This document shows, one piece after another, positions 1 through 64,000 of a DNA stretch of 64,000 nt. Position 1 is the first letter of the stretch, and each line of letters begins with the position of its first letter. A model generated the notes under the pieces. The model did no database searches and had not been told where the DNA came from. It was given only the letters and a program-made list of their open reading frames with translations. The translations under genes were made by a program, and so were the position numbers. Source of the stretch: Pedobacter agri PB92 (GTDB lineage: Bacteria > Bacteroidota > Bacteroidia > Sphingobacteriales > Sphingobacteriaceae); the NCBI RefSeq assembly GCF_000258495.1, contig NZ_AJLG01000001.1, positions 1 to 64,000 on the forward strand, written 5' to 3'.

Positions 1-5
1 CCGAA

Positions 6-36
6 TTGGAATGCAAAGATATAATTCGTTTCTTTG
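6..36 (+). promoter_or_regulatory. Putative era promoter
   Basis: A TTG at 6-8 and TTTCTTTG at 29-36, 20 nt apart, resemble the Bacteroidetes housekeeping promoter (-33 TTTG, -7 TANNTTTG). The era ATG lies 30 nt downstream at 67. The match is imperfect. Confidence 0.4.
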
Positions 37-66
37 TACTGCAAATTTTTTTTAAAAAATATTTCA

Positions 67-963
67 ATGGCGCATAAAGCAGGTTTTGTTAGTATAATAG
101 GTAAACCAAATGTAGGTAAATCCACCCTAATGAATGTGCTTGTAGGCGAGCGACTTAGCATTATCACACCAAAGGCGCAAACTACAAGGCATCGCATTTT
201 AGGTATTGTAAATGAAGAAGAATATCAGATTGTTTTTTCTGATACACCAGGCATAATCAAACCTAAATATTCTTTGCAGGAGAGTATGATGAGCTTTGTA
301 AACGGATCTTTAACTGATGCCGATGTACTTTTGTTCGTTACCGATATCAATGAAACGCATGATGAAGATGATGTGCTGGATAAGATTTTAGATAGAGACA
401 TTCCAACAATTGTACTCATCAACAAAATTGATAAAGCTTTACAAGAACAGGTTGATGAGAAGATTGCCTATTGGCAGGAAAAGCTTAATCCGGTTTCTAT
501 TTATGCTATTTCTGCTTTGCGTAAACATAATGTTGATGGAATAATGGCACATGTTTTAGATTTATTACCAGAGCATCCACCATATTATGATAAAGAAGAT
601 TTAACTGATCGCTCGGAACGTTTCTTCGTTTCTGAAATTATCCGTGAGAAAATTTTTCTGAATTACCAGAAAGAGATTCCTTACAGTACGGAGGTAATTG
701 TTAAAAGTTTTAAAGAAGAGGCGCTTAAAAATGGTAAAGGTGCCATGGTTCGCATTATGGCAGAAATTGTGGTGGAGCGTGATTCTCAAAAAAACATTCT
801 GATTGGAACAGGCGGAAGTATGCTCAAGAAAGTAGGTACAGAAGCACGTTTAGAAGTTGAGAAGTTTTTGGATACAAAAGTATTTTTAGAACTGTTTGTA
901 AAAGTAATTCCAGATTGGAGAAGTAAAAAGAATTACCTGAAGAGCTTCGGATACGATAATTAA
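67..963 (+). CDS. era: GTPase Era
   Basis: Era is an essential GTPase that binds 16S rRNA and assists 30S subunit maturation. The 298-aa product has GKPNVGKS (residues 12-19, G1), DTPG (59-62, G3) and NKID (119-122, G4), followed by a C-terminal KH-type RNA-binding region with the conserved IGTGG loop. Length fits the family. The ATG at 67 is preferred over an upstream in-frame TTG at 34, because Era proteins begin shortly before the G1 motif and the TTG overlaps the probable promoter. A thioredoxin-like gene follows 15 nt downstream and der lies a little further on, so two ribosome-assembly GTPases are close together. The gene is intact. Confidence 0.97.
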   Translation: MAHKAGFVSIIGKPNVGKSTLMNVLVGERLSIITPKAQTTRHRILGIVNEEEYQIVFSDTPGIIKPKYSLQESMMSFVNGSLTDADVLLFVTDINETHDEDDVLDKILDRDIPTIVLINKIDKALQEQVDEKIAYWQEKLNPVSIYAISALRKHNVDGIMAHVLDLLPEHPPYYDKEDLTDRSERFFVSEIIREKIFLNYQKEIPYSTEVIVKSFKEEALKNGKGAMVRIMAEIVVERDSQKNILIGTGGSMLKKVGTEARLEVEKFLDTKVFLELFVKVIPDWRSKKNYLKSFGYDN

Positions 964-978
964 TTTCGAAATTTAGGT

Positions 979-1485
979 ATGAAGAAAATTTTAATAACGC
1001 TCTTATTGTTTTCCGGCTTTACTGCTTTAGCGCAGGAATCAAACAACGGTAAAAAGCTTTGGGCAAAGTCAGTTTTAAATGAACAGGCGCCAAAGCTTAT
1101 TGTCGAACAATGGATTTCCGAACAACCGAATATGAAAGGTAAATTTGTTTTGGTCGATTTCTGGGCAACCTGGTGTGGACCATGCAGGGCATACATTCCA
1201 ACACTAAATGAAATTCAGAAAAAATATGCCGATCAACTGGTAGTTATTGGGATGTCTGATGAAACAGCAGATAAGGTAAAAGCTTTTGCTAATCCAAAAA
1301 TTGAATACTTTGAGGCAATTGATACTAAGGCACAGGTGAAAAATGCACTTGGTATAACCGGTATTCCGCATGCTATTCTAATCGATCCGAAAGGAATAGT
1401 GAGGTGGGAAGGTTTCCCGTTGCTTCAAAATAATCAGCTTACAGAAGATGTGATCAAAGGACTTCTAAGTAAGTATAAAAATTAA
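979..1485 (+). CDS. TlpA-like periplasmic thioredoxin-fold oxidoreductase
   Basis: This 168-aa protein starts with a signal peptide of about 19 residues ending in ALAQ, so it is probably periplasmic. The thioredoxin fold is shown by FWATWCGPC with the redox pair Cys66-Cys69 and by a GIPH segment carrying the cis-proline. The family (TlpA/ResA/AhpC-TSA) reduces or oxidises disulfides in exported proteins, for example during cytochrome c maturation. The exact partner cannot be read from the sequence. It follows era by 15 nt and may be cotranscribed with it. Confidence 0.88.
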   Translation: MKKILITLLLFSGFTALAQESNNGKKLWAKSVLNEQAPKLIVEQWISEQPNMKGKFVLVDFWATWCGPCRAYIPTLNEIQKKYADQLVVIGMSDETADKVKAFANPKIEYFEAIDTKAQVKNALGITGIPHAILIDPKGIVRWEGFPLLQNNQLTEDVIKGLLSKYKN

Positions 1486-1513
1486 TATTAATACAGGTTC
1501 CAAAAATTAACCA

Positions 1514-1521
1514 TACCTTTG
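1514..1521 (+). promoter_or_regulatory. Putative der promoter -7 element
   Basis: TACCTTTG followed by CAGC is an exact match to the Bacteroidetes -7 consensus TANNTTTG. No good -33 TTTG is visible at the right distance. It lies 120 nt upstream of der, before a palindromic repeat. Confidence 0.45.
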
Positions 1522-1546
1522 CAGCCCGAAATAAATCGGTTAGTAG

Positions 1547-1629
1547 TTGATAGTCAATGGCTGATAGCCAAATAGTTTAAGCAGCTTGCTGAACATCCAG
1601 ACCGTTAACTATAAGCCATTAACTATCAA
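1547..1629. repeat. Palindromic intergenic repeat upstream of der
   Basis: Arms TTGATAGTCAATGGCT (1547-1562) and AGCCATTAACTATCAA (1614-1629) are complementary at 15 of 16 positions, with a 51-nt loop. If transcribed, this makes a long hairpin in the der 5' UTR. Confidence 0.7.
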
Positions 1630-1640
1630 TAATACACGAA

Positions 1641-2943
1641 ATGAGTAATATTATCGCCATCGTAGGCAGGCCAAACGTAGGCAAGAGCACCCTTTTTAAT
1701 AGATTAACCGAAAGTCGTAAGGCTATTGTAGATGATATGAGCGGCGTTACCCGCGACAGGCATTATGGCGTAGGTGAGTGGACCGACAGACAATTTAGTG
1801 TAATTGATACTGGAGGTTACGTGGCTAACTCGGAAGATGTTTATGAAGCTGCCATCCGTGAACAGGTAATGATTGCCATTGAAGAAGCCAGTGTTTTGGT
1901 TTTTATGGTTGATGTAACTACCGGCATTACTGATCTGGACGATGATATTGCACAGGTGCTACGCAGAAGTAACAAACCCGTTTTTGTTTGTGCTAATAAA
2001 GTAGATAATACCGCATTGTACAATGAAATTCATACTTTCTATGGTTTTGGTTTAGGTGAGGTTTATCCTTTATCATCCATGACTGGGTCGGGTACAGGCG
2101 AGTTATTGGATGAGATCGTTAAAAACTTTGAAGATATTCCGGAAGAGGAAAATCAATTGCCAAAAATTACCATCGCTGGTCGGCCAAATGTAGGTAAATC
2201 ATCCTTGGTAAATGCTTTAATTGGTAAAGAACGTAACATTGTAACGGCAAATGCCGGTACCACCCGCGATTCGATTAAAATTCACTACAACCAGTTTGGA
2301 CATGAATTTATGCTGATTGATACCGCTGGATTGCGTAAAAAAAACAAAGGTTAAAGAAAACCTGGAATTTTATTCCGTAATGCGTACCATCAAAGCTTTA
2401 GAAGAAGCAGATGTTGTAGTATTAATGATTGATGCTGTTGAAGGTATCGAAAGTCAGGATATCAATATTTTCCATCTTGCGGAGAAAAATAAAAAAGGTA
2501 TTGTTATTTTAATTAACAAATGGGATTTGATTGAGAAAAATACTCAAACCATGAAAGCTTTCGAGGAGCAAATTCACGAACGCATTCGCCCGTTTACCGA
2601 TGTGCCTATCATATTTACCTCGGTATTGAATAAACAACGTATTTTCAAAGCAATTGAGGCTGCTTTAGAAGTTTATAAAAATCGTGGAAAGAAAATTCCT
2701 ACATCGAAATTAAATGATGTAATGTTGCCATTGATTGAGAAATTTCCACCACCAGCATTAAAAGGAAAGCACATTAAAATCAAATACATTACGCAAATTA
2801 ACGGTACTTCGCCAATGTTTGCATTCTTCTGTAATTTACCACAGTATATAAAAGATCCGTACAAACGTTTCATTGAAAATAAGCTTAGAGAGAATTTTGA
2901 TTTTTCAGGTTCGCCAATTCAAATCTTCTTCAGGCAGAAATAG
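1641..2943 (+). CDS. der: Ribosome biogenesis GTPase Der, frameshifted in this sequence
   Basis: Der (EngA) is an essential two-domain GTPase needed for 50S subunit assembly. The first reading frame (1641-2354) covers the first G domain (GRPNVGKST at residues 9-17, DTGG, NKVD) and the start of the second ([13 protein letters not shown]). It then hits a stop directly after an A8 run at 2337-2344. Reading seven A's instead restores a continuous 433-aa protein with [18 protein letters not shown] and the C-terminal KH-like domain. The break is thus a single extra A in a homopolymer. Since Der is essential, I take it as a sequencing error. Slippage on the A8 tract is less likely but would also give full-length protein. 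Confidence 0.93.
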
Positions 2944-2971
2944 CATTCGGCATTTCAATAATAATATTTAT

Positions 2972-3012
2972 AAAACAGGGCTTGTATTTCATCAGAAGTA
3001 CAGCCCTGTTTT
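2972..3012 (+). terminator. Intrinsic terminator after der
   Basis: AAAACAGGGCT (2972-2982) and AGCCCTGTTTT (3002-3012) form a perfect 11-bp stem ending in a short T tract, 28 nt after the der stop codon. Confidence 0.75.
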
Positions 3013-3096
3013 CGTTTCAAGTCCCGATGAAAAATCTGGATATTTCCAGGTCAAGAGATTTGGTTAACTCAATATCTAATTCCATATCTTCGTTTT

Positions 3097-3605
3097 ATGC
3101 AAATTGAAGTAAAAAACAGCCAGCCAAGTGATATAGATGCCATTTTTGATTTTTACGACATTGCTATTGCGCATCAAAAAAAGGTATTTAACAAACATTG
3201 GCAAGGCTTTAGCAGAGATTTGGTGCAAACCGAGATTGAGGAAGACCGTCAATATAAAATTTTAGTGGATGGAAAAAATGCATGTGTTTTGCCGTTACCT
3301 TTACCGATCAACTTATTTGGGGCGATCGCGATTTTGATTCCATTTACATCCACCGGATTGTAACGCATCCTGATTTCAGAGGTTATTCTTTCGTTAAAGA
3401 AATTATCAAATGGGCAAAGAAGTATGCGGCTGAACTTCAAATAAAATATATCCGGATGGATACCTGGGCAGATAATGAAAAGCTTTTAAAATATTACAAC
3501 GGTTGTGGTTTCACTTACGTTGGAGTGGTTATCCTCCAAAAATCAGAAGGTTTGCCGAAACATTATGAAGGCATCAGTTTAAGTCTGTTTGAAATTATTG
3601 TGTAG
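3097..3605 (+). CDS. GNAT family N-acetyltransferase, frameshifted
   Basis: The reading frame from 3097 breaks after NACV near 3290 and continues in another frame as FAVTFTDQLIWGD. Adding one T to the T4 run at 3287-3290 gives an intact protein of about 169 aa. The rejoined product has the GNAT pattern: a beta-strand region IYIHRIVTHPDFRGYSF (acetyl-CoA loop with R-G-x-S), then MDTWADNEKLLKYYNGCGF near the C-terminus. The substrate is unknown. TATCTTCG at 3085-3092 with TTTG at 3059-3062 is a plausible promoter. The gene converges on the next acetyltransferase with only 2 nt between stop codons. Confidence 0.8.
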
Positions 3606-3607
3606 GT

Positions 3608-4111
3608 TTAGAAAGTGATTTTCCAGCTGAGCATGTCATCTACTTCTCCAATATGAAGGAAATGGTTTTTCTCTAATATGGAATATGAAGCCACATTTTG
3701 CTTCTCTGTGGTCGCAAAAATTGATTTTACTTTAGGTTGCAATTTGGCCCATTCAACAATTCTGCCTACAGCTTCAGTCATAAAGCCTTTACCCCTAAAC
3801 TCTTCGTAAGTTCCATATCCTATCTCAATTTCTCCTTCTGCATCAGGTTCGCCTACGAAACAAATATCTCCTACCATCCTGTTGTCTGGCTTAGAAACTA
3901 TTGCCCAAAGGGTATGGTATAAATAATCCTTATCCCGATCAGAAACATTTGGTAAAATCGTTTGCGCTAATGCATCATGTAATGATGTGGATATATTTTT
4001 CTTTGTAGGTAAAAGATTTAATTCCTTTTCAAGCGAATGATCATCCTTAATATATTTTAGCAGTTGATTGTGTGTAAGAGGCTTTAAAATAAGGCGATCG
4101 GTTTCTAACAT
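3608..4111 (-). CDS. GNAT family N-acetyltransferase (RimJ/RimL-like)
   Basis: A 167-aa protein starting METDRLIL-like (MLETDRLILKPL), typical of the RimJ/RimL branch. It has GEIEIGYGTYEEFRGKGFMTEAV, which matches the family strand plus acetyl-CoA loop (R-G-K-G), and NVASYSILEKNHF near the end. Such enzymes transfer acetyl groups to protein N-termini, amino acids or antibiotics; the substrate is not predictable here. Length is normal. It is monocistronic and convergent with the frameshifted acetyltransferase at 3097-3605; the two are not close paralogues by eye. Confidence 0.87.
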   Translation of the reverse strand: MLETDRLILKPLTHNQLLKYIKDDHSLEKELNLLPTKKNISTSLHDALAQTILPNVSDRDKDYLYHTLWAIVSKPDNRMVGDICFVGEPDAEGEIEIGYGTYEEFRGKGFMTEAVGRIVEWAKLQPKVKSIFATTEKQNVASYSILEKNHFLHIGEVDDMLSWKITF

Positions 4112-4191
4112 ATGAGGGCACTAGTGGTAATCAATTTGTTTGATGTAGCTAAATTACGAGATAAAATTTCTCAGAAATGCATTTGGTAAGG

Positions 4192-5799
4192 CTATTGCAA
4201 ATTCACCAAAGCTTGCTTCACCGCATTATCATTTTGATTTGCCGAACGGTAATAGCCCACATCGCCAAGGTAATAGCGGCAGAGCAACGCTTTTAAGTCG
4301 TTAAGAATGACTGATCTGGAATTGTATAACTGAAAACGATCAATCTGAACATTTTTACGTTGCAAATAGCCGATAAAATCTTTAAAGTCGTTGTCGCCAA
4401 GCGTAAAAGAATTGATGTTTTGTTCTACAAAGCCGGCATTATACTTATTGGTCAATACGTTAAAAACATAGTCTGAAAGGATTTTTTTGCTAACCAATGT
4501 GGCATAGAACCTGTTATATCCAGCGGTATCAAGCTTAACGAAAACATCCGGTTGGATTCCCCCGCTTGGCTTTTGCTTTCTATTGTTTTGAATGGCTACA
4601 CCTTCAGCTTTTTCAATTGAATCCTGAAAAGATGTACGGTCGCCAGTTAATTCACCATCCATCATTCGCTCATCGAGCTCGTGTTTATAGGCATCATAAC
4701 CCTTTTTGTAAGATTTTTGGATGCTTCGTCCTGATGGGGTGTAATATCGAGCAATCGTTAAGTTCAACGCAGAGCCATCACCAAAAGAAAATTGTTCCTG
4801 TACCAGTCCTTTGCCAAAAGAACGGCGACCAATGATAATTCCGCGGCCTAAATCCTGAATTGCCCCGGCGACAATCTCACTTGCAGAAGCCGTATTTTCG
4901 TTGATCAAAATAGCAAGCTTCCCGTTTTGAAATGAACCTGAGCCTGTAGAGAAGTAATCTGTTCGGGGTTCATGTTTACCTTGCGTGTATACAATCAGTT
5001 TGTTTTCAGGTAAAAACTGATCGGCCAGGCCTGTGGCTGCAGAAAAATATCCACCACCATTATCACGCAGGTCGAGAATCAGCTTTTTCATTCCCTTTGC
5101 TTTGAGGTTATTAGCAGCACTAGCGAAATCATTGTCAGTATTGGCGCCGAATTTACTGATCCTCACATATCCCGTTTCAGCATTAATCATATACGCCGCA
5201 TCTATGCTGCTGATGTTTACTTTGCCTCTGGTCACCATCAAGCGGCTTTGCACCTGTGTGCCACTGTGCAATAGTGTAACACTAACGCCACTACCAGCTT
5301 TACCCCTAAATCGACCCGTGAGTTGTTCTTTAGGTAAATTTCTTCCGCTTACTGTTGCAGTATCAATCGTTAATATTTTGTCGCCCAATTTTATTCCTGC
5401 CTGGTAAGCCGGACCATCTTTAACAACGCCGGTCACCATCATGGTGTCGTTGAGCATGTAGTATTCAATCCCAACACCTTCAAAGTTTCCTTCGAGGTTA
5501 TCGCTCATGTCTTGAGCATCTGTTGGAGGTAAATAAACACTATGTGGATCCAACTGATGAAGAACACTATCTATTGGAAGGTTTTGAAATGAATCTGTGT
5601 TAATGTCATCAACATAATTTTTGTTAATGATATGTAGAATTTCCTCCAGTTTTCCATCGCTGTTAACCGCTAATTGCGAACTTCGTTTTACGCCAAAGCC
5701 CTGATCTTTGATGAACTTTATACCCAAAATCATACCCACTATTAAAATCACAGAATAGCTTATTGCAATAAGTATGTTATTTCGGGTATTCTTTTTCAT
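4192..5799 (-). CDS. C-terminal processing protease, S41 family
   Basis: This 535-aa protein has one N-terminal membrane anchor (about residues 8-29), a PDZ domain (about 100-190, with GVGIEY and GIKLGDKIL) and an S41 catalytic domain. LDLRDNGGG (242-250), ENTASASEIVAG (301-312, holding the nucleophilic serine) and SFGKGLVQ with Lys330 match the Ser-Lys dyad of CtpA/Tsp proteases. These cut periplasmic proteins from the C-terminus and act in envelope quality control. About 150 residues beyond the catalytic core form the C-terminal tail common in Bacteroidetes homologues. It is divergent from murQ, with 189 nt between the starts. Confidence 0.93.
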   Translation of the reverse strand: MKKNTRNNILIAISYSVILIVGMILGIKFIKDQGFGVKRSSQLAVNSDGKLEEILHIINKNYVDDINTDSFQNLPIDSVLHQLDPHSVYLPPTDAQDMSDNLEGNFEGVGIEYYMLNDTMMVTGVVKDGPAYQAGIKLGDKILTIDTATVSGRNLPKEQLTGRFRGKAGSGVSVTLLHSGTQVQSRLMVTRGKVNISSIDAAYMINAETGYVRISKFGANTDNDFASAANNLKAKGMKKLILDLRDNGGGYFSAATGLADQFLPENKLIVYTQGKHEPRTDYFSTGSGSFQNGKLAILINENTASASEIVAGAIQDLGRGIIIGRRSFGKGLVQEQFSFGDGSALNLTIARYYTPSGRSIQKSYKKGYDAYKHELDERMMDGELTGDRTSFQDSIEKAEGVAIQNNRKQKPSGGIQPDVFVKLDTAGYNRFYATLVSKKILSDYVFNVLTNKYNAGFVEQNINSFTLGDNDFKDFIGYLQRKNVQIDRFQLYNSRSVILNDLKALLCRYYLGDVGYYRSANQNDNAVKQALVNLQ

Positions 5800-5988
5800 T
5801 AGCGTTATGCAAATTTATGAAATTTAGCGGTTTACTATATTTTTTAACTGCATTTTCCTGTCTTTTGTTTCTAATATTTAACATAAATTAACGGTGTAAA
5901 TAGGCAACTAGAATTTTAGCAGACATATTTTTAAGTTTTTAGGATACTTTTTAAAAAGAATTTACCGAATTTTATCAAAATTAAATTT

Positions 5989-6807
5989 ATGAACAGAGTT
6001 ACCGAGCAGGAATCTAACTATAATAATATCGATCAAATGTCGGTATTGGAGGTTTTGCAGGGCATTAATAATGAAGATAAAACTGTTGCTTACGCAGTTG
6101 AAAAATCTTTGCCTCAAATAGAAAAACTAACTTCGGCCGTTGCCGAAAGAATGAAAAAGGGAGGTCGTTTGTTTTACATTGGCGCAGGTACCAGTGGCCG
6201 CTTAGGCGTGGTTGATGCATCTGAATGTCCACCAACGTATGGCGTGCCTTTTGATTGGGTAGTAGGTATTATTGCAGGTGGAGATACAGCGATTAGAAAA
6301 GCTGTGGAATTTGCAGAAGATGATGCTATTCAAGCCTGGAAAGACCTCGAAGAATTTAACATCAATGAAAAAGATTGTTTGGTTGGTTTAGCCGCTTCAG
6401 GAACCACACCATATGTAATTGGAGGTTTAAATACCGCACGTAAACATGGTGTTTTAACTGGTTGCATTGTTTGTAATACTGGTGGTCCAATTGCTGCGGA
6501 ATCTGATTTTCCGGTTGAGGTGGTAGTAGGCCCTGAGTTCATTACCGGTTCTACACGTATGAAATCGGGAACGGCCCAGAAATTAGTTTTAAACATGCTG
6601 AGCACCACGGTAATGGTGCAATTAGGGCGTGTTGTCGGAAACAAAATGGTTGATATGCAGTTAACTAATAATAAACTGGTTGATCGTGGAACACAAATGG
6701 TAGCCGACGAATTAAACATTGGTTATGACGAAGCAGCCGATTTGCTTACTCAACACGGAAGTGTTCGTAAAGCTGTTGAGGCTAGACAGCATGGCGTTAA
6801 AAGCTAA
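5989..6807 (+). CDS. murQ: N-acetylmuramic acid 6-phosphate etherase
   Basis: MurQ cleaves the lactyl ether of MurNAc-6-phosphate to give GlcNAc-6-phosphate and D-lactate during recycling of cell-wall sugars. The 272-aa protein contains a SIS domain with IGAGTSGRLGVVDASECPPTY, the family signature that includes a catalytic Glu, and STRMKSGTAQKLVLNM. It is slightly shorter than the ~300-aa E. coli enzyme because the C-terminal helices are trimmed, as is usual in Bacteroidetes. No PTS component or MurNAc kinase is next to it. The start fits the family N-terminus (RVTEQES). Confidence 0.95.
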   Translation: MNRVTEQESNYNNIDQMSVLEVLQGINNEDKTVAYAVEKSLPQIEKLTSAVAERMKKGGRLFYIGAGTSGRLGVVDASECPPTYGVPFDWVVGIIAGGDTAIRKAVEFAEDDAIQAWKDLEEFNINEKDCLVGLAASGTTPYVIGGLNTARKHGVLTGCIVCNTGGPIAAESDFPVEVVVGPEFITGSTRMKSGTAQKLVLNMLSTTVMVQLGRVVGNKMVDMQLTNNKLVDRGTQMVADELNIGYDEAADLLTQHGSVRKAVEARQHGVKS

Positions 6808-6873
6808 AGGTTATACGTTTAAGTCTGGGTGCTGATAAAAACCTTCGCAATACTAAAGTTTGGATAAATACAC

Positions 6874-6903
6874 ATTTAACTTTTAACCTGCAACTTTAAA
6901 CTT
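6874..6903 (+). repeat. AACTTT-type repeat upstream of a hypothetical gene
   Basis: ATTTAACTTTTAACC followed by AACTTTAAACTT ends 3 nt before the ATG at 6907. The same degenerate repeat type flanks the four-helix-bundle gene at 12400-12883. Confidence 0.5.
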
Positions 6904-6906
6904 AAA

Positions 6907-7473
6907 ATGCACGAAATCGAGCCTTATTACCAGTGGAGAGATGATTATGTTTCGGCAGAAGATGAGCGCTCACCTTTTTACAATACCGAATATTCAGAAA
7001 TTTATTTCGATAAGCAGATCTACAATTTTTTGCTACATCCCCAATGGGATGAGTTTGGGTCGAATACGCTTTACATGAAAGTGTTATATGCAGATTACGA
7101 TCGAAGTTATGCAATAATTGAGTTCATAGGGGAGTGGAATGATGCGATCAACAACGACATCATGTTGTTGAAACGTGATATCCTGGAGCTGATGATGGAT
7201 GAGGGCATTAATAAATTCATTCTGATTGGAGAAAATGTATTGAATTTTCATGCTTCTGATGATAGCTACTATGAGGAATGGTTTCAGGAAGTTGAAGATG
7301 GCTGGATCGTGGGCGTTAACTTTCAGGAACATGTAATTGCTGAATTCAGGGATAATAATATTGATTACTATATCAATTTTGGTGGCGCATTTGATAATTT
7401 ACCCTGGCGAACCTTAAAACCCTTACAGTTCTTTAAGAAAGTTGAAGAACTGCTGACAAAAAGATTGAACTAA
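6907..7473 (+). CDS. Conserved hypothetical protein, 188 aa
   Basis: I do not recognise a characterised family. The 188-aa product is acidic and rich in aromatic residues, with no signal peptide and no membrane segment, so it is probably cytoplasmic. It has alternating strand-like and helix-like segments (YAIIEFIGEW, INKFILIGENVLNF, EHVIAEFRDNNIDYYINFGG), suggesting a small alpha/beta fold. The ATG directly follows an AACTTT repeat. It lies between murQ (100 nt upstream) and the BI-1 gene (40 nt downstream) on the same strand and may share a transcript with the latter. Confidence 0.75.
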   Translation: MHEIEPYYQWRDDYVSAEDERSPFYNTEYSEIYFDKQIYNFLLHPQWDEFGSNTLYMKVLYADYDRSYAIIEFIGEWNDAINNDIMLLKRDILELMMDEGINKFILIGENVLNFHASDDSYYEEWFQEVEDGWIVGVNFQEHVIAEFRDNNIDYYINFGGAFDNLPWRTLKPLQFFKKVEELLTKRLN

Positions 7474-7513
7474 ATTGTTATTTTTAAAATCATTTAAATA
7501 CACAAATTAAAAA

Positions 7514-8257
7514 ATGGAACAACAAAATTATAATTATCAAACCAATAGTGTTTTCGTACAGGAAAGTTCTGTGTCGAAGAAATTTTTTGCGAACGTCTTT
7601 TTGTGGATGTTTGTGGCTTTAACATTATCTACCTTATCGGCCTTTTATATTTCAAATACTGAATCGGCACTTAGGGCATTAATCAACTTCGAAACTGGTC
7701 AAAGAACAGGTTTAGGTTATGTAGCCATGTTTGCGCCACTTGGTTTAGTATTGGTTATGGGCGCTGGTTTTTCAAGATTGTCTTATGCTGCATTGCTAGG
7801 TGTTTTTGCACTTTTTTCAGTTCTGCTTGGCGTAAGCTTAAGTTTTATCTTACTAATTTATACTGGTACGTCAATTATAACCTGTTTTGCTGCAGCAGCT
7901 GGTATTTTTGGTATTATGGCCGTAATGGGTTATACCACTAACATTGATTTAAGTAAATTCGGGCCAATTTTAATGGTAGGTGTTGCTGGATTATTCATAG
8001 CAAGTATTGCTAATATGTTTATTAAAAGTGAACAATTTAGTTTGGTAATGGCTTTCATAGGTATTGCTGTTTTCACGGCTTTAACCGCTTATGATGTTCA
8101 AAAAATCAAAAGAATTGGTCAAGGTTTAGAAGAAAGTGGCGAAGCAATTCCATCAGCTGATACCAAAAAGTTGGCGATCATGGCTGCTTTAAATCTTTAT
8201 TTAGATTTTATTAATATCTTCCTTTTCCTACTACGTATCTTCGGAAGCAGAAAATAA
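7514..8257 (+). CDS. Bax inhibitor-1 / YccA family membrane protein
   Basis: A 247-aa, strongly hydrophobic protein with about seven predicted membrane spans. It carries the BI-1 family pattern: a hydrophilic N-terminus (about 20 residues), AYDVQKIKRIG after span 6, and LNLYLDFINIFLFLLRIFGSRK at the C-terminus. Bacterial relatives include YccA, which modulates FtsH, and YetJ, a pH-sensitive calcium leak channel; which role applies here is unknown. The two strong hairpins that follow suggest it ends a transcript before the metH riboswitch. Confidence 0.92.
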   Translation: MEQQNYNYQTNSVFVQESSVSKKFFANVFLWMFVALTLSTLSAFYISNTESALRALINFETGQRTGLGYVAMFAPLGLVLVMGAGFSRLSYAALLGVFALFSVLLGVSLSFILLIYTGTSIITCFAAAAGIFGIMAVMGYTTNIDLSKFGPILMVGVAGLFIASIANMFIKSEQFSLVMAFIGIAVFTALTAYDVQKIKRIGQGLEESGEAIPSADTKKLAIMAALNLYLDFINIFLFLLRIFGSRK

Positions 8258-8317
8258 TCTGGTAAAAATCTGATCCATCAGATTACAATTTTTAATTCAA
8301 TACAAAACAATATTCTT

Positions 8318-8348
8318 AAGGCCGTGCAGTTTTGCATGGCCTTTGTAA
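8318..8348 (+). terminator. Terminator hairpin upstream of the metH leader
   Basis: AAGGCCGTGCA (8318-8328) pairs with TGCATGGCCTT (8333-8343) through 11 bp with one G-U, followed by a T-rich stretch. A smaller perfect hairpin, AATCTGAT-CC-ATCAGATT, lies at 8267-8284, just after the BI-1 stop. Confidence 0.65.
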
Positions 8349-8374
8349 TTTTATTTGGCTACGGGCTGATAATT

Positions 8375-8406
8375 TTTGGAATTGATGTTGCTTTGTTGCA
8401 TTTTTG
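8375..8406 (+). promoter_or_regulatory. Putative promoter of the metH riboswitch transcript
   Basis: TTTG at 8375-8378, a 20-nt spacer and CATTTTTG at 8399-8406 match the Bacteroidetes promoter with one change in the -7 box. Transcription would begin about where the riboswitch P1 stem starts. Confidence 0.5.
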
Positions 8407-8410
8407 TATG

Positions 8411-8510
8411 CTTATTAAGAAAGACGGAGGGATTAGACCCAACGAAGTCTTAGCAACCTGTGCCAACAAGGTGCTACATTCTAATCTCAGCAGTGGCGAG
8501 AGCAGATAAG
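8411..8510 (+). ncRNA. SAM-I (S-box) riboswitch controlling metH
   Basis: The segment matches the S-box aptamer in order: P1 5' strand CTTATT (8411), the purine-rich GACGGAGGGATTAGACCC, the conserved AACGAAGTCTTAGCAACC, then GTGCCAACAAGGTGCTA, a P3/P4 region, and the P1 3' strand AGATAAG (8504-8510). It lies 172 nt upstream of metH, the expected target, since methionine synthesis feeds S-adenosylmethionine. A small reading frame overlapping it is not a gene. No U-tract terminator is obvious downstream. A second AGATAAG at 8541-8547 could compete for the P1 5' strand, so the off-switch may be non-standard or translational. Confidence 0.92.
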
Positions 8511-8554
8511 TTTTAGTGGTAATTTACACGCCAACTTTTAAGATAAGCCTTTTT

Positions 8555-8660
8555 AAGTATCAGGTATTAAGTATCAAATATCATGACATGGTTGTCTGAT
8601 GTTTTTTGCCCATTACCTGCAGTTGGGTCGATGTTAAGAATCTTTATACTCGATACTAAC
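8555..8660. repeat. Imperfect palindromic repeat between riboswitch and metH
   Basis: AAGTATCAGGTATTAAGTAT at the left and a rough reverse complement in 8641-8660 (TTTATACTCGATACTAAC) form imperfect arms. The left arm contains tandem AAGTATC-like units. It occupies most of the metH 5' UTR behind the riboswitch. Confidence 0.55.
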
Positions 8661-8681
8661 TAATGCTACTATAAACAACAA

Positions 8682-11600
8682 ATGGGTATAAGAGAAGAAT
8701 TAGAAAAACGTATTTTAGTAATCGATGGTGCGATGGGTACCATGATTCAGCGTTATACTTTAACCGAAGAAGATTTTAGAGGGGAAAGATTTAAAAATCA
8801 TCCTTGTGATGTAAAAGGCAATAATGACTTGCTTAACATTACACGGCCTGATATTATTAAAGCCATACATCTTGAATATTTAACGGCAGGTGCCGATATT
8901 ATAGAAACCAACACCTTCAGTACACAAAGGATCTCGATGGCTGACTACCAGATGGAAGATCTTTCGTATGAAATGAGTTATGAAGGTGCCCGTGTGGCAA
9001 AAGAGGCTGCCAATGAATTTATGGCCGCTAATCCTGATCGTAAATGTTTCGTAGCAGGTGCAATTGGCCCAACCAACCGTACGCTCTCCATGTCTCCAAA
9101 TGTAAACGATCCAGGTTTTAGGGCGGTTTATTTTGATGAATTGGAATCTGCCTATTATGAGCAAGTTCGCGGCTTGGTAGATGGTGGTTCGGATGTTCTT
9201 TTAATTGAAACTATTTTTGATACGCTAAATGCCAAGGTGGCCATTGTAGCGATAAAAAAATACGAAGAAGTTATTGGGCGTAAACTGGAAATCATGATTT
9301 CCGGAACCATTACCGATGCTTCTGGAAGAACTTTGTCCGGACAAACTGCTGAAGCTTTTTTAAACTCCGTGATGCATGCCAAACCTTTAAGTATTGGTTT
9401 TAACTGTGCTTTGGGAGCAAAAGAAATGCGTCCGCACATTGAAGAACTGGCAAATAAAGCTGGTTGTTATGTTTCAGCCTATCCAAATGCAGGTTTGCCA
9501 AATGAGTTTGGTGCTTATGATGAGCAACCGCATGAAACAGCACATTTGGTAGATGATTTTATTCAATCCGGTTTTGTAAATATTGTTGGCGGTTGTTGTG
9601 GAACCACACCCGATCATATCGGTTGTATTGCTAAAAATGCTAAAAAAGCATTCCCCAGAAAATTGCCTGTTATCGAACCTTTTATGCGTTTAAGTGGTTT
9701 AGAGCCAGTTACGATAAAACCAGATAGCATATTTGTAAATGTTGGAGAAAGAACGAATATCACAGGTTCTCCAAAGTTTTCTAAATTAATATTGGGCGGC
9801 GATTACGAAGCCGCTTTGGCCGTTGCTTTGCAACAGGTAGAAGGCGGGGCGCAGGTTATCGATGTGAATATGGATGAAGGTATGCTTGATTCAGAAGCAG
9901 CCATGACCAAATTCTTAAACCTTATTGCTTCCGAACCGGATATTGCCAAGTTGCCGATCATGGTCGATTCATCGAAATGGTCGGTTATTGAAAATGGTTT
10001 AAAATGTTTACAGGGCAAGGGAATCGTAAATTCAATTTCGCTTAAAGAAGGAGAAGAAAAATTCCGCGAAAGCGCCCGTAAAATTATGCAATATGGCGCT
10101 GCAGTTGTGGTTATGGCTTTTGATGAACAAGGCCAGGCCGATAATTACGAGCGAAGAAAAGAAATTTGCAAAAGAAGTTATGATATTCTGGTACACGAAA
10201 TCGGTTTTCCTCCTGAGGATATCATTTTCGATCCAAATATTTTAACAGTTGCAACAGGTTTAGAAGAACATAATAATTATGCTGTAGATTTTATCAATGC
10301 CACAAGGTGGATTAAAGAGAATCTGCCATACGCAAAAGTAAGTGGTGGTGTTTCCAATATTTCATTCTCCTTTAGAGGAAACAACGTTGTTCGGGAAGCA
10401 ATGCACTCCGCATTTCTTTATCATGCCATCCAGGCTGGTTTAGATATGGGAATTGTAAACGCCGGAATGCTCGAAGTTTACCAGGAAATTCCACCTGAGC
10501 TTTTAGAAAGGGTAGAAGATGTGTTGCTAAACCGAAGGGATGACGCTACAGAGCGATTGGTAGAATATGCTGATACGGTTAAATCAAAAGGAAAAGAGGT
10601 TGTTAAAGATGAAGAGTGGAGAAAGGGAACTGTTGAGGACAGACTATCGCATTCGCTGGTAAAAGGTATTGTTGAATACCTTGATGATGATGTTGAAGAA
10701 GCACGACAAAAATATGCCCGTCCGATTCAGGTGATTGAAGGTCCGTTGATGGATGGAATGAATATCGTGGGTGATTTGTTTGGTGCAGGAAAAATGTTCC
10801 TGCCTCAGGTAGTAAAATCAGCAAGGGTGATGAAAAAGGCCGTGGCTTATCTACTTCCTTTCATTGAACAGGAGAAATTAGACAATCCTGACCAGGATCA
10901 AAATTCTTCTGCAGGAAGAGTGCTGATGGCTACCGTAAAAGGCGATGTGCATGATATTGGAAAAAACATTGTCGGAGTAGTGTTGGCTTGTAACAACTTC
11001 GAAATTGTAGATATGGGCGTGATGGTTCCTGCACAGGAAATCATCAAAAAAGCCAAAGAAATCAATGCAGATATCATTGGTTTAAGTGGCTTAATTACAC
11101 CTTCATTGGATGAAATGGTTCATTTTGCCAAAGAAATGGAGCGTGAAGGTTTTACCATTCCACTGATTATTGGGGGTGCAACAACCTCTCGTATTCACGC
11201 CGCGGTTAAGGTCGCACCAAATTACTCAGGGCCTGCGATTCATGTTTTAGATGCCTCTCGAAGTGTTACCGTTTGCAGTACGTTAATGAACCCGGAAACC
11301 AAAGATGATTACGTTGCAGGAATTAGAGCGGAATATGATAAAGCCCGTGAAGCGCATTTAAATAAACGTTCTGACAAACGTTTCAAAACCATTGAAGAAG
11401 CTCGTAATCACAAATTTAAAATAGATTTTAGATCAGATCTTCCAGTTCCTGAATTTACCGGAACAAGAGTATTTGATAATTATCCTTTAGAAGAATTGGT
11501 TCCTTATATTGACTGGACCCCATTTTTCCATACCTGGGAACTTCGTGGCAGTTATCCTAAAATATTTGATGATAAAAATGTTGGCGATGAAGCTAAAAAG

Positions 11601-12398
11601 TTGTTCGATGATGCACAGGCTTTATTGAAACGAATTTTGGATGAAAAACTGCTTACTGCCAGGGCTGTAATTGGCTTCTGGCCAGCGAATGCGGTTGGAG
11701 ATGATATTGAGTTAGAAGTCAGAAGTCAGAAGTCAGGAGGCGGAAGTTTGAGCAGCAACTCAGTACTCGCGACTCCAGAATCCAAACTAGTAACTATCCA
11801 CACCCTTCGTCAACAGGCTGAGAAAGTAGATGGACAGCCATATTACGCCTTATCTGATTTTATCGCTCCAAAAGAGAGCGGCATTCAGGATTATTTTGGC
11901 GGCTTCGCAGTAACTGCAGGCATCGGAATAGATGAATTGGTGGCTGAATTTGAGGCTAATCATGACGATTATAATAGTATCATGGCCAAAGCATTGGCCG
12001 ATCGTTTGGCCGAGGCATTTGCAGAACGGATGCACGAGCGTGTTCGCAAAGAATATTGGGGATATGCTAAAGATGAAAATTTAAGCAATCAGGAGTTGAT
12101 CAAAGAAGAGTATGCAGGTATCCGCCCGGCTCCCGGTTATCCAGCTTGTCCGGAACATACGGAGAAGGGAACTTTGTTTCAACTGCTCGATGCTGAAAAT
12201 CAAATCGGTTTACATTTAACAGAAAGTTATGCCATGTATCCAACAGCTGCGGTTAGCGGATTCTATTTTGCACATCCAGAATCGAGGTATTTTGGCTTAG
12301 GGAAAATTACCAAAGATCAGATTGAAGATTATGCGGTTCGTAAAGGTATGTCTGTTGAAGAAGTGGAAAGATGGCTGAGCCCGAATTTGGCTTATTAA
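8682..12398 (+). CDS. metH: Cobalamin-dependent methionine synthase MetH
   Basis: MetH transfers the methyl group of methyltetrahydrofolate to homocysteine through cobalamin. All four modules are present in 1238 aa. The homocysteine domain has zinc ligands Cys242, Cys305 and Cys306. The pterin domain follows (about 350-620). The B12 cap and binding domain has DVHDIG with axial His757. The AdoMet reactivation domain carries [15 protein letters not shown]. The gene sits behind a SAM riboswitch and, with metF, forms a methionine unit interrupted by an orphan gene. An unusual low-complexity insertion encoded at about 11714-11795 (residues ~1011-1038) separates GDDIE from LRQQ; it is about 15 residues longer than in E. 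coli MetH and begins with three tandem AGAAGTC units. The reading frame is open throughout. Confidence 0.97.
11714..11734 (+). repeat. In-frame AGAAGTC x3 repeat inside metH
   Basis: Three perfect tandem AGAAGTC heptamers at 11714-11720, 11721-11727 and 11728-11734 start a low-complexity stretch reaching about 11795. Downstream, CTCGCGACTCC and ACTAGTAAC partly complement it, like the arms of the intergenic palindromes in this window. Confidence 0.7.
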
Positions 12399-12399
12399 A

Positions 12400-12431
12400 G
12401 TTGTAGGTTATAAGTTTAAAGTTATAGGTTT
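12400..12431 (+). repeat. Left inverted arm bracketing the four-helix-bundle gene
   Basis: GTTGTAGGTTATAAGTTTAA begins 1 nt after the metH stop. It matches, in inverse orientation, the repeat at 12851-12874 at about 18 of 22 positions. Confidence 0.6.
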
Positions 12432-12468
12432 GGGAGTATAATTAGCATAGGCCATTCATAACGCTTAT

Positions 12469-12843
12469 ATGGATAGAGATAAGAGAAATTATATTGATTT
12501 AGATGTTTGGAAAGGAGCAAGAGTACTCTCAAAGGAAGTATACTTAGCATCTTCGCAATTTCCTAGTGAAGAAAAATTTGGTTTAACAAGCCAAATAAGA
12601 AGAGCTGTTGTATCAATTCCATCAAATATTGCTGAAGGATGCGGTAGAAATTATCCAAAAGACAGCATCCAATTTTTTTACATTCCGAGAGGATCTATTT
12701 ATGAGGTTGAAACACAATTATACCTTGCTTTTGATTTAGATTTTATTTCTGAAACCTACTTGAGCGTACTATTAGAGAAACTTGAAACAACAAGGAAATT
12801 GCTTAATGGATTTATAAAATATTATCAAACGCTGGTTAAATAG
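12469..12843 (+). CDS. Four helix bundle protein (23S rRNA IVP / TIGR02436 family)
   Basis: A 124-aa protein with the family hallmarks: an N-terminal DLDVWKGARVLSKEVY helix, FGLTSQIRRAVVSIPSNIAEG, and GSIYEVETQLYLAFDLDFI, followed by a last helix. Relatives are encoded by intervening sequences in 23S rRNA and, more distantly, include the Avd accessory protein of diversity-generating retroelements. Most chromosomal copies have no known function. Here it separates metH from metF, two genes of one pathway, and is bracketed by inverted AACTTT-type repeats, which suggests insertion as a unit. One segment, QFFYIPRGS, deviates slightly from the usual FLxIARGS. Confidence 0.9.
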   Translation: MDRDKRNYIDLDVWKGARVLSKEVYLASSQFPSEEKFGLTSQIRRAVVSIPSNIAEGCGRNYPKDSIQFFYIPRGSIYEVETQLYLAFDLDFISETYLSVLLEKLETTRKLLNGFIKYYQTLVK

Positions 12844-12850
12844 GCATTCA

Positions 12851-12883
12851 GGCCTTTAACTTTTAACTCACAACATTTAACTC
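12851..12883 (-). repeat. Right inverted arm bracketing the four-helix-bundle gene
   Basis: GGCCTTTAACTTTTAACTCA and the following CAACATTTAACTC form the inverse counterpart of 12400-12431. The repeat ends 2 nt before the metF ATG. Confidence 0.6.
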
Positions 12884-12885
12884 AA

Positions 12886-13839
12886 ATGAAGATTACAGAT
12901 CATATAAAAAACGCAAATGGTAAAGCGCTATTCTCTTTTGAACTATTGCCGCCGATTAAAGGGCAAAGTATTCAGTGGATTTACGATGCCATTGATCCGT
13001 TATTAGAATTTAATCCGCCATTTATCGATGTCACTTCGCTAAGAGAAGATTACATTTATAAAGAGCAGGAAAATGGTTTGCTGCAAAAAGTTTCTTACCG
13101 CAAGCGTCCGGGAACCATTGCCATTTGTGCAGCAATCATTCATAAATATAAAATCGATGCCGTTCCGCATTTAATTTGTGGTGGTTTCACCAAAGAAGAA
13201 ACTGAAAATGCACTAATCGATTTACAGTTTCTGGGAATCGATAATGTTTTGGCGCTGCGTGGCGATGCCAGAGCTGCAGATACGGCCTTTATTCCAACTA
13301 AAGGCGGACATTGTTATGCTACTGATTTAATTGAGCACATTAAAAACCATAATGAGGGAAAGTTTCTTCATGAAGATATCGAAACATTTAAAAGTGATTT
13401 CTGTATCGGCGTGGCAGGTTATCCGGAGAAGCACTTTGAGGCACCTAATTTGAATGCCGATTTCAAATATTTGAAAAAAAAGGTGGACATGGGTGCTGAA
13501 TTTATTGTAACCCAGATGTTTTTCGATAATCAGAAGTATTTCGACTTTGTTAAAAAGTGCCGTGAGAACGACATTAATGTGCCTATTATTCCAGGATTAA
13601 AACCAATTAGTACACTTACACAATTAAATGTTTTGCCTAAAATATTTCATATTGATTTGCCAGATGAATTAACTGATGCATTAGCTCATGCAAAAAGTAA
13701 CGCTGAAGCAAAGGAAATAGGAACCGAGGCCATGATTAAACAGTGTAAAGAATTAATAGATTTTGGTGCTCCAGTTTTGCATTTCTACACTATGGGCAGG
13801 CCAGAACAAACACGTCAAATTGCCAGAGCGATATTTTAA
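12886..13839 (+). CDS. metF: Methylenetetrahydrofolate reductase MetF
   Basis: MetF reduces 5,10-methylene-THF to 5-methyl-THF with FAD, supplying the methyl donor used by MetH just upstream. The 317-aa protein has the TIM-barrel family landmarks: FSFELLPP near the N-terminus (catalytic Glu), ALRGD, GVAGYPEKH, KKVDMGAEFIVTQMFFD and VPIIPGLKPI. Length is slightly above the E. coli 296 aa. The start ATG follows directly on an AACTTT repeat, so its ribosome-binding region is repeat-derived. It is probably cotranscribed with metH under the SAM riboswitch. Confidence 0.96.
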   Translation: MKITDHIKNANGKALFSFELLPPIKGQSIQWIYDAIDPLLEFNPPFIDVTSLREDYIYKEQENGLLQKVSYRKRPGTIAICAAIIHKYKIDAVPHLICGGFTKEETENALIDLQFLGIDNVLALRGDARAADTAFIPTKGGHCYATDLIEHIKNHNEGKFLHEDIETFKSDFCIGVAGYPEKHFEAPNLNADFKYLKKKVDMGAEFIVTQMFFDNQKYFDFVKKCRENDINVPIIPGLKPISTLTQLNVLPKIFHIDLPDELTDALAHAKSNAEAKEIGTEAMIKQCKELIDFGAPVLHFYTMGRPEQTRQIARAIF

Positions 13840-13860
13840 TCTTAAAACATGAAAATTTTT

Positions 13861-13896
13861 AAACCTGTTTGTGTATGAAACAAATGGGTTTTTTCA
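13861..13896 (+). terminator. Probable terminator after metF
   Basis: AAACCTGTTTGTG and CAAATGGGTTTTTT form an imperfect hairpin ending in T6, 21 nt after the metF stop. Confidence 0.6.
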
Positions 13897-13924
13897 TTTT
13901 GTTACAGAACATTAACACTCAATG

Positions 13925-13955
13925 TTTGTTATTTAAATCGTACAACTTATATTTG
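13925..13955 (+). promoter_or_regulatory. Promoter of the gene at 13961
   Basis: TTTG (13925-13928), a 19-nt spacer and TATATTTG (13948-13955) match the Bacteroidetes consensus exactly. The ATG lies 5 nt beyond the -7 box, so the transcript would be leaderless or nearly so. Confidence 0.65.
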
Positions 13956-13960
13956 TAACA

Positions 13961-14263
13961 ATGAAGTTTATTGGTTTTAAATATGTCTTAATTCTTTGCC
14001 TGGCAATCGCTTTATTTTTGAAGCTAGGCAGCGTTTTATCGTATTTAAGTTATGCTTCTGTTGATATCGAAAACGTATCATCAAATGATGATGCTACAGA
14101 AAAAGAAGAAAAGAAAGTTGAAACAGAGTATTTTGCTCAGGATTTTCTGATGATTGATAATGCTGTTTCGGTATTCGAAATGCCTGCTAAAGTGGTTATT
14201 CCCAATCACTTTAATAAATTAAGCTATTTTCCTGAGGTTTTAACACCTCCTCCTTCCGTTTAG
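13961..14263 (+). CDS. Small membrane-anchored hypothetical protein, 100 aa
   Basis: I do not recognise a family. The first ~28 residues are a hydrophobic segment (YVLILCLAIALFLKLGSVLSYL) that can act as a signal anchor. It is followed by an acidic/lysine-rich linker (NDDATEKEEKKVETE) and a short tail ending in PPPSV. The likely topology is inner-membrane anchor with the tail in the periplasm. A well-formed promoter directly precedes the start codon, which supports real expression. The next gene, also small and exported, follows after 65 nt. Confidence 0.6.
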   Translation: MKFIGFKYVLILCLAIALFLKLGSVLSYLSYASVDIENVSSNDDATEKEEKKVETEYFAQDFLMIDNAVSVFEMPAKVVIPNHFNKLSYFPEVLTPPPSV

Positions 14264-14328
14264 AAATTACTTTCTAAAATCATCCCTAATTATTGGGTAA
14301 TCCATTTTTAATCTAAATATATAATCAT

Positions 14329-14748
14329 ATGAAACGAGCAATTTCATTCGGTTTTGCAGTATTTTTAATAGCTGCATCCTTAAAAATCAGTGCACAAGAA
14401 GTGGCACAAAAAAACGTGAAACCTGTAAATAATTCTTTGGAGATGGTTTCTAAATTACAACCCGTAAGCTTTAATTATGATAAGGCATGGGCAGAAAAAC
14501 TCAAACTACCTTCCACCTCACAATATGGATTTGTGGGTGCTGATGCAAAAGCAGCAGTTCCATCTGTTGTAGCGGTACAGGCAAAACAATATCCGGCAGG
14601 TAAAAACGCTTATAATTCGGCAACGCTTACCAAAGTTGATTATGAAAGTTTAATCCCTTTGTTGGTGGGGAGTATTAAAGAACAACAACAGCAGATTGAG
14701 GAGTTGAAAAGTGAACTGAGATCATTAAAATCTCAAGCTTCAAAATAA
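14329..14748 (+). CDS. Secreted protein with S74 chaperone-like remnant
   Basis: A 139-aa protein with a signal peptide ending in KISAQ near residue 23. The mature part resembles the end of the peptidase S74 / tail-spike intramolecular chaperone domain: LQPVSFNYDKAW, YGFVGADAKAAVP, VDYESLIPLLVGSIKEQQQQIEELKSEL. The end is a short coiled coil. In that family the domain folds trimeric fibres and cuts itself off, normally using a Ser-Lys pair. Here it stands alone with no fibre part and lacks an obvious autocleavage motif, so it is best viewed as a free-standing remnant or a repurposed domain. Function unknown. Confidence 0.7.
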   Translation: MKRAISFGFAVFLIAASLKISAQEVAQKNVKPVNNSLEMVSKLQPVSFNYDKAWAEKLKLPSTSQYGFVGADAKAAVPSVVAVQAKQYPAGKNAYNSATLTKVDYESLIPLLVGSIKEQQQQIEELKSELRSLKSQASK

Positions 14749-14768
14749 TTAGGTTTAGTTTTATAGTT

Positions 14769-14803
14769 GAAAGGTTGGAGTTTAATAATTCCAGCCTTTT
14801 TTT
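14769..14803 (+). terminator. Intrinsic terminator after the S74-like gene
   Basis: AAAGGTTGGA and TCCAGCCTTT form a 10-bp stem with one G-U, followed by T7 with an interruption. Confidence 0.8.
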
Positions 14804-14892
14804 ATTTAGCCAAACCTAAAAAAGATGAAAATTCAAAATAATTTTAGGCTGACAGATATAAATCCAGTATGTTTATCACTCAATTTTAATTT

Positions 14893-16398
14893 ATGTTCAA
14901 TAAACATTTACTTCTATTGCTGACTTTATTAGTTGGTTTTTTTTGCACAAAAGCTCAGGTTTCAGTTCCACAAATTCCAACTCCAGAACGAGAATTTAGG
15001 GCAGCATGGGTGGCTTCGGTTGCAAATATAAACTGGCCTAGCAAGCCTGGTTTATCTACGCAGCAACAACAAGATGAAGCTATTGCTTTATTGGATCTAT
15101 TGAAGAAAAATAATTTCAATGCGGTTATCTTTCAGGTTCGGCCACAGGCTGATGCCTTATATAAAAGTAATATAGAACCTTGGTCTTATTTTCTGACAGG
15201 CGTTCAAGGTCAGGCGCCAAAACCATATTACGACCCGTTGGAATTTTGGATAGATGCAGCACATGAACGTGGATTGGAATTGCATGTTTGGTTGAATCCG
15301 TATCGGGCTCACCATATTTCTGGTGGGCAACCTTCAGAATCATCGATTATTAAAAAACATCCAGAGCTGGTTTATAAACTGAAGCAAGGTTATTGGTGGC
15401 TTGATCCATCAAAAAAAGGCACTCAGGATTTATCTGCGAATGTGGTGAAAGATATTGTGAAACGATACGATATAGATGGCGTACACTTCGACGATTACTT
15501 TTATCCGTATGCGGAATATAATGGTGGAGCAGATTTTCCGGATTCAGCAAGCTACGCTCAATACCAGCAAGAGGGAGGCAAGCTGGCTGTTGGAGATTGG
15601 AGGAGAGCGCAGGTAAATATCTTCATCCAAAGGGTTTATAAAATTATTAAAGACGAAAAAAAACATGTCAAATTTGGTATTAGTCCATTTGGTATCTGGA
15701 GGCCAGGATTTCCAGAATCTATCAAAGGTTTTGATCAATATGACAAGTTATATGCTGATGCTAAGCTCTGGTTAAATGAAGGCTGGATAGATTACTTTAT
15801 GCCTCAGTTATACTGGCAGGTAAATAATATTCCTCAAAGTTTCCCGGTGTTGTTGGGCTGGTGGCAATCAGAAAACACCAAACAGCGCCATCTTTGGCCC
15901 GGAATGAACAGTGGCATTGGCGGAGGAGACAAAAATAGCGACGAAATTATCAACCAGATTATGATTACAAGAGGCATTTTACCAAAATCACCTGGTGCTG
16001 CCCATTGGAGTATTGCCGCGTTGGTAACACATGAAAGTTTGCGTAGAGACTTATTGAAAGGCCCTTACAAAAACGAAGCATTGGTGCCTGCTTCTCCTTG
16101 GTTAGATGATGATAAGCCCTTGTCGCCGAAAGTGGAAACCGAAAATAGAGAGGCTGACTTATACATCAAATGGAAGCCTGCTAATAAGAAAGATGACTTC
16201 AAATATATTGTTTACACCAATTATGGTGGCAAATGGAGTTACACGATTTTAAATTATAAAAGCAGGTTTCTACAAATTCCAAAGGTTTTATTTGCCGATG
16301 CTGCTAAATTAATCAAACAGGAGTTACAAAGTATAGCTGTTACAGCAATTGACAGGACTGGCAATGAGAGTGAAATTAAAATTGAGCAAGTTTTATAA
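14893..16398 (+). CDS. Family 10-like glycosyl hydrolase (GHL10, YngK type)
   Basis: The 501-aa protein has a signal peptide (about 21 residues, ending KAQ) and the GHL10/DUF187 domain: EFRAAWVASVANINWPSKPG, FNAVIFQVRPQADALY, LHVWLNPYRAHH, DGVHFDDYFYPY and WIDYFMPQLYWQ. The first match covers residues ~30-370. A fibronectin III-like segment follows at the C-terminus (LYIKWKPANKKDDFKYIVYT). Relatives are exported, lipid-anchored or secreted and are proposed to act on cell-wall or exopolysaccharide glycans; the substrate is not established. It is monocistronic, ending before a strong hairpin. Confidence 0.9.
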   Translation: MFNKHLLLLLTLLVGFFCTKAQVSVPQIPTPEREFRAAWVASVANINWPSKPGLSTQQQQDEAIALLDLLKKNNFNAVIFQVRPQADALYKSNIEPWSYFLTGVQGQAPKPYYDPLEFWIDAAHERGLELHVWLNPYRAHHISGGQPSESSIIKKHPELVYKLKQGYWWLDPSKKGTQDLSANVVKDIVKRYDIDGVHFDDYFYPYAEYNGGADFPDSASYAQYQQEGGKLAVGDWRRAQVNIFIQRVYKIIKDEKKHVKFGISPFGIWRPGFPESIKGFDQYDKLYADAKLWLNEGWIDYFMPQLYWQVNNIPQSFPVLLGWWQSENTKQRHLWPGMNSGIGGGDKNSDEIINQIMITRGILPKSPGAAHWSIAALVTHESLRRDLLKGPYKNEALVPASPWLDDDKPLSPKVETENREADLYIKWKPANKKDDFKYIVYTNYGGKWSYTILNYKSRFLQIPKVLFADAAKLIKQELQSIAVTAIDRTGNESEIKIEQVL

Positions 16399-16405
16399 AG
16401 GATTA

Positions 16406-16454
16406 AAAGCCAGATGCTAGTCAGGATTTGTCATCCCGACTAGCATCTGGCTTT
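16406..16454. terminator. Bidirectional terminator hairpin between convergent genes
   Basis: AAAGCCAGATGCTAGTC (16406-16422) and its perfect 17-nt reverse complement (16438-16454) enclose a loop with a further GGAT/ATCC pairing. It separates the hydrolase from thrC and can serve both strands. Confidence 0.75.
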
Positions 16455-16460
16455 GTTGGC

Positions 16461-16477
16461 CGAGATCTGCAATCTCG
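16461..16477. repeat. Short palindrome beside the terminator
   Basis: CGAGAT-CTGCA-ATCTCG is a perfect 6-bp inverted repeat directly after the larger hairpin. It may belong to the same composite element. Confidence 0.45.
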
Positions 16478-16501
16478 ACTAATTTCCTTGAATTTTCAGA
16501 G

Positions 16502-17812
16502 CTAAGCTTTGTTCAATAGGTAATTTTTAAATCCTTCAAAATCGATACCCAATTGATCAGCATGTTGTGGCTTGCTCTCTAACGCGGTAACCTGCTCTGG
16601 AATTTCGATTTTGGCGGCAATATCCACCGGAAAAATATCTGGGAATTTGCAAGCATGAGCCGTTGATAAAAACACCGCGGCACTTTCATCTTCAGGGTTT
16701 TCTTGCCTGAATTTTTCAATGGCTAAATAAGCAATGGCGGTATGCGGACAGGCAACGTAATCAAATTGCTCATCGATTTCTTTGATGCCGGCTAGTGTTT
16801 CTTCGTCGTTGAAGCGATAAGATGTAACCACTTTTTTTAACGATTCAACATCTTCATCAAACAAATCCATAATGCGAATCCAGTTGCTGGGTGCGCCAAC
16901 ATCCATTGCATTTGAATAGGTTTGGGTTGATGGTTTGGTTTCATAAACACCGGTTTCCAGAAAACGAGGAACGGTATCATTAATGTTGGTGGCAGCAATA
17001 AATTGTTTCACTGGTAAGCCAAGTTTGTAAGCCAATAAACCTGCGCCAATGTTTCCAAAATTTCCACTTGGAACGGAAAAAATCACATCATTCAAACCCT
17101 GTCTTTTTAGTTGTGCATAGGTGTTGAAATAATAAAAAGTCTGCGGAATTAACCTTGAAATATTAATTGAGTTTGCAGAAGTTAAACGGAAGTTCGCGTT
17201 CAGTTCATCATCTGCAAAAGCTTGTTTCACTAATGCCTGGCAATCATCAAATGTTCCTTTAACTTCAATCGCCCTAATGTTTTGTCCGTTTGTAGTCAAT
17301 TGCAACTCCTGTATCGGACTTACTTTTCCCTCTGGATAAAGAATAGTTACTCTTGTGTTTGGCACCCCTAAGAAACCCAAAGCAACTGCGCCACCGGTAT
17401 CGCCAGATGTGGCCACCAATACGTCCAGTAGCTGCTCACCATCTTTAAGGAAATAAGACATTACACGACTCATAAAACGAGCACCAAAATCCTTAAAAGC
17501 TAAAGACGGTCCGTGGAACAGTTCAAGCACAAAAGTTTTATCATCAAGCTTTACGGCTGGCGCCTCAAAATTAATCGCATCATCAATTAATGCCTTTAAA
17601 TCATCCGCTGGAATTTCATCCTTCAACAAAGTTGAGGCAACCTTATAGGCAATTTCTGGTAGAGAAAAGTTTTCAATGTTCTTAATAAAATCTGCATCAA
17701 GGTGAGGAATTTCTACAGGCATATACAAGCCTTTATCCTGGGGCATACTGTTAAAAACGGCTTCTTTAAAAGAAACACGTAAATTTTTATTATTAGTTGA
17801 ATATAGTTTCAT
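16502..17812 (-). CDS. thrC: Threonine synthase
   Basis: ThrC converts O-phosphohomoserine to threonine with pyridoxal phosphate. The 436-aa protein carries ELFHGPSLAFKDFGARFM with PLP-binding Lys107, the VATSGDTGGAVA phosphate-binding segment and FSVPSGNFGNIGAG. This is the long, E. coli-like form. It is the last gene of thrA-thrB-thrC, 79 nt after thrB, and should be under the attenuator upstream of thrA. The start ATG at 17812 opens the canonical MKLYSTN N-terminus. Confidence 0.97.
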   Translation of the reverse strand: MKLYSTNNKNLRVSFKEAVFNSMPQDKGLYMPVEIPHLDADFIKNIENFSLPEIAYKVASTLLKDEIPADDLKALIDDAINFEAPAVKLDDKTFVLELFHGPSLAFKDFGARFMSRVMSYFLKDGEQLLDVLVATSGDTGGAVALGFLGVPNTRVTILYPEGKVSPIQELQLTTNGQNIRAIEVKGTFDDCQALVKQAFADDELNANFRLTSANSINISRLIPQTFYYFNTYAQLKRQGLNDVIFSVPSGNFGNIGAGLLAYKLGLPVKQFIAATNINDTVPRFLETGVYETKPSTQTYSNAMDVGAPSNWIRIMDLFDEDVESLKKVVTSYRFNDEETLAGIKEIDEQFDYVACPHTAIAYLAIEKFRQENPEDESAAVFLSTAHACKFPDIFPVDIAAKIEIPEQVTALESKPQHADQLGIDFEGFKNYLLNKA

Positions 17813-17819
17813 TGCTGGT

Positions 17820-17888
17820 TCAAGGTTTAGAACTTAAGGTTTAGGGCTTCGGTGTTTTAAACCTTGCCCTTTACTTTAAGCTTTTACT
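17820..17888. repeat. Degenerate palindromic repeat between thrB and thrC
   Basis: AAGGTTTAGAACTTAAGG-like units at the left and AAACCTTGCCC...CTTTAAGC at the right are loosely complementary, the same TTTAA-rich type seen at other gene borders here. Confidence 0.4.
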
Positions 17889-17891
17889 CAT

Positions 17892-18893
17892 TTAAATTAC
17901 TCTTGGTCCTTCGGCGTTAACCGATGAAACGTAAGCTTTGCTGTTAATATTAATCTTGTGAAGATGTTGTTGTTGTGCTTTAGTTATTTTCTTGGCTGTT
18001 TCTTCATCTTTGGTTAAGGCAAAAACGGATGGCCCTGAACCTGAAATACCGAAGCCAATTGCACCATTTTCCATGGCAATGTTTCTCATTTCTTCAAAAC
18101 CTGGAATGAGGATGGAGCGGGTTGGTTCTACCAAAACATCTTTCATACTCCGGCCGATTAAATCGAAATCATTCATGAATAGTCCGCTAACCAGGCCTGC
18201 AACATTTCCCCATTGGGTAACTGCATCTTTTAAAAATACTTTGCTGCGAATCATCTGGCGGGCATCTTTAGTCGGTACATCAACTTCGGGATAAACAATT
18301 GCTGCATACATTCCAGCTGGTGTTGGTAAAGAAATTACATCGAGTGGTTCGTAACTTCTAACCAAAACAAATCCACCTAAAATGGCAGGTGCAACATTAT
18401 CTGCATGGCCATAACCACAGGCTAATTCTTCACCTTTCATAGCAAAAGGAACAAGCTCTTTTGGTGTTAATAAATCGCCCATTAGTTTGTTGATGGCAAA
18501 TAAACCCGCAACGGTACTTGCAGAGCTTGAGCCCAATCCGCTACCGATTGGCATCTTTTTGTGTAGCTCGATTTCAACGCCTACATCCAAGCGGTTAATG
18601 TGTTGTAAATAGTGCTGAACGCTTGCGCTAACTGTATTTTTCGCTGCATCTAAAGGCAAGCGACCGTCATCGCCAGTGATTTTTTTAATAACTACTCCTG
18701 GTGTTTCCGTTAAACGCATCTCGACTTCATCGCCAGGTTCATTTACAGCGAAACCTAAGACATCGAAACCGCACACAACGTTGGCAACAGTTGCCGGAGC
18801 GAAAACTCTAACCCCCAAGCCCCTAAAGGGGGCTTTTGCCTTTCCATTGTTCATATCCAATGTTTCAACAGGGTTTGTATTATTATTTGACAT
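17892..18893 (-). CDS. thrB: Homoserine kinase, with repeat-encoded N-terminal extension
   Basis: ThrB phosphorylates homoserine with ATP. The GHMP kinase motif PIGSGLGSSSAS is present, as is the C-terminal GFGISGSGPSVFAL. The conserved body begins at VFAPATVANVVCGFDVLGF (residue 30 onward). The preceding ~29 residues are not family-like. Residues ~19-29 (AKAPFRGLGVR) are encoded by a palindromic CCCCTAAAGGGGG-type repeat at 18807-18837. Starts at 18893 or at the second Met, 18854, both include this stretch, so either the extension is translated or initiation uses a non-ATG codon nearer residue 30. thrB lies between thrA (119 nt) and thrC (79 nt). Confidence 0.94.
   Translation of the reverse strand: MSNNNTNPVETLDMNNGKAKAPFRGLGVRVFAPATVANVVCGFDVLGFAVNEPGDEVEMRLTETPGVVIKKITGDDGRLPLDAAKNTVSASVQHYLQHINRLDVGVEIELHKKMPIGSGLGSSSASTVAGLFAINKLMGDLLTPKELVPFAMKGEELACGYGHADNVAPAILGGFVLVRSYEPLDVISLPTPAGMYAAIVYPEVDVPTKDARQMIRSKVFLKDAVTQWGNVAGLVSGLFMNDFDLIGRSMKDVLVEPTRSILIPGFEEMRNIAMENGAIGFGISGSGPSVFALTKDEETAKKITKAQQQHLHKININSKAYVSSVNAEGPRVI
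18807..18837. repeat. CCCCTAAAGGGG palindrome overlapping the thrB start
   Basis: AGCCCC-TAAAG-GGGGCT with flanking CTAACCCCCA lies inside the reading frame of thrB. A degenerate relative, CCCCCTTTAGAGGG, occurs at 18988-19001 between thrA and thrB. Confidence 0.65.
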
Positions 18894-19012
18894 GATTATT
18901 TATTTTTTTCCAAAACTGAGGTCTTGGGCTATTTTGTTAATTTTCTAGGTTCCTTTATCATTGCTCATTTCCATATCGCCTGTAATTCCCCCTTTAGAGG
19001 GTAGGTGATTGT

Positions 19013-21463
19013 TTATGGATTTTGCCCAACATTTATAATGTCAGCGAAAACGCCGGCGGCGGTAACTTCTGCACCTGCACCCGGACCTTTTACTACCAAT
19101 GGACGAGATTTGTACCTGTCTGTTGTAAATGATATAATGTTATCACTTCCTGAAAGCATATAAAACGGGTGGCTGTCATCAACCATTTGCAGACTGATTT
19201 CTACATTACCATCTTCGAGCTTTCCAATGTACCGGAGCACTTTTCCGCCATTTGCAGCTTGGTTTTTTAGGTCTTCAAAATAAGCGGCGTTTTTCTGCAG
19301 TTCAGTGTAAAAATCCTCTACCGAAGTGGCATTTAAACAAGCCTCGGGTAAAATATTATCGATTTTAACATCGGCAGCTTCCAAAGGATAACCGGCGTCA
19401 CGAGCCAGAATTAACATTTTACGCATGAAATCCTTTCCATTCAAATCATCACGTGGGTCTGGTTCGGTATAGCCCAATTCCTGCGCTTCCTTAACCGTTT
19501 CATAAAATCCTGCATCACCTTTAAAGTTGTTAAAGATGTAAGAAATCGTTCCAGATAAAATCGCCTCAATGCGGGCAACTTTATCACCACTCATCATCAA
19601 TTCTCTTAAAGTGCGGATGATTGGTAAACCTGCACCAACATTGGTTTCATAATAAAAATCTACACCAAATTTGCGGGCGGTATCTTTAAAAGATTTATAC
19701 TGGGCAAAGTCGGCCGAATTTCCTTTTTTGTTACAGGTAACAACGGAAATGCTGCTTTCGAAAATGCTTTGGTAATATTCAATTGGCGATTCTGCTGCAG
19801 TATTATCAACGAAAACACAGTTTGGCAAATTCATCGATTTCATTCGCTCTACAAAAAGTGATAAATCAGCTGTTTCACCATTGCTATCTAAATTGTTCTC
19901 CCAATCTTCAAGCGATAATCCTTCTGCTTTGAAAATCATTTTACGGGTATTGCTAATTCCCGCAACTTTAACTTGTAAATCATTATTTGCCGCAAGAAAT
20001 GGCATTTGCTCTTTCAATTGGTTGAATAACGTTTTGCCGATATTTCCGGTTCCCAAACAGAAAATATTCAGGGTACGTTTCAAATCAGTAAAGAAGGCAT
20101 CGTGAACAGCATTAACGGCTTTTGATAAATCATCTTTACTGATAATCACCGAGATGTTGTACTCGGAAGAACCTTGTGCAATAGCCCGAACGTTGATGCC
20201 GTTTCTGCCTAAAGCACTGAATAATCGTCCGCTCATACCTGGTGTGCGTTTCATATTTTCGCCAACTATGGCTAAAACAGCAAGATTATTTTCAACCTCT
20301 GGTAAGGCCAGTTTGTTGGCATCCAGTTCCAACTCGAATTCTTTTTTAATTAAAGCAATTGCCTGCCCGGCATCAGTTGGTTTAACTGCAAAAGTAATAC
20401 TATGCTCTGATGAAGATTGTGTAATCAGCACTACATTAATTTGCTCCCGAGAGAGTAAAGAGAATAATCTCCCACTAAAACCAGCTTTGCCAACCATACC
20501 ACTGCCAGTTAAATTAATGATGCTAATGTGGTCGATGGAAGAAATACCTTTTATGGGTAAGCTAGATGTTTTTACGTCGCTTTTAATATAGGTTCCTGCA
20601 AAATCAGGCTGAAAAGTATTCTTAATAACAAGCGGAATCTTCTTCATGAAAGCCGGAATCATCGTTGGCGGATAAATTACTTTCGCTCCGAAATAACTCA
20701 ACTCCATTGCTTCGGTATAACTCAATTCGGGTAAAGAAAATGCTTTTTTTACAATTCGAGGGTCGGCCGTCATCATGCCGTTTACATCGGTCCAGATTTC
20801 GATTTCTTCTGCATTTAAAGCCGCACCCCAAACTGCAGCCGTATAATCAGAACCACCACGCCCGAGGGTTGTTACTCTGCCGGCTGCATTGCTGGCAATA
20901 AAACCAGTTACGAAAAGCACATTTTCTTTATGAGCCTGGTAAAAATCATTAATCAACATTTCTGTCAATTCGGTATCAACCTTTGCCTGCCCGAAATTGC
21001 TGTCGGTTTTTATAAATTCTGAACCGTTAACATATAAAGCTTCTGGCAATTGTTGCGAGGCGATGTGTGCAATCATGAAAGATGAGCAGCGTTCGCCATA
21101 ACTTAAAATCTGATCTTTCGTTTGCAGACTCAGCTCTTTAAGGTTGGTTACTGCCTGCAACAGATCTTCTAGCTCATTAAAAAATATTTTTAAGCGGGTA
21201 AAAACCGGGTTTTGCGCTGCTGCTGGTAAAAGCGAACGGATTACTGCAAAATGTTTTGCCTCAATCTCTTTTAGGCCGGCATCGTAACTTTCACCGCGTT
21301 CGGCTTTTTCTGCCATGTCGGTTAGCAAGTTGGTCACCCCACTCATTGCCGATAATACAACTACCGGATTGCTTTGTAATTTTTCTTTTGCTACTATGTT
21401 TAACAGCGTTTTAATGTTCTCGGCCGAACCTACGGATGTGCCGCCGAATTTTAATACTTTCAT
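19013..21463 (-). CDS. thrA: Bifunctional aspartokinase / homoserine dehydrogenase I
   Basis: ThrA catalyses the first and third steps of the threonine branch. The 816-aa fusion has an aspartokinase domain (KFGGTSVGSAENI at residues 4-16; TLGRGGSDYTAA), two ACT regulatory repeats (about 310-460, e.g. VAIVGENM-type AILAIVGENMKRTPGMSGRLF) and a homoserine dehydrogenase domain (FCLGTGNIGKTLFNQL, then YTEPDPRDDLNGKD). Length equals E. coli ThrA (820 aa). It is the first gene of the thr operon and is preceded by a leader peptide and terminator, so transcription should respond to threonyl- and isoleucyl-tRNA charging. The ACT domains imply feedback control as well. Confidence 0.97.
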   Translation of the reverse strand: MKVLKFGGTSVGSAENIKTLLNIVAKEKLQSNPVVVLSAMSGVTNLLTDMAEKAERGESYDAGLKEIEAKHFAVIRSLLPAAAQNPVFTRLKIFFNELEDLLQAVTNLKELSLQTKDQILSYGERCSSFMIAHIASQQLPEALYVNGSEFIKTDSNFGQAKVDTELTEMLINDFYQAHKENVLFVTGFIASNAAGRVTTLGRGGSDYTAAVWGAALNAEEIEIWTDVNGMMTADPRIVKKAFSLPELSYTEAMELSYFGAKVIYPPTMIPAFMKKIPLVIKNTFQPDFAGTYIKSDVKTSSLPIKGISSIDHISIINLTGSGMVGKAGFSGRLFSLLSREQINVVLITQSSSEHSITFAVKPTDAGQAIALIKKEFELELDANKLALPEVENNLAVLAIVGENMKRTPGMSGRLFSALGRNGINVRAIAQGSSEYNISVIISKDDLSKAVNAVHDAFFTDLKRTLNIFCLGTGNIGKTLFNQLKEQMPFLAANNDLQVKVAGISNTRKMIFKAEGLSLEDWENNLDSNGETADLSLFVERMKSMNLPNCVFVDNTAAESPIEYYQSIFESSISVVTCNKKGNSADFAQYKSFKDTARKFGVDFYYETNVGAGLPIIRTLRELMMSGDKVARIEAILSGTISYIFNNFKGDAGFYETVKEAQELGYTEPDPRDDLNGKDFMRKMLILARDAGYPLEAADVKIDNILPEACLNATSVEDFYTELQKNAAYFEDLKNQAANGGKVLRYIGKLEDGNVEISLQMVDDSHPFYMLSGSDNIISFTTDRYKSRPLVVKGPGAGAEVTAAGVFADIINVGQNP

Positions 21464-21536
21464 CAGTTTTTAGTTTTAATGAATCTTACACTTTTGCTTG
21501 TTAATTATTTTGTGCAGTTTCAATGGTTTTTGGTTT

Positions 21537-21570
21537 AAAAAAAAAGCGCCCCGATTTGTGTCGGGACGCT
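21537..21570 (-). terminator. thr operon attenuator terminator
   Basis: On the minus strand AGCGTCCCGA and TCGGGGCGCT form a 10-bp stem (one U-G) with loop CACAAA, followed by nine U. It lies between the leader peptide and thrA. The leader sequence ATTTGTTGT just upstream could pair with ACACAAAT in the loop/stem and act as antiterminator. Confidence 0.88.
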
Positions 21571-21603
21571 TTCTGTGTTTATCTTTTTTCAATTTACAAC
21601 AAA

Positions 21604-21669
21604 TTAGCCTCCCTGATTTTCTCCGGTGGTAATAATAATCGTTGTAATAATTGATGTGTTAAAATTCAT
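21604..21669 (-). CDS. thrL: thr operon leader peptide
   Basis: The minus strand from ATG at 21669 encodes a 21-residue peptide, MNFNTSIITTIIITT followed by GENQGG and stop. Ten of 21 residues are Thr or Ile, clustered as IITTIIITT, closely resembling in design the E. coli ThrL leader (TTITTTITITT). An intrinsic terminator follows 34 nt after the stop and thrA 74 nt after that. Ribosome stalling at these codons when Thr-tRNA or Ile-tRNA is scarce would allow antitermination; this mechanism is inferred from the architecture. Attenuators for amino-acid operons have been predicted in Bacteroidetes before, as far as I recall. Confidence 0.88.
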   Translation of the reverse strand: MNFNTSIITTIIITTGENQGG

Positions 21670-21675
21670 GTTCTT

Positions 21676-21692
21676 GGTGTACTTTGTACACC
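21676..21692 (-). promoter_or_regulatory. Palindrome at the thr transcript 5' end
   Basis: GGTGTAC-TTT-GTACACC is a perfect 7-bp inverted repeat directly after the probable -7 box and 6 nt before the leader ATG. It could be an operator or a 5' stabilising hairpin. Confidence 0.5.
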
Positions 21693-21725
21693 GTAAAGTA
21701 GAAGATTATTTTTTTAAAATGCAAA
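21693..21725 (-). promoter_or_regulatory. Putative thr operon promoter
   Basis: On the minus strand TTTG (21722-21725), a 21-nt spacer and TACTTTAC (21693-21700) resemble the Bacteroidetes promoter; the -7 box ends in C rather than G and has one other change. It places the transcript start about 15-20 nt before the leader ATG. Confidence 0.5.
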
Positions 21726-22221
21726 TGTTTTTGAAAATTATTTAAAAATATTTTAATAAAACGATTAACCAGATGAAATGACAGCATGTTTTGAACCGAA
21801 AACTAATATGGGTTTTCATATGCTGGATCGAACTTCCACCCTTTTTTCAAGGAGGTGTGCCCGCAGGCGGAGCGGTTAATTCAATAGAGCTATTTTTAGA
21901 AAAGCTGAATCAGTAATTCTTCGGCTGGAGCAGTCCTGCCATTTGCTACAATCTTTTTTTAACTTCCATCATGCCGAGGCAGGGGGGGAACCATTTCATC
22001 GGCTGCAATGCTTCGTGCCTCAGCATAACAGTTTATTAAGGGCCGCTGCTAAAAAAAAGTATTTTCGCGTCTGTCAGGTTTAGTTAAATCTGGTTTGTGG
22101 AACTATTTGAGTTTATCGTTCCAATGGGTTAGAAATTTAGATTTTCCTGAGTAAGACAGAAAGGTTAAGTCGGTCGTTATGGAATAGCCAGCAATTGAGA
22201 ATCATTAATAAAAAAAATTAC
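21726..22221. other. Gene-free region with degenerate palindromic repeats
   Basis: No credible gene is visible. Three repeat remnants can be seen. CCACCC...GGAGGTG lies at about 21837-21858. AGTCCTGC...TTTGCTACAATC at 21932-21954 looks like an internally deleted copy of the 52-nt repeat at 23150-23206. Inverted arms ATGCCGAGGCA (21971-21981) and TGCCTCAGCAT (22016-22026) match at 10 of 11 positions. An AT-rich part upstream of the thr promoter shows nothing else. Confidence 0.55.
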
Positions 22222-22557
22222 ATGAAATTCATTTCCTTTCTCTTATTCCTTTTGACTTTTAGTATCCATACTTACCCTCAATCCGCACCAGTAATAAGAA
22301 TGAGGTGTTATGCAACAATCTCAGAAAATCAAGCACTTTGGATCGTTGTATTAAAAAAGAAGAGCTATATTTTAAATCATTCACCAGAAAGATTGATTAG
22401 ACCTGAAACAGTCGAAAACATAAAAATTTTAAAAAATGCGGAAGCAACGGCGCTATATGGAGTCCGGGCGGTTAATGGCGTTGTGGTTGTAACCATTAAG
22501 AAATCTAAATCCAGAGAAGAATATAAGCGGTTAAAAACTTATTTCGAAAAAGCTTAG
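22222..22557 (+). CDS. Small secreted protein with TonB-receptor plug motif
   Basis: From the ATG at 22222 the product is 111 aa, with a signal peptide (KFISFLLFLLTFSIHTYPQS). Its C-terminal half, PETVENIKILKNAEATALYGVRAVNGVVVVTIKK, matches the end of the plug domain of SusC/RagA-type TonB-dependent receptors (usually ATALYGxRGANGVVLITTK). No barrel follows. It may be a free plug-like periplasmic protein or the remnant of a receptor. I prefer this start over an in-frame TTG at 22195 because it gives a proper signal peptide. It converges on the next gene with 2 nt between stops. Confidence 0.65.
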   Translation: MKFISFLLFLLTFSIHTYPQSAPVIRMRCYATISENQALWIVVLKKKSYILNHSPERLIRPETVENIKILKNAEATALYGVRAVNGVVVVTIKKSKSREEYKRLKTYFEKA

Positions 22558-22559
22558 GC

Positions 22560-23009
22560 TTAACTTCTTACCCCAATATAAATCTCCACTTCAGATGCTG
22601 CTCCTTGTTGAGATTTCGCTCCATAAACTTCAAAATCTGCATTATAAGTTCTGTATAAAGCAATGTCGTTTGCCCAGATTTCCTGCCAGGTTTCTACAAC
22701 TGCTTGAGGCATTTCACCTTTCGCCGTATATTTTATAAGTCTATCATTTTTAATTTCTCTGCCAACCAAACCATCAGGAATATCAGCCAAAGTAGTTACC
22801 CGATGCCCTAAAATGGTGCTGTACTTTCCTGTGTAATTACTTTCGTAATCAGTGTAGATAGCGTAAACATCGTCGCTTTCTTTATTTGGAATTTTATTTG
22901 AGATTCCTTCAGTGTAGAATCGTTGCCAAAGCATACCTAGATCTGTTGATGCCTGATTATTCTGGTTTGTTGTTTCAGTAGAGATGCCAATAATTTTGAA
23001 GTTTTCCAT
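22560..23009 (-). CDS. GyrI-like / AraC effector-binding domain protein
   Basis: The 149-aa product, starting at MENFKIIGIST, matches the stand-alone effector-binding (GyrI-like, AraC_E_bind) fold: an N-terminal strand-helix unit with LWQRFY, a middle VYAIYTDYES strand, GREIKNDRLIKYTAKGEMPQAV, then TWQEIWAND...YNADFEVYG and the final strand EVEIYIGV. Such proteins bind small hydrophobic molecules or sequester toxins from gyrase; the ligand here is unknown. The ATG at 23009 fits the domain border better than one at 23042, which would add 11 unrelated residues. Confidence 0.85.
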   Translation of the reverse strand: MENFKIIGISTETTNQNNQASTDLGMLWQRFYTEGISNKIPNKESDDVYAIYTDYESNYTGKYSTILGHRVTTLADIPDGLVGREIKNDRLIKYTAKGEMPQAVVETWQEIWANDIALYRTYNADFEVYGAKSQQGAASEVEIYIGVRS

Positions 23010-23049
23010 GGGATAGGTTTTTAGCGAAGATAACGTTTTCAATGATGTT

Positions 23050-23125
23050 GTCAGTCTGAGCTTGTCGAAGAACTTTTTATATTATTACCCTTCGACAGAT
23101 CACGATAATCAAATGGCTGAGACTT
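23050..23125. repeat. GTCAGTCTGAGCTTGTCGAAGA-type palindromic repeat
   Basis: GTCAGTCTGAGCTTGTCGAA (23050 onward) and an inverse partner, CTTCGACAGATCACG...GGCTGAGACT (to about 23123), form interrupted arms. I know this word as a recurring intergenic repeat in Bacteroidetes genomes. Confidence 0.6.
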
Positions 23126-23149
23126 GTTACAAAATCTTTTGTTTCTAAA

Positions 23150-23206
23150 CCTGATTGTAGCGAACACGGAGCGCAGCGGAGTAAAGCGAAAAGCAGGACT
23201 AACGTT
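23150..23206 (-). repeat. 52-nt dispersed repeat, copy 1
   Basis: Read on the minus strand, TAGTCCTGCTTTTCGCTTTA continues to CCGTGTTCGCTACAATCAGG. It matches the plus-strand copy at 47793-47844 at 45 of 52 positions by eye. It lies just upstream of rsgA. Confidence 0.8.
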
Positions 23207-23286
23207 AAAATGAAACATAGGTTTTGCTTTCCAAATCATTCTAAATCATCTTCTACTTTTACCGCCTACATCTTCCATCCTTTTCA

Positions 23287-23294
23287 TACCTTTG
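23287..23294 (+). promoter_or_regulatory. rsgA promoter -7 element
   Basis: TACCTTTG matches TANNTTTG exactly, 9 nt before the ATG at 23304. This supports that ATG over an in-frame TTG at 23292 that lies within the box. Confidence 0.5.
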
Positions 23295-23303
23295 TTTTCA
23301 AAT

Positions 23304-24224
23304 ATGCAGGGCTTAATTATTAAATCTACCGGAAGCTGGTATAGCGTTTTGGCCGATAATGGCAAACGTTACGACTGCCGGATTGTTGGCAAATTCAGGA
23401 TTAAAGGAATTAAAACGACCAACCCGATTGCAGTTGGCGACCGTGTTAAATTTGATCTGGAAAAGGACAGTAACCAGGGTTTGATAAACGAGCTGTTGCC
23501 CCGTAAAAATTACATTATCCGCAAATCAATTAACCTGAGTAAGCAGGCGCAGATCCTTGCTGCTAATCTGGATATGGCGATTTTGCTGGTCACACTGGCT
23601 TCGCCAAGAACTTCATTAGGTTTTATAGATCGTTTTTTAGTTACGGCCGAAGCTTACGATGTGCCGGCAGTTTTGGTATTCAATAAGCTGGATTTGTTTA
23701 GTAAGGAAGGTTTGGAAATCCTGCAGGATTTTAAAGAAATTTATGAGAAAATCGGTTATCCGTGTTATGAAGTTTCGGCTCTAAAAGGCATTAATATTCC
23801 CGTGATTCAAGAGTTAATAACCGATAAAATTACTTTAATTTCAGGGCATTCAGGTGTTGGGAAATCGAGCTTAATTAATGCTTTGTTGCCTGATCGTGAT
23901 TTGCGTACCGGTGAAGTTTCTGACTGGAGCGACAAAGGGCAGCACACTACCACTTTTGCAGAAATGTTTGAATTGCCGCAAGGCGGTTTTATTGTAGATA
24001 CACCTGGAATCAGGGAATTGGGGGTAATTGACATCGAAAAAGAAGAATTAGGACATTTTTTCAGGGAAATTTTCGAAACTTCTCACCACTGCCGTTTTAA
24101 TAATTGCAGACATGTAAATGAGCCTGGCTGTGCCGTAATTGAGGCGGTGAATGAAGGAGATATTGCCGTTTCGCGTTATGAAAGCTATCTGAGTATTTAT
24201 CACAATAACGATACGCGACATTAA
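23304..24224 (+). CDS. rsgA: Ribosome small subunit-dependent GTPase A
   Basis: RsgA (YjeQ) is a circularly permuted GTPase that checks late 30S maturation. The 306-aa protein shows the permuted order: an N-terminal OB-fold (residues ~1-70), G4 NKLD (127-130), then G1 GHSGVGKS (181-188) and G3 DTPG. A C-terminal zinc knuckle follows (HHCRFNNCRHVNEPGCAV). The start follows the promoter box. With era and der it is the third ribosome-assembly GTPase in the window. Confidence 0.96.
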   Translation: MQGLIIKSTGSWYSVLADNGKRYDCRIVGKFRIKGIKTTNPIAVGDRVKFDLEKDSNQGLINELLPRKNYIIRKSINLSKQAQILAANLDMAILLVTLASPRTSLGFIDRFLVTAEAYDVPAVLVFNKLDLFSKEGLEILQDFKEIYEKIGYPCYEVSALKGINIPVIQELITDKITLISGHSGVGKSSLINALLPDRDLRTGEVSDWSDKGQHTTTFAEMFELPQGGFIVDTPGIRELGVIDIEKEELGHFFREIFETSHHCRFNNCRHVNEPGCAVIEAVNEGDIAVSRYESYLSIYHNNDTRH

Positions 24225-24256
24225 GCTTAAAGCAGAATTAAATCATTATAACTTTA

Positions 24257-24290
24257 AATCTTTGTGTACTTTGTGCCTTTGCGGTTAAAA
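24257..24290 (+). repeat. CTTTGCGGTTAA-type repeat
   Basis: AATCTTTGTGTACTTTGTGC then CTTTGCGGTTAA (24277-24288) ends 9 nt before the next ATG. The same 12-mer occurs inverted at 44875-44886 and direct at 45346-45357, around the GxxExxY gene. Confidence 0.65.
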
Positions 24291-24297
24291 ATAAATT

Positions 24298-25251
24298 ATG
24301 AAATTTAAACTAGGAGATTTTGTTCGTTTTGTTGATGAAAAACGTGAAGGATATGTGACCAAGATTATCGATAGCCAAACTTTGGGCGTTACCGATGAAG
24401 ATGGTTTCGAGATTCCTGTTGCAATTGGCAATTTAACTTCAGTTTATGGACATGGTGTATCTGCCAAAGAAGTTGATGCGCCCAAACCAATTGAGGTTAA
24501 CGTTCCTTCTATCAGTAAAATTGAAAATGGAATTTATGTTGCCGTTGCTACTGATCAGAAAGCGGGTAATGTTGTTCATTTCCATCTTCAAAATCAATCG
24601 CCCAATGTGCTTTTGATTAGTTTAACAGCAGAGAAGAAGGAAAAATATTCAGGTTTGTTTCACGGTATAGTTGAATCTTACCAATCGAGTTTAATCTATT
24701 CTGCATCATTGGCTGATTTAGATATCTGGCCAGAATTTACCTTTCAGATTTTAGTTTTTAGCAAAGCTGATGTAAAACCCGTTGATCCTTTGGTGATTCG
24801 GAAAAAATTCAGGGCAAAAGATTTCTCAACAGAGCAGAAGGAGTTGCCACAATCGAAAAACAAAGGTTGGTTAATTCGTTTGGATGATCTTGTGCCGATT
24901 ACCATTGATGCACAAAAACTGAAAGAAAGCTTCTTTAAGTCACCTGCCGAGAAACGAACTGTTGAAGCACCATCAAAGGAAATTGATCTTCACATTGAAA
25001 AATTGAGAGATGACCATCATTTTTTAGAAGCTGATGAGATTTTACAAATACAACTGAATCATTTTCAAAATGCATTAGATGCTGCAGTGGTGCACCATTT
25101 TGATAAAATGGTTTTTATTCATGGTTCTGGAAATGGAACACTTAGAGATAAAATCCATAAGTTAATTAGTAAAAATCCGCATATTAAAACCTATATGGAT
25201 GCACGTAAGGAAAAGTTTGGTTATGGGGCAACCGAAGTAGTTTTTAAATAA
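24298..25251 (+). CDS. DUF2027 and Smr domain protein
   Basis: A 317-aa protein with an N-terminal DUF2027 part (KFKLGDFVRFVDEKREGYVTKI, residues ~1-60 and a beta-rich core to ~200) and a C-terminal Smr domain: EIDLHIEKL near 230, FIHGSGNGTLRDKI (the HGxGxGxL signature) and FGYGATEVVF at the end. Smr domains nick or bind nucleic acids and occur at the end of MutS2. The DUF2027-Smr combination is a Bacteroidetes arrangement. Its role may be in DNA or ribosome quality control; this is an inference. The gene begins right after a CTTTGCGGTTAA repeat. Confidence 0.88.
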   Translation: MKFKLGDFVRFVDEKREGYVTKIIDSQTLGVTDEDGFEIPVAIGNLTSVYGHGVSAKEVDAPKPIEVNVPSISKIENGIYVAVATDQKAGNVVHFHLQNQSPNVLLISLTAEKKEKYSGLFHGIVESYQSSLIYSASLADLDIWPEFTFQILVFSKADVKPVDPLVIRKKFRAKDFSTEQKELPQSKNKGWLIRLDDLVPITIDAQKLKESFFKSPAEKRTVEAPSKEIDLHIEKLRDDHHFLEADEILQIQLNHFQNALDAAVVHHFDKMVFIHGSGNGTLRDKIHKLISKNPHIKTYMDARKEKFGYGATEVVFK

Positions 25252-25294
25252 TGGCGTAATGTTTTTAGCTGTTTAATCGGTTAACTGCTAGCTG

Positions 25295-26164
25295 TTAATC
25301 AAAAACTTCATTACTATAATCTGGATTGGCGCCCGGTTGAGACGCGACAAAAGCACCAACTTTGCAGGCCCTATCTAAAATAGTATCTATAGGAAAACCT
25401 TGTAAATAACTGGAGGTAAAAGTAGCCAGGAAAGAATCTCCTGCGCCTACGGTGTCTGCCACTTTAACCTGATAACCTTTGTGATGATGTAATTTGCCAT
25501 TTTCCAATACATAGGCACCTTTTTCGCCAACAGTAAGGCAAATAATTTTTATTGTAAACAACTGGCTCAATTGCTTAAGCAGCTGTTCATCGGTATTTCC
25601 GGTTAGCGAAAGTTCGTCTTTTAAATATACCAGCTCATGTTCGTTCACTTTCAGAATATCAGCTTCGATAAGCAATGCCTTTAAGGTATCAATATTATAG
25701 AACGGCGGACGAAGGTTGATGTCGAATATTTTAAGCTTTGCCTGCTTTAATAACGCTAGAATGGTGTTTTTACTTTTTTCATTTCTACATGTTAAGCTGC
25801 AATATACAAAGGCATCTGCATGGGTTACAGCTAATAAAGCTTCTTCCGATAATTCAATAGCATCCCAAGCCACAGGCTCTACAATGGTATATGTCGCTTG
25901 GTGTTGGTCATCTAATTTTACCTCAACGGTACTTGTTGGCAAGTTGTTGCCTTTTTGAATTAAATCGATCGGATAATTTTTTGAACTAAGGAAATCCAGG
26001 AGTTCCTTTCCATTGTCATCATCTCCAATTGCGCTGATAAATTGGCTGTTGATATTTTGTTTATGAAGATTTAAAGCCACATTCATTGATGATCCGCCTG
26101 CTTTTTTACCTTCAGGAAAAACATCCCATAATATTTCACCAATGGCCACAACTGATTTTTTCAT
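25295..26164 (-). CDS. PfkB family carbohydrate kinase (fructokinase-like)
   Basis: The 289-aa protein has the ribokinase/PfkB signatures: GEILWDVFPEGKKAGGSSMNVALNL near the N-terminus and DTVGAGDSFLATF near the C-terminus, which holds the catalytic Asp and the anion hole. The N-terminal GGSSMNVA and FDINLRPPFY resemble bacterial fructokinases, so fructose is a likely substrate, though other sugars are possible. The start at 26164 (MKKSVVAIGEIL) fits the family; an ATG 21 nt upstream would add a non-conserved tail. It stands alone, with no transporter nearby. Confidence 0.88.
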   Translation of the reverse strand: MKKSVVAIGEILWDVFPEGKKAGGSSMNVALNLHKQNINSQFISAIGDDDNGKELLDFLSSKNYPIDLIQKGNNLPTSTVEVKLDDQHQATYTIVEPVAWDAIELSEEALLAVTHADAFVYCSLTCRNEKSKNTILALLKQAKLKIFDINLRPPFYNIDTLKALLIEADILKVNEHELVYLKDELSLTGNTDEQLLKQLSQLFTIKIICLTVGEKGAYVLENGKLHHHKGYQVKVADTVGAGDSFLATFTSSYLQGFPIDTILDRACKVGAFVASQPGANPDYSNEVFD

Positions 26165-26218
26165 AGTAGATTTTAAGTTTCGCAAGGTAGCAATTTTGAG
26201 AAAAAAACTTTAAAAAGA

Positions 26219-26524
26219 TCAAGATCTCACCTGATTTTCACTTTTTAATGTTTTTCTCCGGCGTAACTTTCTATAAGTTAACAGCATTAACCAGCTCAAT
26301 AGTGATGCAACTGCTAGATCACATATAAAGTTTAGTGTATCAAATTCGATGCTGGTACCGCCTTCCAAGGTTATCTCATTGTAGCCAGTTACTTTAGTGT
26401 AAAAGTTAAGCGGAAAACCATATTGATCGGCACCATCGGCATCATAATCTAAGCTCGTGGTAGCTAGTGTAATTATGCCAAATAATAAAACTCCACCCAA
26501 TAAGATTTTAATACCATTTTTCAT
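26219..26524 (-). CDS. Small membrane protein, 101 aa, unknown
   Basis: From the ATG at 26524 the product is 101 aa with two likely membrane spans: ILLGGVLLFGIITLATTSL near the N-terminus and LAVASLLSWLMLLTY near the C-terminus. A short extracytoplasmic loop lies between them, and the tail is basic (RKLRRRKTLKSE). No family is recognised. It starts 4 nt after the stop of the TPR-CbrC gene, so it is probably the third gene of a unit with that gene and the SUFU gene. An earlier in-frame start inside the CbrC gene is possible but would spoil the N-terminal span. Confidence 0.6.
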   Translation of the reverse strand: MKNGIKILLGGVLLFGIITLATTSLDYDADGADQYGFPLNFYTKVTGYNEITLEGGTSIEFDTLNFICDLAVASLLSWLMLLTYRKLRRRKTLKSENQVRS

Positions 26525-26528
26525 TTTT

Positions 26529-28093
<1,565 letters not shown>

Positions 28094-28270
28094 ATTTCTA
28101 AATTAAAAAGAAAACTAAATTATTGTTGCGTTTAAATTCACTGCAAATCTTAATCCATTTAATCAATTGAAGAGAATCTTATTTTTCAAAGGTTTTATTC
28201 ATTTAGTTGCGGATGTATTTCTACATTTGAGTATAGAAGTAATTCATTTTTCTCATTTAATAAGCGCAAC

Positions 28271-28699
28271 ATGACTAAATCAATTTTTACCTTATTTTTC
28301 TGCTGTATTGTTTCATTTGCTTCAGCACAAATGGCAAGTGATAAAAGAGCAATCTTAAATGTGCTTGAAACACAAAGACAAGCCTGGAACAAAGGTGATG
28401 TAGAAACGTTCATGGAAGGATATATTAAAAGCGATAGTTTACTTTTTGTGGGTAAAAGCGGACCAACCTATGGATGGCAACAAACACTTAATAATTATAA
28501 GAAAACTTATCAGGGAAAAGCAGGAATGGGCATTTTAACTTTTGGAATAAAAAAGGTGGAGTTTTTGAACAATGACGTGGCTTTCGTTTTGGGTAGCTGG
28601 CATTTGAAACGCGATAAAGATGAACCGCAGGGGTATTATACTTTATTGTTCAGGAAGATTAATGGAATCTGGAAGATAATTGTTGACCACAGTTCCTAG
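28271..28699 (+). CDS. Secreted NTF2-like (DUF4440/SnoaL) protein
   Basis: A 142-aa protein with a signal peptide (FTLFFCCIVSFASAQ) and an NTF2-like fold: KRAILNVLETQRQAWNKGDVETFMEGY, then a SLLFVG strand and the final strands VAFVLGSWHLKR, GYYTLLFRKINGIWKIIVDHSS. The family includes ketosteroid isomerase-like enzymes and non-enzymatic binding domains; no catalytic residue can be assigned. It is followed after 3 nt by a lipoprotein gene, so the two form an envelope-directed pair. Confidence 0.85.
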   Translation: MTKSIFTLFFCCIVSFASAQMASDKRAILNVLETQRQAWNKGDVETFMEGYIKSDSLLFVGKSGPTYGWQQTLNNYKKTYQGKAGMGILTFGIKKVEFLNNDVAFVLGSWHLKRDKDEPQGYYTLLFRKINGIWKIIVDHSS

Positions 28700-28702
28700 T
28701 AG

Positions 28703-29239
28703 ATGAAAAGATATCTTTTTAGCATTTGCACTTTAATCATTGTGATTTCGGCTTGTAATCCTTCAGCTGAAAAGCAACAGAACTTAATTTATAGTAAGGA
28801 TGGATTGAGTTTTAGCTTACCAAAATACTGGAAAGTTAAAAAGGATCGCCCCATTGATGGTGTTGCGAATAGCCGTTTTATTTCAATAAGTGACGAAGAA
28901 CCTTTTTCAAAAGATGCTTATCTAATTATCACCTCGATAGATTCTGTAAATCTAGATAAGACTTTACAAAATTTGATTACACAATCCAGAGCGAGTTATG
29001 GAAAACGCAAAGTGGAGTTCGGGATGTTAAATGAGCCAAGATCAGTTAAGATAGGAAAATATGAGGTTTTAAAGGCTGATTTTGAAACCAGGATTATTGC
29101 CAACCGCAATAAAGGAAGTTTAGCTGTGATGCATCACAAAGGAAAAACCTATTCTTTCGTTAGCAGTGTTGATATTAAGGATAAAAAGGAAAACTTTAGC
29201 GTAGCCGATTCGGTAATTAAATCTTTGCGTGTGAAATAA
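28703..29239 (+). CDS. PsbP-like lipoprotein, unknown function
   Basis: A 178-aa protein with a lipoprotein signal (LIIVISAC, lipobox Cys18). The body, YSKDGLSFSLPKYWKVKKDRPIDG...LIITSIDS, resembles the PsbP/MOG1-like fold found in many Bacteroidetes lipoproteins with no assigned function. It begins 3 nt after the NTF2-like gene and should be cotranscribed with it. Its last 23 nt overlap the end of the convergent DUF5690 gene, so the two transcripts are antisense at their 3' ends. Confidence 0.75.
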   Translation: MKRYLFSICTLIIVISACNPSAEKQQNLIYSKDGLSFSLPKYWKVKKDRPIDGVANSRFISISDEEPFSKDAYLIITSIDSVNLDKTLQNLITQSRASYGKRKVEFGMLNEPRSVKIGKYEVLKADFETRIIANRNKGSLAVMHHKGKTYSFVSSVDIKDKKENFSVADSVIKSLRVK

Positions 29240-30485
29240 ACTTCCTGTTAAAGTAATACAGTGAATAAATAGTCAGCAAGCAGCCAATTATCGACAATAA
29301 GATTACGCTGTTGGAGAAAAAATTTACCCAGTTTAATTGTACCTTAAATATCTCTTTGCTCAGCAAAACACCTATACTCCCCACATAACCGAATGAATCA
29401 GCAATATAAATGAGGAAACCCACATTGCCTGCTTGTTTGAAAGTAGCTATTAGCCGATCAAAAAACACCGCATTAAAGGGAATGTAAACCATATAAAGTC
29501 CTAAGCCTACCAAGGTCATCCACCAAACAGGAGGAATGAGGCTTGCCTTAAACATTAGTGTACATGCACCGGCTAATAGAAATCCCACAAGGATAAAATA
29601 ATGTGCCGTTTTTAAGGCAGTAAAATTATTTTTGATGAGAACCATACTGCCAATGAGCACGAGCACGATTAATGTAATTGGCGTTTCTGTTTTCGCGAAT
29701 ATGGCAGGTTGATTTAAAAAACCCATTTCCTTCCACATTTCTGCGCCAAAGTTGTCTCGGATATCTCTGAAAATAGTTGCAAAGCAATAAATGATCACAC
29801 AGGCGATCAGTCCGCCAAAAAATTCTTTAACAAATAATTTCCGATCTAGATCGATCATTGGTGTTCGCTCTGATCGATATTGAATATCTTCAGTATCTGG
29901 TAGTGGAATTTTTTCCATCAAAAAGATAAACAGCAATAGGGGCAATGCAAAAACTAAACCGGTGCTAAAAGGAATCCAAAATTCTGAAAGATGAAAAGTA
30001 ATGGCCAACCACGAGCCAACAGATTTTACAAATCCTGAAGCGAAAATAAAACTTACCGCTAATGTTGCCCCGATGAAATCGGTGCTTCGCCTGCCTTCAA
30101 CATAAGAGAAAACCACTCCCCAAAGCATGCCAAGTGGAAAACCATTAATGAAAAGAAAAACAATATTGTACGGCAAGGGCACAATGGCAAAAAACAGCCA
30201 GCTTAGCCAGGAAATTGCAGTTAGAAAGATAATTATTTTTCCTCTACCGTTGCGTTTTAATTCGGAGATAAATTTTATACCGTAAAATTTTGCCAATAGA
30301 TAACCCAGCATCTGGCAAATGACCAGCACGGTTTTATAGCTGTAACCTCCAATAGTGAGCCCATCGAATGTGGCAACCGTGAATGATTTTCTAAAACCAA
30401 AAATCATTGTATATGCTAAGAAAACCACTATTGAAGTATATAGTCCTGTTTTGAGGTGGTTATTGAACTTGAAGGTTTTAGGCAT
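29217..30485 (-). CDS. DUF5690 family multi-pass membrane protein
   Basis: A 422-aa protein with about 12 predicted membrane spans and an MFS-like layout: two six-span halves separated by a cytoplasmic loop (SERTPMIDLDRKL). The start motif YTMIFGFRKSFTVATFDG and the GFPLGMLWGVVFSYVEGRR segment match DUF5690, a Bacteroidetes family. The substrate is unknown. I use the ATG at 30485; a TTG 12 nt upstream is less likely. A metallophosphoesterase lipoprotein gene precedes it by 55 nt on the same strand, so the two may act together, for instance in phosphate ester use; this is speculative. Confidence 0.85.
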   Translation of the reverse strand: MPKTFKFNNHLKTGLYTSIVVFLAYTMIFGFRKSFTVATFDGLTIGGYSYKTVLVICQMLGYLLAKFYGIKFISELKRNGRGKIIIFLTAISWLSWLFFAIVPLPYNIVFLFINGFPLGMLWGVVFSYVEGRRSTDFIGATLAVSFIFASGFVKSVGSWLAITFHLSEFWIPFSTGLVFALPLLLFIFLMEKIPLPDTEDIQYRSERTPMIDLDRKLFVKEFFGGLIACVIIYCFATIFRDIRDNFGAEMWKEMGFLNQPAIFAKTETPITLIVLVLIGSMVLIKNNFTALKTAHYFILVGFLLAGACTLMFKASLIPPVWWMTLVGLGLYMVYIPFNAVFFDRLIATFKQAGNVGFLIYIADSFGYVGSIGVLLSKEIFKVQLNWVNFFSNSVILLSIIGCLLTIYSLYYFNRKFISHAKI

Positions 30486-30539
30486 CAGTATTTCCAAATG
30501 TTTGGTTTTGGAAATATAAATAAAAGTTAAGATATGTTT

Positions 30540-31517
30540 TTAAGTTCCTACGAACTTAACATTGCTGAAGGTAAACTGCGTTGAAATATCCGATTTGGTA
30601 GTGTTGTAAAATGGAGAAAACATTTTACCAGAAATGGTGCCCTGCTTCGTATCAATTTGCAGCAACCTTAAGTAGCCACCTCCGCTATCTTCGCATTGAT
30701 AATTTTGTAGCATGGAGTAAATGGTATTTCCATTTGTTCCAAGATCTGACCGTTGCGCAGCATAACATACATGACCGCTTAAAACCATCAACAGGTTTTT
30801 ATGATTTTTTAAATACTTATTAAAAATATCTGAGCATTTCATGTTTCCATAGCCAGCATTAGTTGTATTTATTTCGCCGGTAGGGGTTAAATGATAATGG
30901 GTCAGTACGATTGTATTAAAATCCGGGTATACTGATATAATACTGTCAGCCCATTTTACAGCACTTTCTCTGGCACAAAATTCAAGGTTAATTACCATCC
31001 ATTTTTTATTGGCGGCTGTAAATTGATGAAAGGCATTATCGCTTTTATTTGCTTCGAAAACGCCTTTTTGAAGTTTGAATCGACTTGTTGGGAAAAAGGA
31101 ATTGAATTTTGTGGTATTCCTGAGGTTAGCATTTACATTTCCGGGTGCCGCACTTCCGCTATTAGGTAAAACAGCTCCGGTATCATGATTTCCGATGGCG
31201 ATAACATATGGTACATTGCGATCGTCCAAACGTTTCATAATATTACTGGCCGTTTGGTATTGCGGAATCGTATCGAAGTTTACCAAATCTCCAACATGGA
31301 GCGCCAACGGGATATTTAATGAATCCTTTACTCTTGCTATCCAATCGCATTGCGTGGTAAACATCGCATTGTTTCGGGTAACGGCTTCCTGTGTATCAGG
31401 AAAAATTGGAATAACAAAGGTTGTACTGATCGTTTCAGGCGTAGCTATAGCCGGTTCAGTATGCTTTGAGCAGCTGAATAAGAAGAGTAAAACAAAAATA
31501 TTAATTAAGTTTCTCAT
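30540..31517 (-). CDS. Metallophosphoesterase lipoprotein
   Basis: The 325-aa protein has a lipoprotein signal (NIFVLLFLFSC, lipobox Cys16) and calcineurin-type metal motifs in order: FPDTQ (a DxQ variant of the usual DxH), HVGDLVNF, GNHDTG, LTHYH and SGHVCYAA. These would bind two metal ions and cleave phosphate esters in the periplasm. The physiological substrate is unknown. The C-terminal beta-rich part lacks a recognised domain. It is followed by the DUF5690 transporter-like gene. Confidence 0.88.
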   Translation of the reverse strand: MRNLINIFVLLFLFSCSKHTEPAIATPETISTTFVIPIFPDTQEAVTRNNAMFTTQCDWIARVKDSLNIPLALHVGDLVNFDTIPQYQTASNIMKRLDDRNVPYVIAIGNHDTGAVLPNSGSAAPGNVNANLRNTTKFNSFFPTSRFKLQKGVFEANKSDNAFHQFTAANKKWMVINLEFCARESAVKWADSIISVYPDFNTIVLTHYHLTPTGEINTTNAGYGNMKCSDIFNKYLKNHKNLLMVLSGHVCYAAQRSDLGTNGNTIYSMLQNYQCEDSGGGYLRLLQIDTKQGTISGKMFSPFYNTTKSDISTQFTFSNVKFVGT

Positions 31518-31576
31518 CTCGTTTATCCAGATAACGATTATGAATTTGTTTTAGTATTACCAGGCTATCGTAAATA

Positions 31577-32191
31577 TTATTCTCCGAGCTTAAAATCTTT
31601 ATAATAGAAATCTTTGTCAGCATCAGTAAGCTGTCGGATTACCCTGCAAGGATTTCCTGCCGCGAACACATTATCAGGAATATCTCTGGTAACAATACTT
31701 CCTGAGCCAATAACCACATTTGAGCCAATTTTAACGCCAGGATTAATCACTACATTTCCACCAATCCAAACACTGTTGCCAATGGTAATTTCTTGTGCCC
31801 ATTCCCATTCCTGATCGCGTAGATGTGCATGAATAGGATGACCTGCGGTATAAATGGCTACATTTGGAGCAATGAAAACGCTGTTTCCGATACTCACCTT
31901 TGCGCAATCTAAAATAACCAGGTTAAAGTTTGCATAAAAGTTGTCGCCTATTTCGATGTTGTAACCATAATCACAACGGAAAGGCGGCTCGATGTAAAAC
32001 ATCTTTTCGGTTTTGCCGAAAAGTCTTTTTAACAACTCTTTTCGTTGCTTGATAAATTTGGGCGCAAGGTTGTTAAATTCGAAAACAATTTCGCGGGCTT
32101 TTAATCTTTCTTTTGATAATTCGGCATCTCCAGCTTGATACGCTTTGCCGGCTAGCATCTTTTCTTTTTCGGTAAGTAAATTAATTTCCAT
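31577..32191 (-). CDS. Sugar O-acetyltransferase (Maa/LacA/NodL type)
   Basis: A 204-aa left-handed beta-helix enzyme. The N-terminal Mac domain (EKEKMLAGKAYQAGDAELSKER) precedes hexapeptide repeats such as IGDNFYANFNLVILD, IGNSVWIGGNVVINPGVKIG and VVIGSGSIVTRDIPDNVFAAGNP. YTAGHPIH holds the catalytic His that activates the sugar hydroxyl. Maltose acetyltransferases (Maa) are the closest by length and motif, though acceptor specificity cannot be fixed from sequence. Transcribed alone. Confidence 0.92.
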   Translation of the reverse strand: MEINLLTEKEKMLAGKAYQAGDAELSKERLKAREIVFEFNNLAPKFIKQRKELLKRLFGKTEKMFYIEPPFRCDYGYNIEIGDNFYANFNLVILDCAKVSIGNSVFIAPNVAIYTAGHPIHAHLRDQEWEWAQEITIGNSVWIGGNVVINPGVKIGSNVVIGSGSIVTRDIPDNVFAAGNPCRVIRQLTDADKDFYYKDFKLGE

Positions 32192-32354
32192 AAAATGATT
32201 TTGTTCTTAGCTGATCCGGAAAAGTTATAAAATAAAATCTTTTTAATGTGAAGAATTACCAGAATAATTTATCAACGATGTTAACATGGCGAGGTGCGAA
32301 GCATTTCATATATGTACAAGCACCAATCAGCAAATTAAAATTGCGTTTTGTTTC

Positions 32355-32390
32355 AAAAAAAACGGGGCTATCGATACATCGATTCCCCGT
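32355..32390 (-). terminator. Terminator after the cupin-DUF3050-cupin genes
   Basis: On the minus strand ACGGGG-A-ATCGAT and ATCGAT-AG-CCCCGT pair with a small internal loop, followed by T8. It lies about 50 nt beyond the stop of the second cupin gene. Confidence 0.85.
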
Positions 32391-32440
32391 TGAAATTGCT
32401 TTCCCCAAAATCCTTAAAACGGATTTTGTTATCATTTATT

Positions 32441-33319
32441 TTAAGGCTTGCCTTTCGCTAACGCTTTTTCAGCAATTTTAATTGCTTTTTTCTCTCTCCA
32501 GTGGGCGTACTTTTCTTTGAAAGTCATTTTAATTAAACTATCCACAGCACCGTGAGTAAACAAACTCCATACACTTGCAACTTTACGCGAGATCGATTGA
32601 TCCCAGGCTCGCAAGCTTAATGAGAATGAACCATCTAAATATTTCATCCAATGCCACATTCCTGTCGGCATAAATAAAGTATCTCCATGCTCTAGGAAAA
32701 CTTCGTAACCTTCTACACCTTTTAAGGCAGGGAATTTTTCGAAATCCGGATTTGCAACATCGTAATCTTCCAAGGCATAGGTCGCATTTGGAAGGCAATA
32801 TAACCGGTCTTTCCACTTGTTGTCAAAAAGAACAATATGCTTTCTTCCACCAAAATGAGTGTGAAAAATATGAGGTAAATCGATGTCGTAGTGCAAAAAG
32901 GTAACCGAGTTCGAACCACCAAAAAACATCGCTGGCATACTTTCGATAAAACCGCCCATTAAATCTTTGGGAATTTTAACGTCGTTAATTAAACTCGGAA
33001 CTTTTTTGAATAAATTGAAAAAGAAGATCCTCAATTCAGTAGGCTCACGTTTAATTAGATCTAGGTAATCGCCGAATTTCATGTGTGCCGTAGCAGCATT
33101 AATTGGCTTTGAAGGATCTGCTTTAGAGTTGTCGTACAAAGGAACTTCTAAATCGCCACCAATTTCTTTCAGATATTCAGTAGTCCATTTTTCTCTCGCT
33201 GGCCAATCTTTTGTTAAGCCCCGAATCACTAATGGTTTTTTTGTTTTCAGGTAGTTTTTCTTGAAATCCTCAGGAGTGATATTCTCGACGATGTCTACTG
33301 GTTTTAAGATGAAACTCAT
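32441..33319 (-). CDS. JmjC-like cupin protein (Cupin_8), paralogue 2
   Basis: The 292-aa protein belongs to the Cupin_8/FIH-like group of Fe(II)- and 2-oxoglutarate-dependent oxygenases. Metal ligands fit His143, Asp145 (FLHYDID) and His223 (MWHW), with Lys160 (GGRKH) as a candidate 2-oxoglutarate contact. The motif HGDTLFMPTG precedes the last histidine. Family members hydroxylate amino-acid side chains, nucleobases or small molecules; the substrate is unknown. It is a close paralogue of 34315-35196: motif positions are identical. It is the third gene of a minus-strand trio with DUF3050 between the paralogues. Confidence 0.87.
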   Translation of the reverse strand: MSFILKPVDIVENITPEDFKKNYLKTKKPLVIRGLTKDWPAREKWTTEYLKEIGGDLEVPLYDNSKADPSKPINAATAHMKFGDYLDLIKREPTELRIFFFNLFKKVPSLINDVKIPKDLMGGFIESMPAMFFGGSNSVTFLHYDIDLPHIFHTHFGGRKHIVLFDNKWKDRLYCLPNATYALEDYDVANPDFEKFPALKGVEGYEVFLEHGDTLFMPTGMWHWMKYLDGSFSLSLRAWDQSISRKVASVWSLFTHGAVDSLIKMTFKEKYAHWREKKAIKIAEKALAKGKP

Positions 33320-33449
33320 GCGTTTTATTTTGGTTTTTGTTGCCGAACAACAAATGTGTAAATTTTATTTTACAAATAATATATCTCAAAAGAAATGTGA
33401 CGAAAATTACTTAATTCTAAAGTATCGTTCCCTTAACATTTCCGTAATG

Positions 33450-34235
33450 TTAAGCAGGGATCTTTCTTCCTACGATTTCTGCATAAGCAGCATCCCACAA
33501 ATCAATACGTTTTTGCAGCGCTTGCCTGGTCGTTTCTTCAGCTTCAGCCCAATAACTTTCATCTTTTTCGCATAGCTTTTCGGTCATGGCCAAAGCCAAA
33601 TGACTGTGATGGTCGCCATCTACCTCGATATGGCGTTCCAGGTAGTATTTAAATATCGAAACACGGTCGGGTTGTGTGCTGTTTAAATCGTTCACCATGC
33701 TAAAAAACATGTTCGGAATTAAATCTTCTCTACCAAAAGTAAAACTTGCCGCCTGTAGATGTGTTTTGCCACTGTTAATCGTGTCGAAGGTAGCTTTTAC
33801 AAAATCTCGGGCAGCTTGAGGTACTTGTGCCAGTTCAAAAGCCATGTCAAAATCTCTGCCTTTTTGCAAGGAGCTTAAAAAGTTTTTAACTGGTAAAACA
33901 TTTGCACCACATTGTGCCATGGCATCCAGGTAGAGCTCGAAATGACTTTTAATCTTACCATCTGCATCTACATCACTTTCTTCGCCGGCGACGATTTCAT
34001 TAATGAGCTGCCTGGTAACCGCATCACCAACCGGAAACCAGGGCAATGTGGTGCAGGTTAAATTTATTTGTAAAGCCTTAAGTAGCGACATGAAATCCCA
34101 TACGGCATAAATATGGTGTTCCATAAAAACCTGAAGATCTTCCAATTCACTGATCGCTGAATAAACTTTATGATTTATAATTTGCTGCCTAAGCGGCTCA
34201 ATGTTCTCTTGAATTTTTAAAATGTTGGGATGCAT
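33450..34235 (-). CDS. DUF3050 protein, heme-oxygenase-like diiron candidate
   Basis: The 261-aa protein matches DUF3050: LEDLQVFMEHHIYAVWDFMSLLK in the first helical pair, FTFGREDLIPNMF, and YYLERHIEVDGDHHSHLA. The predicted structure is all-helical. His202-x3-Asp206-x2-His209 has the spacing of the metal motif in heme-oxygenase-like diiron oxidases (CADD, UndA and SznF group). Glu32 or Glu39, His40/His41 and Glu170 are possible remaining ligands. An oxidase role is an inference from these motifs. The flanking genes are two cupin oxygenase-like paralogues, which supports a joint oxidative pathway. Confidence 0.85.
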   Translation of the reverse strand: MHPNILKIQENIEPLRQQIINHKVYSAISELEDLQVFMEHHIYAVWDFMSLLKALQINLTCTTLPWFPVGDAVTRQLINEIVAGEESDVDADGKIKSHFELYLDAMAQCGANVLPVKNFLSSLQKGRDFDMAFELAQVPQAARDFVKATFDTINSGKTHLQAASFTFGREDLIPNMFFSMVNDLNSTQPDRVSIFKYYLERHIEVDGDHHSHLALAMTEKLCEKDESYWAEAEETTRQALQKRIDLWDAAYAEIVGRKIPA

Positions 34236-34314
34236 ATTCTAATTGTGGATTGAAGATTAATGAGTGAATGTTTTATAGTGCTGATCTTCGTTCTAGAAAT
34301 CATTCAATCTTTTG

Positions 34315-35196
34315 TTATTTTGGTAAATTATGTAGCAGTGATTTCTTTGCTCGTTTGATGGCTAAATTCTCTTTCCAACTCATATATTTCTCTCTGTAAT
34401 TTGCTTTCATAAAGTCGTCAAAATTGCGCTGTAGTGTTAAATTGTATAAGCTTTTTGCTTTCACCTTCCAGCTATTATCCCAGGCCCGTAAACTGATAGA
34501 GAATGAACCATCGAGGTATTTCATCCAATGCCAATAACCTGTAGGCATAAAAAGTGTATCGCCATGTTCAAGAAACGCTTCCACACCTTTAACACCTTTC
34601 AACGCCGGGAATTTCTCAAAATCTGGGTTTTCGACATCATAATCTTCTAAAGCATAGGTGGCATAGGGAATCTGATAAAGACGCTCTTTCCACTTGTAAT
34701 CAAATAAAATTACATGTTTTCGACCATTAAAATGTGTATGGAAAATGTGCGCCAAATCAATGTCGTAGTGTAGAAAAGTTATTGATCCTTTTCCTCCAAA
34801 AAACATATTAGGATATCGGTCTAAAAAACCACCCATAAGCTTTTTCGGAGCGATATAATCATCGAGTAGGTTGGGCGCAAATTTTATAGGATCAAAAAGA
34901 AAAATCCGTAAATCTGTCGGTGTTTCTTTAATTAAATCAATATACTCAGTGAATGTCATTTCCGCTGCTGCGGCATTTATAGGTTTGGATGGATCGGCTT
35001 TTGAACTGTCGTACAATGGAATAATTTTCTCTCCAACTACTTTCTTCATGTAATCCATTGACCATTTTTCGTACGCAGGCCATTCTTTTGCCATGTTTTT
35101 TATAACCAGCGGTTTGCGTGGATTAAGATAATTCTTTTCGAAATCTACTTTAGAAATATCATCCACCACATCAATTGGAGATAAATCGAACTTCAT
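34315..35196 (-). CDS. JmjC-like cupin protein (Cupin_8), paralogue 1
   Basis: A 293-aa Cupin_8 protein with Fe(II) ligands His143, Asp145 (FLHYDID) and His223 (YWHW), and Lys160 in GRKHVILFD. The sequence aligns without gaps to the paralogue at 32441-33319 through residue 240, with the same DPSKPINAA and EDYDV...NPDFEKFPALKGV segments, so the pair arose by duplication. They differ mostly in the C-terminal 50 residues and in loops that could alter substrate choice. It is first in the trio; a hairpin with a T9 tract lies 107 nt upstream of its start. Confidence 0.87.
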   Translation of the reverse strand: MKFDLSPIDVVDDISKVDFEKNYLNPRKPLVIKNMAKEWPAYEKWSMDYMKKVVGEKIIPLYDSSKADPSKPINAAAAEMTFTEYIDLIKETPTDLRIFLFDPIKFAPNLLDDYIAPKKLMGGFLDRYPNMFFGGKGSITFLHYDIDLAHIFHTHFNGRKHVILFDYKWKERLYQIPYATYALEDYDVENPDFEKFPALKGVKGVEAFLEHGDTLFMPTGYWHWMKYLDGSFSISLRAWDNSWKVKAKSLYNLTLQRNFDDFMKANYREKYMSWKENLAIKRAKKSLLHNLPK

Positions 35197-35302
35197 GTTA
35201 ATTAAACTGTTAATGCATCAAAACTAAGGAGTTAAAACTGCAATGCCGATAATAGGTGAAAACTTGAAATACTACTGACAAATAACGTAGCCATTGATTA
35301 AC

Positions 35303-35335
35303 AAAAAAAAACGCTCCAGCTACCAGCTGGAACGT
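35303..35335 (-). terminator. Terminator between the SDR gene and the cupin trio
   Basis: On the minus strand ACGTTCCAGCT-GGT-AGCTGGAGCGT forms an 11-bp stem (one U-G) followed by T9. It is 122 nt after the SDR stop and 107 nt before the first cupin gene, so it could end the SDR transcript or act as an attenuator for the cupin genes. Confidence 0.85.
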
Positions 35336-35456
35336 TAATTAATTATACGGGGACGTGATATGTTTCTTTAAATATGGATGATTTTTCAACCAACACCTAT
35401 ATTTACGAATAAAAAAAACAGCTGGTTTTTAAGTGCTGCATTTTTTTTAAAAACAT

Positions 35457-36239
35457 CTAAATAACTTTAGCCTCACGCACCTTTTTCGAGAAGATTTTTG
35501 GGAAAAAGCGTTTGAGCAAAACGGCTCTAGTCTCTTTTCCACCGATGTAGACTTCTTCTTTTTTGGCTTTTACTGCTGTTACAATTTCCGAAGCACAATC
35601 TTTTGCCGACATGGCTGTTTCATGGGCTTCGCCCATTACGTTAAGTGGTTTTCCATCCCCGGTAAGGGCATTATAGGTAACATTTGTTTTGATAAATCCA
35701 GGGCAAATAATTGTTATATCAATATTTTTATCAAAAACTTCTGACCGCACTGAGTCGAAATAGCCATGCAACGCATGTTTTGAGGCTGCATAAGCCGATC
35801 TTAATTTCGTTCCGAATTTGCCTACCAGACTGCTGATGATCACGATTTGACCGCCCCCATTTTTGATCATATTTGGTATAACAGCTTTGCTTAAAGTAAC
35901 TGTTCCCCAAAAATTAGTGCTCATAATTTGTTGTTCGGTCTTCAAATCAGTTTCAAGCGCCAAGCCTCGCTGGCTAACGCCTCCGCTATTAATTAACAAA
36001 TCGATTTTGCCGAAGATTTTAATGGCGTCCTGAGCCTTGCTTTCCAAAATTTCTGTTTCACTTAAATCGAACGGCAGCACGTGTACATTAAACGAGTTTT
36101 GGCAATTTCCCTTTACCCTAAACAACTCATCGCGGTTGCGGCCCGAGAGGATTAACTTGTCTCCGGCTTTGAAATATTCATAAACCAGGGCTTCGCCAAT
36201 TCCTGAGGAGGCACCTGTTATCCAAACAATTTTCGACAT
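35457..36239 (-). CDS. SDR family oxidoreductase
   Basis: A classical short-chain dehydrogenase of 260 aa: cofactor motif TGASSGIG (8-14), NSGG near 84-87 and catalytic Ser136/137, Tyr150, Lys154 (YAASK). The Arg residue after the first strand (SGRNRDE) suggests NADP(H). The C-terminal tail (ETRAVLLKRFFPKIFSKKV) is basic and amphipathic, as in SDRs that associate with membranes (DHRS7-like). The substrate is unknown, possibly a lipid-linked ketone or alcohol. It lies between hemW and the cupin trio on the same strand. Confidence 0.92.
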   Translation of the reverse strand: MSKIVWITGASSGIGEALVYEYFKAGDKLILSGRNRDELFRVKGNCQNSFNVHVLPFDLSETEILESKAQDAIKIFGKIDLLINSGGVSQRGLALETDLKTEQQIMSTNFWGTVTLSKAVIPNMIKNGGGQIVIISSLVGKFGTKLRSAYAASKHALHGYFDSVRSEVFDKNIDITIICPGFIKTNVTYNALTGDGKPLNVMGEAHETAMSAKDCASEIVTAVKAKKEEVYIGGKETRAVLLKRFFPKIFSKKVREAKVI

Positions 36240-36324
36240 ATACTTTAATTATTAAATTCTGAATACTTAAATATTGATCTCAATTATGCTTCAACTTTGT
36301 TCCTCATCATTGAGTTATCCGAAC

Positions 36325-37455
36325 TCATTCCTTAATGATAAACAATTCAGCGGCGATATGGTCAGCAAAGAGCTTTCCATTTTGGCTTAATTTAATGGTA
36401 TCCTTCTCGAGGATCAACCAGTCTTTATCTTCAAAACCTCGAAGGTTTTGAATGGTTTCCTCAAAAAAATCTTTCCCAAAGTCGTTGGCGATTTTCTTTA
36501 AATCTATACCCCACATTGTTCTCAAGGAAGTCATCATATATTCATTGAAACGATCTTCTATGCTAAGCGTTTCAATAACTTCCGGCAACTTATTTCTTTC
36601 CAGGGCATCTATGTACATGGCGTTGTTTGCCGGGTTCATATATCTGTTTTGCCCATCAAAACCATGTGCTGATGGGCCAATGCCGATGTAATTAATGCCT
36701 CGCCAATAGTTGGTGTTATGAATAGCATAGCAGTTTGGCTTAGCAAAATTTGAAATTTCATAATGATCAAATCCTGATGCCGTTAATTTGTTCATTAAGA
36801 TTACAAACTGCTCGGCACTTTGATGATCGTTAACCGGTATTTGCTTTTTAGTTTTAATGGCATGAGCCAGAGCTGTTCTGGGTTCAACAGTCAACGCGTA
36901 AGCGGAAATATGTGGAACATTTAACTCAATCGCTTTGTCGATATTACTGAGCCACTTCGTGTCCGTTAACAATGGGTAGCCATAAATCAGATCGAGCGTC
37001 AAATTTTCAAAACCGGCATCTTGACTTCTCTTTATAGCATTTTCCCCTTCACTGGCATGATGTGCCCGGTTCATCCAGGTCAAATCCTCATCAAAAAAAG
37101 ATTGGATGCCAACACTGAACCGATTCACGGGTAACTGCTTTAGTTCTTTTAATTTTTGTGCGGTCAAATCATCAGGATTGGCCTCCATGGTAATTTCGGC
37201 ATTCGAATCTATCTGATAATTTTGAGTAATGGTATCAAAAATCTTTTGTAGTGCAGCCTGCGATAAAATAGATGGGGTTCCTCCTCCAAAATAGATACTA
37301 CCAACCTGCCCCGGTATTCGGTTTTTCTTCATTTTAATTTCTTTACAAATGGCTTCAACCATCTCATCAGCATATTTTAAAGATGTACTGAAATGGAAAT
37401 CGCAATAATGGCAAGCCTTTTTGCAAAAAGGAATATGGATGTAGATACCGGACAT
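36325..37455 (-). CDS. hemW: HemW, radical SAM heme chaperone
   Basis: The 376-aa protein has the radical SAM cluster CKKACHYCDF with Cys11, Cys15 and Cys18 (CxxxCxxC, followed by Phe as in HemW rather than the HemN form). It also has GGGTPS, EANPDD and the C-terminal HemN/HemW domain. HemW binds heme and delivers it to respiratory proteins; it is often annotated as a coproporphyrinogen oxidase-like protein, but oxidase activity is not expected. Divergent from the DUF4271-hemD pair, which also belongs to tetrapyrrole biology. Confidence 0.93.
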   Translation of the reverse strand: MSGIYIHIPFCKKACHYCDFHFSTSLKYADEMVEAICKEIKMKKNRIPGQVGSIYFGGGTPSILSQAALQKIFDTITQNYQIDSNAEITMEANPDDLTAQKLKELKQLPVNRFSVGIQSFFDEDLTWMNRAHHASEGENAIKRSQDAGFENLTLDLIYGYPLLTDTKWLSNIDKAIELNVPHISAYALTVEPRTALAHAIKTKKQIPVNDHQSAEQFVILMNKLTASGFDHYEISNFAKPNCYAIHNTNYWRGINYIGIGPSAHGFDGQNRYMNPANNAMYIDALERNKLPEVIETLSIEDRFNEYMMTSLRTMWGIDLKKIANDFGKDFFEETIQNLRGFEDKDWLILEKDTIKLSQNGKLFADHIAAELFIIKE

Positions 37456-37520
37456 TGCTGCAAAGATACAGCATATTCTAAATCCATTTATTTTCTTTAG
37501 GTAAACAATGATTATTCAAC

Positions 37521-37528
37521 TACTTTTG
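37521..37528 (+). promoter_or_regulatory. Putative promoter -7 element of DUF4271-hemD
   Basis: TACTTTTG matches TANNTTTG. It lies 25 nt before the ATG at 37554. No clear -33 TTTG is seen. Confidence 0.4.
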
Positions 37529-37553
37529 CAAGCTTAAAGTTTTGATTCAAAGC

Positions 37554-38531
37554 ATGCCGAAATTCGCTTTCATTTTATTTACGTTTTTATTGTGGGGAAA
37601 TATAACAGCTGCACAACAAACTCCCGTGAATATTGATTCTACATCGGTAGTGAAGTATCAATATCGAAGATATCGGCTGGATTCGGCAGCAATTGCCCGG
37701 CAAAAATTTGTAACAGATTCTATTGTAAAACACACCTGGGCACTGCCAGACAGTTTAATTAAGAAAACTATTTTACTGGATAGTGTTGAGAAAGAATATC
37801 TTTTTCCTTCACTCGATTTAATAGCCTGGCATAAAAAATATCAATACCTAAAGAAAAAGGCAAATCCTTACCAGTTAGGTTCTCAAATTCCTAAAGGCAA
37901 TGTAGGTTTGCTGGGCTTTATTTTTGCCATGCTTGTGATTTTTGCCATTTTAAAAAATGCATTTTCAAAGCAATTGTCGGCAATTGTACAGTCATTCTTC
38001 AGTAACCGTATTTTAAATAATATAAACAAAGAGGATAACCTATTCAGTTCCTGGCCATTCTTGTTGCTGTTTGTTCAGTTCGGGTTTGTATTCGGAATGT
38101 TTTTCTTTTTGGTGGCACAATGGCGGGATATGTACCAGGCAAAAGAAGGATTTCGGTTTTTCTTTACGATTTCACTCACGATTATTGGTTTTTATGCGTT
38201 GAAACTTGTCGTTTTAAGGTTTCTAGGTTTTCTGTTTAATGTACAAAAACCAGTTGGAGAATACATTTCGATATTGTACCTCAGTTATTTCAATGCATCT
38301 TTACTTTTTATTCCTTTAGTAGTGGCATTTGCGTTATCACCCCTTAAATATGGCGAGGTATATATTGTATTGGCGGTCTTATTGTTAGGGGTTATTTTTG
38401 CCTTTCAACTTCTCCGGGCTGGAGTTACTATACTTTCTAATAATAAGTTTTCTAGAATGCATTTAATTTTGTACTTTTGCGCCCTCGAAATATGTCCTAT
38501 TTTAATACTAATTAAAACGATAGGATTGTAG
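37554..38531 (+). CDS. DUF4271 membrane protein
   Basis: A 325-aa protein with an N-terminal signal sequence (KFAFILFTFLLWGNITAAQ), a periplasmic segment of about 100 residues, and then about seven hydrophobic spans beginning at GLLGFIFAMLVIFAILK. This matches DUF4271, a Bacteroidetes family found next to hemD, and the pairing is seen here with a 14-nt gap. The function is unknown. I use the ATG at 37554; an in-frame TTG at 37542 would lengthen the signal by four residues. Confidence 0.85.
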   Translation: MPKFAFILFTFLLWGNITAAQQTPVNIDSTSVVKYQYRRYRLDSAAIARQKFVTDSIVKHTWALPDSLIKKTILLDSVEKEYLFPSLDLIAWHKKYQYLKKKANPYQLGSQIPKGNVGLLGFIFAMLVIFAILKNAFSKQLSAIVQSFFSNRILNNINKEDNLFSSWPFLLLFVQFGFVFGMFFFLVAQWRDMYQAKEGFRFFFTISLTIIGFYALKLVVLRFLGFLFNVQKPVGEYISILYLSYFNASLLFIPLVVAFALSPLKYGEVYIVLAVLLLGVIFAFQLLRAGVTILSNNKFSRMHLILYFCALEICPILILIKTIGL

Positions 38532-38545
38532 CTGGAAAAAGGAAA

Positions 38546-39316
38546 ATGCAAGAAAAGAACGACTCTAGAATTCGCAAAGTGAAAAGTATTTTGGTTACTT
38601 TACCAAAACCTGAAACAGAAAAATCTCCTTATTACGACTTGGCCAAGAAGCACAATTTAAAAGTTGACTTTAGGTCTTTTATCCACGTTGAAGGTGTGCC
38701 TGCAAGGGACTTCAGGAAGGATAAAATTAATCTTGCCGACTTTACGGCTGTTATTTTTACAAGTCGCAATGCTGCAGATCATTTTTTCAGAATTTGTGAA
38801 GAAATGCGTTATGATGTTCCGGCTGAATTAAAATATTTTTGTCTGTCTGAAACTATAGCTTTGTATTTGCAGAAATATATTCAGTATAGAAAGCGCAAGA
38901 TCTTCTTTGGAAAACAAACGGCTGCTGACTTAGCAGAAGTATTGAAGAAGCATGCAAATGAGAAGTTTTTATATCCTTGCTCTGATGTCGCAACAGAGGA
39001 TACTATGAAGTTCCTTGAAAAAAGTGGTTATGATTTTACTCCGGCTGTGCTTTTCAGGACCGTAGTGAGTGATTTATCGGATTTAGCGGAGGTTTTTTAT
39101 GATGTAATTGCCTTCTTTAGTCCTTCAAGTATTCAATCGTTGTTTAAAAATTTCCCTGACTTTAAACAGAATAATACACGTATTGCAGCTTTCGGAGTAA
39201 ACACAAGTAAAGCCTGTACAGATATGGATTTGATTGTTGATATAGCAGCGCCAACCCCCGGCGTACCTTCTATGACCATGGCTATTGAAAACTATATCAA
39301 AACATCTAATAAATAA
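38546..39316 (+). CDS. hemD: Uroporphyrinogen-III synthase
   Basis: HemD closes and inverts ring D of hydroxymethylbilane to form uroporphyrinogen III, the branch point for heme and B12. The family is very variable; support comes from the two-lobed layout with ILVTLPKPETEKSPYYDLAKKH at the start, IFTSRNAADHFF (TSxNA motif) in the first lobe, YPCSDVATED and the AFFSPSSIQSLF (FxSPSxv) segment in the second lobe. Length is 256 aa. The gene follows DUF4271, its usual neighbour, and precedes gldK, as in other Bacteroidetes genomes. Confidence 0.88.
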   Translation: MQEKNDSRIRKVKSILVTLPKPETEKSPYYDLAKKHNLKVDFRSFIHVEGVPARDFRKDKINLADFTAVIFTSRNAADHFFRICEEMRYDVPAELKYFCLSETIALYLQKYIQYRKRKIFFGKQTAADLAEVLKKHANEKFLYPCSDVATEDTMKFLEKSGYDFTPAVLFRTVVSDLSDLAEVFYDVIAFFSPSSIQSLFKNFPDFKQNNTRIAAFGVNTSKACTDMDLIVDIAAPTPGVPSMTMAIENYIKTSNK

Positions 39317-39344
39317 TACATTCAATAATTTATTTTCAGTCAAC

Positions 39345-39393
39345 ACAATAAAAGCGTAACTTTGCTGTTATAAGAAGGTTACGCTTTTATTGT
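39345..39393. terminator. Terminator between hemD and gldK
   Basis: ACAATAAAAGCGTAAC (39345-39360) and its perfect reverse complement (39378-39393) form a 16-bp stem, with an internal T4 at the foot. It separates hemD from the gld operon. Confidence 0.75.
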
Positions 39394-39538
39394 AACAGAA
39401 ATATTAGGCGAATTAGTGCTGGTAACTACAGCTATTTGCTTTAAACAAACGATTTAACTTAAAATATTTGCAATTGTTGATAATTTCAATGATTTTTGAT
39501 AAAATTGCTCCTAACGTGCTTTGCACACTATATTTAAT

Positions 39539-40864
39539 ATGAAGAAAATCTACCTTCTAGCTATTGTGGGTATAACTGTATTGCTAGCAAGTTGTGGTCA
39601 TGGTGGCCAGGGCGAGTTAGTTGGTGCATACAACCGAAAATTCAAAAACAACAGAATTCCTTTAGGCATGGTTTATATTCCGCCAGGCCACACTCCGCTC
39701 GGTGGATCTGATGAAGATATTACTTTTTCGCAAAATGGTCCGAGTAGGATGACTACCATCCCAGCTTTTTTCATGGATCAAACTGAGATCTCAAACGCAG
39801 AGTATCGTCAATTTACCAATTGGGTTCGTGATTCAATTGCAATTGCCATGATGGGAAATCCTCAGCAGTTTATGATGACACCGAGAGGTAATGCAGCGGC
39901 TCAGGTTGGTGGAGAGAAATACATTGATTGGAGGAGGGTTGGTCAAAACGGCGCCAATATCTGGCGTAATAGAGGTAGAGGAGCTAACGGTGCTCAGGCA
40001 AGCCAGTTAGACGGCATGTATTATTCTGGTTTAGATGCATTACCTGGCAAAAAGGAAATCGATGTACGTAAGTTGGAGTATTCATATGCAGAATTAAATA
40101 TGGATAAAGCTGCTTTAGGACATAAAAATCCGAACAGCAAACGCCAGGATTATATTGACAGGTATACTGTTGCCATTTACCCTGATACAATGGTTTGGAA
40201 AACAGATTATTCTTATTCAATGAATGATCCGATGGTACGTGCTTACTATAGTCACCCATCTTATGATGATTATCCTGTTGTGGGTGTAAGTTGGGAGCAG
40301 GCAAAAGCATTTTCTCAGTGGAGAACAAGATTGTATGATGGCGTAGCGCAAGCGAGAAAAATGCCGGTAGGCTCTAGATCTGATTACAGATTGCCAGCTG
40401 AAACGGAATTTGAATATGCAGCAAGAGGTGGTAACACTAAAACAAAATATCCATGGGGCGGACCTTACATCAGAAATACCAAAGGATGTTTACAGGCAAA
40501 CTTTAAACCGGGTCGTGGAGATTATTCTAGCGATGGTGGAATTTACACGGTAGGAGTAAGATCATATTTTCCAAACGATTACGGTTTATATAACATGGCT
40601 GGAAATGTTTCAGAATGGACGATTACTGCTTACAATAAAGGTGCTGCTCCGTTACTTCATGATTTAAGTCCGAACTTTACTTACGATGCCAGTGCTGGAG
40701 ACAGTAAATACAAAAAACGTAAAATAGTTAAAGGGGGCTCTTGGAAGGATACAGGTTATTTCTTACAGAACGCCGTTTCTACCTACGAATATCAGGACAC
40801 CCAAAGATCATACATTGGTTTTAGATGCGTTTCATCTTACCCAGGTACCGATTTAAGAAATTAA
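39539..40864 (+). CDS. gldK: Type IX secretion / gliding lipoprotein GldK
   Basis: GldK (PorK) is an outer-membrane lipoprotein that, with GldN, forms the ring of the type IX secretion system. The 441-aa product has a lipobox (LLASCG, Cys19) and a formylglycine-generating-enzyme (SUMF1) fold: MVYIPPGHTPLGGSDEDITF, DYPVVGVSWEQAKAFSQW, YRLPAETEFEYAARGG, YGLYNMAGNVSEWT and the final FRCVSS. The start at 39539 gives the proper lipoprotein signal; an earlier in-frame start is unlikely. First gene of gldKLMN. Confidence 0.96.
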   Translation: MKKIYLLAIVGITVLLASCGHGGQGELVGAYNRKFKNNRIPLGMVYIPPGHTPLGGSDEDITFSQNGPSRMTTIPAFFMDQTEISNAEYRQFTNWVRDSIAIAMMGNPQQFMMTPRGNAAAQVGGEKYIDWRRVGQNGANIWRNRGRGANGAQASQLDGMYYSGLDALPGKKEIDVRKLEYSYAELNMDKAALGHKNPNSKRQDYIDRYTVAIYPDTMVWKTDYSYSMNDPMVRAYYSHPSYDDYPVVGVSWEQAKAFSQWRTRLYDGVAQARKMPVGSRSDYRLPAETEFEYAARGGNTKTKYPWGGPYIRNTKGCLQANFKPGRGDYSSDGGIYTVGVRSYFPNDYGLYNMAGNVSEWTITAYNKGAAPLLHDLSPNFTYDASAGDSKYKKRKIVKGGSWKDTGYFLQNAVSTYEYQDTQRSYIGFRCVSSYPGTDLRN

Positions 40865-40905
40865 ACCAAAGAAAAACTAAAACTAAAGAAAAACATCAAA
40901 ATTTT

Positions 40906-41715
40906 ATGGCAGCAAAGAAACAACCAAGCTGGTTACACGTAGCGATTTCATGGGGAGCAAGTATTGTAATTGTAGGGGCTTTATTCAAAATCCTTCATAT
41001 TGGAGGAATTGTAGGTAACTACATGATTGGTATCGGTCTTGGTGTAGAAGCGATATTATTCTTCTTAACAGGATTTTTTCCGCCAGAACCAGAACCAGCA
41101 TGGGAAAGAGTGTACCCAGAGTTAAAAGAAGATTACAAGGGCGAATTGCCGACCGTATCTGCTAGACCAGTTGCAGCACCTGTTTCAGCAGGAAATACTG
41201 CAGCATTAGATAAGTTATTAACTGATGCTAAAATTGGACCGGAATTAATCGAAAGTTTAGGATCAGGTTTGCGTACATTTGGTGATAAAGTAGCTACTAT
41301 TTCAAATGTTGCTGATGCATCAACTGCTACAAATGAATTTACAAGCAAAGTAAAAACGGCTTCTGCTGGTTTTGATAACTTAAGTGCTTCTTTTGAAAAG
41401 GCAACAGCTAACTTAAAAGCAATGGGTGAAAGCAACGTAGATTCTCAGGCTTATCACGATCAGGTAAATAATTTAGCAAAGAATTTGTCAGCGCTAAATG
41501 CAGTGTATGAATTAGAGTTACAAGATTCTAGCGCACACTTAAAATCGATGAATAAATTCTATTCTAACCTATCTTTAACCATGCAGAACTTCAATGAATC
41601 GATGGAAGATTCTAAACAGTTTAAAGAAGAGGTGAATAAGTTGGCTAAAAACTTAGCTTCACTTAACTCGATTTATGGCAATATGTTATCGGCCATGAAC
41701 GGCCCACGTGTATAA
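40906..41715 (+). CDS. gldL: Type IX secretion motor protein GldL
   Basis: GldL and GldM form the proton-driven inner-membrane motor that powers type IX secretion. The 269-aa protein has two N-terminal membrane spans (VAISWGASIVIVGALFKILH and MIGIGLGVEAILFFLTGF) with the conserved Lys/His in span 1 and a Glu in span 2 that fits the proton path. It continues as a long cytoplasmic, coiled-coil region. The family start is AAKKQPSWLH, so ATG 40906 is used. It is 41 nt after gldK and 42 nt before gldM. Confidence 0.95.
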   Translation: MAAKKQPSWLHVAISWGASIVIVGALFKILHIGGIVGNYMIGIGLGVEAILFFLTGFFPPEPEPAWERVYPELKEDYKGELPTVSARPVAAPVSAGNTAALDKLLTDAKIGPELIESLGSGLRTFGDKVATISNVADASTATNEFTSKVKTASAGFDNLSASFEKATANLKAMGESNVDSQAYHDQVNNLAKNLSALNAVYELELQDSSAHLKSMNKFYSNLSLTMQNFNESMEDSKQFKEEVNKLAKNLASLNSIYGNMLSAMNGPRV

Positions 41716-41757
41716 TTTATCTAGTTTTTAATTTTTAGAAAAAAAGCTACATAAAAC

Positions 41758-43292
41758 ATGGCAGGCGGAAAAGAAACAACAAGGCAGCGGATGATCAATA
41801 TCATGTATTTGGTATTGTTAGCTATGCTTGCCTTAAACGTATCAGATACAATTTTAGATGCATTCAAAAATATCAATGATAGTTTGGATACTTCTAAAAA
41901 CAATGTAAACACCAGTATAAATCAGCTTTTTTCTGCATTCGAAAATTCGAAGTTGAAAGAAGAGCCTGCTCGAGCACAGCCTATTTACGAAAGGGCTAAG
42001 CAAGCACAGGCTGCTGCTGATGAGTTAAACAACTACATTGAAAACATCAAAAAAGAAGTTTACAACAGCTGGCGATGGAATTGATCCAGAAACGGATGAT
42101 TTAGTAAACAGATCTAATCAGGATATTGCTCAGAATATCATGATTAACCAGAAAAAGGCTACGCAGCTTAAGGACAAAATTAACGCGACAAGAGAGAAAT
42201 TAATTTCATTGTTAGATCCTGCGGATCGTGCAAACGTTGCTTTCTCTCTAGAAGCTAAAGATCCGGTTAGAAAAAGAAAAGGTAATTGGCAGGAAACTTA
42301 TTTTGGAGAGGGAACGCCTTTAACGGCTGCAATGACAATTTTAACAAAACTACAAGCTGATACAAAAAAATGCAGAGGCGGAAGTGGTTAAAAAGTTGTT
42401 TGGAAATATGGATAAGGCACAGGTAAATTTAGATCAGTTTGCAGCGGTAGCTGTGGCACCTACATCTTATGTAATCCAGGGTCAGCCGTATACAGCAGAG
42501 GTGTTTTTAACGGCAAGCGATTCAAGATCTACTCCTGATATCTCGGTTAACGGAAATAAACTATCTATCAAAGAAGGTAAAGGAACTTACACAGGTGGAA
42601 CAAGCAGTGTTGGTGAATTTACATGGGTGGGTACAATTCGTGTTCGTCAAACTGACGGGCAGGTTAAAGAATACAAAACCCAGCCACAAAAATATCAGGT
42701 AGCAAAACCATCTGCTACGGTTTCATCAACAAAAATGAATGTAATTTATGCAGGTATTCCGAATCCATTTACAGTTTCGGCAGCAGGATTTCCGTTAGAA
42801 AGTGTTCGTGCTACTATTTCAGCTGGATCAATGTCTGGCTCAAATGGAAATTACAACGTTAACGTTTCAGGTGGTCAGGTTGGAAGTGAAGTGTCTATTA
42901 ACGTAAGCGCAACAAATGCAGGTAAAACGGTTAGCCTAGGTGCTCAGAAATTCAGGGTAAAAGCTATTCCTAAGCCGGTTGCAAAAGTTGGTGGAAGAGC
43001 GGGCGGCGATATTGCGTCAGTTCAGTTAAAAAGCGAATCAGAAATCGAAGCAGATTTAGATGATTTTCCTTTTGATGTTAAATTTAAAATTCAGCGTTAC
43101 AAGTTAACGGTAATTAAACCACGTTCAGACGCGGTGACTATTTCTGGTAGTGGAGGAAGTTTTGCAGGTGCTGTAAAAGCTGCAATCAATTCTGTAACGC
43201 CGGGCACCAGAGTATTTTTTGAAGATATCGTTTCTGTGGGTCCTGATGGCCGCCAGAATGTTTTACCTTCATTAGCATTCAATGTTAAATAA
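41758..43292 (+). CDS. gldM: Type IX secretion motor protein GldM, two frameshifts here
   Basis: GldM spans from the inner-membrane motor across the periplasm toward the GldKN ring. The N-terminus has GGKETTRQRMINIMYLVLLAMLALNVS, the single span of the family. The frame breaks twice. Near 42059-42061 removing one T from the T3 run gives KKEVTTAGDGIDPET. At 42364-42370 removing one A from the A7 run gives DTKNAEAEVVKKLF. Rejoined, the protein has 510 aa, close to the usual ~513, with the C-terminal beta domains (VAPTSYVIQGQPYTAEVF; VMYAGIPNPF-type VIYAGIPNPFTV). As gldM is a core gene, sequencing error is likely, although a T3 error is less typical than one in A7. Confidence 0.93.
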
Positions 43293-43299
43293 GAAGAAG

Positions 43300-44208
43300 A
43301 TGAAAAGGATTGTAAGCATCATTGTTTTAGGTTTATGTACATCACTGGCTTTCGCTCAAAAAAAGCCGACGAAGCTGGCACCTAAAAAAGCTGCTGTTAC
43401 TTCGGCACCTGTTGCAGATACCGTAGCAGCTCCTGTTAAAGTTGCTAAGAAAAAGCTAAAAGTACCGCCTAAAGATGGTTTTTATGCTCGTAGAGATATT
43501 GATAGCACAGAGATGGTGCCACTGGCCGAGGTGCGTGACGAGGATGTATTTTACGCAAAACGTATCTGGAGAGAAATTGATTTAAGAGATACAGTTAATT
43601 CTGCGTTGAAATCTCCGAAATCGAGATTGATTGATGTATTATTATCGGCAATCAAGTCGGAAGAACTAACTGCGTATGCCCCGATTGACAGTGTTTTAAA
43701 TGAGGATGATGCATTTAATACGCCTATGACAGCTGATTCTGCAAGAATGGCTGCCGCAGGAACTGTTGAGGTTACAGATGCTAAAGCAGGTACAGTAAAA
43801 ACCGTAGCGAATGATCTCAATCCAGAATCATTTTTAAAATTCAGAATTAAAGAAGATTGGATTTTTGATGTGAAACGTTCCATCTTCGAACCACGTATTG
43901 TTGGTATTGCTCCAATGAAATATAACGAAGTTTCGAAACAATGGCAACCGGTTTTCTGGGTATACTATCCTGAAGCCCGCGAAATATTAACTAAAAAACG
44001 TTTAATTAACACCAATAACGATGCTTCTTCTTTGAGTTTTGACGATTTCTTTATTCGTCGCCTATTTAGTAGCTACATTGTAAAAGAATCTAATCCAGGA
44101 GATAACAAACTTAGAGACATTATTACGGACCCTAGACAGCGATTGTACGAATCAGAACGGATTAAAAAATCTGTTCTTGATTATGAACAGGGACTTTGGG
44201 AATATTAG
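43300..44208 (+). CDS. gldN: Type IX secretion / gliding protein GldN
   Basis: GldN (PorN) is the periplasmic partner of GldK in the type IX ring. The 302-aa product has a signal peptide (VSIIVLGLCTSLAFAQ), a Lys/Ala/Pro-rich linker and the GldN domain: VFYAKRIWREIDLRDTVN, SKSRLIDVLL-type KSPKSRLIDVLLSAI, EDWIFDVKRSIFEPRIVGIAP and VFWVYYPEAREIL. The ATG at 43300 gives the proper signal; it lies 7 nt after the gldM stop. The operon ends in a strong hairpin. Confidence 0.95.
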   Translation: MKRIVSIIVLGLCTSLAFAQKKPTKLAPKKAAVTSAPVADTVAAPVKVAKKKLKVPPKDGFYARRDIDSTEMVPLAEVRDEDVFYAKRIWREIDLRDTVNSALKSPKSRLIDVLLSAIKSEELTAYAPIDSVLNEDDAFNTPMTADSARMAAAGTVEVTDAKAGTVKTVANDLNPESFLKFRIKEDWIFDVKRSIFEPRIVGIAPMKYNEVSKQWQPVFWVYYPEAREILTKKRLINTNNDASSLSFDDFFIRRLFSSYIVKESNPGDNKLRDIITDPRQRLYESERIKKSVLDYEQGLWEY

Positions 44209-44244
44209 AAAAAAAAGCTTCGATGAAAATCGAAGCTTTTTTTT
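44209..44244. terminator. Bidirectional terminator after gldN
   Basis: AAAAAAAAGCTTCGAT, tetraloop GAAA, then ATCGAAGCTTTTTTTT: a perfect 16-bp inverted repeat with A8/T8 ends, between the convergent gldN and SprT-like genes. Confidence 0.93.
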
Positions 44245-44265
44245 GCTTTACTACGCTGTTGTGAT

Positions 44266-44874
44266 TTAATTTATTACAAAAACCTCCGCCAGTGGATTAA
44301 AAAGATATATTCGTTTATCATCCAGGCAAACACAGCGGTAACGTTTTCTAATACGTTCGCCTTTGGTGAAACGGCGGCCATCCTTGATTTTGAAAATGGT
44401 ATTTACAGGAAGTTGTTCTAAATGCAACGTTTCAGTTTGATCAGAATCATACTTCTTTAACGCTCTAGACAAATGCAAATCAGAACAGCTTGAAGCTGCT
44501 GGATTAGACATATAGTTATCAATAGCTTTATGAATATCGTCAGGAAAAATGTTCATTTCAAAAAACGGAACCATCATCCGCTGAAAGTTTTTCTTCCATT
44601 CTCCACCATGTGGTTTTACTTTGTTCTTGAAATCGTTCCAGGTTAAAAGATGTGCAAATTCATGAACTGTAGTCACCAGAAAAGCATAATGATTCAAATT
44701 AAAATTTACTGAAATCCGATGTCCTTTATCGCGGTAAGGATGGCGGTAATCTCCAAGTTTGGTAGAACGGGTTTTAGCGATTTTAAATTCGCACTGAAAA
44801 TAATCTATCCATTTTGCAATTAGCGGCGCCGCCTGAGCCGGCATATATTGCGCTAATAAATCAACTTTCTCCAT
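44266..44874 (-). CDS. SprT-like zinc metalloprotease domain protein
   Basis: The 202-aa protein matches the SprT-like fold: a helix leading to TTVHEFAHLLTW, with the zinc motif HEFAH at residues 71-75 and a further His (KPHGGEWKKNF) downstream. A C-terminal region carries HLSRALKKYDSD and RFTKGERIRKRYRCVCLDDKRIYLF, a possible zinc-ribbon remnant. Eukaryotic SPRTN cuts DNA-protein crosslinks; the bacterial role is not known. The start codon directly abuts a CTTTGCGGTTAA repeat on the minus strand, which would supply its 5' UTR. Confidence 0.87.
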   Translation of the reverse strand: MEKVDLLAQYMPAQAAPLIAKWIDYFQCEFKIAKTRSTKLGDYRHPYRDKGHRISVNFNLNHYAFLVTTVHEFAHLLTWNDFKNKVKPHGGEWKKNFQRMMVPFFEMNIFPDDIHKAIDNYMSNPAASSCSDLHLSRALKKYDSDQTETLHLEQLPVNTIFKIKDGRRFTKGERIRKRYRCVCLDDKRIYLFNPLAEVFVIN

Positions 44875-44919
44875 TTAACCGCAAAGTTCGCAAAGTTTTT
44901 CGCAAAGAAACAAAGAAAA
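44875..44919 (-). repeat. Left inverted repeat bracketing the GxxExxY gene
   Basis: TTAACCGCAAAG (44875-44886) then TTCGCAAAG and CGCAAAGAAAC. The terminal 12-mer is the exact reverse complement of 45346-45357; inner parts match more loosely. Confidence 0.7.
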
Positions 44920-44920
44920 G

Positions 44921-45298
44921 TTACAGGCCATTAGCGATACGTTTTAAACCATCCTTTAAAAGAATAACATTGAAATTCATTAACAAACCCAACTTATAAT
45001 TTCCTAGTTTCATATAAGTTAATGTTTGAGCCAAGTGCACATCATTTAAAGCTTCAACGCTTTTCAGCTCAAGGACTAATTTCCTTTCTACTAAAATATC
45101 AATTCTATAGCCACATTCCAACCTCACCTCTTCAAATATCAAAGGCATTATCTTTTCCTTTTCTACAAATAATCCAGCTTTAGCAATTTTGTAAAATAAG
45201 CATTCTTTGTAAGCACTTTCTAACAAGCCTGGCCCTAATGCATTATGTACTTCAATTGCTAAACCGATTACAACTCTTGATAATTCATTCTCACCCAT
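44921..45298 (-). CDS. GxxExxY protein
   Basis: The 125-aa protein carries the family signature GLLESAY (residues 24-30) after VVIGLAIEVHNALGPG, and LECGYRIDILVERKLVLELKSVEALND, which resembles a PD-(D/E)XK nuclease core (D...E-x-K). It ends LGLLMNFNVILLKDGLKR. The family is widespread in Bacteroidetes and has no established function. The gene lies inside a 483-bp unit whose ends are inverted CTTTGCGGTTAA repeats, a layout like that of the four-helix-bundle gene at 12469. This suggests a small mobile cassette. Confidence 0.9.
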   Translation of the reverse strand: MGENELSRVVIGLAIEVHNALGPGLLESAYKECLFYKIAKAGLFVEKEKIMPLIFEEVRLECGYRIDILVERKLVLELKSVEALNDVHLAQTLTYMKLGNYKLGLLMNFNVILLKDGLKRIANGL

Positions 45299-45317
45299 AA
45301 TTTTAATTTAGCTTAGT

Positions 45318-45357
45318 GTTCTTTGCGCCTTTTTTCTTAGCGTTCTTTGCGGTTAAA
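45318..45357 (+). repeat. Right inverted repeat bracketing the GxxExxY gene
   Basis: GTTCTTTGCGCC and CTTAGCGTTCTTTGCGGTTAA contain two CTTTGCG units. The last 12 nt are the exact inverse of 44875-44886. Confidence 0.7.
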
Positions 45358-45365
45358 CTAATACT

Positions 45366-47635
45366 CTACTCCTCCGATGGAAATAACGACGCCAGCACCA
45401 GCTTAATCTCACCAAAAGAATAATCCTTACCCAAAAAATCCCGAATCGTTGCCATTGATTTTGTTTTTTGGCTTTCAACAGCTTCGCTAATGTTTCTGAT
45501 TTTATTTGGTTTCACCAGTTTAGCTACATCAATTTGTTGCGTAGATACATAATAAGCCAAATGACCTTCGATAGTTGTAACTGACAAACCTCGTTCTTTT
45601 GCAATCTCCGCTAAAGTCTTACCTTGCTCATAAAGTTCAAAACTTACCAGTTTGGTATCTATTTTTGGCTCTTTTTCTTTTTCTCTACAGCCGATTTCAC
45701 TTTCAAAACCTGACCTTTTAGCTGAATAGCTTTTTGTAATTGTTGGTTCCGTTCAGAAATGTTTAACAATGCATCAGTATCTGCTTTGCTAAACTCCTTT
45801 CCATCAATAATGGCCAGCAGTAAGGCCTTGCCTTTGTGCATCTTTTTTAGCTGCTCATAAACCAGTATCTCCAATTCAAGCAATTCGGTCAAATATGTCT
45901 TTATTCCCTTTTCTTCCTTCACTGCTTCAATTTGGGCTAGAAACTTATCCGAAACCGCTTTAACCAGCGGATTAAAATATTTCAATGCCGCTTCAACCCT
46001 TTTAGAAACATTAAATAAAGTATGCTCCGTTTGATGTGCAAAAAGGTTTTTAAGCTGGTTAATAAAAGTATCTGCCGTTACTGTGATTTTTTGAAAATCC
46101 TTGTATAAATCCATTGTCCAGCTATCGTAACGCTGTTTTGTAGATTTTGCCTCGCTCTTATCGAAAGTTTCTACATGCTCTTTCACGTAATAGCGAACGA
46201 CGTTCAAATCGAAAGCGGCCAACAGGTAAGTTCTAATGAAATCGTAGCTTTCCAAACTAATCTGCTCTGTTAAAACTTCAGAGGGTTGTTTTGTACTCGA
46301 AAAATAATGGATGTTTTGGTCTTGCTGCAAACCATTTTCACGCAGATGCGAAGTTAAAACCAAGCCTTTTAGGGAGCGTAAACGCGAAAGCGCAACATAA
46401 GCTTGCCCAGGGGCAAAAGCATCGCCAATATCAATAATTGCTTTATCAAAAGTTAACCCCTGACTTTTATGCACCGTAATTGCCCAGGCCAATTTTATCG
46501 GATATTGTACAAATGAACCTGCAACATTTTCAGCAATTTCGTTTGTGGCCTCATTCAATTTATACTTCACATTTTCCCATGTATAGGGTGAAACAGAAAT
46601 TACGGTTCGTTCCTCAGGAAGTTCAATTTCAATCATATCCTTTTCGATATGATGTACCACACCTATTTTTCCATTATAATAACGTTTTTCGGCAGTCATA
46701 TCATTTTTAATGAACATGACTTGTGCCCCAACTTTAAGTTCTAAACTTTTTTCATTCGGGTAAGCATATTCATTAAATTCACCGGTAACCTTGGCTTCAA
46801 AAAAGTAAGATTTGGTTTTGAGTTGTGTTAATCGCTCACGATTAATGGCGTCAGCTTTGTTATTGTGAGTGGTTAAAGTGATGTAGTTTTCATCCGCTGC
46901 AGGCTTAAAATCTTGCTTAAAGTGTTGTCGTAATAAAGCGGTATCTTCAGGTGTAATTTTATTGTTCCTTAAATTATTCAATAAGTTAATAAACACGGCA
47001 TCATCCTGGCGGTAAATCTTATCCAACTCAATATACACCGGTGGATTATTCTGCAGTGCTAAAGCATCAAAGAAATAAATGCTTTTATAAAAACCGGCCA
47101 TTATCCGCCATTCATCGTTTTTGACCACGGGAGGCAGCTGATGTAAATCGCCAATAAATAATAACTGAACACCACCAAAGGGTACATTTCTATTTCTTCT
47201 GATATAACGCAAGGAAAAATCAATGGCATCGAGCATATCTGCCCGAAGCATACTCACCTCATCAATAACCAGTAATTCTAGTTCCTGAATCATACGCCTT
47301 TTGTTGCCCTGCATGTTTAAATGCTTCACAATGGTGCGTGGCGTATTGAAGTTAAAATTGATATTTTGGTTGATTAAACTTCCTGCCGCATCCGGAAAAA
47401 ATGCACCAAACGGCAATTGAAAAAGTGAATGAATGGTAACGCCAGAAGCATTAATTGCTGCAATGCCGGTTGGGGCACAAATCATCGCTTTTTTATGCGT
47501 AAGCTGAATGAGTTTGCGTAAAAAAGTAGTTTTACCTGTTCCCGCTTTCCCGGTTAAGAAAACATGTTTAGAGGTATAATTAACAAACTTCGCCGCAATT
47601 TCTGCGGGCATAGAAGTTTCATCTAATTCTGGCAT
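45366..47635 (-). CDS. Pif1/RecD-like helicase with C-terminal HTH domain, frameshifted
   Basis: The main frame (47635 to 45659) encodes a superfamily 1 helicase: GKAGTGKT (29-36, Walker A), LVIDEVSML (Walker B), FGGVQLLFIGDLHQLPPV, QVMFIKND and the AWAITVHKSQGLTFDKAI / GQAYVALSRLRSLKGL motifs, all Pif1/RecD2-like. It stops after EKKKKSQK. Adding one A to the A5 run near 45673 continues as EPKIDTKLVSFELYEQGKTL and joins a second frame ending at 45366, a helix-turn-helix (HTH_40-type) tail, LAEIAKERGLSVTTIEGHL. The rejoined protein has 756 aa, the usual length of this Bacteroidetes family. It may act in recombination or replication restart; this is not established. Confidence 0.9.
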
Positions 47636-47792
47636 TGGCTAATAAGATTTTAGTTTGCTTAATTCGGAAGGGATGATTAAAGCTAACAATTTTAGCACAA
47701 AAATAAGTATGATTTATAAGATAATGGCGCTAGTTAATAGAAATTGAGGATTTATTTTTGGAAATGGGTATTCCGTTTTTCATAGGGAAGTG

Positions 47793-47844
47793 TAGTCCTG
47801 CTGTTCGCTTTACTCCTTTGCACTCCGTGTCCGCTGCCATCAGG
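47793..47844 (+). repeat. 52-nt dispersed repeat, copy 2
   Basis: TAGTCCTGCTGTTCGCTTTA continuing to CCGTGTCCGCTGCCATCAGG matches copy 1 (23150-23206, minus strand) at 45 of 52 positions by eye. Confidence 0.8.
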
Positions 47845-48002
47845 TTTACTTAACAATGTTTGTTGGTCTTCGGATTTAAACCTATAAATGAATGGCGGGA
47901 ATAACTCGAACCGAAGAACTACTGCTATTGCTTTTCAAAAACGCTTAACCATTTGGTTTTCAATTAAACAGTTAAGCGGTAAAAACAGTTCATCAAATTT
48001 CT

Positions 48003-48010
48003 TATCTTTG
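48003..48010 (+). promoter_or_regulatory. prfC promoter -7 element
   Basis: TATCTTTG followed by CAGCC is an exact TANNTTTG match and the most typical form in Bacteroidetes. It implies an 80- to 90-nt 5' UTR for prfC. A -33 TTTG is not evident. Confidence 0.55.
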
Positions 48011-48099
48011 CAGCCTGATGAAACAAAATTATTCAAATCTAATCGCAGTTAAATTCCTTTAACCAGGTTTCATCGCCATTTTTTACCCAAAATTTTATT

Positions 48100-49683
48100 A
48101 TGCTTAACCCCGAAATAGAAAAACGTAAAACCTTTGCCATTATTAGTCACCCCGATGCGGGCAAAACCACATTAACAGAAAAATTTCTGCTTTTTGGTGG
48201 TGCGATTAACACAGCTGGTGCAGTAAAACGTAATAAAGCAAACCAGAGCAATACGTCCGATTTCATGGAAATTGAGAAACAACGTGGTATCTCGGTGGCA
48301 ACTTCGGTAATGGGTTTTGAGTACAGCGGCAAGCGAATCAACATTTTAGATACGCCTGGTCACAAGGATTTCGCGGAAGATACTTACCGTACTTTGTCGG
48401 CAGTGGATAGTGTGATTTTGGTGGTAGATTGTGTAAAAGGTGTGGAGGAACAAACCGAAAAACTGATGTCGGTTTGCCGCATGCGTAATACACCGGTAAT
48501 TATTTTCGTTAATAAAATGGACCGTGAGGGTAAGGAAGCTTACGATTTGTTAGATGAGATTGAAGAGAAACTGAACATCAGTTTGTGCCCGCTTTCATGG
48601 CCAATTGGGCAAGGACATACATTTAAAGGTGTTTACAGCATTTATAACAAACACTTAAATTTATTCAATTCTGATAAAACCAAAGTAACCGATTCGGTTG
48701 TGGCGGCTAACGATTTGAATGACCCCTCGTTACTGGATTACCTAAAGGAAAACGAAATCAGTACCCTGAAAGATGATGTTGAATTGGTTGATGGTATTTA
48801 CGGCAAAATTGATAAAGATTTGTATACCGATGGATTGGTAGCACCAGTATTTTTTGGCAGTGCGATTAACAACTTCGGTATAAAAGAGCTTTTAGATACT
48901 TTTATTGATATTGCGCCAAGTCCACGCCACCGTGAAGCTGAAGAACGTGATGTGTTGGTTGAAGAGAAAAACTTTAGTGGTTTCGTGTTTAAAATCCATG
49001 CCAATTTAGACCCAAAACACCGCGATCGGATTGCTTTCTTGCGTATCTGCTCTGGCAGATTTGAGCGTAATAAATTTTACTACCATACCCGCCAGGATAA
49101 GAAACTGAAATTTTCGAATCCGATGGATTTTATGGCCAATGAGAAAAGTATTGTGGAAGAGGCTTGGCCGGGTGATGTGGTTGGTTTGTATGATAGTGGC
49201 AACTTTAAGATTGGCGACACGTTAACCGAAGGTGAGAAATTGCAGTTTAAAGGTATTCCAAGTTTCTCTCCATCTATCTTTAAGGAGGTAGAAAACATGG
49301 ACCCAATGCGGACCAAACAGCTGGAAAAAGGTATTGAGCAGTTAACTGACGAAGGTGTGGCGCAATTATTTGTGATGCAGCCTGGAAACCGAAAAGTAAT
49401 CGGTGCCGTTGGTGAACTTCAGTTTGAGGTAATTAACTTCCGTTTAGAGCATGAATATGGTGCTAAATGTCGTTTCCGTACCTTAAGTTACACCCGTTCG
49501 AGCTGGGTAACATCAGCTGATAGAAAAAAATTAGATGAGTTTGTGAAGCGTAAACAACAGCATATTGGTTTCGATAAAGAGGCAAATCCGGTTTATTTAT
49601 CAGATAGTGAATACATGATTAACTTAACCAAACAGGATTATCCTGATATTGATTTCCATAAAACGAGCGAATTTAAGAGCTAG
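48100..49683 (+). CDS. prfC: Peptide chain release factor 3
   Basis: RF3 is the GTPase that removes RF1/RF2 from the ribosome after termination. The 527-aa protein (E. coli 529) has [10 protein letters not shown] (16-25, G1), [13 protein letters not shown] (G2), DTPGHKDF (G3) and NKMDREG (G4). RF3-specific segments follow: [53 protein letters not shown] and FQFEVI-type [16 protein letters not shown]. The frame is intact and monocistronic behind its own promoter. Confidence 0.97.
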
Positions 49684-49757
49684 ACTTTTTCTTGCAAAAC
49701 CGTGATTAATTTCGCTGAAATTCTGCTTTCCTTTGCGCTATATTTTACAGCAGTATT

Positions 49758-50357
49758 ATGGTTAATTACAGCGAAATTTTCAGTGAGCAAGGCATGGATT
49801 ATCAAACCTATCGTGCCTTGGTAGATCAACTTTTGTTGGAAGGAAAAGCTACAGGAGATGTGACTTATGATTTGCACTACACCAAAATGAATGTGCAACG
49901 TATGAGTCGTGTTGATAAAACCGCTAGCCTAACGGAGGAACTAACTGCTACAATAGATCAGCTTAAAACTAGCTATAAATTCTTGGTCATAACGGAAGGT
50001 TGGTGTGGCGATGCCGCACAGATTGTTCCGGTATTCAATAAAATTGCTACAGCATCTTTAGGTAAAATTGATTTGAAATTTGTACTCAGAGATAAAAATC
50101 TGCCCTTAATTGATGCGCATTTAACCAACGGTGGTAGAGCGATACCTGTTTTAATCATTTTGAATGAAGAAGCTGATCAGGTTTTGGCAACCTGGGCACC
50201 ACGACCTCAGGTATTACAAGAATTGTTAAAAGAGTGGAGGCAAGAAACTACAGAAATGACCATTCTGGCAGAAAAGCTACACGGCTGGTACGCCAAAGAT
50301 AAAACGTTGAGTACACAAGCGGAATTAAATGAGGTTTTGAAAGGATTGGGAAATTAA
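49758..50357 (+). CDS. Thioredoxin-family protein, cytoplasmic
   Basis: A 199-aa protein without signal peptide. The thioredoxin-like core contains FLVITEGWCGDAAQIVPVFNKIA, with one Cys (CGDA in place of CxxC), and GGRAIPVLIIL with the cis-Pro. The first ~60 residues (YRALVDQLLLEGKATGDVTYDLHYTKMNVQRM) form the family's helical extension. A one-Cys active site suggests a bacilliredoxin- or glutaredoxin-like role rather than disulfide reduction. Other members of this family are annotated only as thioredoxin family proteins. Confidence 0.85.
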   Translation: MVNYSEIFSEQGMDYQTYRALVDQLLLEGKATGDVTYDLHYTKMNVQRMSRVDKTASLTEELTATIDQLKTSYKFLVITEGWCGDAAQIVPVFNKIATASLGKIDLKFVLRDKNLPLIDAHLTNGGRAIPVLIILNEEADQVLATWAPRPQVLQELLKEWRQETTEMTILAEKLHGWYAKDKTLSTQAELNEVLKGLGN

Positions 50358-50373
50358 TTTTAATAATTCGAAA

Positions 50374-50450
50374 TCGTCATCCTAAGTTCGATTCAGTGTA
50401 TTATAGGCATGATTAAGCTTAAAAATATTGAATCATAATCAGCATGACGA
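50374..50450. repeat. TCGTCATGCTGA-type palindromic repeat
   Basis: TCGTCATCCTAAGTTCGATT (50374 onward) and the inverse TGAATCATAATCAGCATGAC (50429 onward) form 22-nt arms with about 14 matches. It lies between two convergent genes. Confidence 0.5.
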
Positions 50451-50466
50451 ACTTTCAAAAAACAAT

Positions 50467-50748
50467 TTAATCAACCGAAACCGTTAATCCTTCTTGCTGT
50501 AAAATCTTGCGGTAAACTTCCATCTCGGTAAAAGATCCTTCAAGAACTGGGCATTTGCCGTCATTATGCACTTTCCATGCAATTTTTTCTGCTTGAGATT
50601 CGTTATAATCTAGATATTTCATCATACAATAAATTACATGATCGAAAGTATTTACATCATCATTCCACAAAATAAGGCGGTGTACGGTTTTTAAGGAAGT
50701 TAGAATTTCTTCGAGCGTGAAGGTCTCTTCTTTGGTTTCTGTAGACAT
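50467..50748 (-). CDS. clpS: ATP-dependent Clp protease adaptor ClpS
   Basis: ClpS presents N-end-rule substrates to ClpAP/ClpCP. From the ATG at 50748 the product is 93 aa: a flexible acidic N-terminus, then HRLILWNDDVNTFDHVIYCMMKYL (the conserved LxNDDxTP-type motif with N-D-D), SQAEKIAWKVHNDGKCPV and the final strand. The invariant His of the KVHxxGK segment is present. A longer in-frame start at 50841 would add a hydrophobic, non-family stretch. CAAAAATA at 50753-50760 is the minus-strand TATTTTTG -7 box just before the ATG, so the mRNA is nearly leaderless. Confidence 0.95.
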   Translation of the reverse strand: MSTETKEETFTLEEILTSLKTVHRLILWNDDVNTFDHVIYCMMKYLDYNESQAEKIAWKVHNDGKCPVLEGSFTEMEVYRKILQQEGLTVSVD

Positions 50749-50885
50749 GTTGCAAAAATAACTAATTTTATGGAAGATGTAATAGGTTAAATGGAAGATG
50801 GTTGTGATTATTGGGGCGTGAAATAATATTTTGGTGTTCACATTACATTTTCCCGCTTACCCCGCACATGTTCCATCTGTTTTAA

Positions 50886-50893
50886 TACATTTG
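50886..50893 (+). promoter_or_regulatory. Promoter -7 element of the KAS III gene
   Basis: TACATTTG matches TANNTTTG exactly, 13 nt before the ATG at 50907. Confidence 0.45.
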
Positions 50894-50906
50894 TTAACCA
50901 AATAAT

Positions 50907-51959
50907 ATGAGCATGCATCAATCTAAAATAGCAGGAATAGGTTACTACGTTCCTAAAAATGTATATACCAATACAGATTTAAGTCGTTTTATGGATACCA
51001 ATGATGAGTGGATTCAGGAACGAACAGGGATTCAGGAACGTCGCTTTGCCGATCGGAACGAAGAAACTACCACCACGATGGGGATTGAAGCTGCTAAAAT
51101 TGCCATCGAGCGAGCTGGCATTACTGCAAAAGATGTTGATTTCATCATATTTGCGACCTTAAGTCCGGATTATTATTTCCCTGGTTGTGGTGTTTTGTTA
51201 CAGCGTGAAATGGGCATGGGTGAGATAGGCGCTTTGGATATTCGAAACCAATGTTCTGGATTTGTTTATGCACTTTCTGTGGCGGATCAATTCGTGAAAA
51301 CGGGCATGTACAAAAATGTTTTGGTGGTAGGCAGTGAGAAACATTCTTTCGCAATGGATTTTGAAACCCGCAGTCGCAATGTTTCGGTAATTTTTGGAGA
51401 TGGGGCAGGAGCAGTTGTACTTCAGCCTACTGATGAAAAAGGTAAAGGTATTTTAAGTACCCATTTGCATAGTGATGGTGCAGATGCGGAAATCCTGGCC
51501 ATGTATTATCCGGGTTCTCATGCTAATAAATGGATGAAAGATAAACCCGATTTTCCTGACCAGGAATTGGGCGGTTTGTTCATGACGCCAGAAATCCTTG
51601 AGAGTGGAGCCGCATTACCTTATATGGATGGTCCCTCGGTTTTCAAAAAAGCGGTGGTAAAATTTCCGGAAGTAATTAAAGAAGCTTTGGCTGCGAATAA
51701 CTTAACCGAAAAAGATATTGATATGCTGGTGCCACACCAGGCAAATTTGAGGATCAGTCAATATGTTCAAAACCTATTGGGTTTAAGTGATGATCAGGTT
51801 TTTAATAACATTCAAAAATACGGAAATACTACTGCAGCATCCGTCCCTATCGCTTTATGCGAAGCATGGGAAGCCGGAAAAATCAAAGATGGTGACTTGG
51901 TTTGCCTCGCCGCTTTCGGTTCAGGCTTTACCTGGGCAAGTGCATTAATCAGGTGGTAA
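50907..51959 (+). CDS. 3-oxoacyl-ACP synthase III family protein
   Basis: A 350-aa FabH-type condensing enzyme. The active-site Cys is Cys116 (RNQCSGFVYAL), with the catalytic His in MLVPHQANLRI and Asn in YGNTTAAS. It has an insertion relative to E. coli FabH between the DGAGAVVLQ strand and the LVPHQ segment (SHANKWMKDKPDFPDQELG), common in Bacteroidetes KAS III paralogues used for branched-chain or specialised acyl priming. It is not next to other fab genes, so it may be an accessory copy rather than the main initiator. I do not assign fabH for that reason. Confidence 0.9.
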   Translation: MSMHQSKIAGIGYYVPKNVYTNTDLSRFMDTNDEWIQERTGIQERRFADRNEETTTTMGIEAAKIAIERAGITAKDVDFIIFATLSPDYYFPGCGVLLQREMGMGEIGALDIRNQCSGFVYALSVADQFVKTGMYKNVLVVGSEKHSFAMDFETRSRNVSVIFGDGAGAVVLQPTDEKGKGILSTHLHSDGADAEILAMYYPGSHANKWMKDKPDFPDQELGGLFMTPEILESGAALPYMDGPSVFKKAVVKFPEVIKEALAANNLTEKDIDMLVPHQANLRISQYVQNLLGLSDDQVFNNIQKYGNTTAASVPIALCEAWEAGKIKDGDLVCLAAFGSGFTWASALIRW

Positions 51960-51973
51960 GGAAATAATGAATT

Positions 51974-52013
51974 AAGGATGTTTAGCCTAACACTTTACAT
52001 CCTTGGTTTTTTT
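51974..52013 (+). terminator. Terminator after the KAS III gene
   Basis: AAGGATGT (51974-51981) pairs with ACATCCTT (51997-52004), with an inner TTAG/CTAA, followed by GG and T7. Confidence 0.8.
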
Positions 52014-52032
52014 GCCTGAGATGATTAATTTA

Positions 52033-52431
52033 TCATCTGCGGAACCTTAAATATTTTTCTTTGCTCAATAAAGAAATCAGGCCAAAAGATAGGAAAGAGG
52101 CACTCATGAATGAAAAAATGATAAAAGATGATGTGAATCCACGGCTGACGCCATAATTTTCATCGTAATATACCAACTTCTTTAAACCCACGCTACTTTC
52201 CATAACATCACCGCTATCATCTACAACTTCAACGGTTTTATTTTTATAAATAAATTTAAATACGGGGTAATATACGTAAGTGAACCTTTTATTGGCAACA
52301 CGTTTGGTAGCTACAATTGTTGCTTCAGTTTTTTCTCCAAATATCATCGGTAAGGCAGAACCAATCATACCGTATGCTAAAAAACCTCCAAGTAAAATTA
52401 ATATTATTCCAAAAGTTCGGATTATTGCCAT
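52033..52431 (-). CDS. DUF3592-like membrane protein, 132 aa
   Basis: The 132-aa product has two membrane spans (IRTFGIILILLGGFLAYGMIG at the N-terminus and SFIIFSFMSASFLSFGLISLL at the C-terminus) with a beta-rich loop between them: KTEATIVATKRVANKRFTYVYYPVFKFIYKNKTVEV. This layout and the YYPVFKFxYxxK pattern fit DUF3592-like small envelope proteins; the role is unknown. It converges on the KAS III gene and lies 33 nt downstream of the 815-aa unknown protein gene on the same strand. Confidence 0.75.
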   Translation of the reverse strand: MAIIRTFGIILILLGGFLAYGMIGSALPMIFGEKTEATIVATKRVANKRFTYVYYPVFKFIYKNKTVEVVDDSGDVMESSVGLKKLVYYDENYGVSRGFTSSFIIFSFMSASFLSFGLISLLSKEKYLRFRR

Positions 52432-52464
52432 TTCATTTTTCTCAAGCGCTTACCACTTTAAACT

Positions 52465-54913
52465 TTATTTTTTCGCGATAAAATCTCCCAAATAACTGCA
52501 TTCTCCAGCTGCCACCTGATAAAACGGCGTCTTACCGTATTTCAATTTCAATTCCTTGAAATACGGATTGTTGTAATTCGCATTGATGAAATTTTGATAC
52601 TTCACATCATCTTTATTCCAGTAACTGAATGAGTTTAATTTCGAATTCAGAATAATTTGCTTTTGAGCACATTTTGCAAGCATAAATGTGCACTTTGCCT
52701 TAAAATCTGCATTTGTGCTTAGCGATCTGGCTTTCAAATACCAGTTTTTGGCAGTTTGTGCTTTTTTATAATCTACATCGTAACCATATCTTGCCGGACT
52801 AGCATTAGCATAAGTAGACCAATCATAGCTAATCAAAAACCAACTATTTCCATAATAACCTGTTTGATAAACAGCATTAGCCATTTTGTAATAATAAAGG
52901 GCAGCATTTTTCTTATCGCTGGTGGTTAGTTTTTGTAATCGAAACATCTCAGCTGCAAAATCTTTCTTAGTTATCGATGCCTTGGCATTTACATATTTTT
53001 TAGGGAAATCATTAATGGTTTGGATAAATGGATTTGCATAAAGCTTTGAATTCGCATCATCAGCATACCAGTTTTCTGGATTGAAATAGTGATAATCTGG
53101 CGATACTTTTGCAAACATTTGCACCGCTTTTCCATATTGATGTGTCCTCAATAATGTTGTTCCAAAAAGTTCATAAAAACCATCATTTTTAAGTTGATTT
53201 AAAGCTTTAGACAACATAGCCATAACATCGTTTCCAGCTGCTTTCTTTTTGTAATTTAACAAACCTTGCATGCTTTTCGGACTTAAATATTGTTGCCAAA
53301 AAGCAGTCGTTTGATAGCTCATATTTTTGAAAAGCGAGTTGTCTTTTACAATTTTGTATTCCAAATCTCCTTTAACCATTGCCAGAGCGGCCTTTGCAGT
53401 ATCGCCTAATTTTAAATATGCAGGTGCCAATAGTTGTTGGTAGAAGTTTCTGGTGGTTCTGCTGAATCGTTTATCTTCCTGATCTGCCCAATCATAATAT
53501 TTGTCTCCCGGATGTGATTTGTTCTCGGCAAACCTTTTTTCATCCAGCCACTTCAGGGTTGGCAATAAATCGTTTTCGTTAAATGGATTTCCTTTTTTGA
53601 TATTTTTAGCCTTAATCAATAAATCAGTAATTCGGTACTGATCACGCAATTTTTCCGGAAGTTTTTCAGGGTTTAACCTGTTTAAATAACTGCAGGCTAC
53701 TGCATCTTTGTTCTCCATCCACGATAAATAAGCTGCCGTTAAAATGCCAAGCTCTGATTGCGGATTATTTTTTTTCTGCCGCCAGTTTTACCGCAAAATT
53801 TCTGATCTCATTTAATTGTTTCAGATTTACATTCCTAACACTGTCTTTGGATTTTGACCGGTCGTTGTAGGAGAAATAATAATCAAATGATATTTTAGCG
53901 ATATCATTCGCTTCGATTAGCGCCTGCTCCAATTTATTAACTTCCCTAACCAGCAAAGTGCCGGTTAACTGGCTTTTTGGATCGTATTGATAAACTTTGT
54001 TTAAGCTTTCGATATCGAAATCTGAATTTCCGAAACCATTTATTGCCCAGATATTGGCTTTTTCTTCATCTGTTTTAGCGTATTTTAGCGCACCGCTTAC
54101 TGGAGCGCTGTTATAATAATAGTTTTTGTAGGCTTGCACTCTTCTTTCTGGATTGGAAGCAAACACTTTCGAAAATAAAAATGCAGATTCTTCAGGATTG
54201 CCCAATCTTCTAACCGATCCGGCATAAAGGGCAAGTGCCCAGCCTTTCACAGCGCTATTTGATTGATCTGTTTTGATAAATTTCTCAAAAACATTTTTGC
54301 TATCATCATGCTGTCCGGCATAATGAAACATTCTTTCCGCCTGATAGGCATACCGTAATTTTAAAAAAGCGTCTTTCTCAGATTTTGTTATAGTCAATGC
54401 CTCTGTTGCAAGCAAACTCATGCCTGCTGTATCTCTTGGTTTCGGATTCCAAAGGTCGAAATCTACATTGGCAAAAGGCTCACAACTTTTGGCGAAAATG
54501 TAATATTTCAGCGCACTTTTATGCTTGTTCAAGCCTTGTAAAAAAGTGTTTTTTTGCAAGCTATCCGGTAATTCTGATATTTTTCCATCATAAAGCTGAA
54601 GTTTAGCTTTCATGGCACTGTCAGCCTCATACATAATCTGATGCACATCTTGCGGCTTAACATCTAAATATTTTCCCCATTCCCGACTGTTGATCTCTGA
54701 TTCGCTTTCCGTATTCTCCTCACTATTTAAATACGCCATTTGATTAAATGCAAATGAGGTGTATTCATCGCCCTGAACGTTATTGTGAAAATAGGAAATG
54801 TAATAATCGTAAGGATCAACTTCGCCACCGCAGGCAATATTTACGGCAATTTCGCCGAAAAATGTAATTAAGAAAATGCTAGAAATTAGCGATAACTTTT
54901 CGAAAATCTTCAT
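52465..54913 (-). CDS. Large uncharacterised exported protein, ~815 aa, frameshifted
   Basis: Two adjacent minus-strand frames (54913-53765 and 53718-52465) belong to one gene. The first ends KLAAEKK and stop at an A8 run (plus strand T8, 53768-53775). With seven A's the reading continues AEKNNPQSELGILTAAYLSWMENKDAVACSYL into the second frame. The whole is about 815 aa, with an N-terminal signal sequence (FEKLSLISSIFLITFFGEIAVNIACGG) and many helical pairs resembling TPR units (AERMFHYAGQHDDSKNVFEKFIKTDQ, AQTAKNWYLKARSLSTNADFKAKC). No known domain is recognised. It overlaps the upstream lipoprotein gene by 35 nt, so the pair is translationally coupled. Confidence 0.78.
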
Positions 54914-55904
54914 CAGTAAAATGTTTTAAAAGGTCGGTGTCGAGATGATAGAAAACGAGATTTCGTTCTTCCGGTTTTAAATATCGGGATAAAAAACTGG
55001 ATGTTGCAAGTAAATCTTCCGTAGTAATTTCTTCCCACCGAATTACATCGCCACGTTTTAATCCTGCAGCAGGATAATCCATTAACAGATCATACAAAAT
55101 GGAGTTTTCTCTCTGCTTGAATAATTTTTTATCTTGAATTTGTCCTTTGTTGATCCGTTTAGAAATTCCAGCATATTTCTTATTCCTAAATACTACCGCC
55201 CACTCAAATGTTGGTAATGCAACATCAAGTTTCAAGGGGTAATTTTCCAAATAATCTTTTAAATAAAGATCCATTTCGTGTTGATCGAGAATAGAATTTT
55301 GATTTCCATATTTCCGTAGGTTTCCCATGTTATAACACATCAGCATTGCTTTTTCAACCGGAGGAATTCCGCTTGTGGCAATGTTTTTTACCTGATGCAA
55401 ACGCAATGTAACGGAGATGGTTTTGTTTTTTAGAAGAGGATGTTTTTTCAAATGATTTAAAAATTCAAAGTATCGATCTCTGCTTGTTTTAGTCCAGTCA
55501 CAGTCGATTTGAAGTTCGCTATAACTTGATTTTCCGGATTGTTTCACTTTAGCTTCCACAAAAACCGCGATGTGATCGGCAAGCAACTTTATTCTGTTTG
55601 AATCTATCTCATTAAAAATACGGTTAACCAAAAATACCACAGGAATGATATCGACTTGTGGAGGTAAAGGATCGGAAAATTTTATAGGAGAAACAGGAAC
55701 GTCTTGTTGAAAATCTGGATTAAAATCTACATCCATAATGCGGACATAAAGCGACTTCGATTTGAATTTGCTGAGTGCTGCGGTTTCTGCTTTATGGTTA
55801 TGGTAATCTGTTTTCCAGAAATAAAAAGTTGGATGAACAACAGATTTTTGCTTACAGCCGAATAAGAAAAACACGAAAATCACTAAAATACTTATCTTGC
55901 GCAT
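54879..55904 (-). CDS. Uncharacterised lipoprotein, TIM-barrel-like
   Basis: The 341-aa product has a lipoprotein signal (ILVIFVFFLFGC, lipobox Cys17). The body has alternating strands and helices: LYVRIMDVDFN, HIAVFVEAKV, YSELQIDCDWTKTSRDRYFEFLNHLKK, TISVTLRLHQ, KAMLMCYNMGN and LKLDVALPTFEWAVVF. This suggests a TIM barrel related to the DUF3142 or GHL hydrolase groups; this assignment is a guess. ATG 55904 is used because an in-frame TTG at 55922 lies in a TATTTTTG promoter box (55920-55927). It overlaps the 815-aa gene and is divergent from dtd. Confidence 0.7.
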   Translation of the reverse strand: MRKISILVIFVFFLFGCKQKSVVHPTFYFWKTDYHNHKAETAALSKFKSKSLYVRIMDVDFNPDFQQDVPVSPIKFSDPLPPQVDIIPVVFLVNRIFNEIDSNRIKLLADHIAVFVEAKVKQSGKSSYSELQIDCDWTKTSRDRYFEFLNHLKKHPLLKNKTISVTLRLHQVKNIATSGIPPVEKAMLMCYNMGNLRKYGNQNSILDQHEMDLYLKDYLENYPLKLDVALPTFEWAVVFRNKKYAGISKRINKGQIQDKKLFKQRENSILYDLLMDYPAAGLKRGDVIRWEEITTEDLLATSSFLSRYLKPEERNLVFYHLDTDLLKHFTDEDFRKVIANF

Positions 55905-55934
55905 ATCAAATTTATCAATCAAAAATAATATAAA

Positions 55935-56387
55935 ATGCGAGCGGTTTTACAAAGAGTTACACAAGCAAGTTGCACCGTTAATGGAAACATTACCGGCCAA
56001 ATTGAAGCTGGGTTTTTAGTTTTGTTAGGTATCGAAGATGCCGATAACATTGAAGACCTGGATTGGCTTGCTCAAAAAATTGTAAATATGCGTGTTTTTA
56101 GTGATGAAAATGATTTAATGAATAAAGCATTAGCAGATGTTGATGGCGATATTTTATTGATTAGTCAATTTACGTTGTTTGCATCTACAAAAAAGGGAAA
56201 TAGACCAGGTTTTACCAGAGCGGCAAGGCCTGACGTAGCCATTCCACTTTATGAAAAAATGATAGAAAAGTTAGCTTCATTAACAGGTAAGAAAATTCAA
56301 ACCGGGATTTTTGGCGCTGATATGAAAATTGCCCTGGTAAATGATGGGCCAACAACCATTTTGATTGATACAAAAAATAAGGAATAG
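55935..56387 (+). CDS. dtd: D-aminoacyl-tRNA deacylase
   Basis: Dtd removes D-amino acids and glycine wrongly attached to tRNA. The 150-aa protein has the family landmarks RAVLQRVTQASCTVNG at the start, WLAQKIVNMRVFSDE, the SQFTLFASTKKGNRPGFTRAA motif (catalytic-site Gln in SQFTL) and the C-terminal NDGPTTILIDT cis-Gly-Pro region. Length equals the usual 145-150. A MazG-like gene follows after 3 nt, so both form a small housecleaning unit. Confidence 0.97.
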   Translation: MRAVLQRVTQASCTVNGNITGQIEAGFLVLLGIEDADNIEDLDWLAQKIVNMRVFSDENDLMNKALADVDGDILLISQFTLFASTKKGNRPGFTRAARPDVAIPLYEKMIEKLASLTGKKIQTGIFGADMKIALVNDGPTTILIDTKNKE

Positions 56388-56390
56388 AAG

Positions 56391-56717
56391 ATGACCATTA
56401 ACGAAGCACAGGAAACCGTAGATCGGTGGATTAAAACCACTGGTATTAGATATTTTAACGAGCTAACCAACACCGCTATATTAATGGAAGAGGTTGGAGA
56501 AGTTGCCCGAATCATGGCCCGAAAATACGGCGAACAATCTTTTAAAAAAAGTGATGAGGATGTAAACCTTGCCGATGAAATGGCTGACGTAATGTTTGTG
56601 TTGATTTGCCTGGCCAATCAAACCGGGATTAACTTGACCGAGGCGCTGGAAAAAAATCTCGAAAAGAAAACTATCCGCGATGCGGACAGGCATAAGAATA
56701 ACGAGAAATTGAAATAA
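56391..56717 (+). CDS. MazG-like nucleotide pyrophosphohydrolase
   Basis: A 108-aa all-helical protein with MazG-fold motifs: ILMEEVGEVARIMARKYGEQ (E-x-x-E on helix 2) and NLADEMADVMFVLICLAN (E/D-x-x-D on helix 3), which bind magnesium for hydrolysis of (d)NTPs to monophosphates. It is single-domain, like the RS21-C6/MazG short types. It starts 3 nt after dtd and likely shares its transcript; both genes remove aberrant metabolites. Confidence 0.92.
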   Translation: MTINEAQETVDRWIKTTGIRYFNELTNTAILMEEVGEVARIMARKYGEQSFKKSDEDVNLADEMADVMFVLICLANQTGINLTEALEKNLEKKTIRDADRHKNNEKLK

Positions 56718-56722
56718 GTAAT

Positions 56723-57025
56723 TTAGTCTACATATTCCATTAACGTTCGGTATGCCACAAATCGGTTTTTAAACTTCTCGTTTAACTTTTCTTGTAAAAC
56801 CGGGGCATAAGTTTTTTGGTATTCATTGTAGTTTTCTAAGGTTTCTGCGATATATTGGGCACAATAGGTAACCCCTTCATTTGGCGAATCCACAACTTTT
56901 AACAAACGGTTAGAAACAAACATGCCAGTTGCCAATACTTCGGGAATGTGAATTTCCTGCATCCACTGCAACCATTCTTCAGCAGCAGCATCATCTAAAA
57001 TCAAAGTAACATTGTATAAAAACAT
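56723..57025 (-). CDS. DUF4286 family protein
   Basis: From ATG 57025 the product is 100 aa: MFLYNVTLILDD, EEWLQWMQEIHIPEVLATG, NEGVTYCAQYIAETLENYNEYQKTYAPVLQEKLNEKF and the final MEYVD. This is the DUF4286 ferredoxin-like fold common in Bacteroidetes; no function is known. An upstream in-frame ATG at 57070 would add 15 unrelated residues. It converges on the MazG-like gene with 5 nt between stops. Confidence 0.88.
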   Translation of the reverse strand: MFLYNVTLILDDAAAEEWLQWMQEIHIPEVLATGMFVSNRLLKVVDSPNEGVTYCAQYIAETLENYNEYQKTYAPVLQEKLNEKFKNRFVAYRTLMEYVD

Positions 57026-57112
57026 GCTGCAAAGATAATAAATGTGTCTAAGTAAAATGGAGGTTCGCAAACGGATTTCTTATATTCGGCATTTACTACT
57101 TTTAGCATACAA

Positions 57113-57667
57113 ATGATTGAAATTTTAACCTCAAGCAGTACTAAAGATCTGGAAGGGATTATTGCGCTTCAGAAACAAAATTTAAGAACTGATTTATCTT
57201 CGGAAGAAATTAAGGAACAGGGTTTTGTGACCGTTTCGCATTCGCTTGATGATTTGGAAAAGATGCACCAGCATGAGCCGAACGTGATTGCTAAAGATGG
57301 AAATCAGGTTGTGTCCTACATATTAGGAATGACGGAGCAATCGAAAAGCGATATTCCTCGATTGGTAGAAATGTATGAAAGTTTTGACCACATTGAATAC
57401 AAAGGTAAATCTGTTGCTAACTATCAATACATCGTTGTTGGACAAGTTTGCGTGGATAAGAATTATCGTGGACAAGGGCTATTTGACAGATGCTATGAGG
57501 CCTATAGAGCATATTTTAACAAAAATTATGAATTCGCAATAACAGAGATTGCCAGCATTAACTTACGTTCAATGAAAGCCCATGAACGTATCGGTTTCAA
57601 AACTATTTATAGTTATACGGATGCTTCAGATACAGAGTGGAATGTGGTAATTTGGGACTGGATATAG
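57113..57667 (+). CDS. GNAT family N-acetyltransferase
   Basis: A 184-aa protein with a GNAT core: an N-terminal strand-helix (MIEILTSSSTKDLEGIIALQKQN), the central strand YQYIVVGQVCVDKNYRGQGLFDRCYEAY (acetyl-CoA loop R-G-Q-G) and the C-terminal ITEIASINLRSMKAHERIGFKTI segment. The long helical insertion between the first helix and the strand (EEIKEQGFVTVSHSLDDLEKM) is typical of a Bacteroidetes subgroup. The substrate is unknown. The third acetyltransferase of this fold in the window. Confidence 0.9.
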   Translation: MIEILTSSSTKDLEGIIALQKQNLRTDLSSEEIKEQGFVTVSHSLDDLEKMHQHEPNVIAKDGNQVVSYILGMTEQSKSDIPRLVEMYESFDHIEYKGKSVANYQYIVVGQVCVDKNYRGQGLFDRCYEAYRAYFNKNYEFAITEIASINLRSMKAHERIGFKTIYSYTDASDTEWNVVIWDWI

Positions 57668-57675
57668 TTTATTTG

Positions 57676-59508
57676 TCAAACTCCATCACCTCTTAAATTT
57701 CTAAATCTTTTTCTTGCTTCTGCACTAAACATACTGCCAGGATAATCCGTAATCAGTTTTTGAAAATAAAGCTTTGCCTGAACGATGTCATTTAATTTTT
57801 TCTCATACAAATCGCCCAGCGTAAAAAGGGCATCGTCCGTCCAGATCCCGTCTTTAAAATTTTCTGTTAACTTTTTAAGGATGTCTGCAGCACTTTGAAA
57901 ATCATTTGATTTTATTAATATTCTCGCTTTTGTCATCAATACGGCATCTGTTAATCCGTTTTCAGGAAAAACAATGGCAATGCTATCTAATTTACGAATG
58001 GCTTGTGCAGGTAAATTTCTAAAAACCAGCATTTCTGCATCGGCATACATCTTCAAAGCGTTGCTGTCGGTTGGTGTTTGAATATTGTCTGAAATCAATA
58101 AGCTTAAATTCAACGCGTCGTTTGCAATTAGTTGTGATGTAGCCGCTTTTAACACTAGGCACTGAGCACTGCTGTAATCAAAATTACCTTGATAAAATGA
58201 AAGTTTGGCGCTACGAAAACGGGCTTCGTTGCCTATTGGCTGGCCTTCAAATTGTTTGCTTACTTGCTCATAAACTAAAAATGCTTCCCAGGGTTGGTTG
58301 GTTAAAATGTAAATATCTCCTAACTCAAGCTTTAACTGTCCGATATCTTGTCCATTCAATCCGGGCATTTGTAACGCCTCTTCAAGGCCTTTCTCTGCCT
58401 GTGCCGCTTGATTTAGATAGTATGCTTGTAGGTTTGCCAACCTTTTAATGGCAAATAGCGTGTTTTTATTTTTACCATTTTCATCCAGTAAAATCTGAAA
58501 ATCTTTTGCCAACAGATCGAGTGCTGCTGTGTTGTATTTTCCAGCAGTTTGGATATTATACTTGGTATTTAACAGCTCTATTTTCGATGGAAGATAATAT
58601 TGATTCTCTTTACCCTTTGTTAACAGGTATTCGTAAGCTTTAATTGCGGTTTCATAAGCACTGTTATCTACAAAAGTATATATGGCATTAAAAAGTGTGC
58701 CTCCATCAGCTTTTGTTCTTTTATCGAAGGCAATTAGCTGGCGCAACGCCATATCGTATTGCTGCTGTTGAATATAATTCCAGGTTAGCAGCTGTATATA
58801 GATTTCGGCATCAGGATCTTTTTGTATTTTTTTAAGAATTCCAACCTGAAAGGTTTGATAATCCGCTTTGTCATCAAAAATCATTGGCAAAACAACCTGA
58901 GCTTGTGGTAGCAGCTGAGGGATAGTGGCTAATGCATCCAGGTATTCCTGCATTAGCATGGGCTTATCTTTTTTAAAGCGATAGATATTTAATAATTCAT
59001 AGGTAAATAATTCATTGTTTCCCAGAATTTTTCTCCCCTGTTTAAACGTTTGCACTGCAAAATCGTAGTTTTCAAACCGATAAAAGTTATTGGCCAGGTT
59101 TCGGATTTTAAATTCATCTTTGGGCAGTTTATTAATAATATCACTGAAAATCTTATTTCCATTTTGAACGTCTCCCTTTTCCTGGTATAGTTTTCCTAAG
59201 GCAATAGGATAAGCATCGTTTTCCGGATGCTGCCTTATTAGTTTTTTAACTGTTTTTTCAGCAACATCATAACGTTTTAATTTGAGCAATGAATTAAAAT
59301 AAATATCGAAATATCCTTCGTTATTGGCGCCAGAAAACATCTTCTCCAGCAAAACAACGGCTTTTTCATATTCCCCGTCACGGTAGTACTGAAAAATCAA
59401 TGGCGTATCATCTGCAGCGATTGAGGAGTTGGAACGTAAAACCTGTGCCTGTACGCTTAAAGTAAATGCAAAAAAGACTAGGATGATCAATCTATTCATT
59501 ATCCTCAT
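57676..59508 (-). CDS. Exported tetratricopeptide repeat protein, 610 aa
   Basis: The protein has a signal peptide (RLIILVFFAFTLSVQAQ) and then helical repeats over nearly its whole length, among them EYEKAVVLLEKMF, RYDVAEKTVKKLIRQHPENDAYPIALGKLYQEKGD, NYDFAVQTFKQGRKIL, NQPWEAFLVYEQVSKQF and VQAKLYFQKLITDYPGSMFSAEARKRFR. The last repeats resemble the TolA/Pal-linked YbgF group and the outer-membrane BamD type. It is likely a periplasmic scaffold; the partners are unknown. Starts at 59508 or 59499 (second Met) cannot be separated. It is divergent from the S9-like gene. Confidence 0.88.
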   Translation of the reverse strand: MRIMNRLIILVFFAFTLSVQAQVLRSNSSIAADDTPLIFQYYRDGEYEKAVVLLEKMFSGANNEGYFDIYFNSLLKLKRYDVAEKTVKKLIRQHPENDAYPIALGKLYQEKGDVQNGNKIFSDIINKLPKDEFKIRNLANNFYRFENYDFAVQTFKQGRKILGNNELFTYELLNIYRFKKDKPMLMQEYLDALATIPQLLPQAQVVLPMIFDDKADYQTFQVGILKKIQKDPDAEIYIQLLTWNYIQQQQYDMALRQLIAFDKRTKADGGTLFNAIYTFVDNSAYETAIKAYEYLLTKGKENQYYLPSKIELLNTKYNIQTAGKYNTAALDLLAKDFQILLDENGKNKNTLFAIKRLANLQAYYLNQAAQAEKGLEEALQMPGLNGQDIGQLKLELGDIYILTNQPWEAFLVYEQVSKQFEGQPIGNEARFRSAKLSFYQGNFDYSSAQCLVLKAATSQLIANDALNLSLLISDNIQTPTDSNALKMYADAEMLVFRNLPAQAIRKLDSIAIVFPENGLTDAVLMTKARILIKSNDFQSAADILKKLTENFKDGIWTDDALFTLGDLYEKKLNDIVQAKLYFQKLITDYPGSMFSAEARKRFRNLRGDGV

Positions 59509-59765
59509 TATAAGCTTTAAATGTAACTAAAAAGGATGAAAGCGAAAACTTTGAACAACTAACGTTGCCTAAATGGATTTAGTTTAGAGCAGAGTGGTGC
59601 CATTTTAATTCCAATAATAATGTTACCTGCATTTTATTTTGTCTCCATTTTATAAATACTAAATTGAGCCGCAAGCTGATTTCAATCAGTAAGTAACATT
59701 GTTGGTGTAATGCGTGGTTAACTAACCGGGATATTTATTTTTGTCATCCCGTGAGAAAATTGTTT

Positions 59766-61651
59766 ATGTTGAGAAGAATTATTTTATTCGTATTAGTGGC
59801 TTCAATTTGGGGGTGTAAAAGTTCCCGGAATGAGCAAACTATACCTGTAGATGATTTTTTTAAAACCTTTGATAAGGCTTACTATCACATTTCTCCAGAT
59901 GGTAAAAGTTTATCGTACCTGAAATTGCAAGACCGGAAACTAGATCTCTTTGTAGAGGATCTGGCCACCGGAAACAGTGTGCAGCTTACGCACTTAACCG
60001 AAAAACAATAAGTTTTCATTTCTGGACCAGCAATAACGAACTGATTTATTATACAGAAGATGAATCCAAGGACCGCCGGTCAGACATTTTCGTTATCAAT
60101 AAAGATGGCGGTAAACAAGTGCAGCTAAGTGCGAACGAGAAGACGCGGTTGCGGGTAATTGAAGATCAGCTGATAGATGATAAATACATCGTAGTTGCTT
60201 CAAATAAAAGAGATTCTACGGTTTTTGACGTATACCGCCTGAATGTACGTAACGGACAAATGGATATTGCTGCAAAAAATCCAGGTAATATCACAGAGTG
60301 GATGACTGATCACAAAGGCGTATTGAAAATTGCTGTAGCCAGTGATGGCGTGAATGAAACCCTTTTATACCGCGAAAATGAGACGCAAACTTTTAAGCCG
60401 GTTTTAACCAATAACTTTGAAACTACTTTTCAGCCAATTGCCTTCTCAGAAGAAGAACCGAACGTACTTTATGCCATTTCAAACGTCAATCGTGATAAAA
60501 ATGCTTTGGTAGCTTTGGATTTAAAGAATGGGAAAGAAAAAAAGGTATTGTTCGCAAATGATACACTAAATGTTGTTGATGCAAGGTATTCGCGTACGCA
60601 AAAAAAGATGTTGTTCGTAACCTGCGAAACCTGGAAGAAGAAAAAATATTATCTCGATGATCAATCTAGAAACACTTACAGTAAGATCGATCAGCTTTTG
60701 CCAGGCTCTGAGTGGCGCATCATGGAGAAGGATAAAATGGAAAATGTTTTTGTTATTAGAACATTTACAGATAAAAACCCAGGTTCATATTATCTGTACA
60801 CCGCCAGCCAAAATAAACTCAGAAAACTAACGGATATTAATTCTGCTATCAATGAAGAAATGATGAGCGATATGAAGCCCATTAGTTTCAGAAGTAGCGA
60901 TAGTTTACATATCAATGGCTATCTCACCTTACCACGAAATAAAAAAGCAACTAACTTACCGGTTGTGGTTTTACCTCATAATGGCCCCGGTGGGAGAAAC
61001 AGTTGGGGATACAATGCTGAAGTGCAATTTCTGGCAAGCCGTGGTTATGCTGTTTTGCAGGTTAACTACAGAGGATCAACAGGCTATGGCAAATCTTTTT
61101 ATGCAGCCGGTTTTAAGGAGTGGAGTGATAAGATACAGGAAGATGTAAATGATGGCGTACGTTGGTTAATAAATAAGCAAATCGCGAATCCGAAAAAAGT
61201 AGCCATTTACGGAAATGGTTTTGGTGGTTATATTGCACTAAATTGTTTGTATAAAAATCCTGATCTTTATAGTTGTGGCGGATCAAATTCAGGCGTAATC
61301 AATTTGTTCAGTTACCTGAAAACGATTCCTCCGTTCTTGAAGTCGAACCTGCAGATGTACTATGAAATTTTAGGAAACCCTGTTACAGATACTGATTATA
61401 TGCGTTTCGCTTCGCCTGTTTTTCATGCTGATCGTTTCAAGTCGCCCTTATTTATTGCACAAAACCCAAAAGATCCGAGGGTTAACGTAGCAGAAGGAGT
61501 TCAGTTTATTAAAGAATTGAAAAAGCGAAATGTACCTGTTACGTATATCGAAAAAGAGGAAGGACCCAATCCGGTATTACGCCAGCAAGGTAGAACGGCT
61601 TTGTACAAAGCTTTGGAAGAATTTTTAAAAACAAACTTGAGTAAGAAATAG
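59766..61651 (+). CDS. S9-peptidase-like lipoprotein lacking catalytic Ser and His, frameshifted
   Basis: A lipoprotein signal (FVLVASIWGC) starts a two-part gene. The first frame ends at 60011 (TEKQ stop) after an A5 run; with six A's the frame continues TEKTISFHFWTSNNELIYYTED into the long frame ending at 61651. The rejoined protein (~628 aa) has an N-terminal beta-propeller and a prolyl-oligopeptidase alpha/beta domain (VNYRGSTGYGKSF, EDVNDGVRWLI). The nucleophile elbow reads YGNGFGGYIA where S9 enzymes have GxSxGG, so the Ser is Gly (codon 61217-61219). The His loop reads EKEEGPNPV where GEGHG-type is expected; the Asp region (KDPRV) is kept. It is probably a non-catalytic binding protein. 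The histidine kinase follows after 3 nt. Confidence 0.85.
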
Positions 61652-61654
61652 GTT

Positions 61655-63322
61655 ATGGCCCTGGATAAGAAAAGTGGTTACCGGAAAAATTCCTCGCTTG
61701 GCGTTACCTTCATTATACTCATCTCCATTCTTTTCATCCTCTCTTTATTTTTAGCGTTTAACTACAGTAAAAAATCTATTGAGAATGAGTTTGTATCTGA
61801 AAAGGTAAATGTTTTAGAGCAAAGCATCAAAGCCTATAACGATTTCTTTCAGAATAAAATGCCCGAAATATCTTACTACAACGGGTTTTTAGATTCGGCA
61901 ACTGCTGCAAAGTTTGTTGATACGGTAACCATTAAATATCCATTTATTGCAAAGGTTACTTTTTACGATACCGAAGTGAAAAATATTCCGGTGAAGGATG
62001 GAATGAACGTTGGAAGTTTGTCCATTGGTCCTAAATCGATATTTCAGTTTGGTAAAACCGTTTCACCCGATTCGGTTAAGCTGTTTTCAGAGTACGATAC
62101 GCGTTCATTTAAAGTTGGCGATGATTTTAATGCCATGGCCTACAAGCTGGTTACTTTTGTAGATCAGTTAGATACCGCTGCAGTTCCCACTCAGGAAGAA
62201 TTGTTCACCAACTTTTCAGTAGTTAAATCAAATAAGATTACCTATCTCAATATTCCGAGACGGGAAGATTTGAAGATTTATAAGGATATGATGCGCCGTA
62301 AGCTCGATCCTTTGCCGGTTTATCAGCAAGACATGCTGGTTTTTCAGCTTGATCCGAACAAAATTAAAGTAACCAATACGAGACCTTTATTGTATCAAAA
62401 GATAGAGGTAGAACCTTTAACTTATGATCCGATTGATACTTCGGACGAGAACATGACCACCGAAATAGCACTTCCGGGTGCATTTTCCGATTTTAAACTT
62501 TATTTCACTTCATCTAAATCATACATCAAAAAAGAAATATTCATTTATTTCATGCCAATTGCGTTGGTCCTGTTGCTGGTTTACGGTGTGTTGCTATTGG
62601 TTGCTTTTTTGATTTACCGCAATTTGAACATCAATAGCAAAATGTTTAAGCTCCAGTACGATTTTGTGAATAACCTTACCCATGAGTTTAAAACACCCGT
62701 GAGTGTGATTAAGATTGCAGGAAACAACATTAAAAGTGCCACAGCGTTAAGCCAGAAAGAACAGCAGCTTTATGGTAAGATTCTGGATGAGGAGGCCGAC
62801 AAACTGAATGGTTTGATGAATAAGCTGCTAGCCTTTACACAGATTGAGAACAAGGCAATTAAGTTAAATCAGGAGCAGGTTAATATTGAGGATTTTATTG
62901 AAAGTACAATTGAATCGCACACCTTGAAACATCCTGATTTCAAAATCACCTACGAGGTACTTGGCTTTAAAAGTTTTATCACCGATCCGGTATTGTTAGG
63001 CAGTTTGTTTGATAACCTGGCTGAAAACGCTTATAAATATTCAAAACCTGCAAACAAAAAGCTGCATATCAGTGCTAAATTAATTAAAGGTGTTTTGGTC
63101 TTTCGTTTTACTGATAAGGGAATTGGCATTCCATCTTCAGAATTAAACAATATCTTTAAAAAGTTTTTTAGAATACAGAATGAATACAACCAGATGGGAA
63201 GTGTGGGCTTGGGTTTGGCTTTCTGCAAAGAACTGGTTAACTTTATGCAGGGAGAAATCTCTGTAAAAAGTAAAGTGGGCAATGGTACAGAATTTAAAAT
63301 TGTGCTGCCTTATAACAAGTAA
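61655..63322 (+). CDS. Membrane sensor histidine kinase
   Basis: A 555-aa HisKA-type kinase. Two spans (residues ~15-37 and ~296-321) enclose a periplasmic sensor region of about 255 residues that matches no domain I know. There is no HAMP domain. Phosphoacceptor His343 lies in NNLTHEFKTP; the ATPase part has LFDNLAENAYKYS (N box), DKGIGIP (G1) and GLGLAFCKEL (G2). This resembles RprX-type kinases of Bacteroides in layout. It starts 3 nt after the S9-like lipoprotein gene and is followed after 102 nt by a response regulator, so the three form a signalling unit. Confidence 0.94.
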   Translation: MALDKKSGYRKNSSLGVTFIILISILFILSLFLAFNYSKKSIENEFVSEKVNVLEQSIKAYNDFFQNKMPEISYYNGFLDSATAAKFVDTVTIKYPFIAKVTFYDTEVKNIPVKDGMNVGSLSIGPKSIFQFGKTVSPDSVKLFSEYDTRSFKVGDDFNAMAYKLVTFVDQLDTAAVPTQEELFTNFSVVKSNKITYLNIPRREDLKIYKDMMRRKLDPLPVYQQDMLVFQLDPNKIKVTNTRPLLYQKIEVEPLTYDPIDTSDENMTTEIALPGAFSDFKLYFTSSKSYIKKEIFIYFMPIALVLLLVYGVLLLVAFLIYRNLNINSKMFKLQYDFVNNLTHEFKTPVSVIKIAGNNIKSATALSQKEQQLYGKILDEEADKLNGLMNKLLAFTQIENKAIKLNQEQVNIEDFIESTIESHTLKHPDFKITYEVLGFKSFITDPVLLGSLFDNLAENAYKYSKPANKKLHISAKLIKGVLVFRFTDKGIGIPSSELNNIFKKFFRIQNEYNQMGSVGLGLAFCKELVNFMQGEISVKSKVGNGTEFKIVLPYNK

Positions 63323-63424
63323 AATTGAAATAATTTAAAATGTCGTAAAGTTTAAGTGTGATAATATTACCTGGCAACTTGAAATATTAAACCTTAAAAC
63401 GATTCAAAATATAACAACACACAA

Positions 63425-64000
63425 ATGTCTAAAGAAGTAAAAATATTAATTGTTGAGGATGATGAAAATCTTCGCTTTTTAGTGGCCCATCGATTGAAGA
63501 CTGAAGGCTATAATGTATTGGAGGCCAACGATGGTGAATCAGGCGAGCGAATGATTATTGCCGACCAGCCGGATATTGTATTGCTGGACTGGATGATGCC
63601 AGGCAAGCAGGGCGCAGAAGTTTGCGAAAATGTGCGTAAGCAGGGTTTTGAAAATCTGATTATCATGATGACCGCGAAAGCGCAGGATGTAGATAAAATT
63701 GATGCGTATAATTTCGGTGCATCAGATTATATCACAAAACCATTTAATATGGATGTTTTGGTGGCGATGCTTGAAAGTAAGGTGAAGTTTATTGTAAATA
63801 AAGATACTGCTGAAATTCACCGTTTTGGTAACATGGAACACCACCCGAATATTCATACTTTGTTTAGAGATGGGAAGAAAATTGAGTTGACGATCTTAGA
63901 GAACCGTATTTTACTCTATTTCTTACGTAATCCAGGTAAAGTGATCAACCGTGATGAATTAATGTTGGTGGTTTGGGGTTATAACTCTGATGTGAACACC
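63425..64000 (+). CDS. OmpR/PhoB-type response regulator, cut by the window end
   Basis: The frame is open from ATG 63425 to the window end, giving 192 residues without a stop. The receiver domain has the acidic pair Asp12-Asp13 (IVEDDE), phosphoacceptor Asp55 (LLDWMMP), MMTAKAQ (Thr) and YITKPF (Lys). A winged-helix output domain begins after about residue 130 (FGNMEHHPNIHTLFRDGKKIELTILENRIL, then NPGKVINRDELMLVVWG). It is the evident partner of the kinase at 61655-63322 and is DNA-binding; the target genes are unknown. Confidence 0.95.
   Translation, partial: MSKEVKILIVEDDENLRFLVAHRLKTEGYNVLEANDGESGERMIIADQPDIVLLDWMMPGKQGAEVCENVRKQGFENLIIMMTAKAQDVDKIDAYNFGASDYITKPFNMDVLVAMLESKVKFIVNKDTAEIHRFGNMEHHPNIHTLFRDGKKIELTILENRILLYFLRNPGKVINRDELMLVVWGYNSDVNT

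Follow-up and report, generated by a model that had tools for sequence, protein, structure and literature searches.

Facing heptamer arrays flank the GxxExxY gene of the window

The window (the whole 64,000-nt stretch of Pedobacter agri PB92 DNA analyzed here) contains a gene for a 125–amino acid (aa) GxxExxY protein located between an SprT-like gene and a C-terminal HTH_40 piece (Table 1). These three genes and the neighboring helicase gene are all on the minus strand. An earlier note had described two 12-mers around the GxxExxY gene as exact reverse complements. The 12-mer TTAACCGCAAAG is present at 44875-44886, and its exact reverse complement exists, with the difference that it occupies 45345-45356 and not 45346-45357. 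The looser matching reported beyond the 12-mers was also found (22 nt at 86%, 44874-44895 and 45336-45357), and the GxxExxY gene is, as claimed, the only one enclosed.

Table 1. Coordinates of the GxxExxY unit, its neighbors, and a solo arm in the window.
Feature	Position	Strand	Description
Solo arm without gene	24260-24285	−	Canonical three-unit form ACCGCAAAGGCACAAAGTACACAAAG
SprT-like host gene	44266-44874	−	PF10263 (E = 2.5e-6); start codon touches left arm
Left arm	44874-44915	+	TTTAACC terminus, then four CGCAAAG-like heptamers
GxxExxY gene	44921-45298	−	125 aa; PF13366 PDDEXK_3 / TIGR04256; predicted RecB/Cas4-like nuclease fold
Right arm	45312-45357	−	Four heptamers and GGTTAAA terminus, inverted relative to left arm
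HTH_40 C-terminal piece, host gene	45366-45587	−	PF14493 (E = 3.2e-14); beside Pif1/RecD-like helicase

The inverted 12-mers are the outer ends of two heptamer arrays that abut the gene. Direct reading of the left arm gives CGCAAAG starting at 44880, 44889, and 44901 and AACAAAG at 44909. On the complement strand, the right arm reads CGCAAAG (45345-45351), CGCTAAG (45336-45342), CGCAAAG (45321-45327), and CACTAAG (45312-45318), i.e., in plus-strand letters, CTTAGTG at 45312, CTTTGCG at 45321, CTTAGCG at 45336, and CTTTGCG at 45345. The heptamer can be written as degenerate C[GA]C[AT]AAG, and the two arrays face each other across the gene. A left arm of this type is also present in orthologous loci of other species.

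The inverted-arm score of the window locus corresponds to p = 0.005, as judged from 200 flank shuffles. Genome-wide, there are 17 exact occurrences of the 12-mer versus 6 of the pattern read backwards; when up to two mismatches were allowed in the window alone, 13 occurrences were found versus 8.9 expected, i.e., without a clear excess. By itself, the window locus is modest evidence; what is decisive is that arms of differing sequence recur at other GxxExxY genes. In the 43800-46200 region, all Rfam matches stayed below the gathering score. An RNA family at the unit was rejected: the five subthreshold Rfam matches are all within 44163-44322, outside the unit.

Some reading frames in this part of the window may be interrupted. 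The HTH_40 piece and the helicase frame (45659-47635) are separate open reading frames (ORFs) that may be one frameshifted gene. At 41758-43292, a gldM-like gene is read in three overlapping frames (41758-42084, 42038-42391, and 42384-43292); the arrangement suggests assembly frame errors.

The GxxExxY protein is a predicted Cas4/RecB-like nuclease

The window protein matched PF13366 (E = 4.2e-38; 130.7 bits, cut-off 22) and TIGR04256 (E = 1.3e-38; 131.9 bits, cut-off 35), and its Pfam search yielded no family besides PF13366. An AlphaFold2 model with a mean pLDDT of 96.2 was most similar in the Protein Data Bank to SSO0001 (4ic1; Z = 9.9, rmsd 3.3, 99 residues), followed by a Spirosoma restriction-like protein (3ijm; Z = 8.4). 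The Z values obtained for Cas4 Pcal_0546 (7.0) and the Hjc resolvase (6.8) may reflect only the common fold. Foldseek alone produced no match at E ≤ 0.001, the best being lambda exonuclease at 0.0099. A sequence search for a solved relative gave a lone match with E = 0.67, which was dismissed.

Among 100 proteins of the genus without stops, D67 and E77 are retained in all, K79 in 98, Q91 and Y95 in 97 each, and E27 in 96. SSO0001, which we take to be a Cas4, and the D...ExK and QxxxY residues, presumably a RecB/Cas4-type motif, are in line with the structural matches. As judged from the model and the conserved residues, the GxxExxY protein is a predicted Cas4/RecB-like PD-(D/E)XK nuclease with conserved catalytic residues. 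The PD-(D/E)XK-like core proposed in the earlier note is thus backed both by fold matches and by the conservation of D67, E77, K79, Q91, and Y95; residue conservation had been set beforehand as a refutation test, and D67 and E77 turned out to be invariant.

The protein resembles Cas4/RecB nucleases (SSO0001, lambda exonuclease, and Cas4) in its predicted fold and D-ExK and QxxxY residues. Unlike Cas4, it is only 125 aa long, has only two cysteines, and is encoded between repeat arms. Cas4 has an Fe-S cluster, for which a 125-aa protein with two cysteines has no room. A defense gene was considered and rejected, as PADLOC returned only weak matches (Cas4, E = 0.028; PDC-M36A, E = 0.021).

GxxExxY genes were detected in 151 of 296 genomes of the phylum, with up to 12 PF13366 matches per genome in the genus. 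The literature searched, which mostly excludes subscription journals, contained no report tying the GxxExxY/PDDEXK_3 family to repeats, and no assigned function for GxxExxY proteins was found in it. In the accessible part of a reverse transcriptase classification, the authors' pipeline called one reverse transcriptase–adjacent gene GxxExxY, and a second program gave cas4 (PMC8934634); the part of an algal virus gene table at hand has a GxxExxY entry (PMC12085832).

Inverted arms recur at GxxExxY loci

To detect inverted arms, the left flank was matched against the reverse-complemented right flank at 107 GxxExxY loci of the genus. At p ≤ 0.01, arms were found at 67 of the 107 loci, a count based on a slightly shorter flank than the one in the per-locus arm table. 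The flank shuffles keep base composition only. Two control families were run in the same way. Inverted arms were detected at 1 of 30 loci of YraN (PF02021), selected because it is likewise a small single gene, and at 2 of 30 loci of SprT; in other species, the flank upstream of SprT is the site of the window unit. Direct (noninverted) matches at the same threshold were seen at 16/107 GxxExxY, 4/30 YraN, and 1/30 SprT loci. Once the loci were assigned to 24 positions in the genus, at least one armed locus was present at 16 positions, half or more of the loci were armed at 14, and no arm match at p ≤ 0.01 was obtained at 8. Arms at GxxExxY loci are therefore common, not universal.

A second set of 80 loci came from named records, mostly of other genera; four were left out for short flanks. 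Inverted arms were present at 54 of the remaining 76 loci and direct repeats at 22. These records are mostly from Bacteroidetes, with a few labeled Planctomycetota, Pyrinomonadaceae/Acidobacteria, Ignavibacteria/Melioribacter, or Rhodospirillales and one label, Rhizobium, that is perhaps due to mis-binning. Flanking arms were seen in loci labeled Planctomycetota, Pyrinomonadaceae, and Ignavibacteria. Recurrence in both sets and the controls rule out a chance repeat, and tabulation of the flanks shows that arms are nonrandomly placed relative to GxxExxY genes.

Arm dialects follow the GxxExxY protein tree

Most arms are built alike: TT(A)ACC comes first, and then three or four degenerate heptamers with similar spacing. 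Their letters differ among loci and agree within a locus: the sequences include, besides that of the window, TTTACCACAGAG, TTACCATATAAGA, CCCGCAGATT, TTGCCACGGAAACACGGAA, CCAGGATTTTTAGGATT, and others, and, by inspection, the arms start with T(T)ACC, TTGCC, TCCCGC, CCAGG, or TGATT. To compare these dialects with protein phylogeny, we used 60 of the 67 loci armed at p ≤ 0.01, omitting three without an assignable dialect and four with internal stops. On the tree of 60 proteins, six dialects require 7 changes (the minimum is 5) compared to a mean of 34.9 after shuffling, with 0 of 200 shuffles as low; the dialect classes are patterns chosen after the arms had been seen, and near-copies inflate the difference.

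At the site next to the SprT-like gene (the SprT site), three dialects occur, depending on the species, and each goes with a separate protein group. The nine loci with cGAG arms form one branch (SH-aLRT 95) within a group of 19 rows, the other ten of which carry cAAG arms. Two loci with TAAG arms encode proteins of a distant TAAG clade that is itself found at three other positions. Since dialects at this site track protein groups, arms follow the protein and not the place. Sister groups at the window site with CGCAAAG and CACAGAG arms (10 and 9 proteins, respectively) have nonoverlapping differences at only 12 alignment columns: 4, 5, 7, 9, 10, 43, 44, 100, 103, 112, 118, and 125. If the nuclease does read the arms, such dialect-clade pairs would provide ready examples of switches in protein-DNA specificity within a nuclease of 125 aa.

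A broken GxxExxY copy, split over two frames (L012/L013), is present elsewhere in the window's own genome (C9:9995-10334); its flanks resemble arms of the CACGGAA dialect.

Gene-free arms are dispersed outside of genes

The window also contains a solo arm (Table 1), downstream of which no inverted partner was found. The strict three-unit cAAG pattern (dialect 1) was found at 282 sites, distributed over 38 of the 99 genomes of the genus; the same pattern read backwards had no match in the 99 genomes. When one cAAG site per genome was inspected, 28 of 30 loci had no GxxExxY gene up to 1.5 kb on either side. Dispersed arms overlapped ORFs of at least 100 aa at 7 of 50 sites compared to 1910 of 2500 random positions (5/30 versus 1158/1500 and 2/20 versus 752/1000 in the two sets).

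Some of the dispersed arms have an inverted partner, in outward orientation. In five genomes (G008, G088, G037, G043, and G091), an inverted partner within 110 nt was detected downstream of 24 of 65 sites and upstream of 3 of 65, with differing spacers. This count used 69 of the 78 listed sites, 65 after merging; gene units and a few sites were omitted, partners were merged, and short flanks were skipped. Scoring of one site per genome gave 11/28 downstream and 0/28 upstream partners, and the second dialect gave 6/20 and 1/20. Doublets are a minority of the sites tested (24/65), the rest being without a detected partner. The dispersed arms are solo or form gene-less palindromes with short, diverse spacers. 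In the window's own genome, 15 exact 12-mers lie away from the gene: three read as palindromes (L008, L334, and L335), about six as solo arms, and the remainder as chance matches. On contigs C14, C15, and C23 of another genome (G005), TTGCCACGGAA arms form head-to-tail arrays, many of them 67 to 69 nt apart.

We next consider which positions of the arms are constrained. In 37 partner arms, mismatches to the consensus were found at 106 of 629 motif positions and 99 of 222 variable positions; 8 of the 37 also fit the search pattern, partners with fewer than 15 of 26 consensus positions were omitted, and some of the rows kept show an evident one-base misalignment. In gene units, the two arms have the same letter at 16 of 66 variable or linker positions, which is about chance (one orthologous position, a small set, with the motif letters fixed by the search pattern). 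Constraint on a hairpin was accordingly rejected, as base pairing seems not to be conserved. The pattern of constraint points to recognition of the arm sequence and less to pairing between arms.

These data bear on an RNA-level explanation, according to which arms pair in a transcript and the hairpin with its frame is processed out, as happens with 23S ribosomal RNA (rRNA) intervening sequences (IVSs). There is precedent: the available part of one paper describes a Coxiella IVS in which inverted repeats form a stem around an ORF and states that RNase III excises IVSs (PMC4990558), and in the window's own genome, four of seven IVP genes lie between inverted arms at p ≤ 0.01. However, what is conserved is the motif and not pairing (the one orthologous position compared), solo arms are frequent, and the unit region lacks an Rfam family at gathering score. 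We consider this explanation the least probable of those weighed here.

Arms co-occur with the GxxExxY gene

We compared the presence of arms in genomes with the GxxExxY gene and in gene-less genomes, defined as those with no PF13366 match at E ≤ 0.001. In the genus, dialect 1 was found in 38 of 66 gene-bearing and 0 of 33 gene-less genomes, and dialect 2 in 34 of 66 and 0 of 33, respectively; the second-dialect pattern read backwards had no match in genus genomes. A looser pattern was positive in 89 of 296 genomes of the phylum. The gene was present in 85 of these 89 compared to 66 of 207 pattern-free genomes, and 597 of 603 arm sites fell into gene-bearing genomes; the pattern read backwards gave four sites. 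The motif occurs without the gene in four genomes of the phylum and the gene without the motif in 66 of 151. The association persists when stratified by family (p = 3e-6; strata covering 215 of the 296 genomes). The motif is present in 22 family groups, in one of them only in a gene-less genome, and was absent from all six gene-bearing genomes of one family (f17). The correlation may partly reflect descent.

Dependence on the cognate gene was assessed for each dialect. Twelve genomes with a cAAG-type protein (position 2 or its relative L022) have on average 13.4 cAAG arms compared to 2.2 in the other 54 gene-bearing genomes (p = 1e-6); protein type is known for fetched loci only, and the group of 54 may include the same type. 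For the TTGCCACGGAA dialect (dialect 2), the number of sites is 3, 3, 6, 11, and 13 in five genomes where an intact cognate gene was found, compared to 1, 2, 4, 7, 8, and 10 in six surveyed genomes where none was. As the former counts show no clear excess over the latter, dependence on the cognate gene is seen for one of the two dialects only. Overall, recurrence at loci, agreement between dialects and protein tree, and co-occurrence across the phylum bear out the view that the arms belong to the GxxExxY gene.

One could suppose that another enzyme, e.g., a RAYT-like Y1/HUH transposase, is responsible for moving the arms and that the GxxExxY gene is a passenger. The closest known system does use an HUH enzyme, as far as the accessible parts of the reports go (PMC3116915, PMC8049555). 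Yet dialects agree with the GxxExxY protein tree, neither of the two dialects tested occurs in any of the 33 gene-less genomes of the genus, and the GxxExxY gene is alone between the arms, making a passenger role very unlikely.

Sites are occupied or empty, and gene units look old and mostly inherited

To look for empty sites in related genomes, we used the SprT-like gene (found in 98 of 99 genus genomes) and the HTH_40 piece as anchors, and both occupied and empty versions were found. In 30 orthologous SprT-site regions from the closest genomes, a full-length GxxExxY gene is present in 21, including the window; others have a partial gene or none. One gene-free region carries a left arm of the window type (G034) and another a TAAG-type arm (G091), while in two regions (G051 and G020), a window-type arm lies beside a cGAG unit. 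The SprT site has therefore gained, lost, or exchanged units. At one gene-free SprT site (L097, genome G082), a long low-complexity palindrome, AAAGACTAAAGG... / ...CTTTGGTCTTTC, is located where relatives have GxxExxY units.

A search with joined flanks yielded contiguous alignments across several sites. At the L011 site, a 524-nt unit is missing in genome G075, and the neighboring sequence continues on both sides. The L054 site contains, depending on the genome, a ACCACAAAG hairpin, a GAGATATGAGA hairpin of another family, or none (G006), and at least 13 further genomes have spans of 380 to 410 nt, about the insert-free length as judged from match lengths only. The same intergenic slot with a ACCACAAAG hairpin, a GAGATATGAGA hairpin, or none comprises L054, L284-L286, L299, L301, L307, and L308. 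It seems that hairpins of one family take the place of those of another, unrelated family at a given location.

No target-site duplication was recognizable; the sites compared have diverged, with roughly 70 to 83% identity in spanning matches. In the genus genomes compared, the search for palindromes or gene units recently copied to new places found none. There are three pairs of gene units within the same genome, the best being 77% identical, and among palindromes the only similar pairs scored 0.86 (in tandem) and 0.79. Of the 24 positions in the genus, 19 are common to two or more species (partial SprT-site genes in G073 and G072 were omitted and eight duplicate records merged). The window protein matched 8 of 72,556 plasmid records and no phage records. 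Given that no target duplication was recognized, that copies have limited identity, and that positions are shared, gene units look old and mostly vertically inherited, unlike a hopping element. As no recent copies were found, spreading, if it occurs, is slow or has ended. A classical insertion sequence was rejected because near-identical copies are lacking in the same genome and no target duplication was seen among the diverged sites compared. The suggestion of the earlier note that the nuclease mobilizes its own repeat ends is upheld in part: the arms belong to the gene, and the nuclease would be a candidate for moving them.

The arms could also be binding sites for a host job such as repair, replication, chromosome handling, or gene control, being selected and immobile. 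Conserved motif letters combined with drifting linkers, the lack of recent copies, and mostly shared positions would fit such sites. In contrast, many copies are solo, tandem arrays occur, and a single site can have hairpins of different dialects or none depending on the species, for which reason mobile or parasitic DNA is a better fit than fixed regulatory sites. We consider a host job unlikely.

Less likely still, in our view, is a homing-like process, in which the nuclease would cut gene-less palindromes, its own gene would be copied into the break, and the inserted gene would make the palindrome unusable as a target. Palindromes that share this design but lack a gene do exist, the gene in gene units is exactly between the arms, and one site can carry different gene types with their own arms. 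However, the gene-free SprT sites that were read show a solo arm, a palindrome of another kind, or nothing, and no recent event was seen.

A proposed partnership between a nuclease and its repeats resembles the REPIN/RAYT system

The accessible parts of papers on REPINs and RAYTs describe dispersed inverted doublets with diverse spacers, singlets, gene copies flanked by their own repeat flavor, and vertical inheritance of RAYTs (PMC8049555, PMC3116915), which are reported to be absent from plasmids (PMC8049555); REPIN excision has been followed by deep sequencing (PMC3116915). The similarities are extensive: the GxxExxY gene is flanked by a repeat dispersed in the same genome; arms are extragenic and form inverted doublets with short, diverse spacers as well as singlets; and distinct GxxExxY copies, each with its own repeat flavor, are mostly inherited vertically and nearly absent from plasmids. 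There are also clear differences. The enzyme is a putative PD-(D/E)XK nuclease (PF13366) and not an HUH Y1 transposase; the arm is a heptamer array, whereas REP is a single hairpin; a genome can have up to 12 PF13366 matches; and doublets are in the minority. A REP sequence has a GTAG or CGTC tag at one end, according to the part of the source seen (PMC3733652); GxxExxY arms, by inspection, have neither. Because the enzyme superfamily and the build of the repeat differ, the unit is not a member of the REPIN/RAYT group, although it seems to work alike. MITEs and insertion sequences share with the GxxExxY unit inverted ends around a single gene and short gene-less versions, but the latter has degenerate multi-unit ends, no target duplication was seen, and there are no near-identical copies.

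We therefore favor, as the probable explanation, a REPIN/RAYT-like partnership in which a non-HUH nuclease recognizes the arms. From the observed architecture, arm-gene association, dialect-clade agreement, motif conservation, and occupied and empty sites, we infer recognition of the arms by the nuclease and their mobility. The window unit would then be one resident of a two-part system. The first part would be a gene for a small Cas4/RecB-type nuclease, present as divergent copies and mostly inherited vertically; the second would be the short arms that bracket this gene and are also scattered outside of genes, alone or as inverted pairs. The nuclease would recognize arms of its own dialect and act on arm pairs by cutting or nicking them, after which repair or strand transfer would occasionally create, copy, or maintain palindromes. 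Its role for the arms would thus correspond to that of the HUH transposase RAYT for REPINs. The readings considered here are not mutually exclusive: homing is one way in which the favored partnership could work.

More tentatively, it is possible that the nuclease is an equivalent of RAYT outside the HUH superfamily, i.e., that it reads the arms and keeps gene-less palindromes replicating, with a separate dialect per clade, in about 20 family groups. If so, the nuclease and repeats co-evolve, dialect switches record changes of DNA specificity, and REPIN-type repeat populations have at least two origins, involving unrelated enzymes. GxxExxY proteins are common, and the link to a repeat family supplies them with a testable substrate.

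An unrelated protein has a similar layout

The earlier note had likened the size and layout of the GxxExxY unit to those of a four-helix-bundle unit with an unrelated protein. IVP four-helix-bundle genes of the window's own genome do lie between inverted arms (four of seven) and encode unrelated proteins. Like GxxExxY units, IVP/S23 (PF05635) units consist of a small ORF alone between inverted arms, and several arms with 7-nt repeats are found among them in this genome. They differ in arm sequences, and the GxxExxY unit is located between protein genes and not in an rRNA stem. Also unlike the GxxExxY unit, an rRNA IVS is cut from rRNA (PMC4990558, seen in part). The portion of the literature on TAACTGA intergenic repeats at hand makes no mention of S23, IVP, four-helix, or intervening. 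In the window, an IVP gene (12496-12810) lies between inverted TTAAAGTTGTAGGTTATAAG-type arms (12395-12880, p = 0.006), and several IVP arms have, by eye, a 7-nt period. The arrangement suggests that IVP proteins are a second, unrelated kind of protein with a similar way of life.
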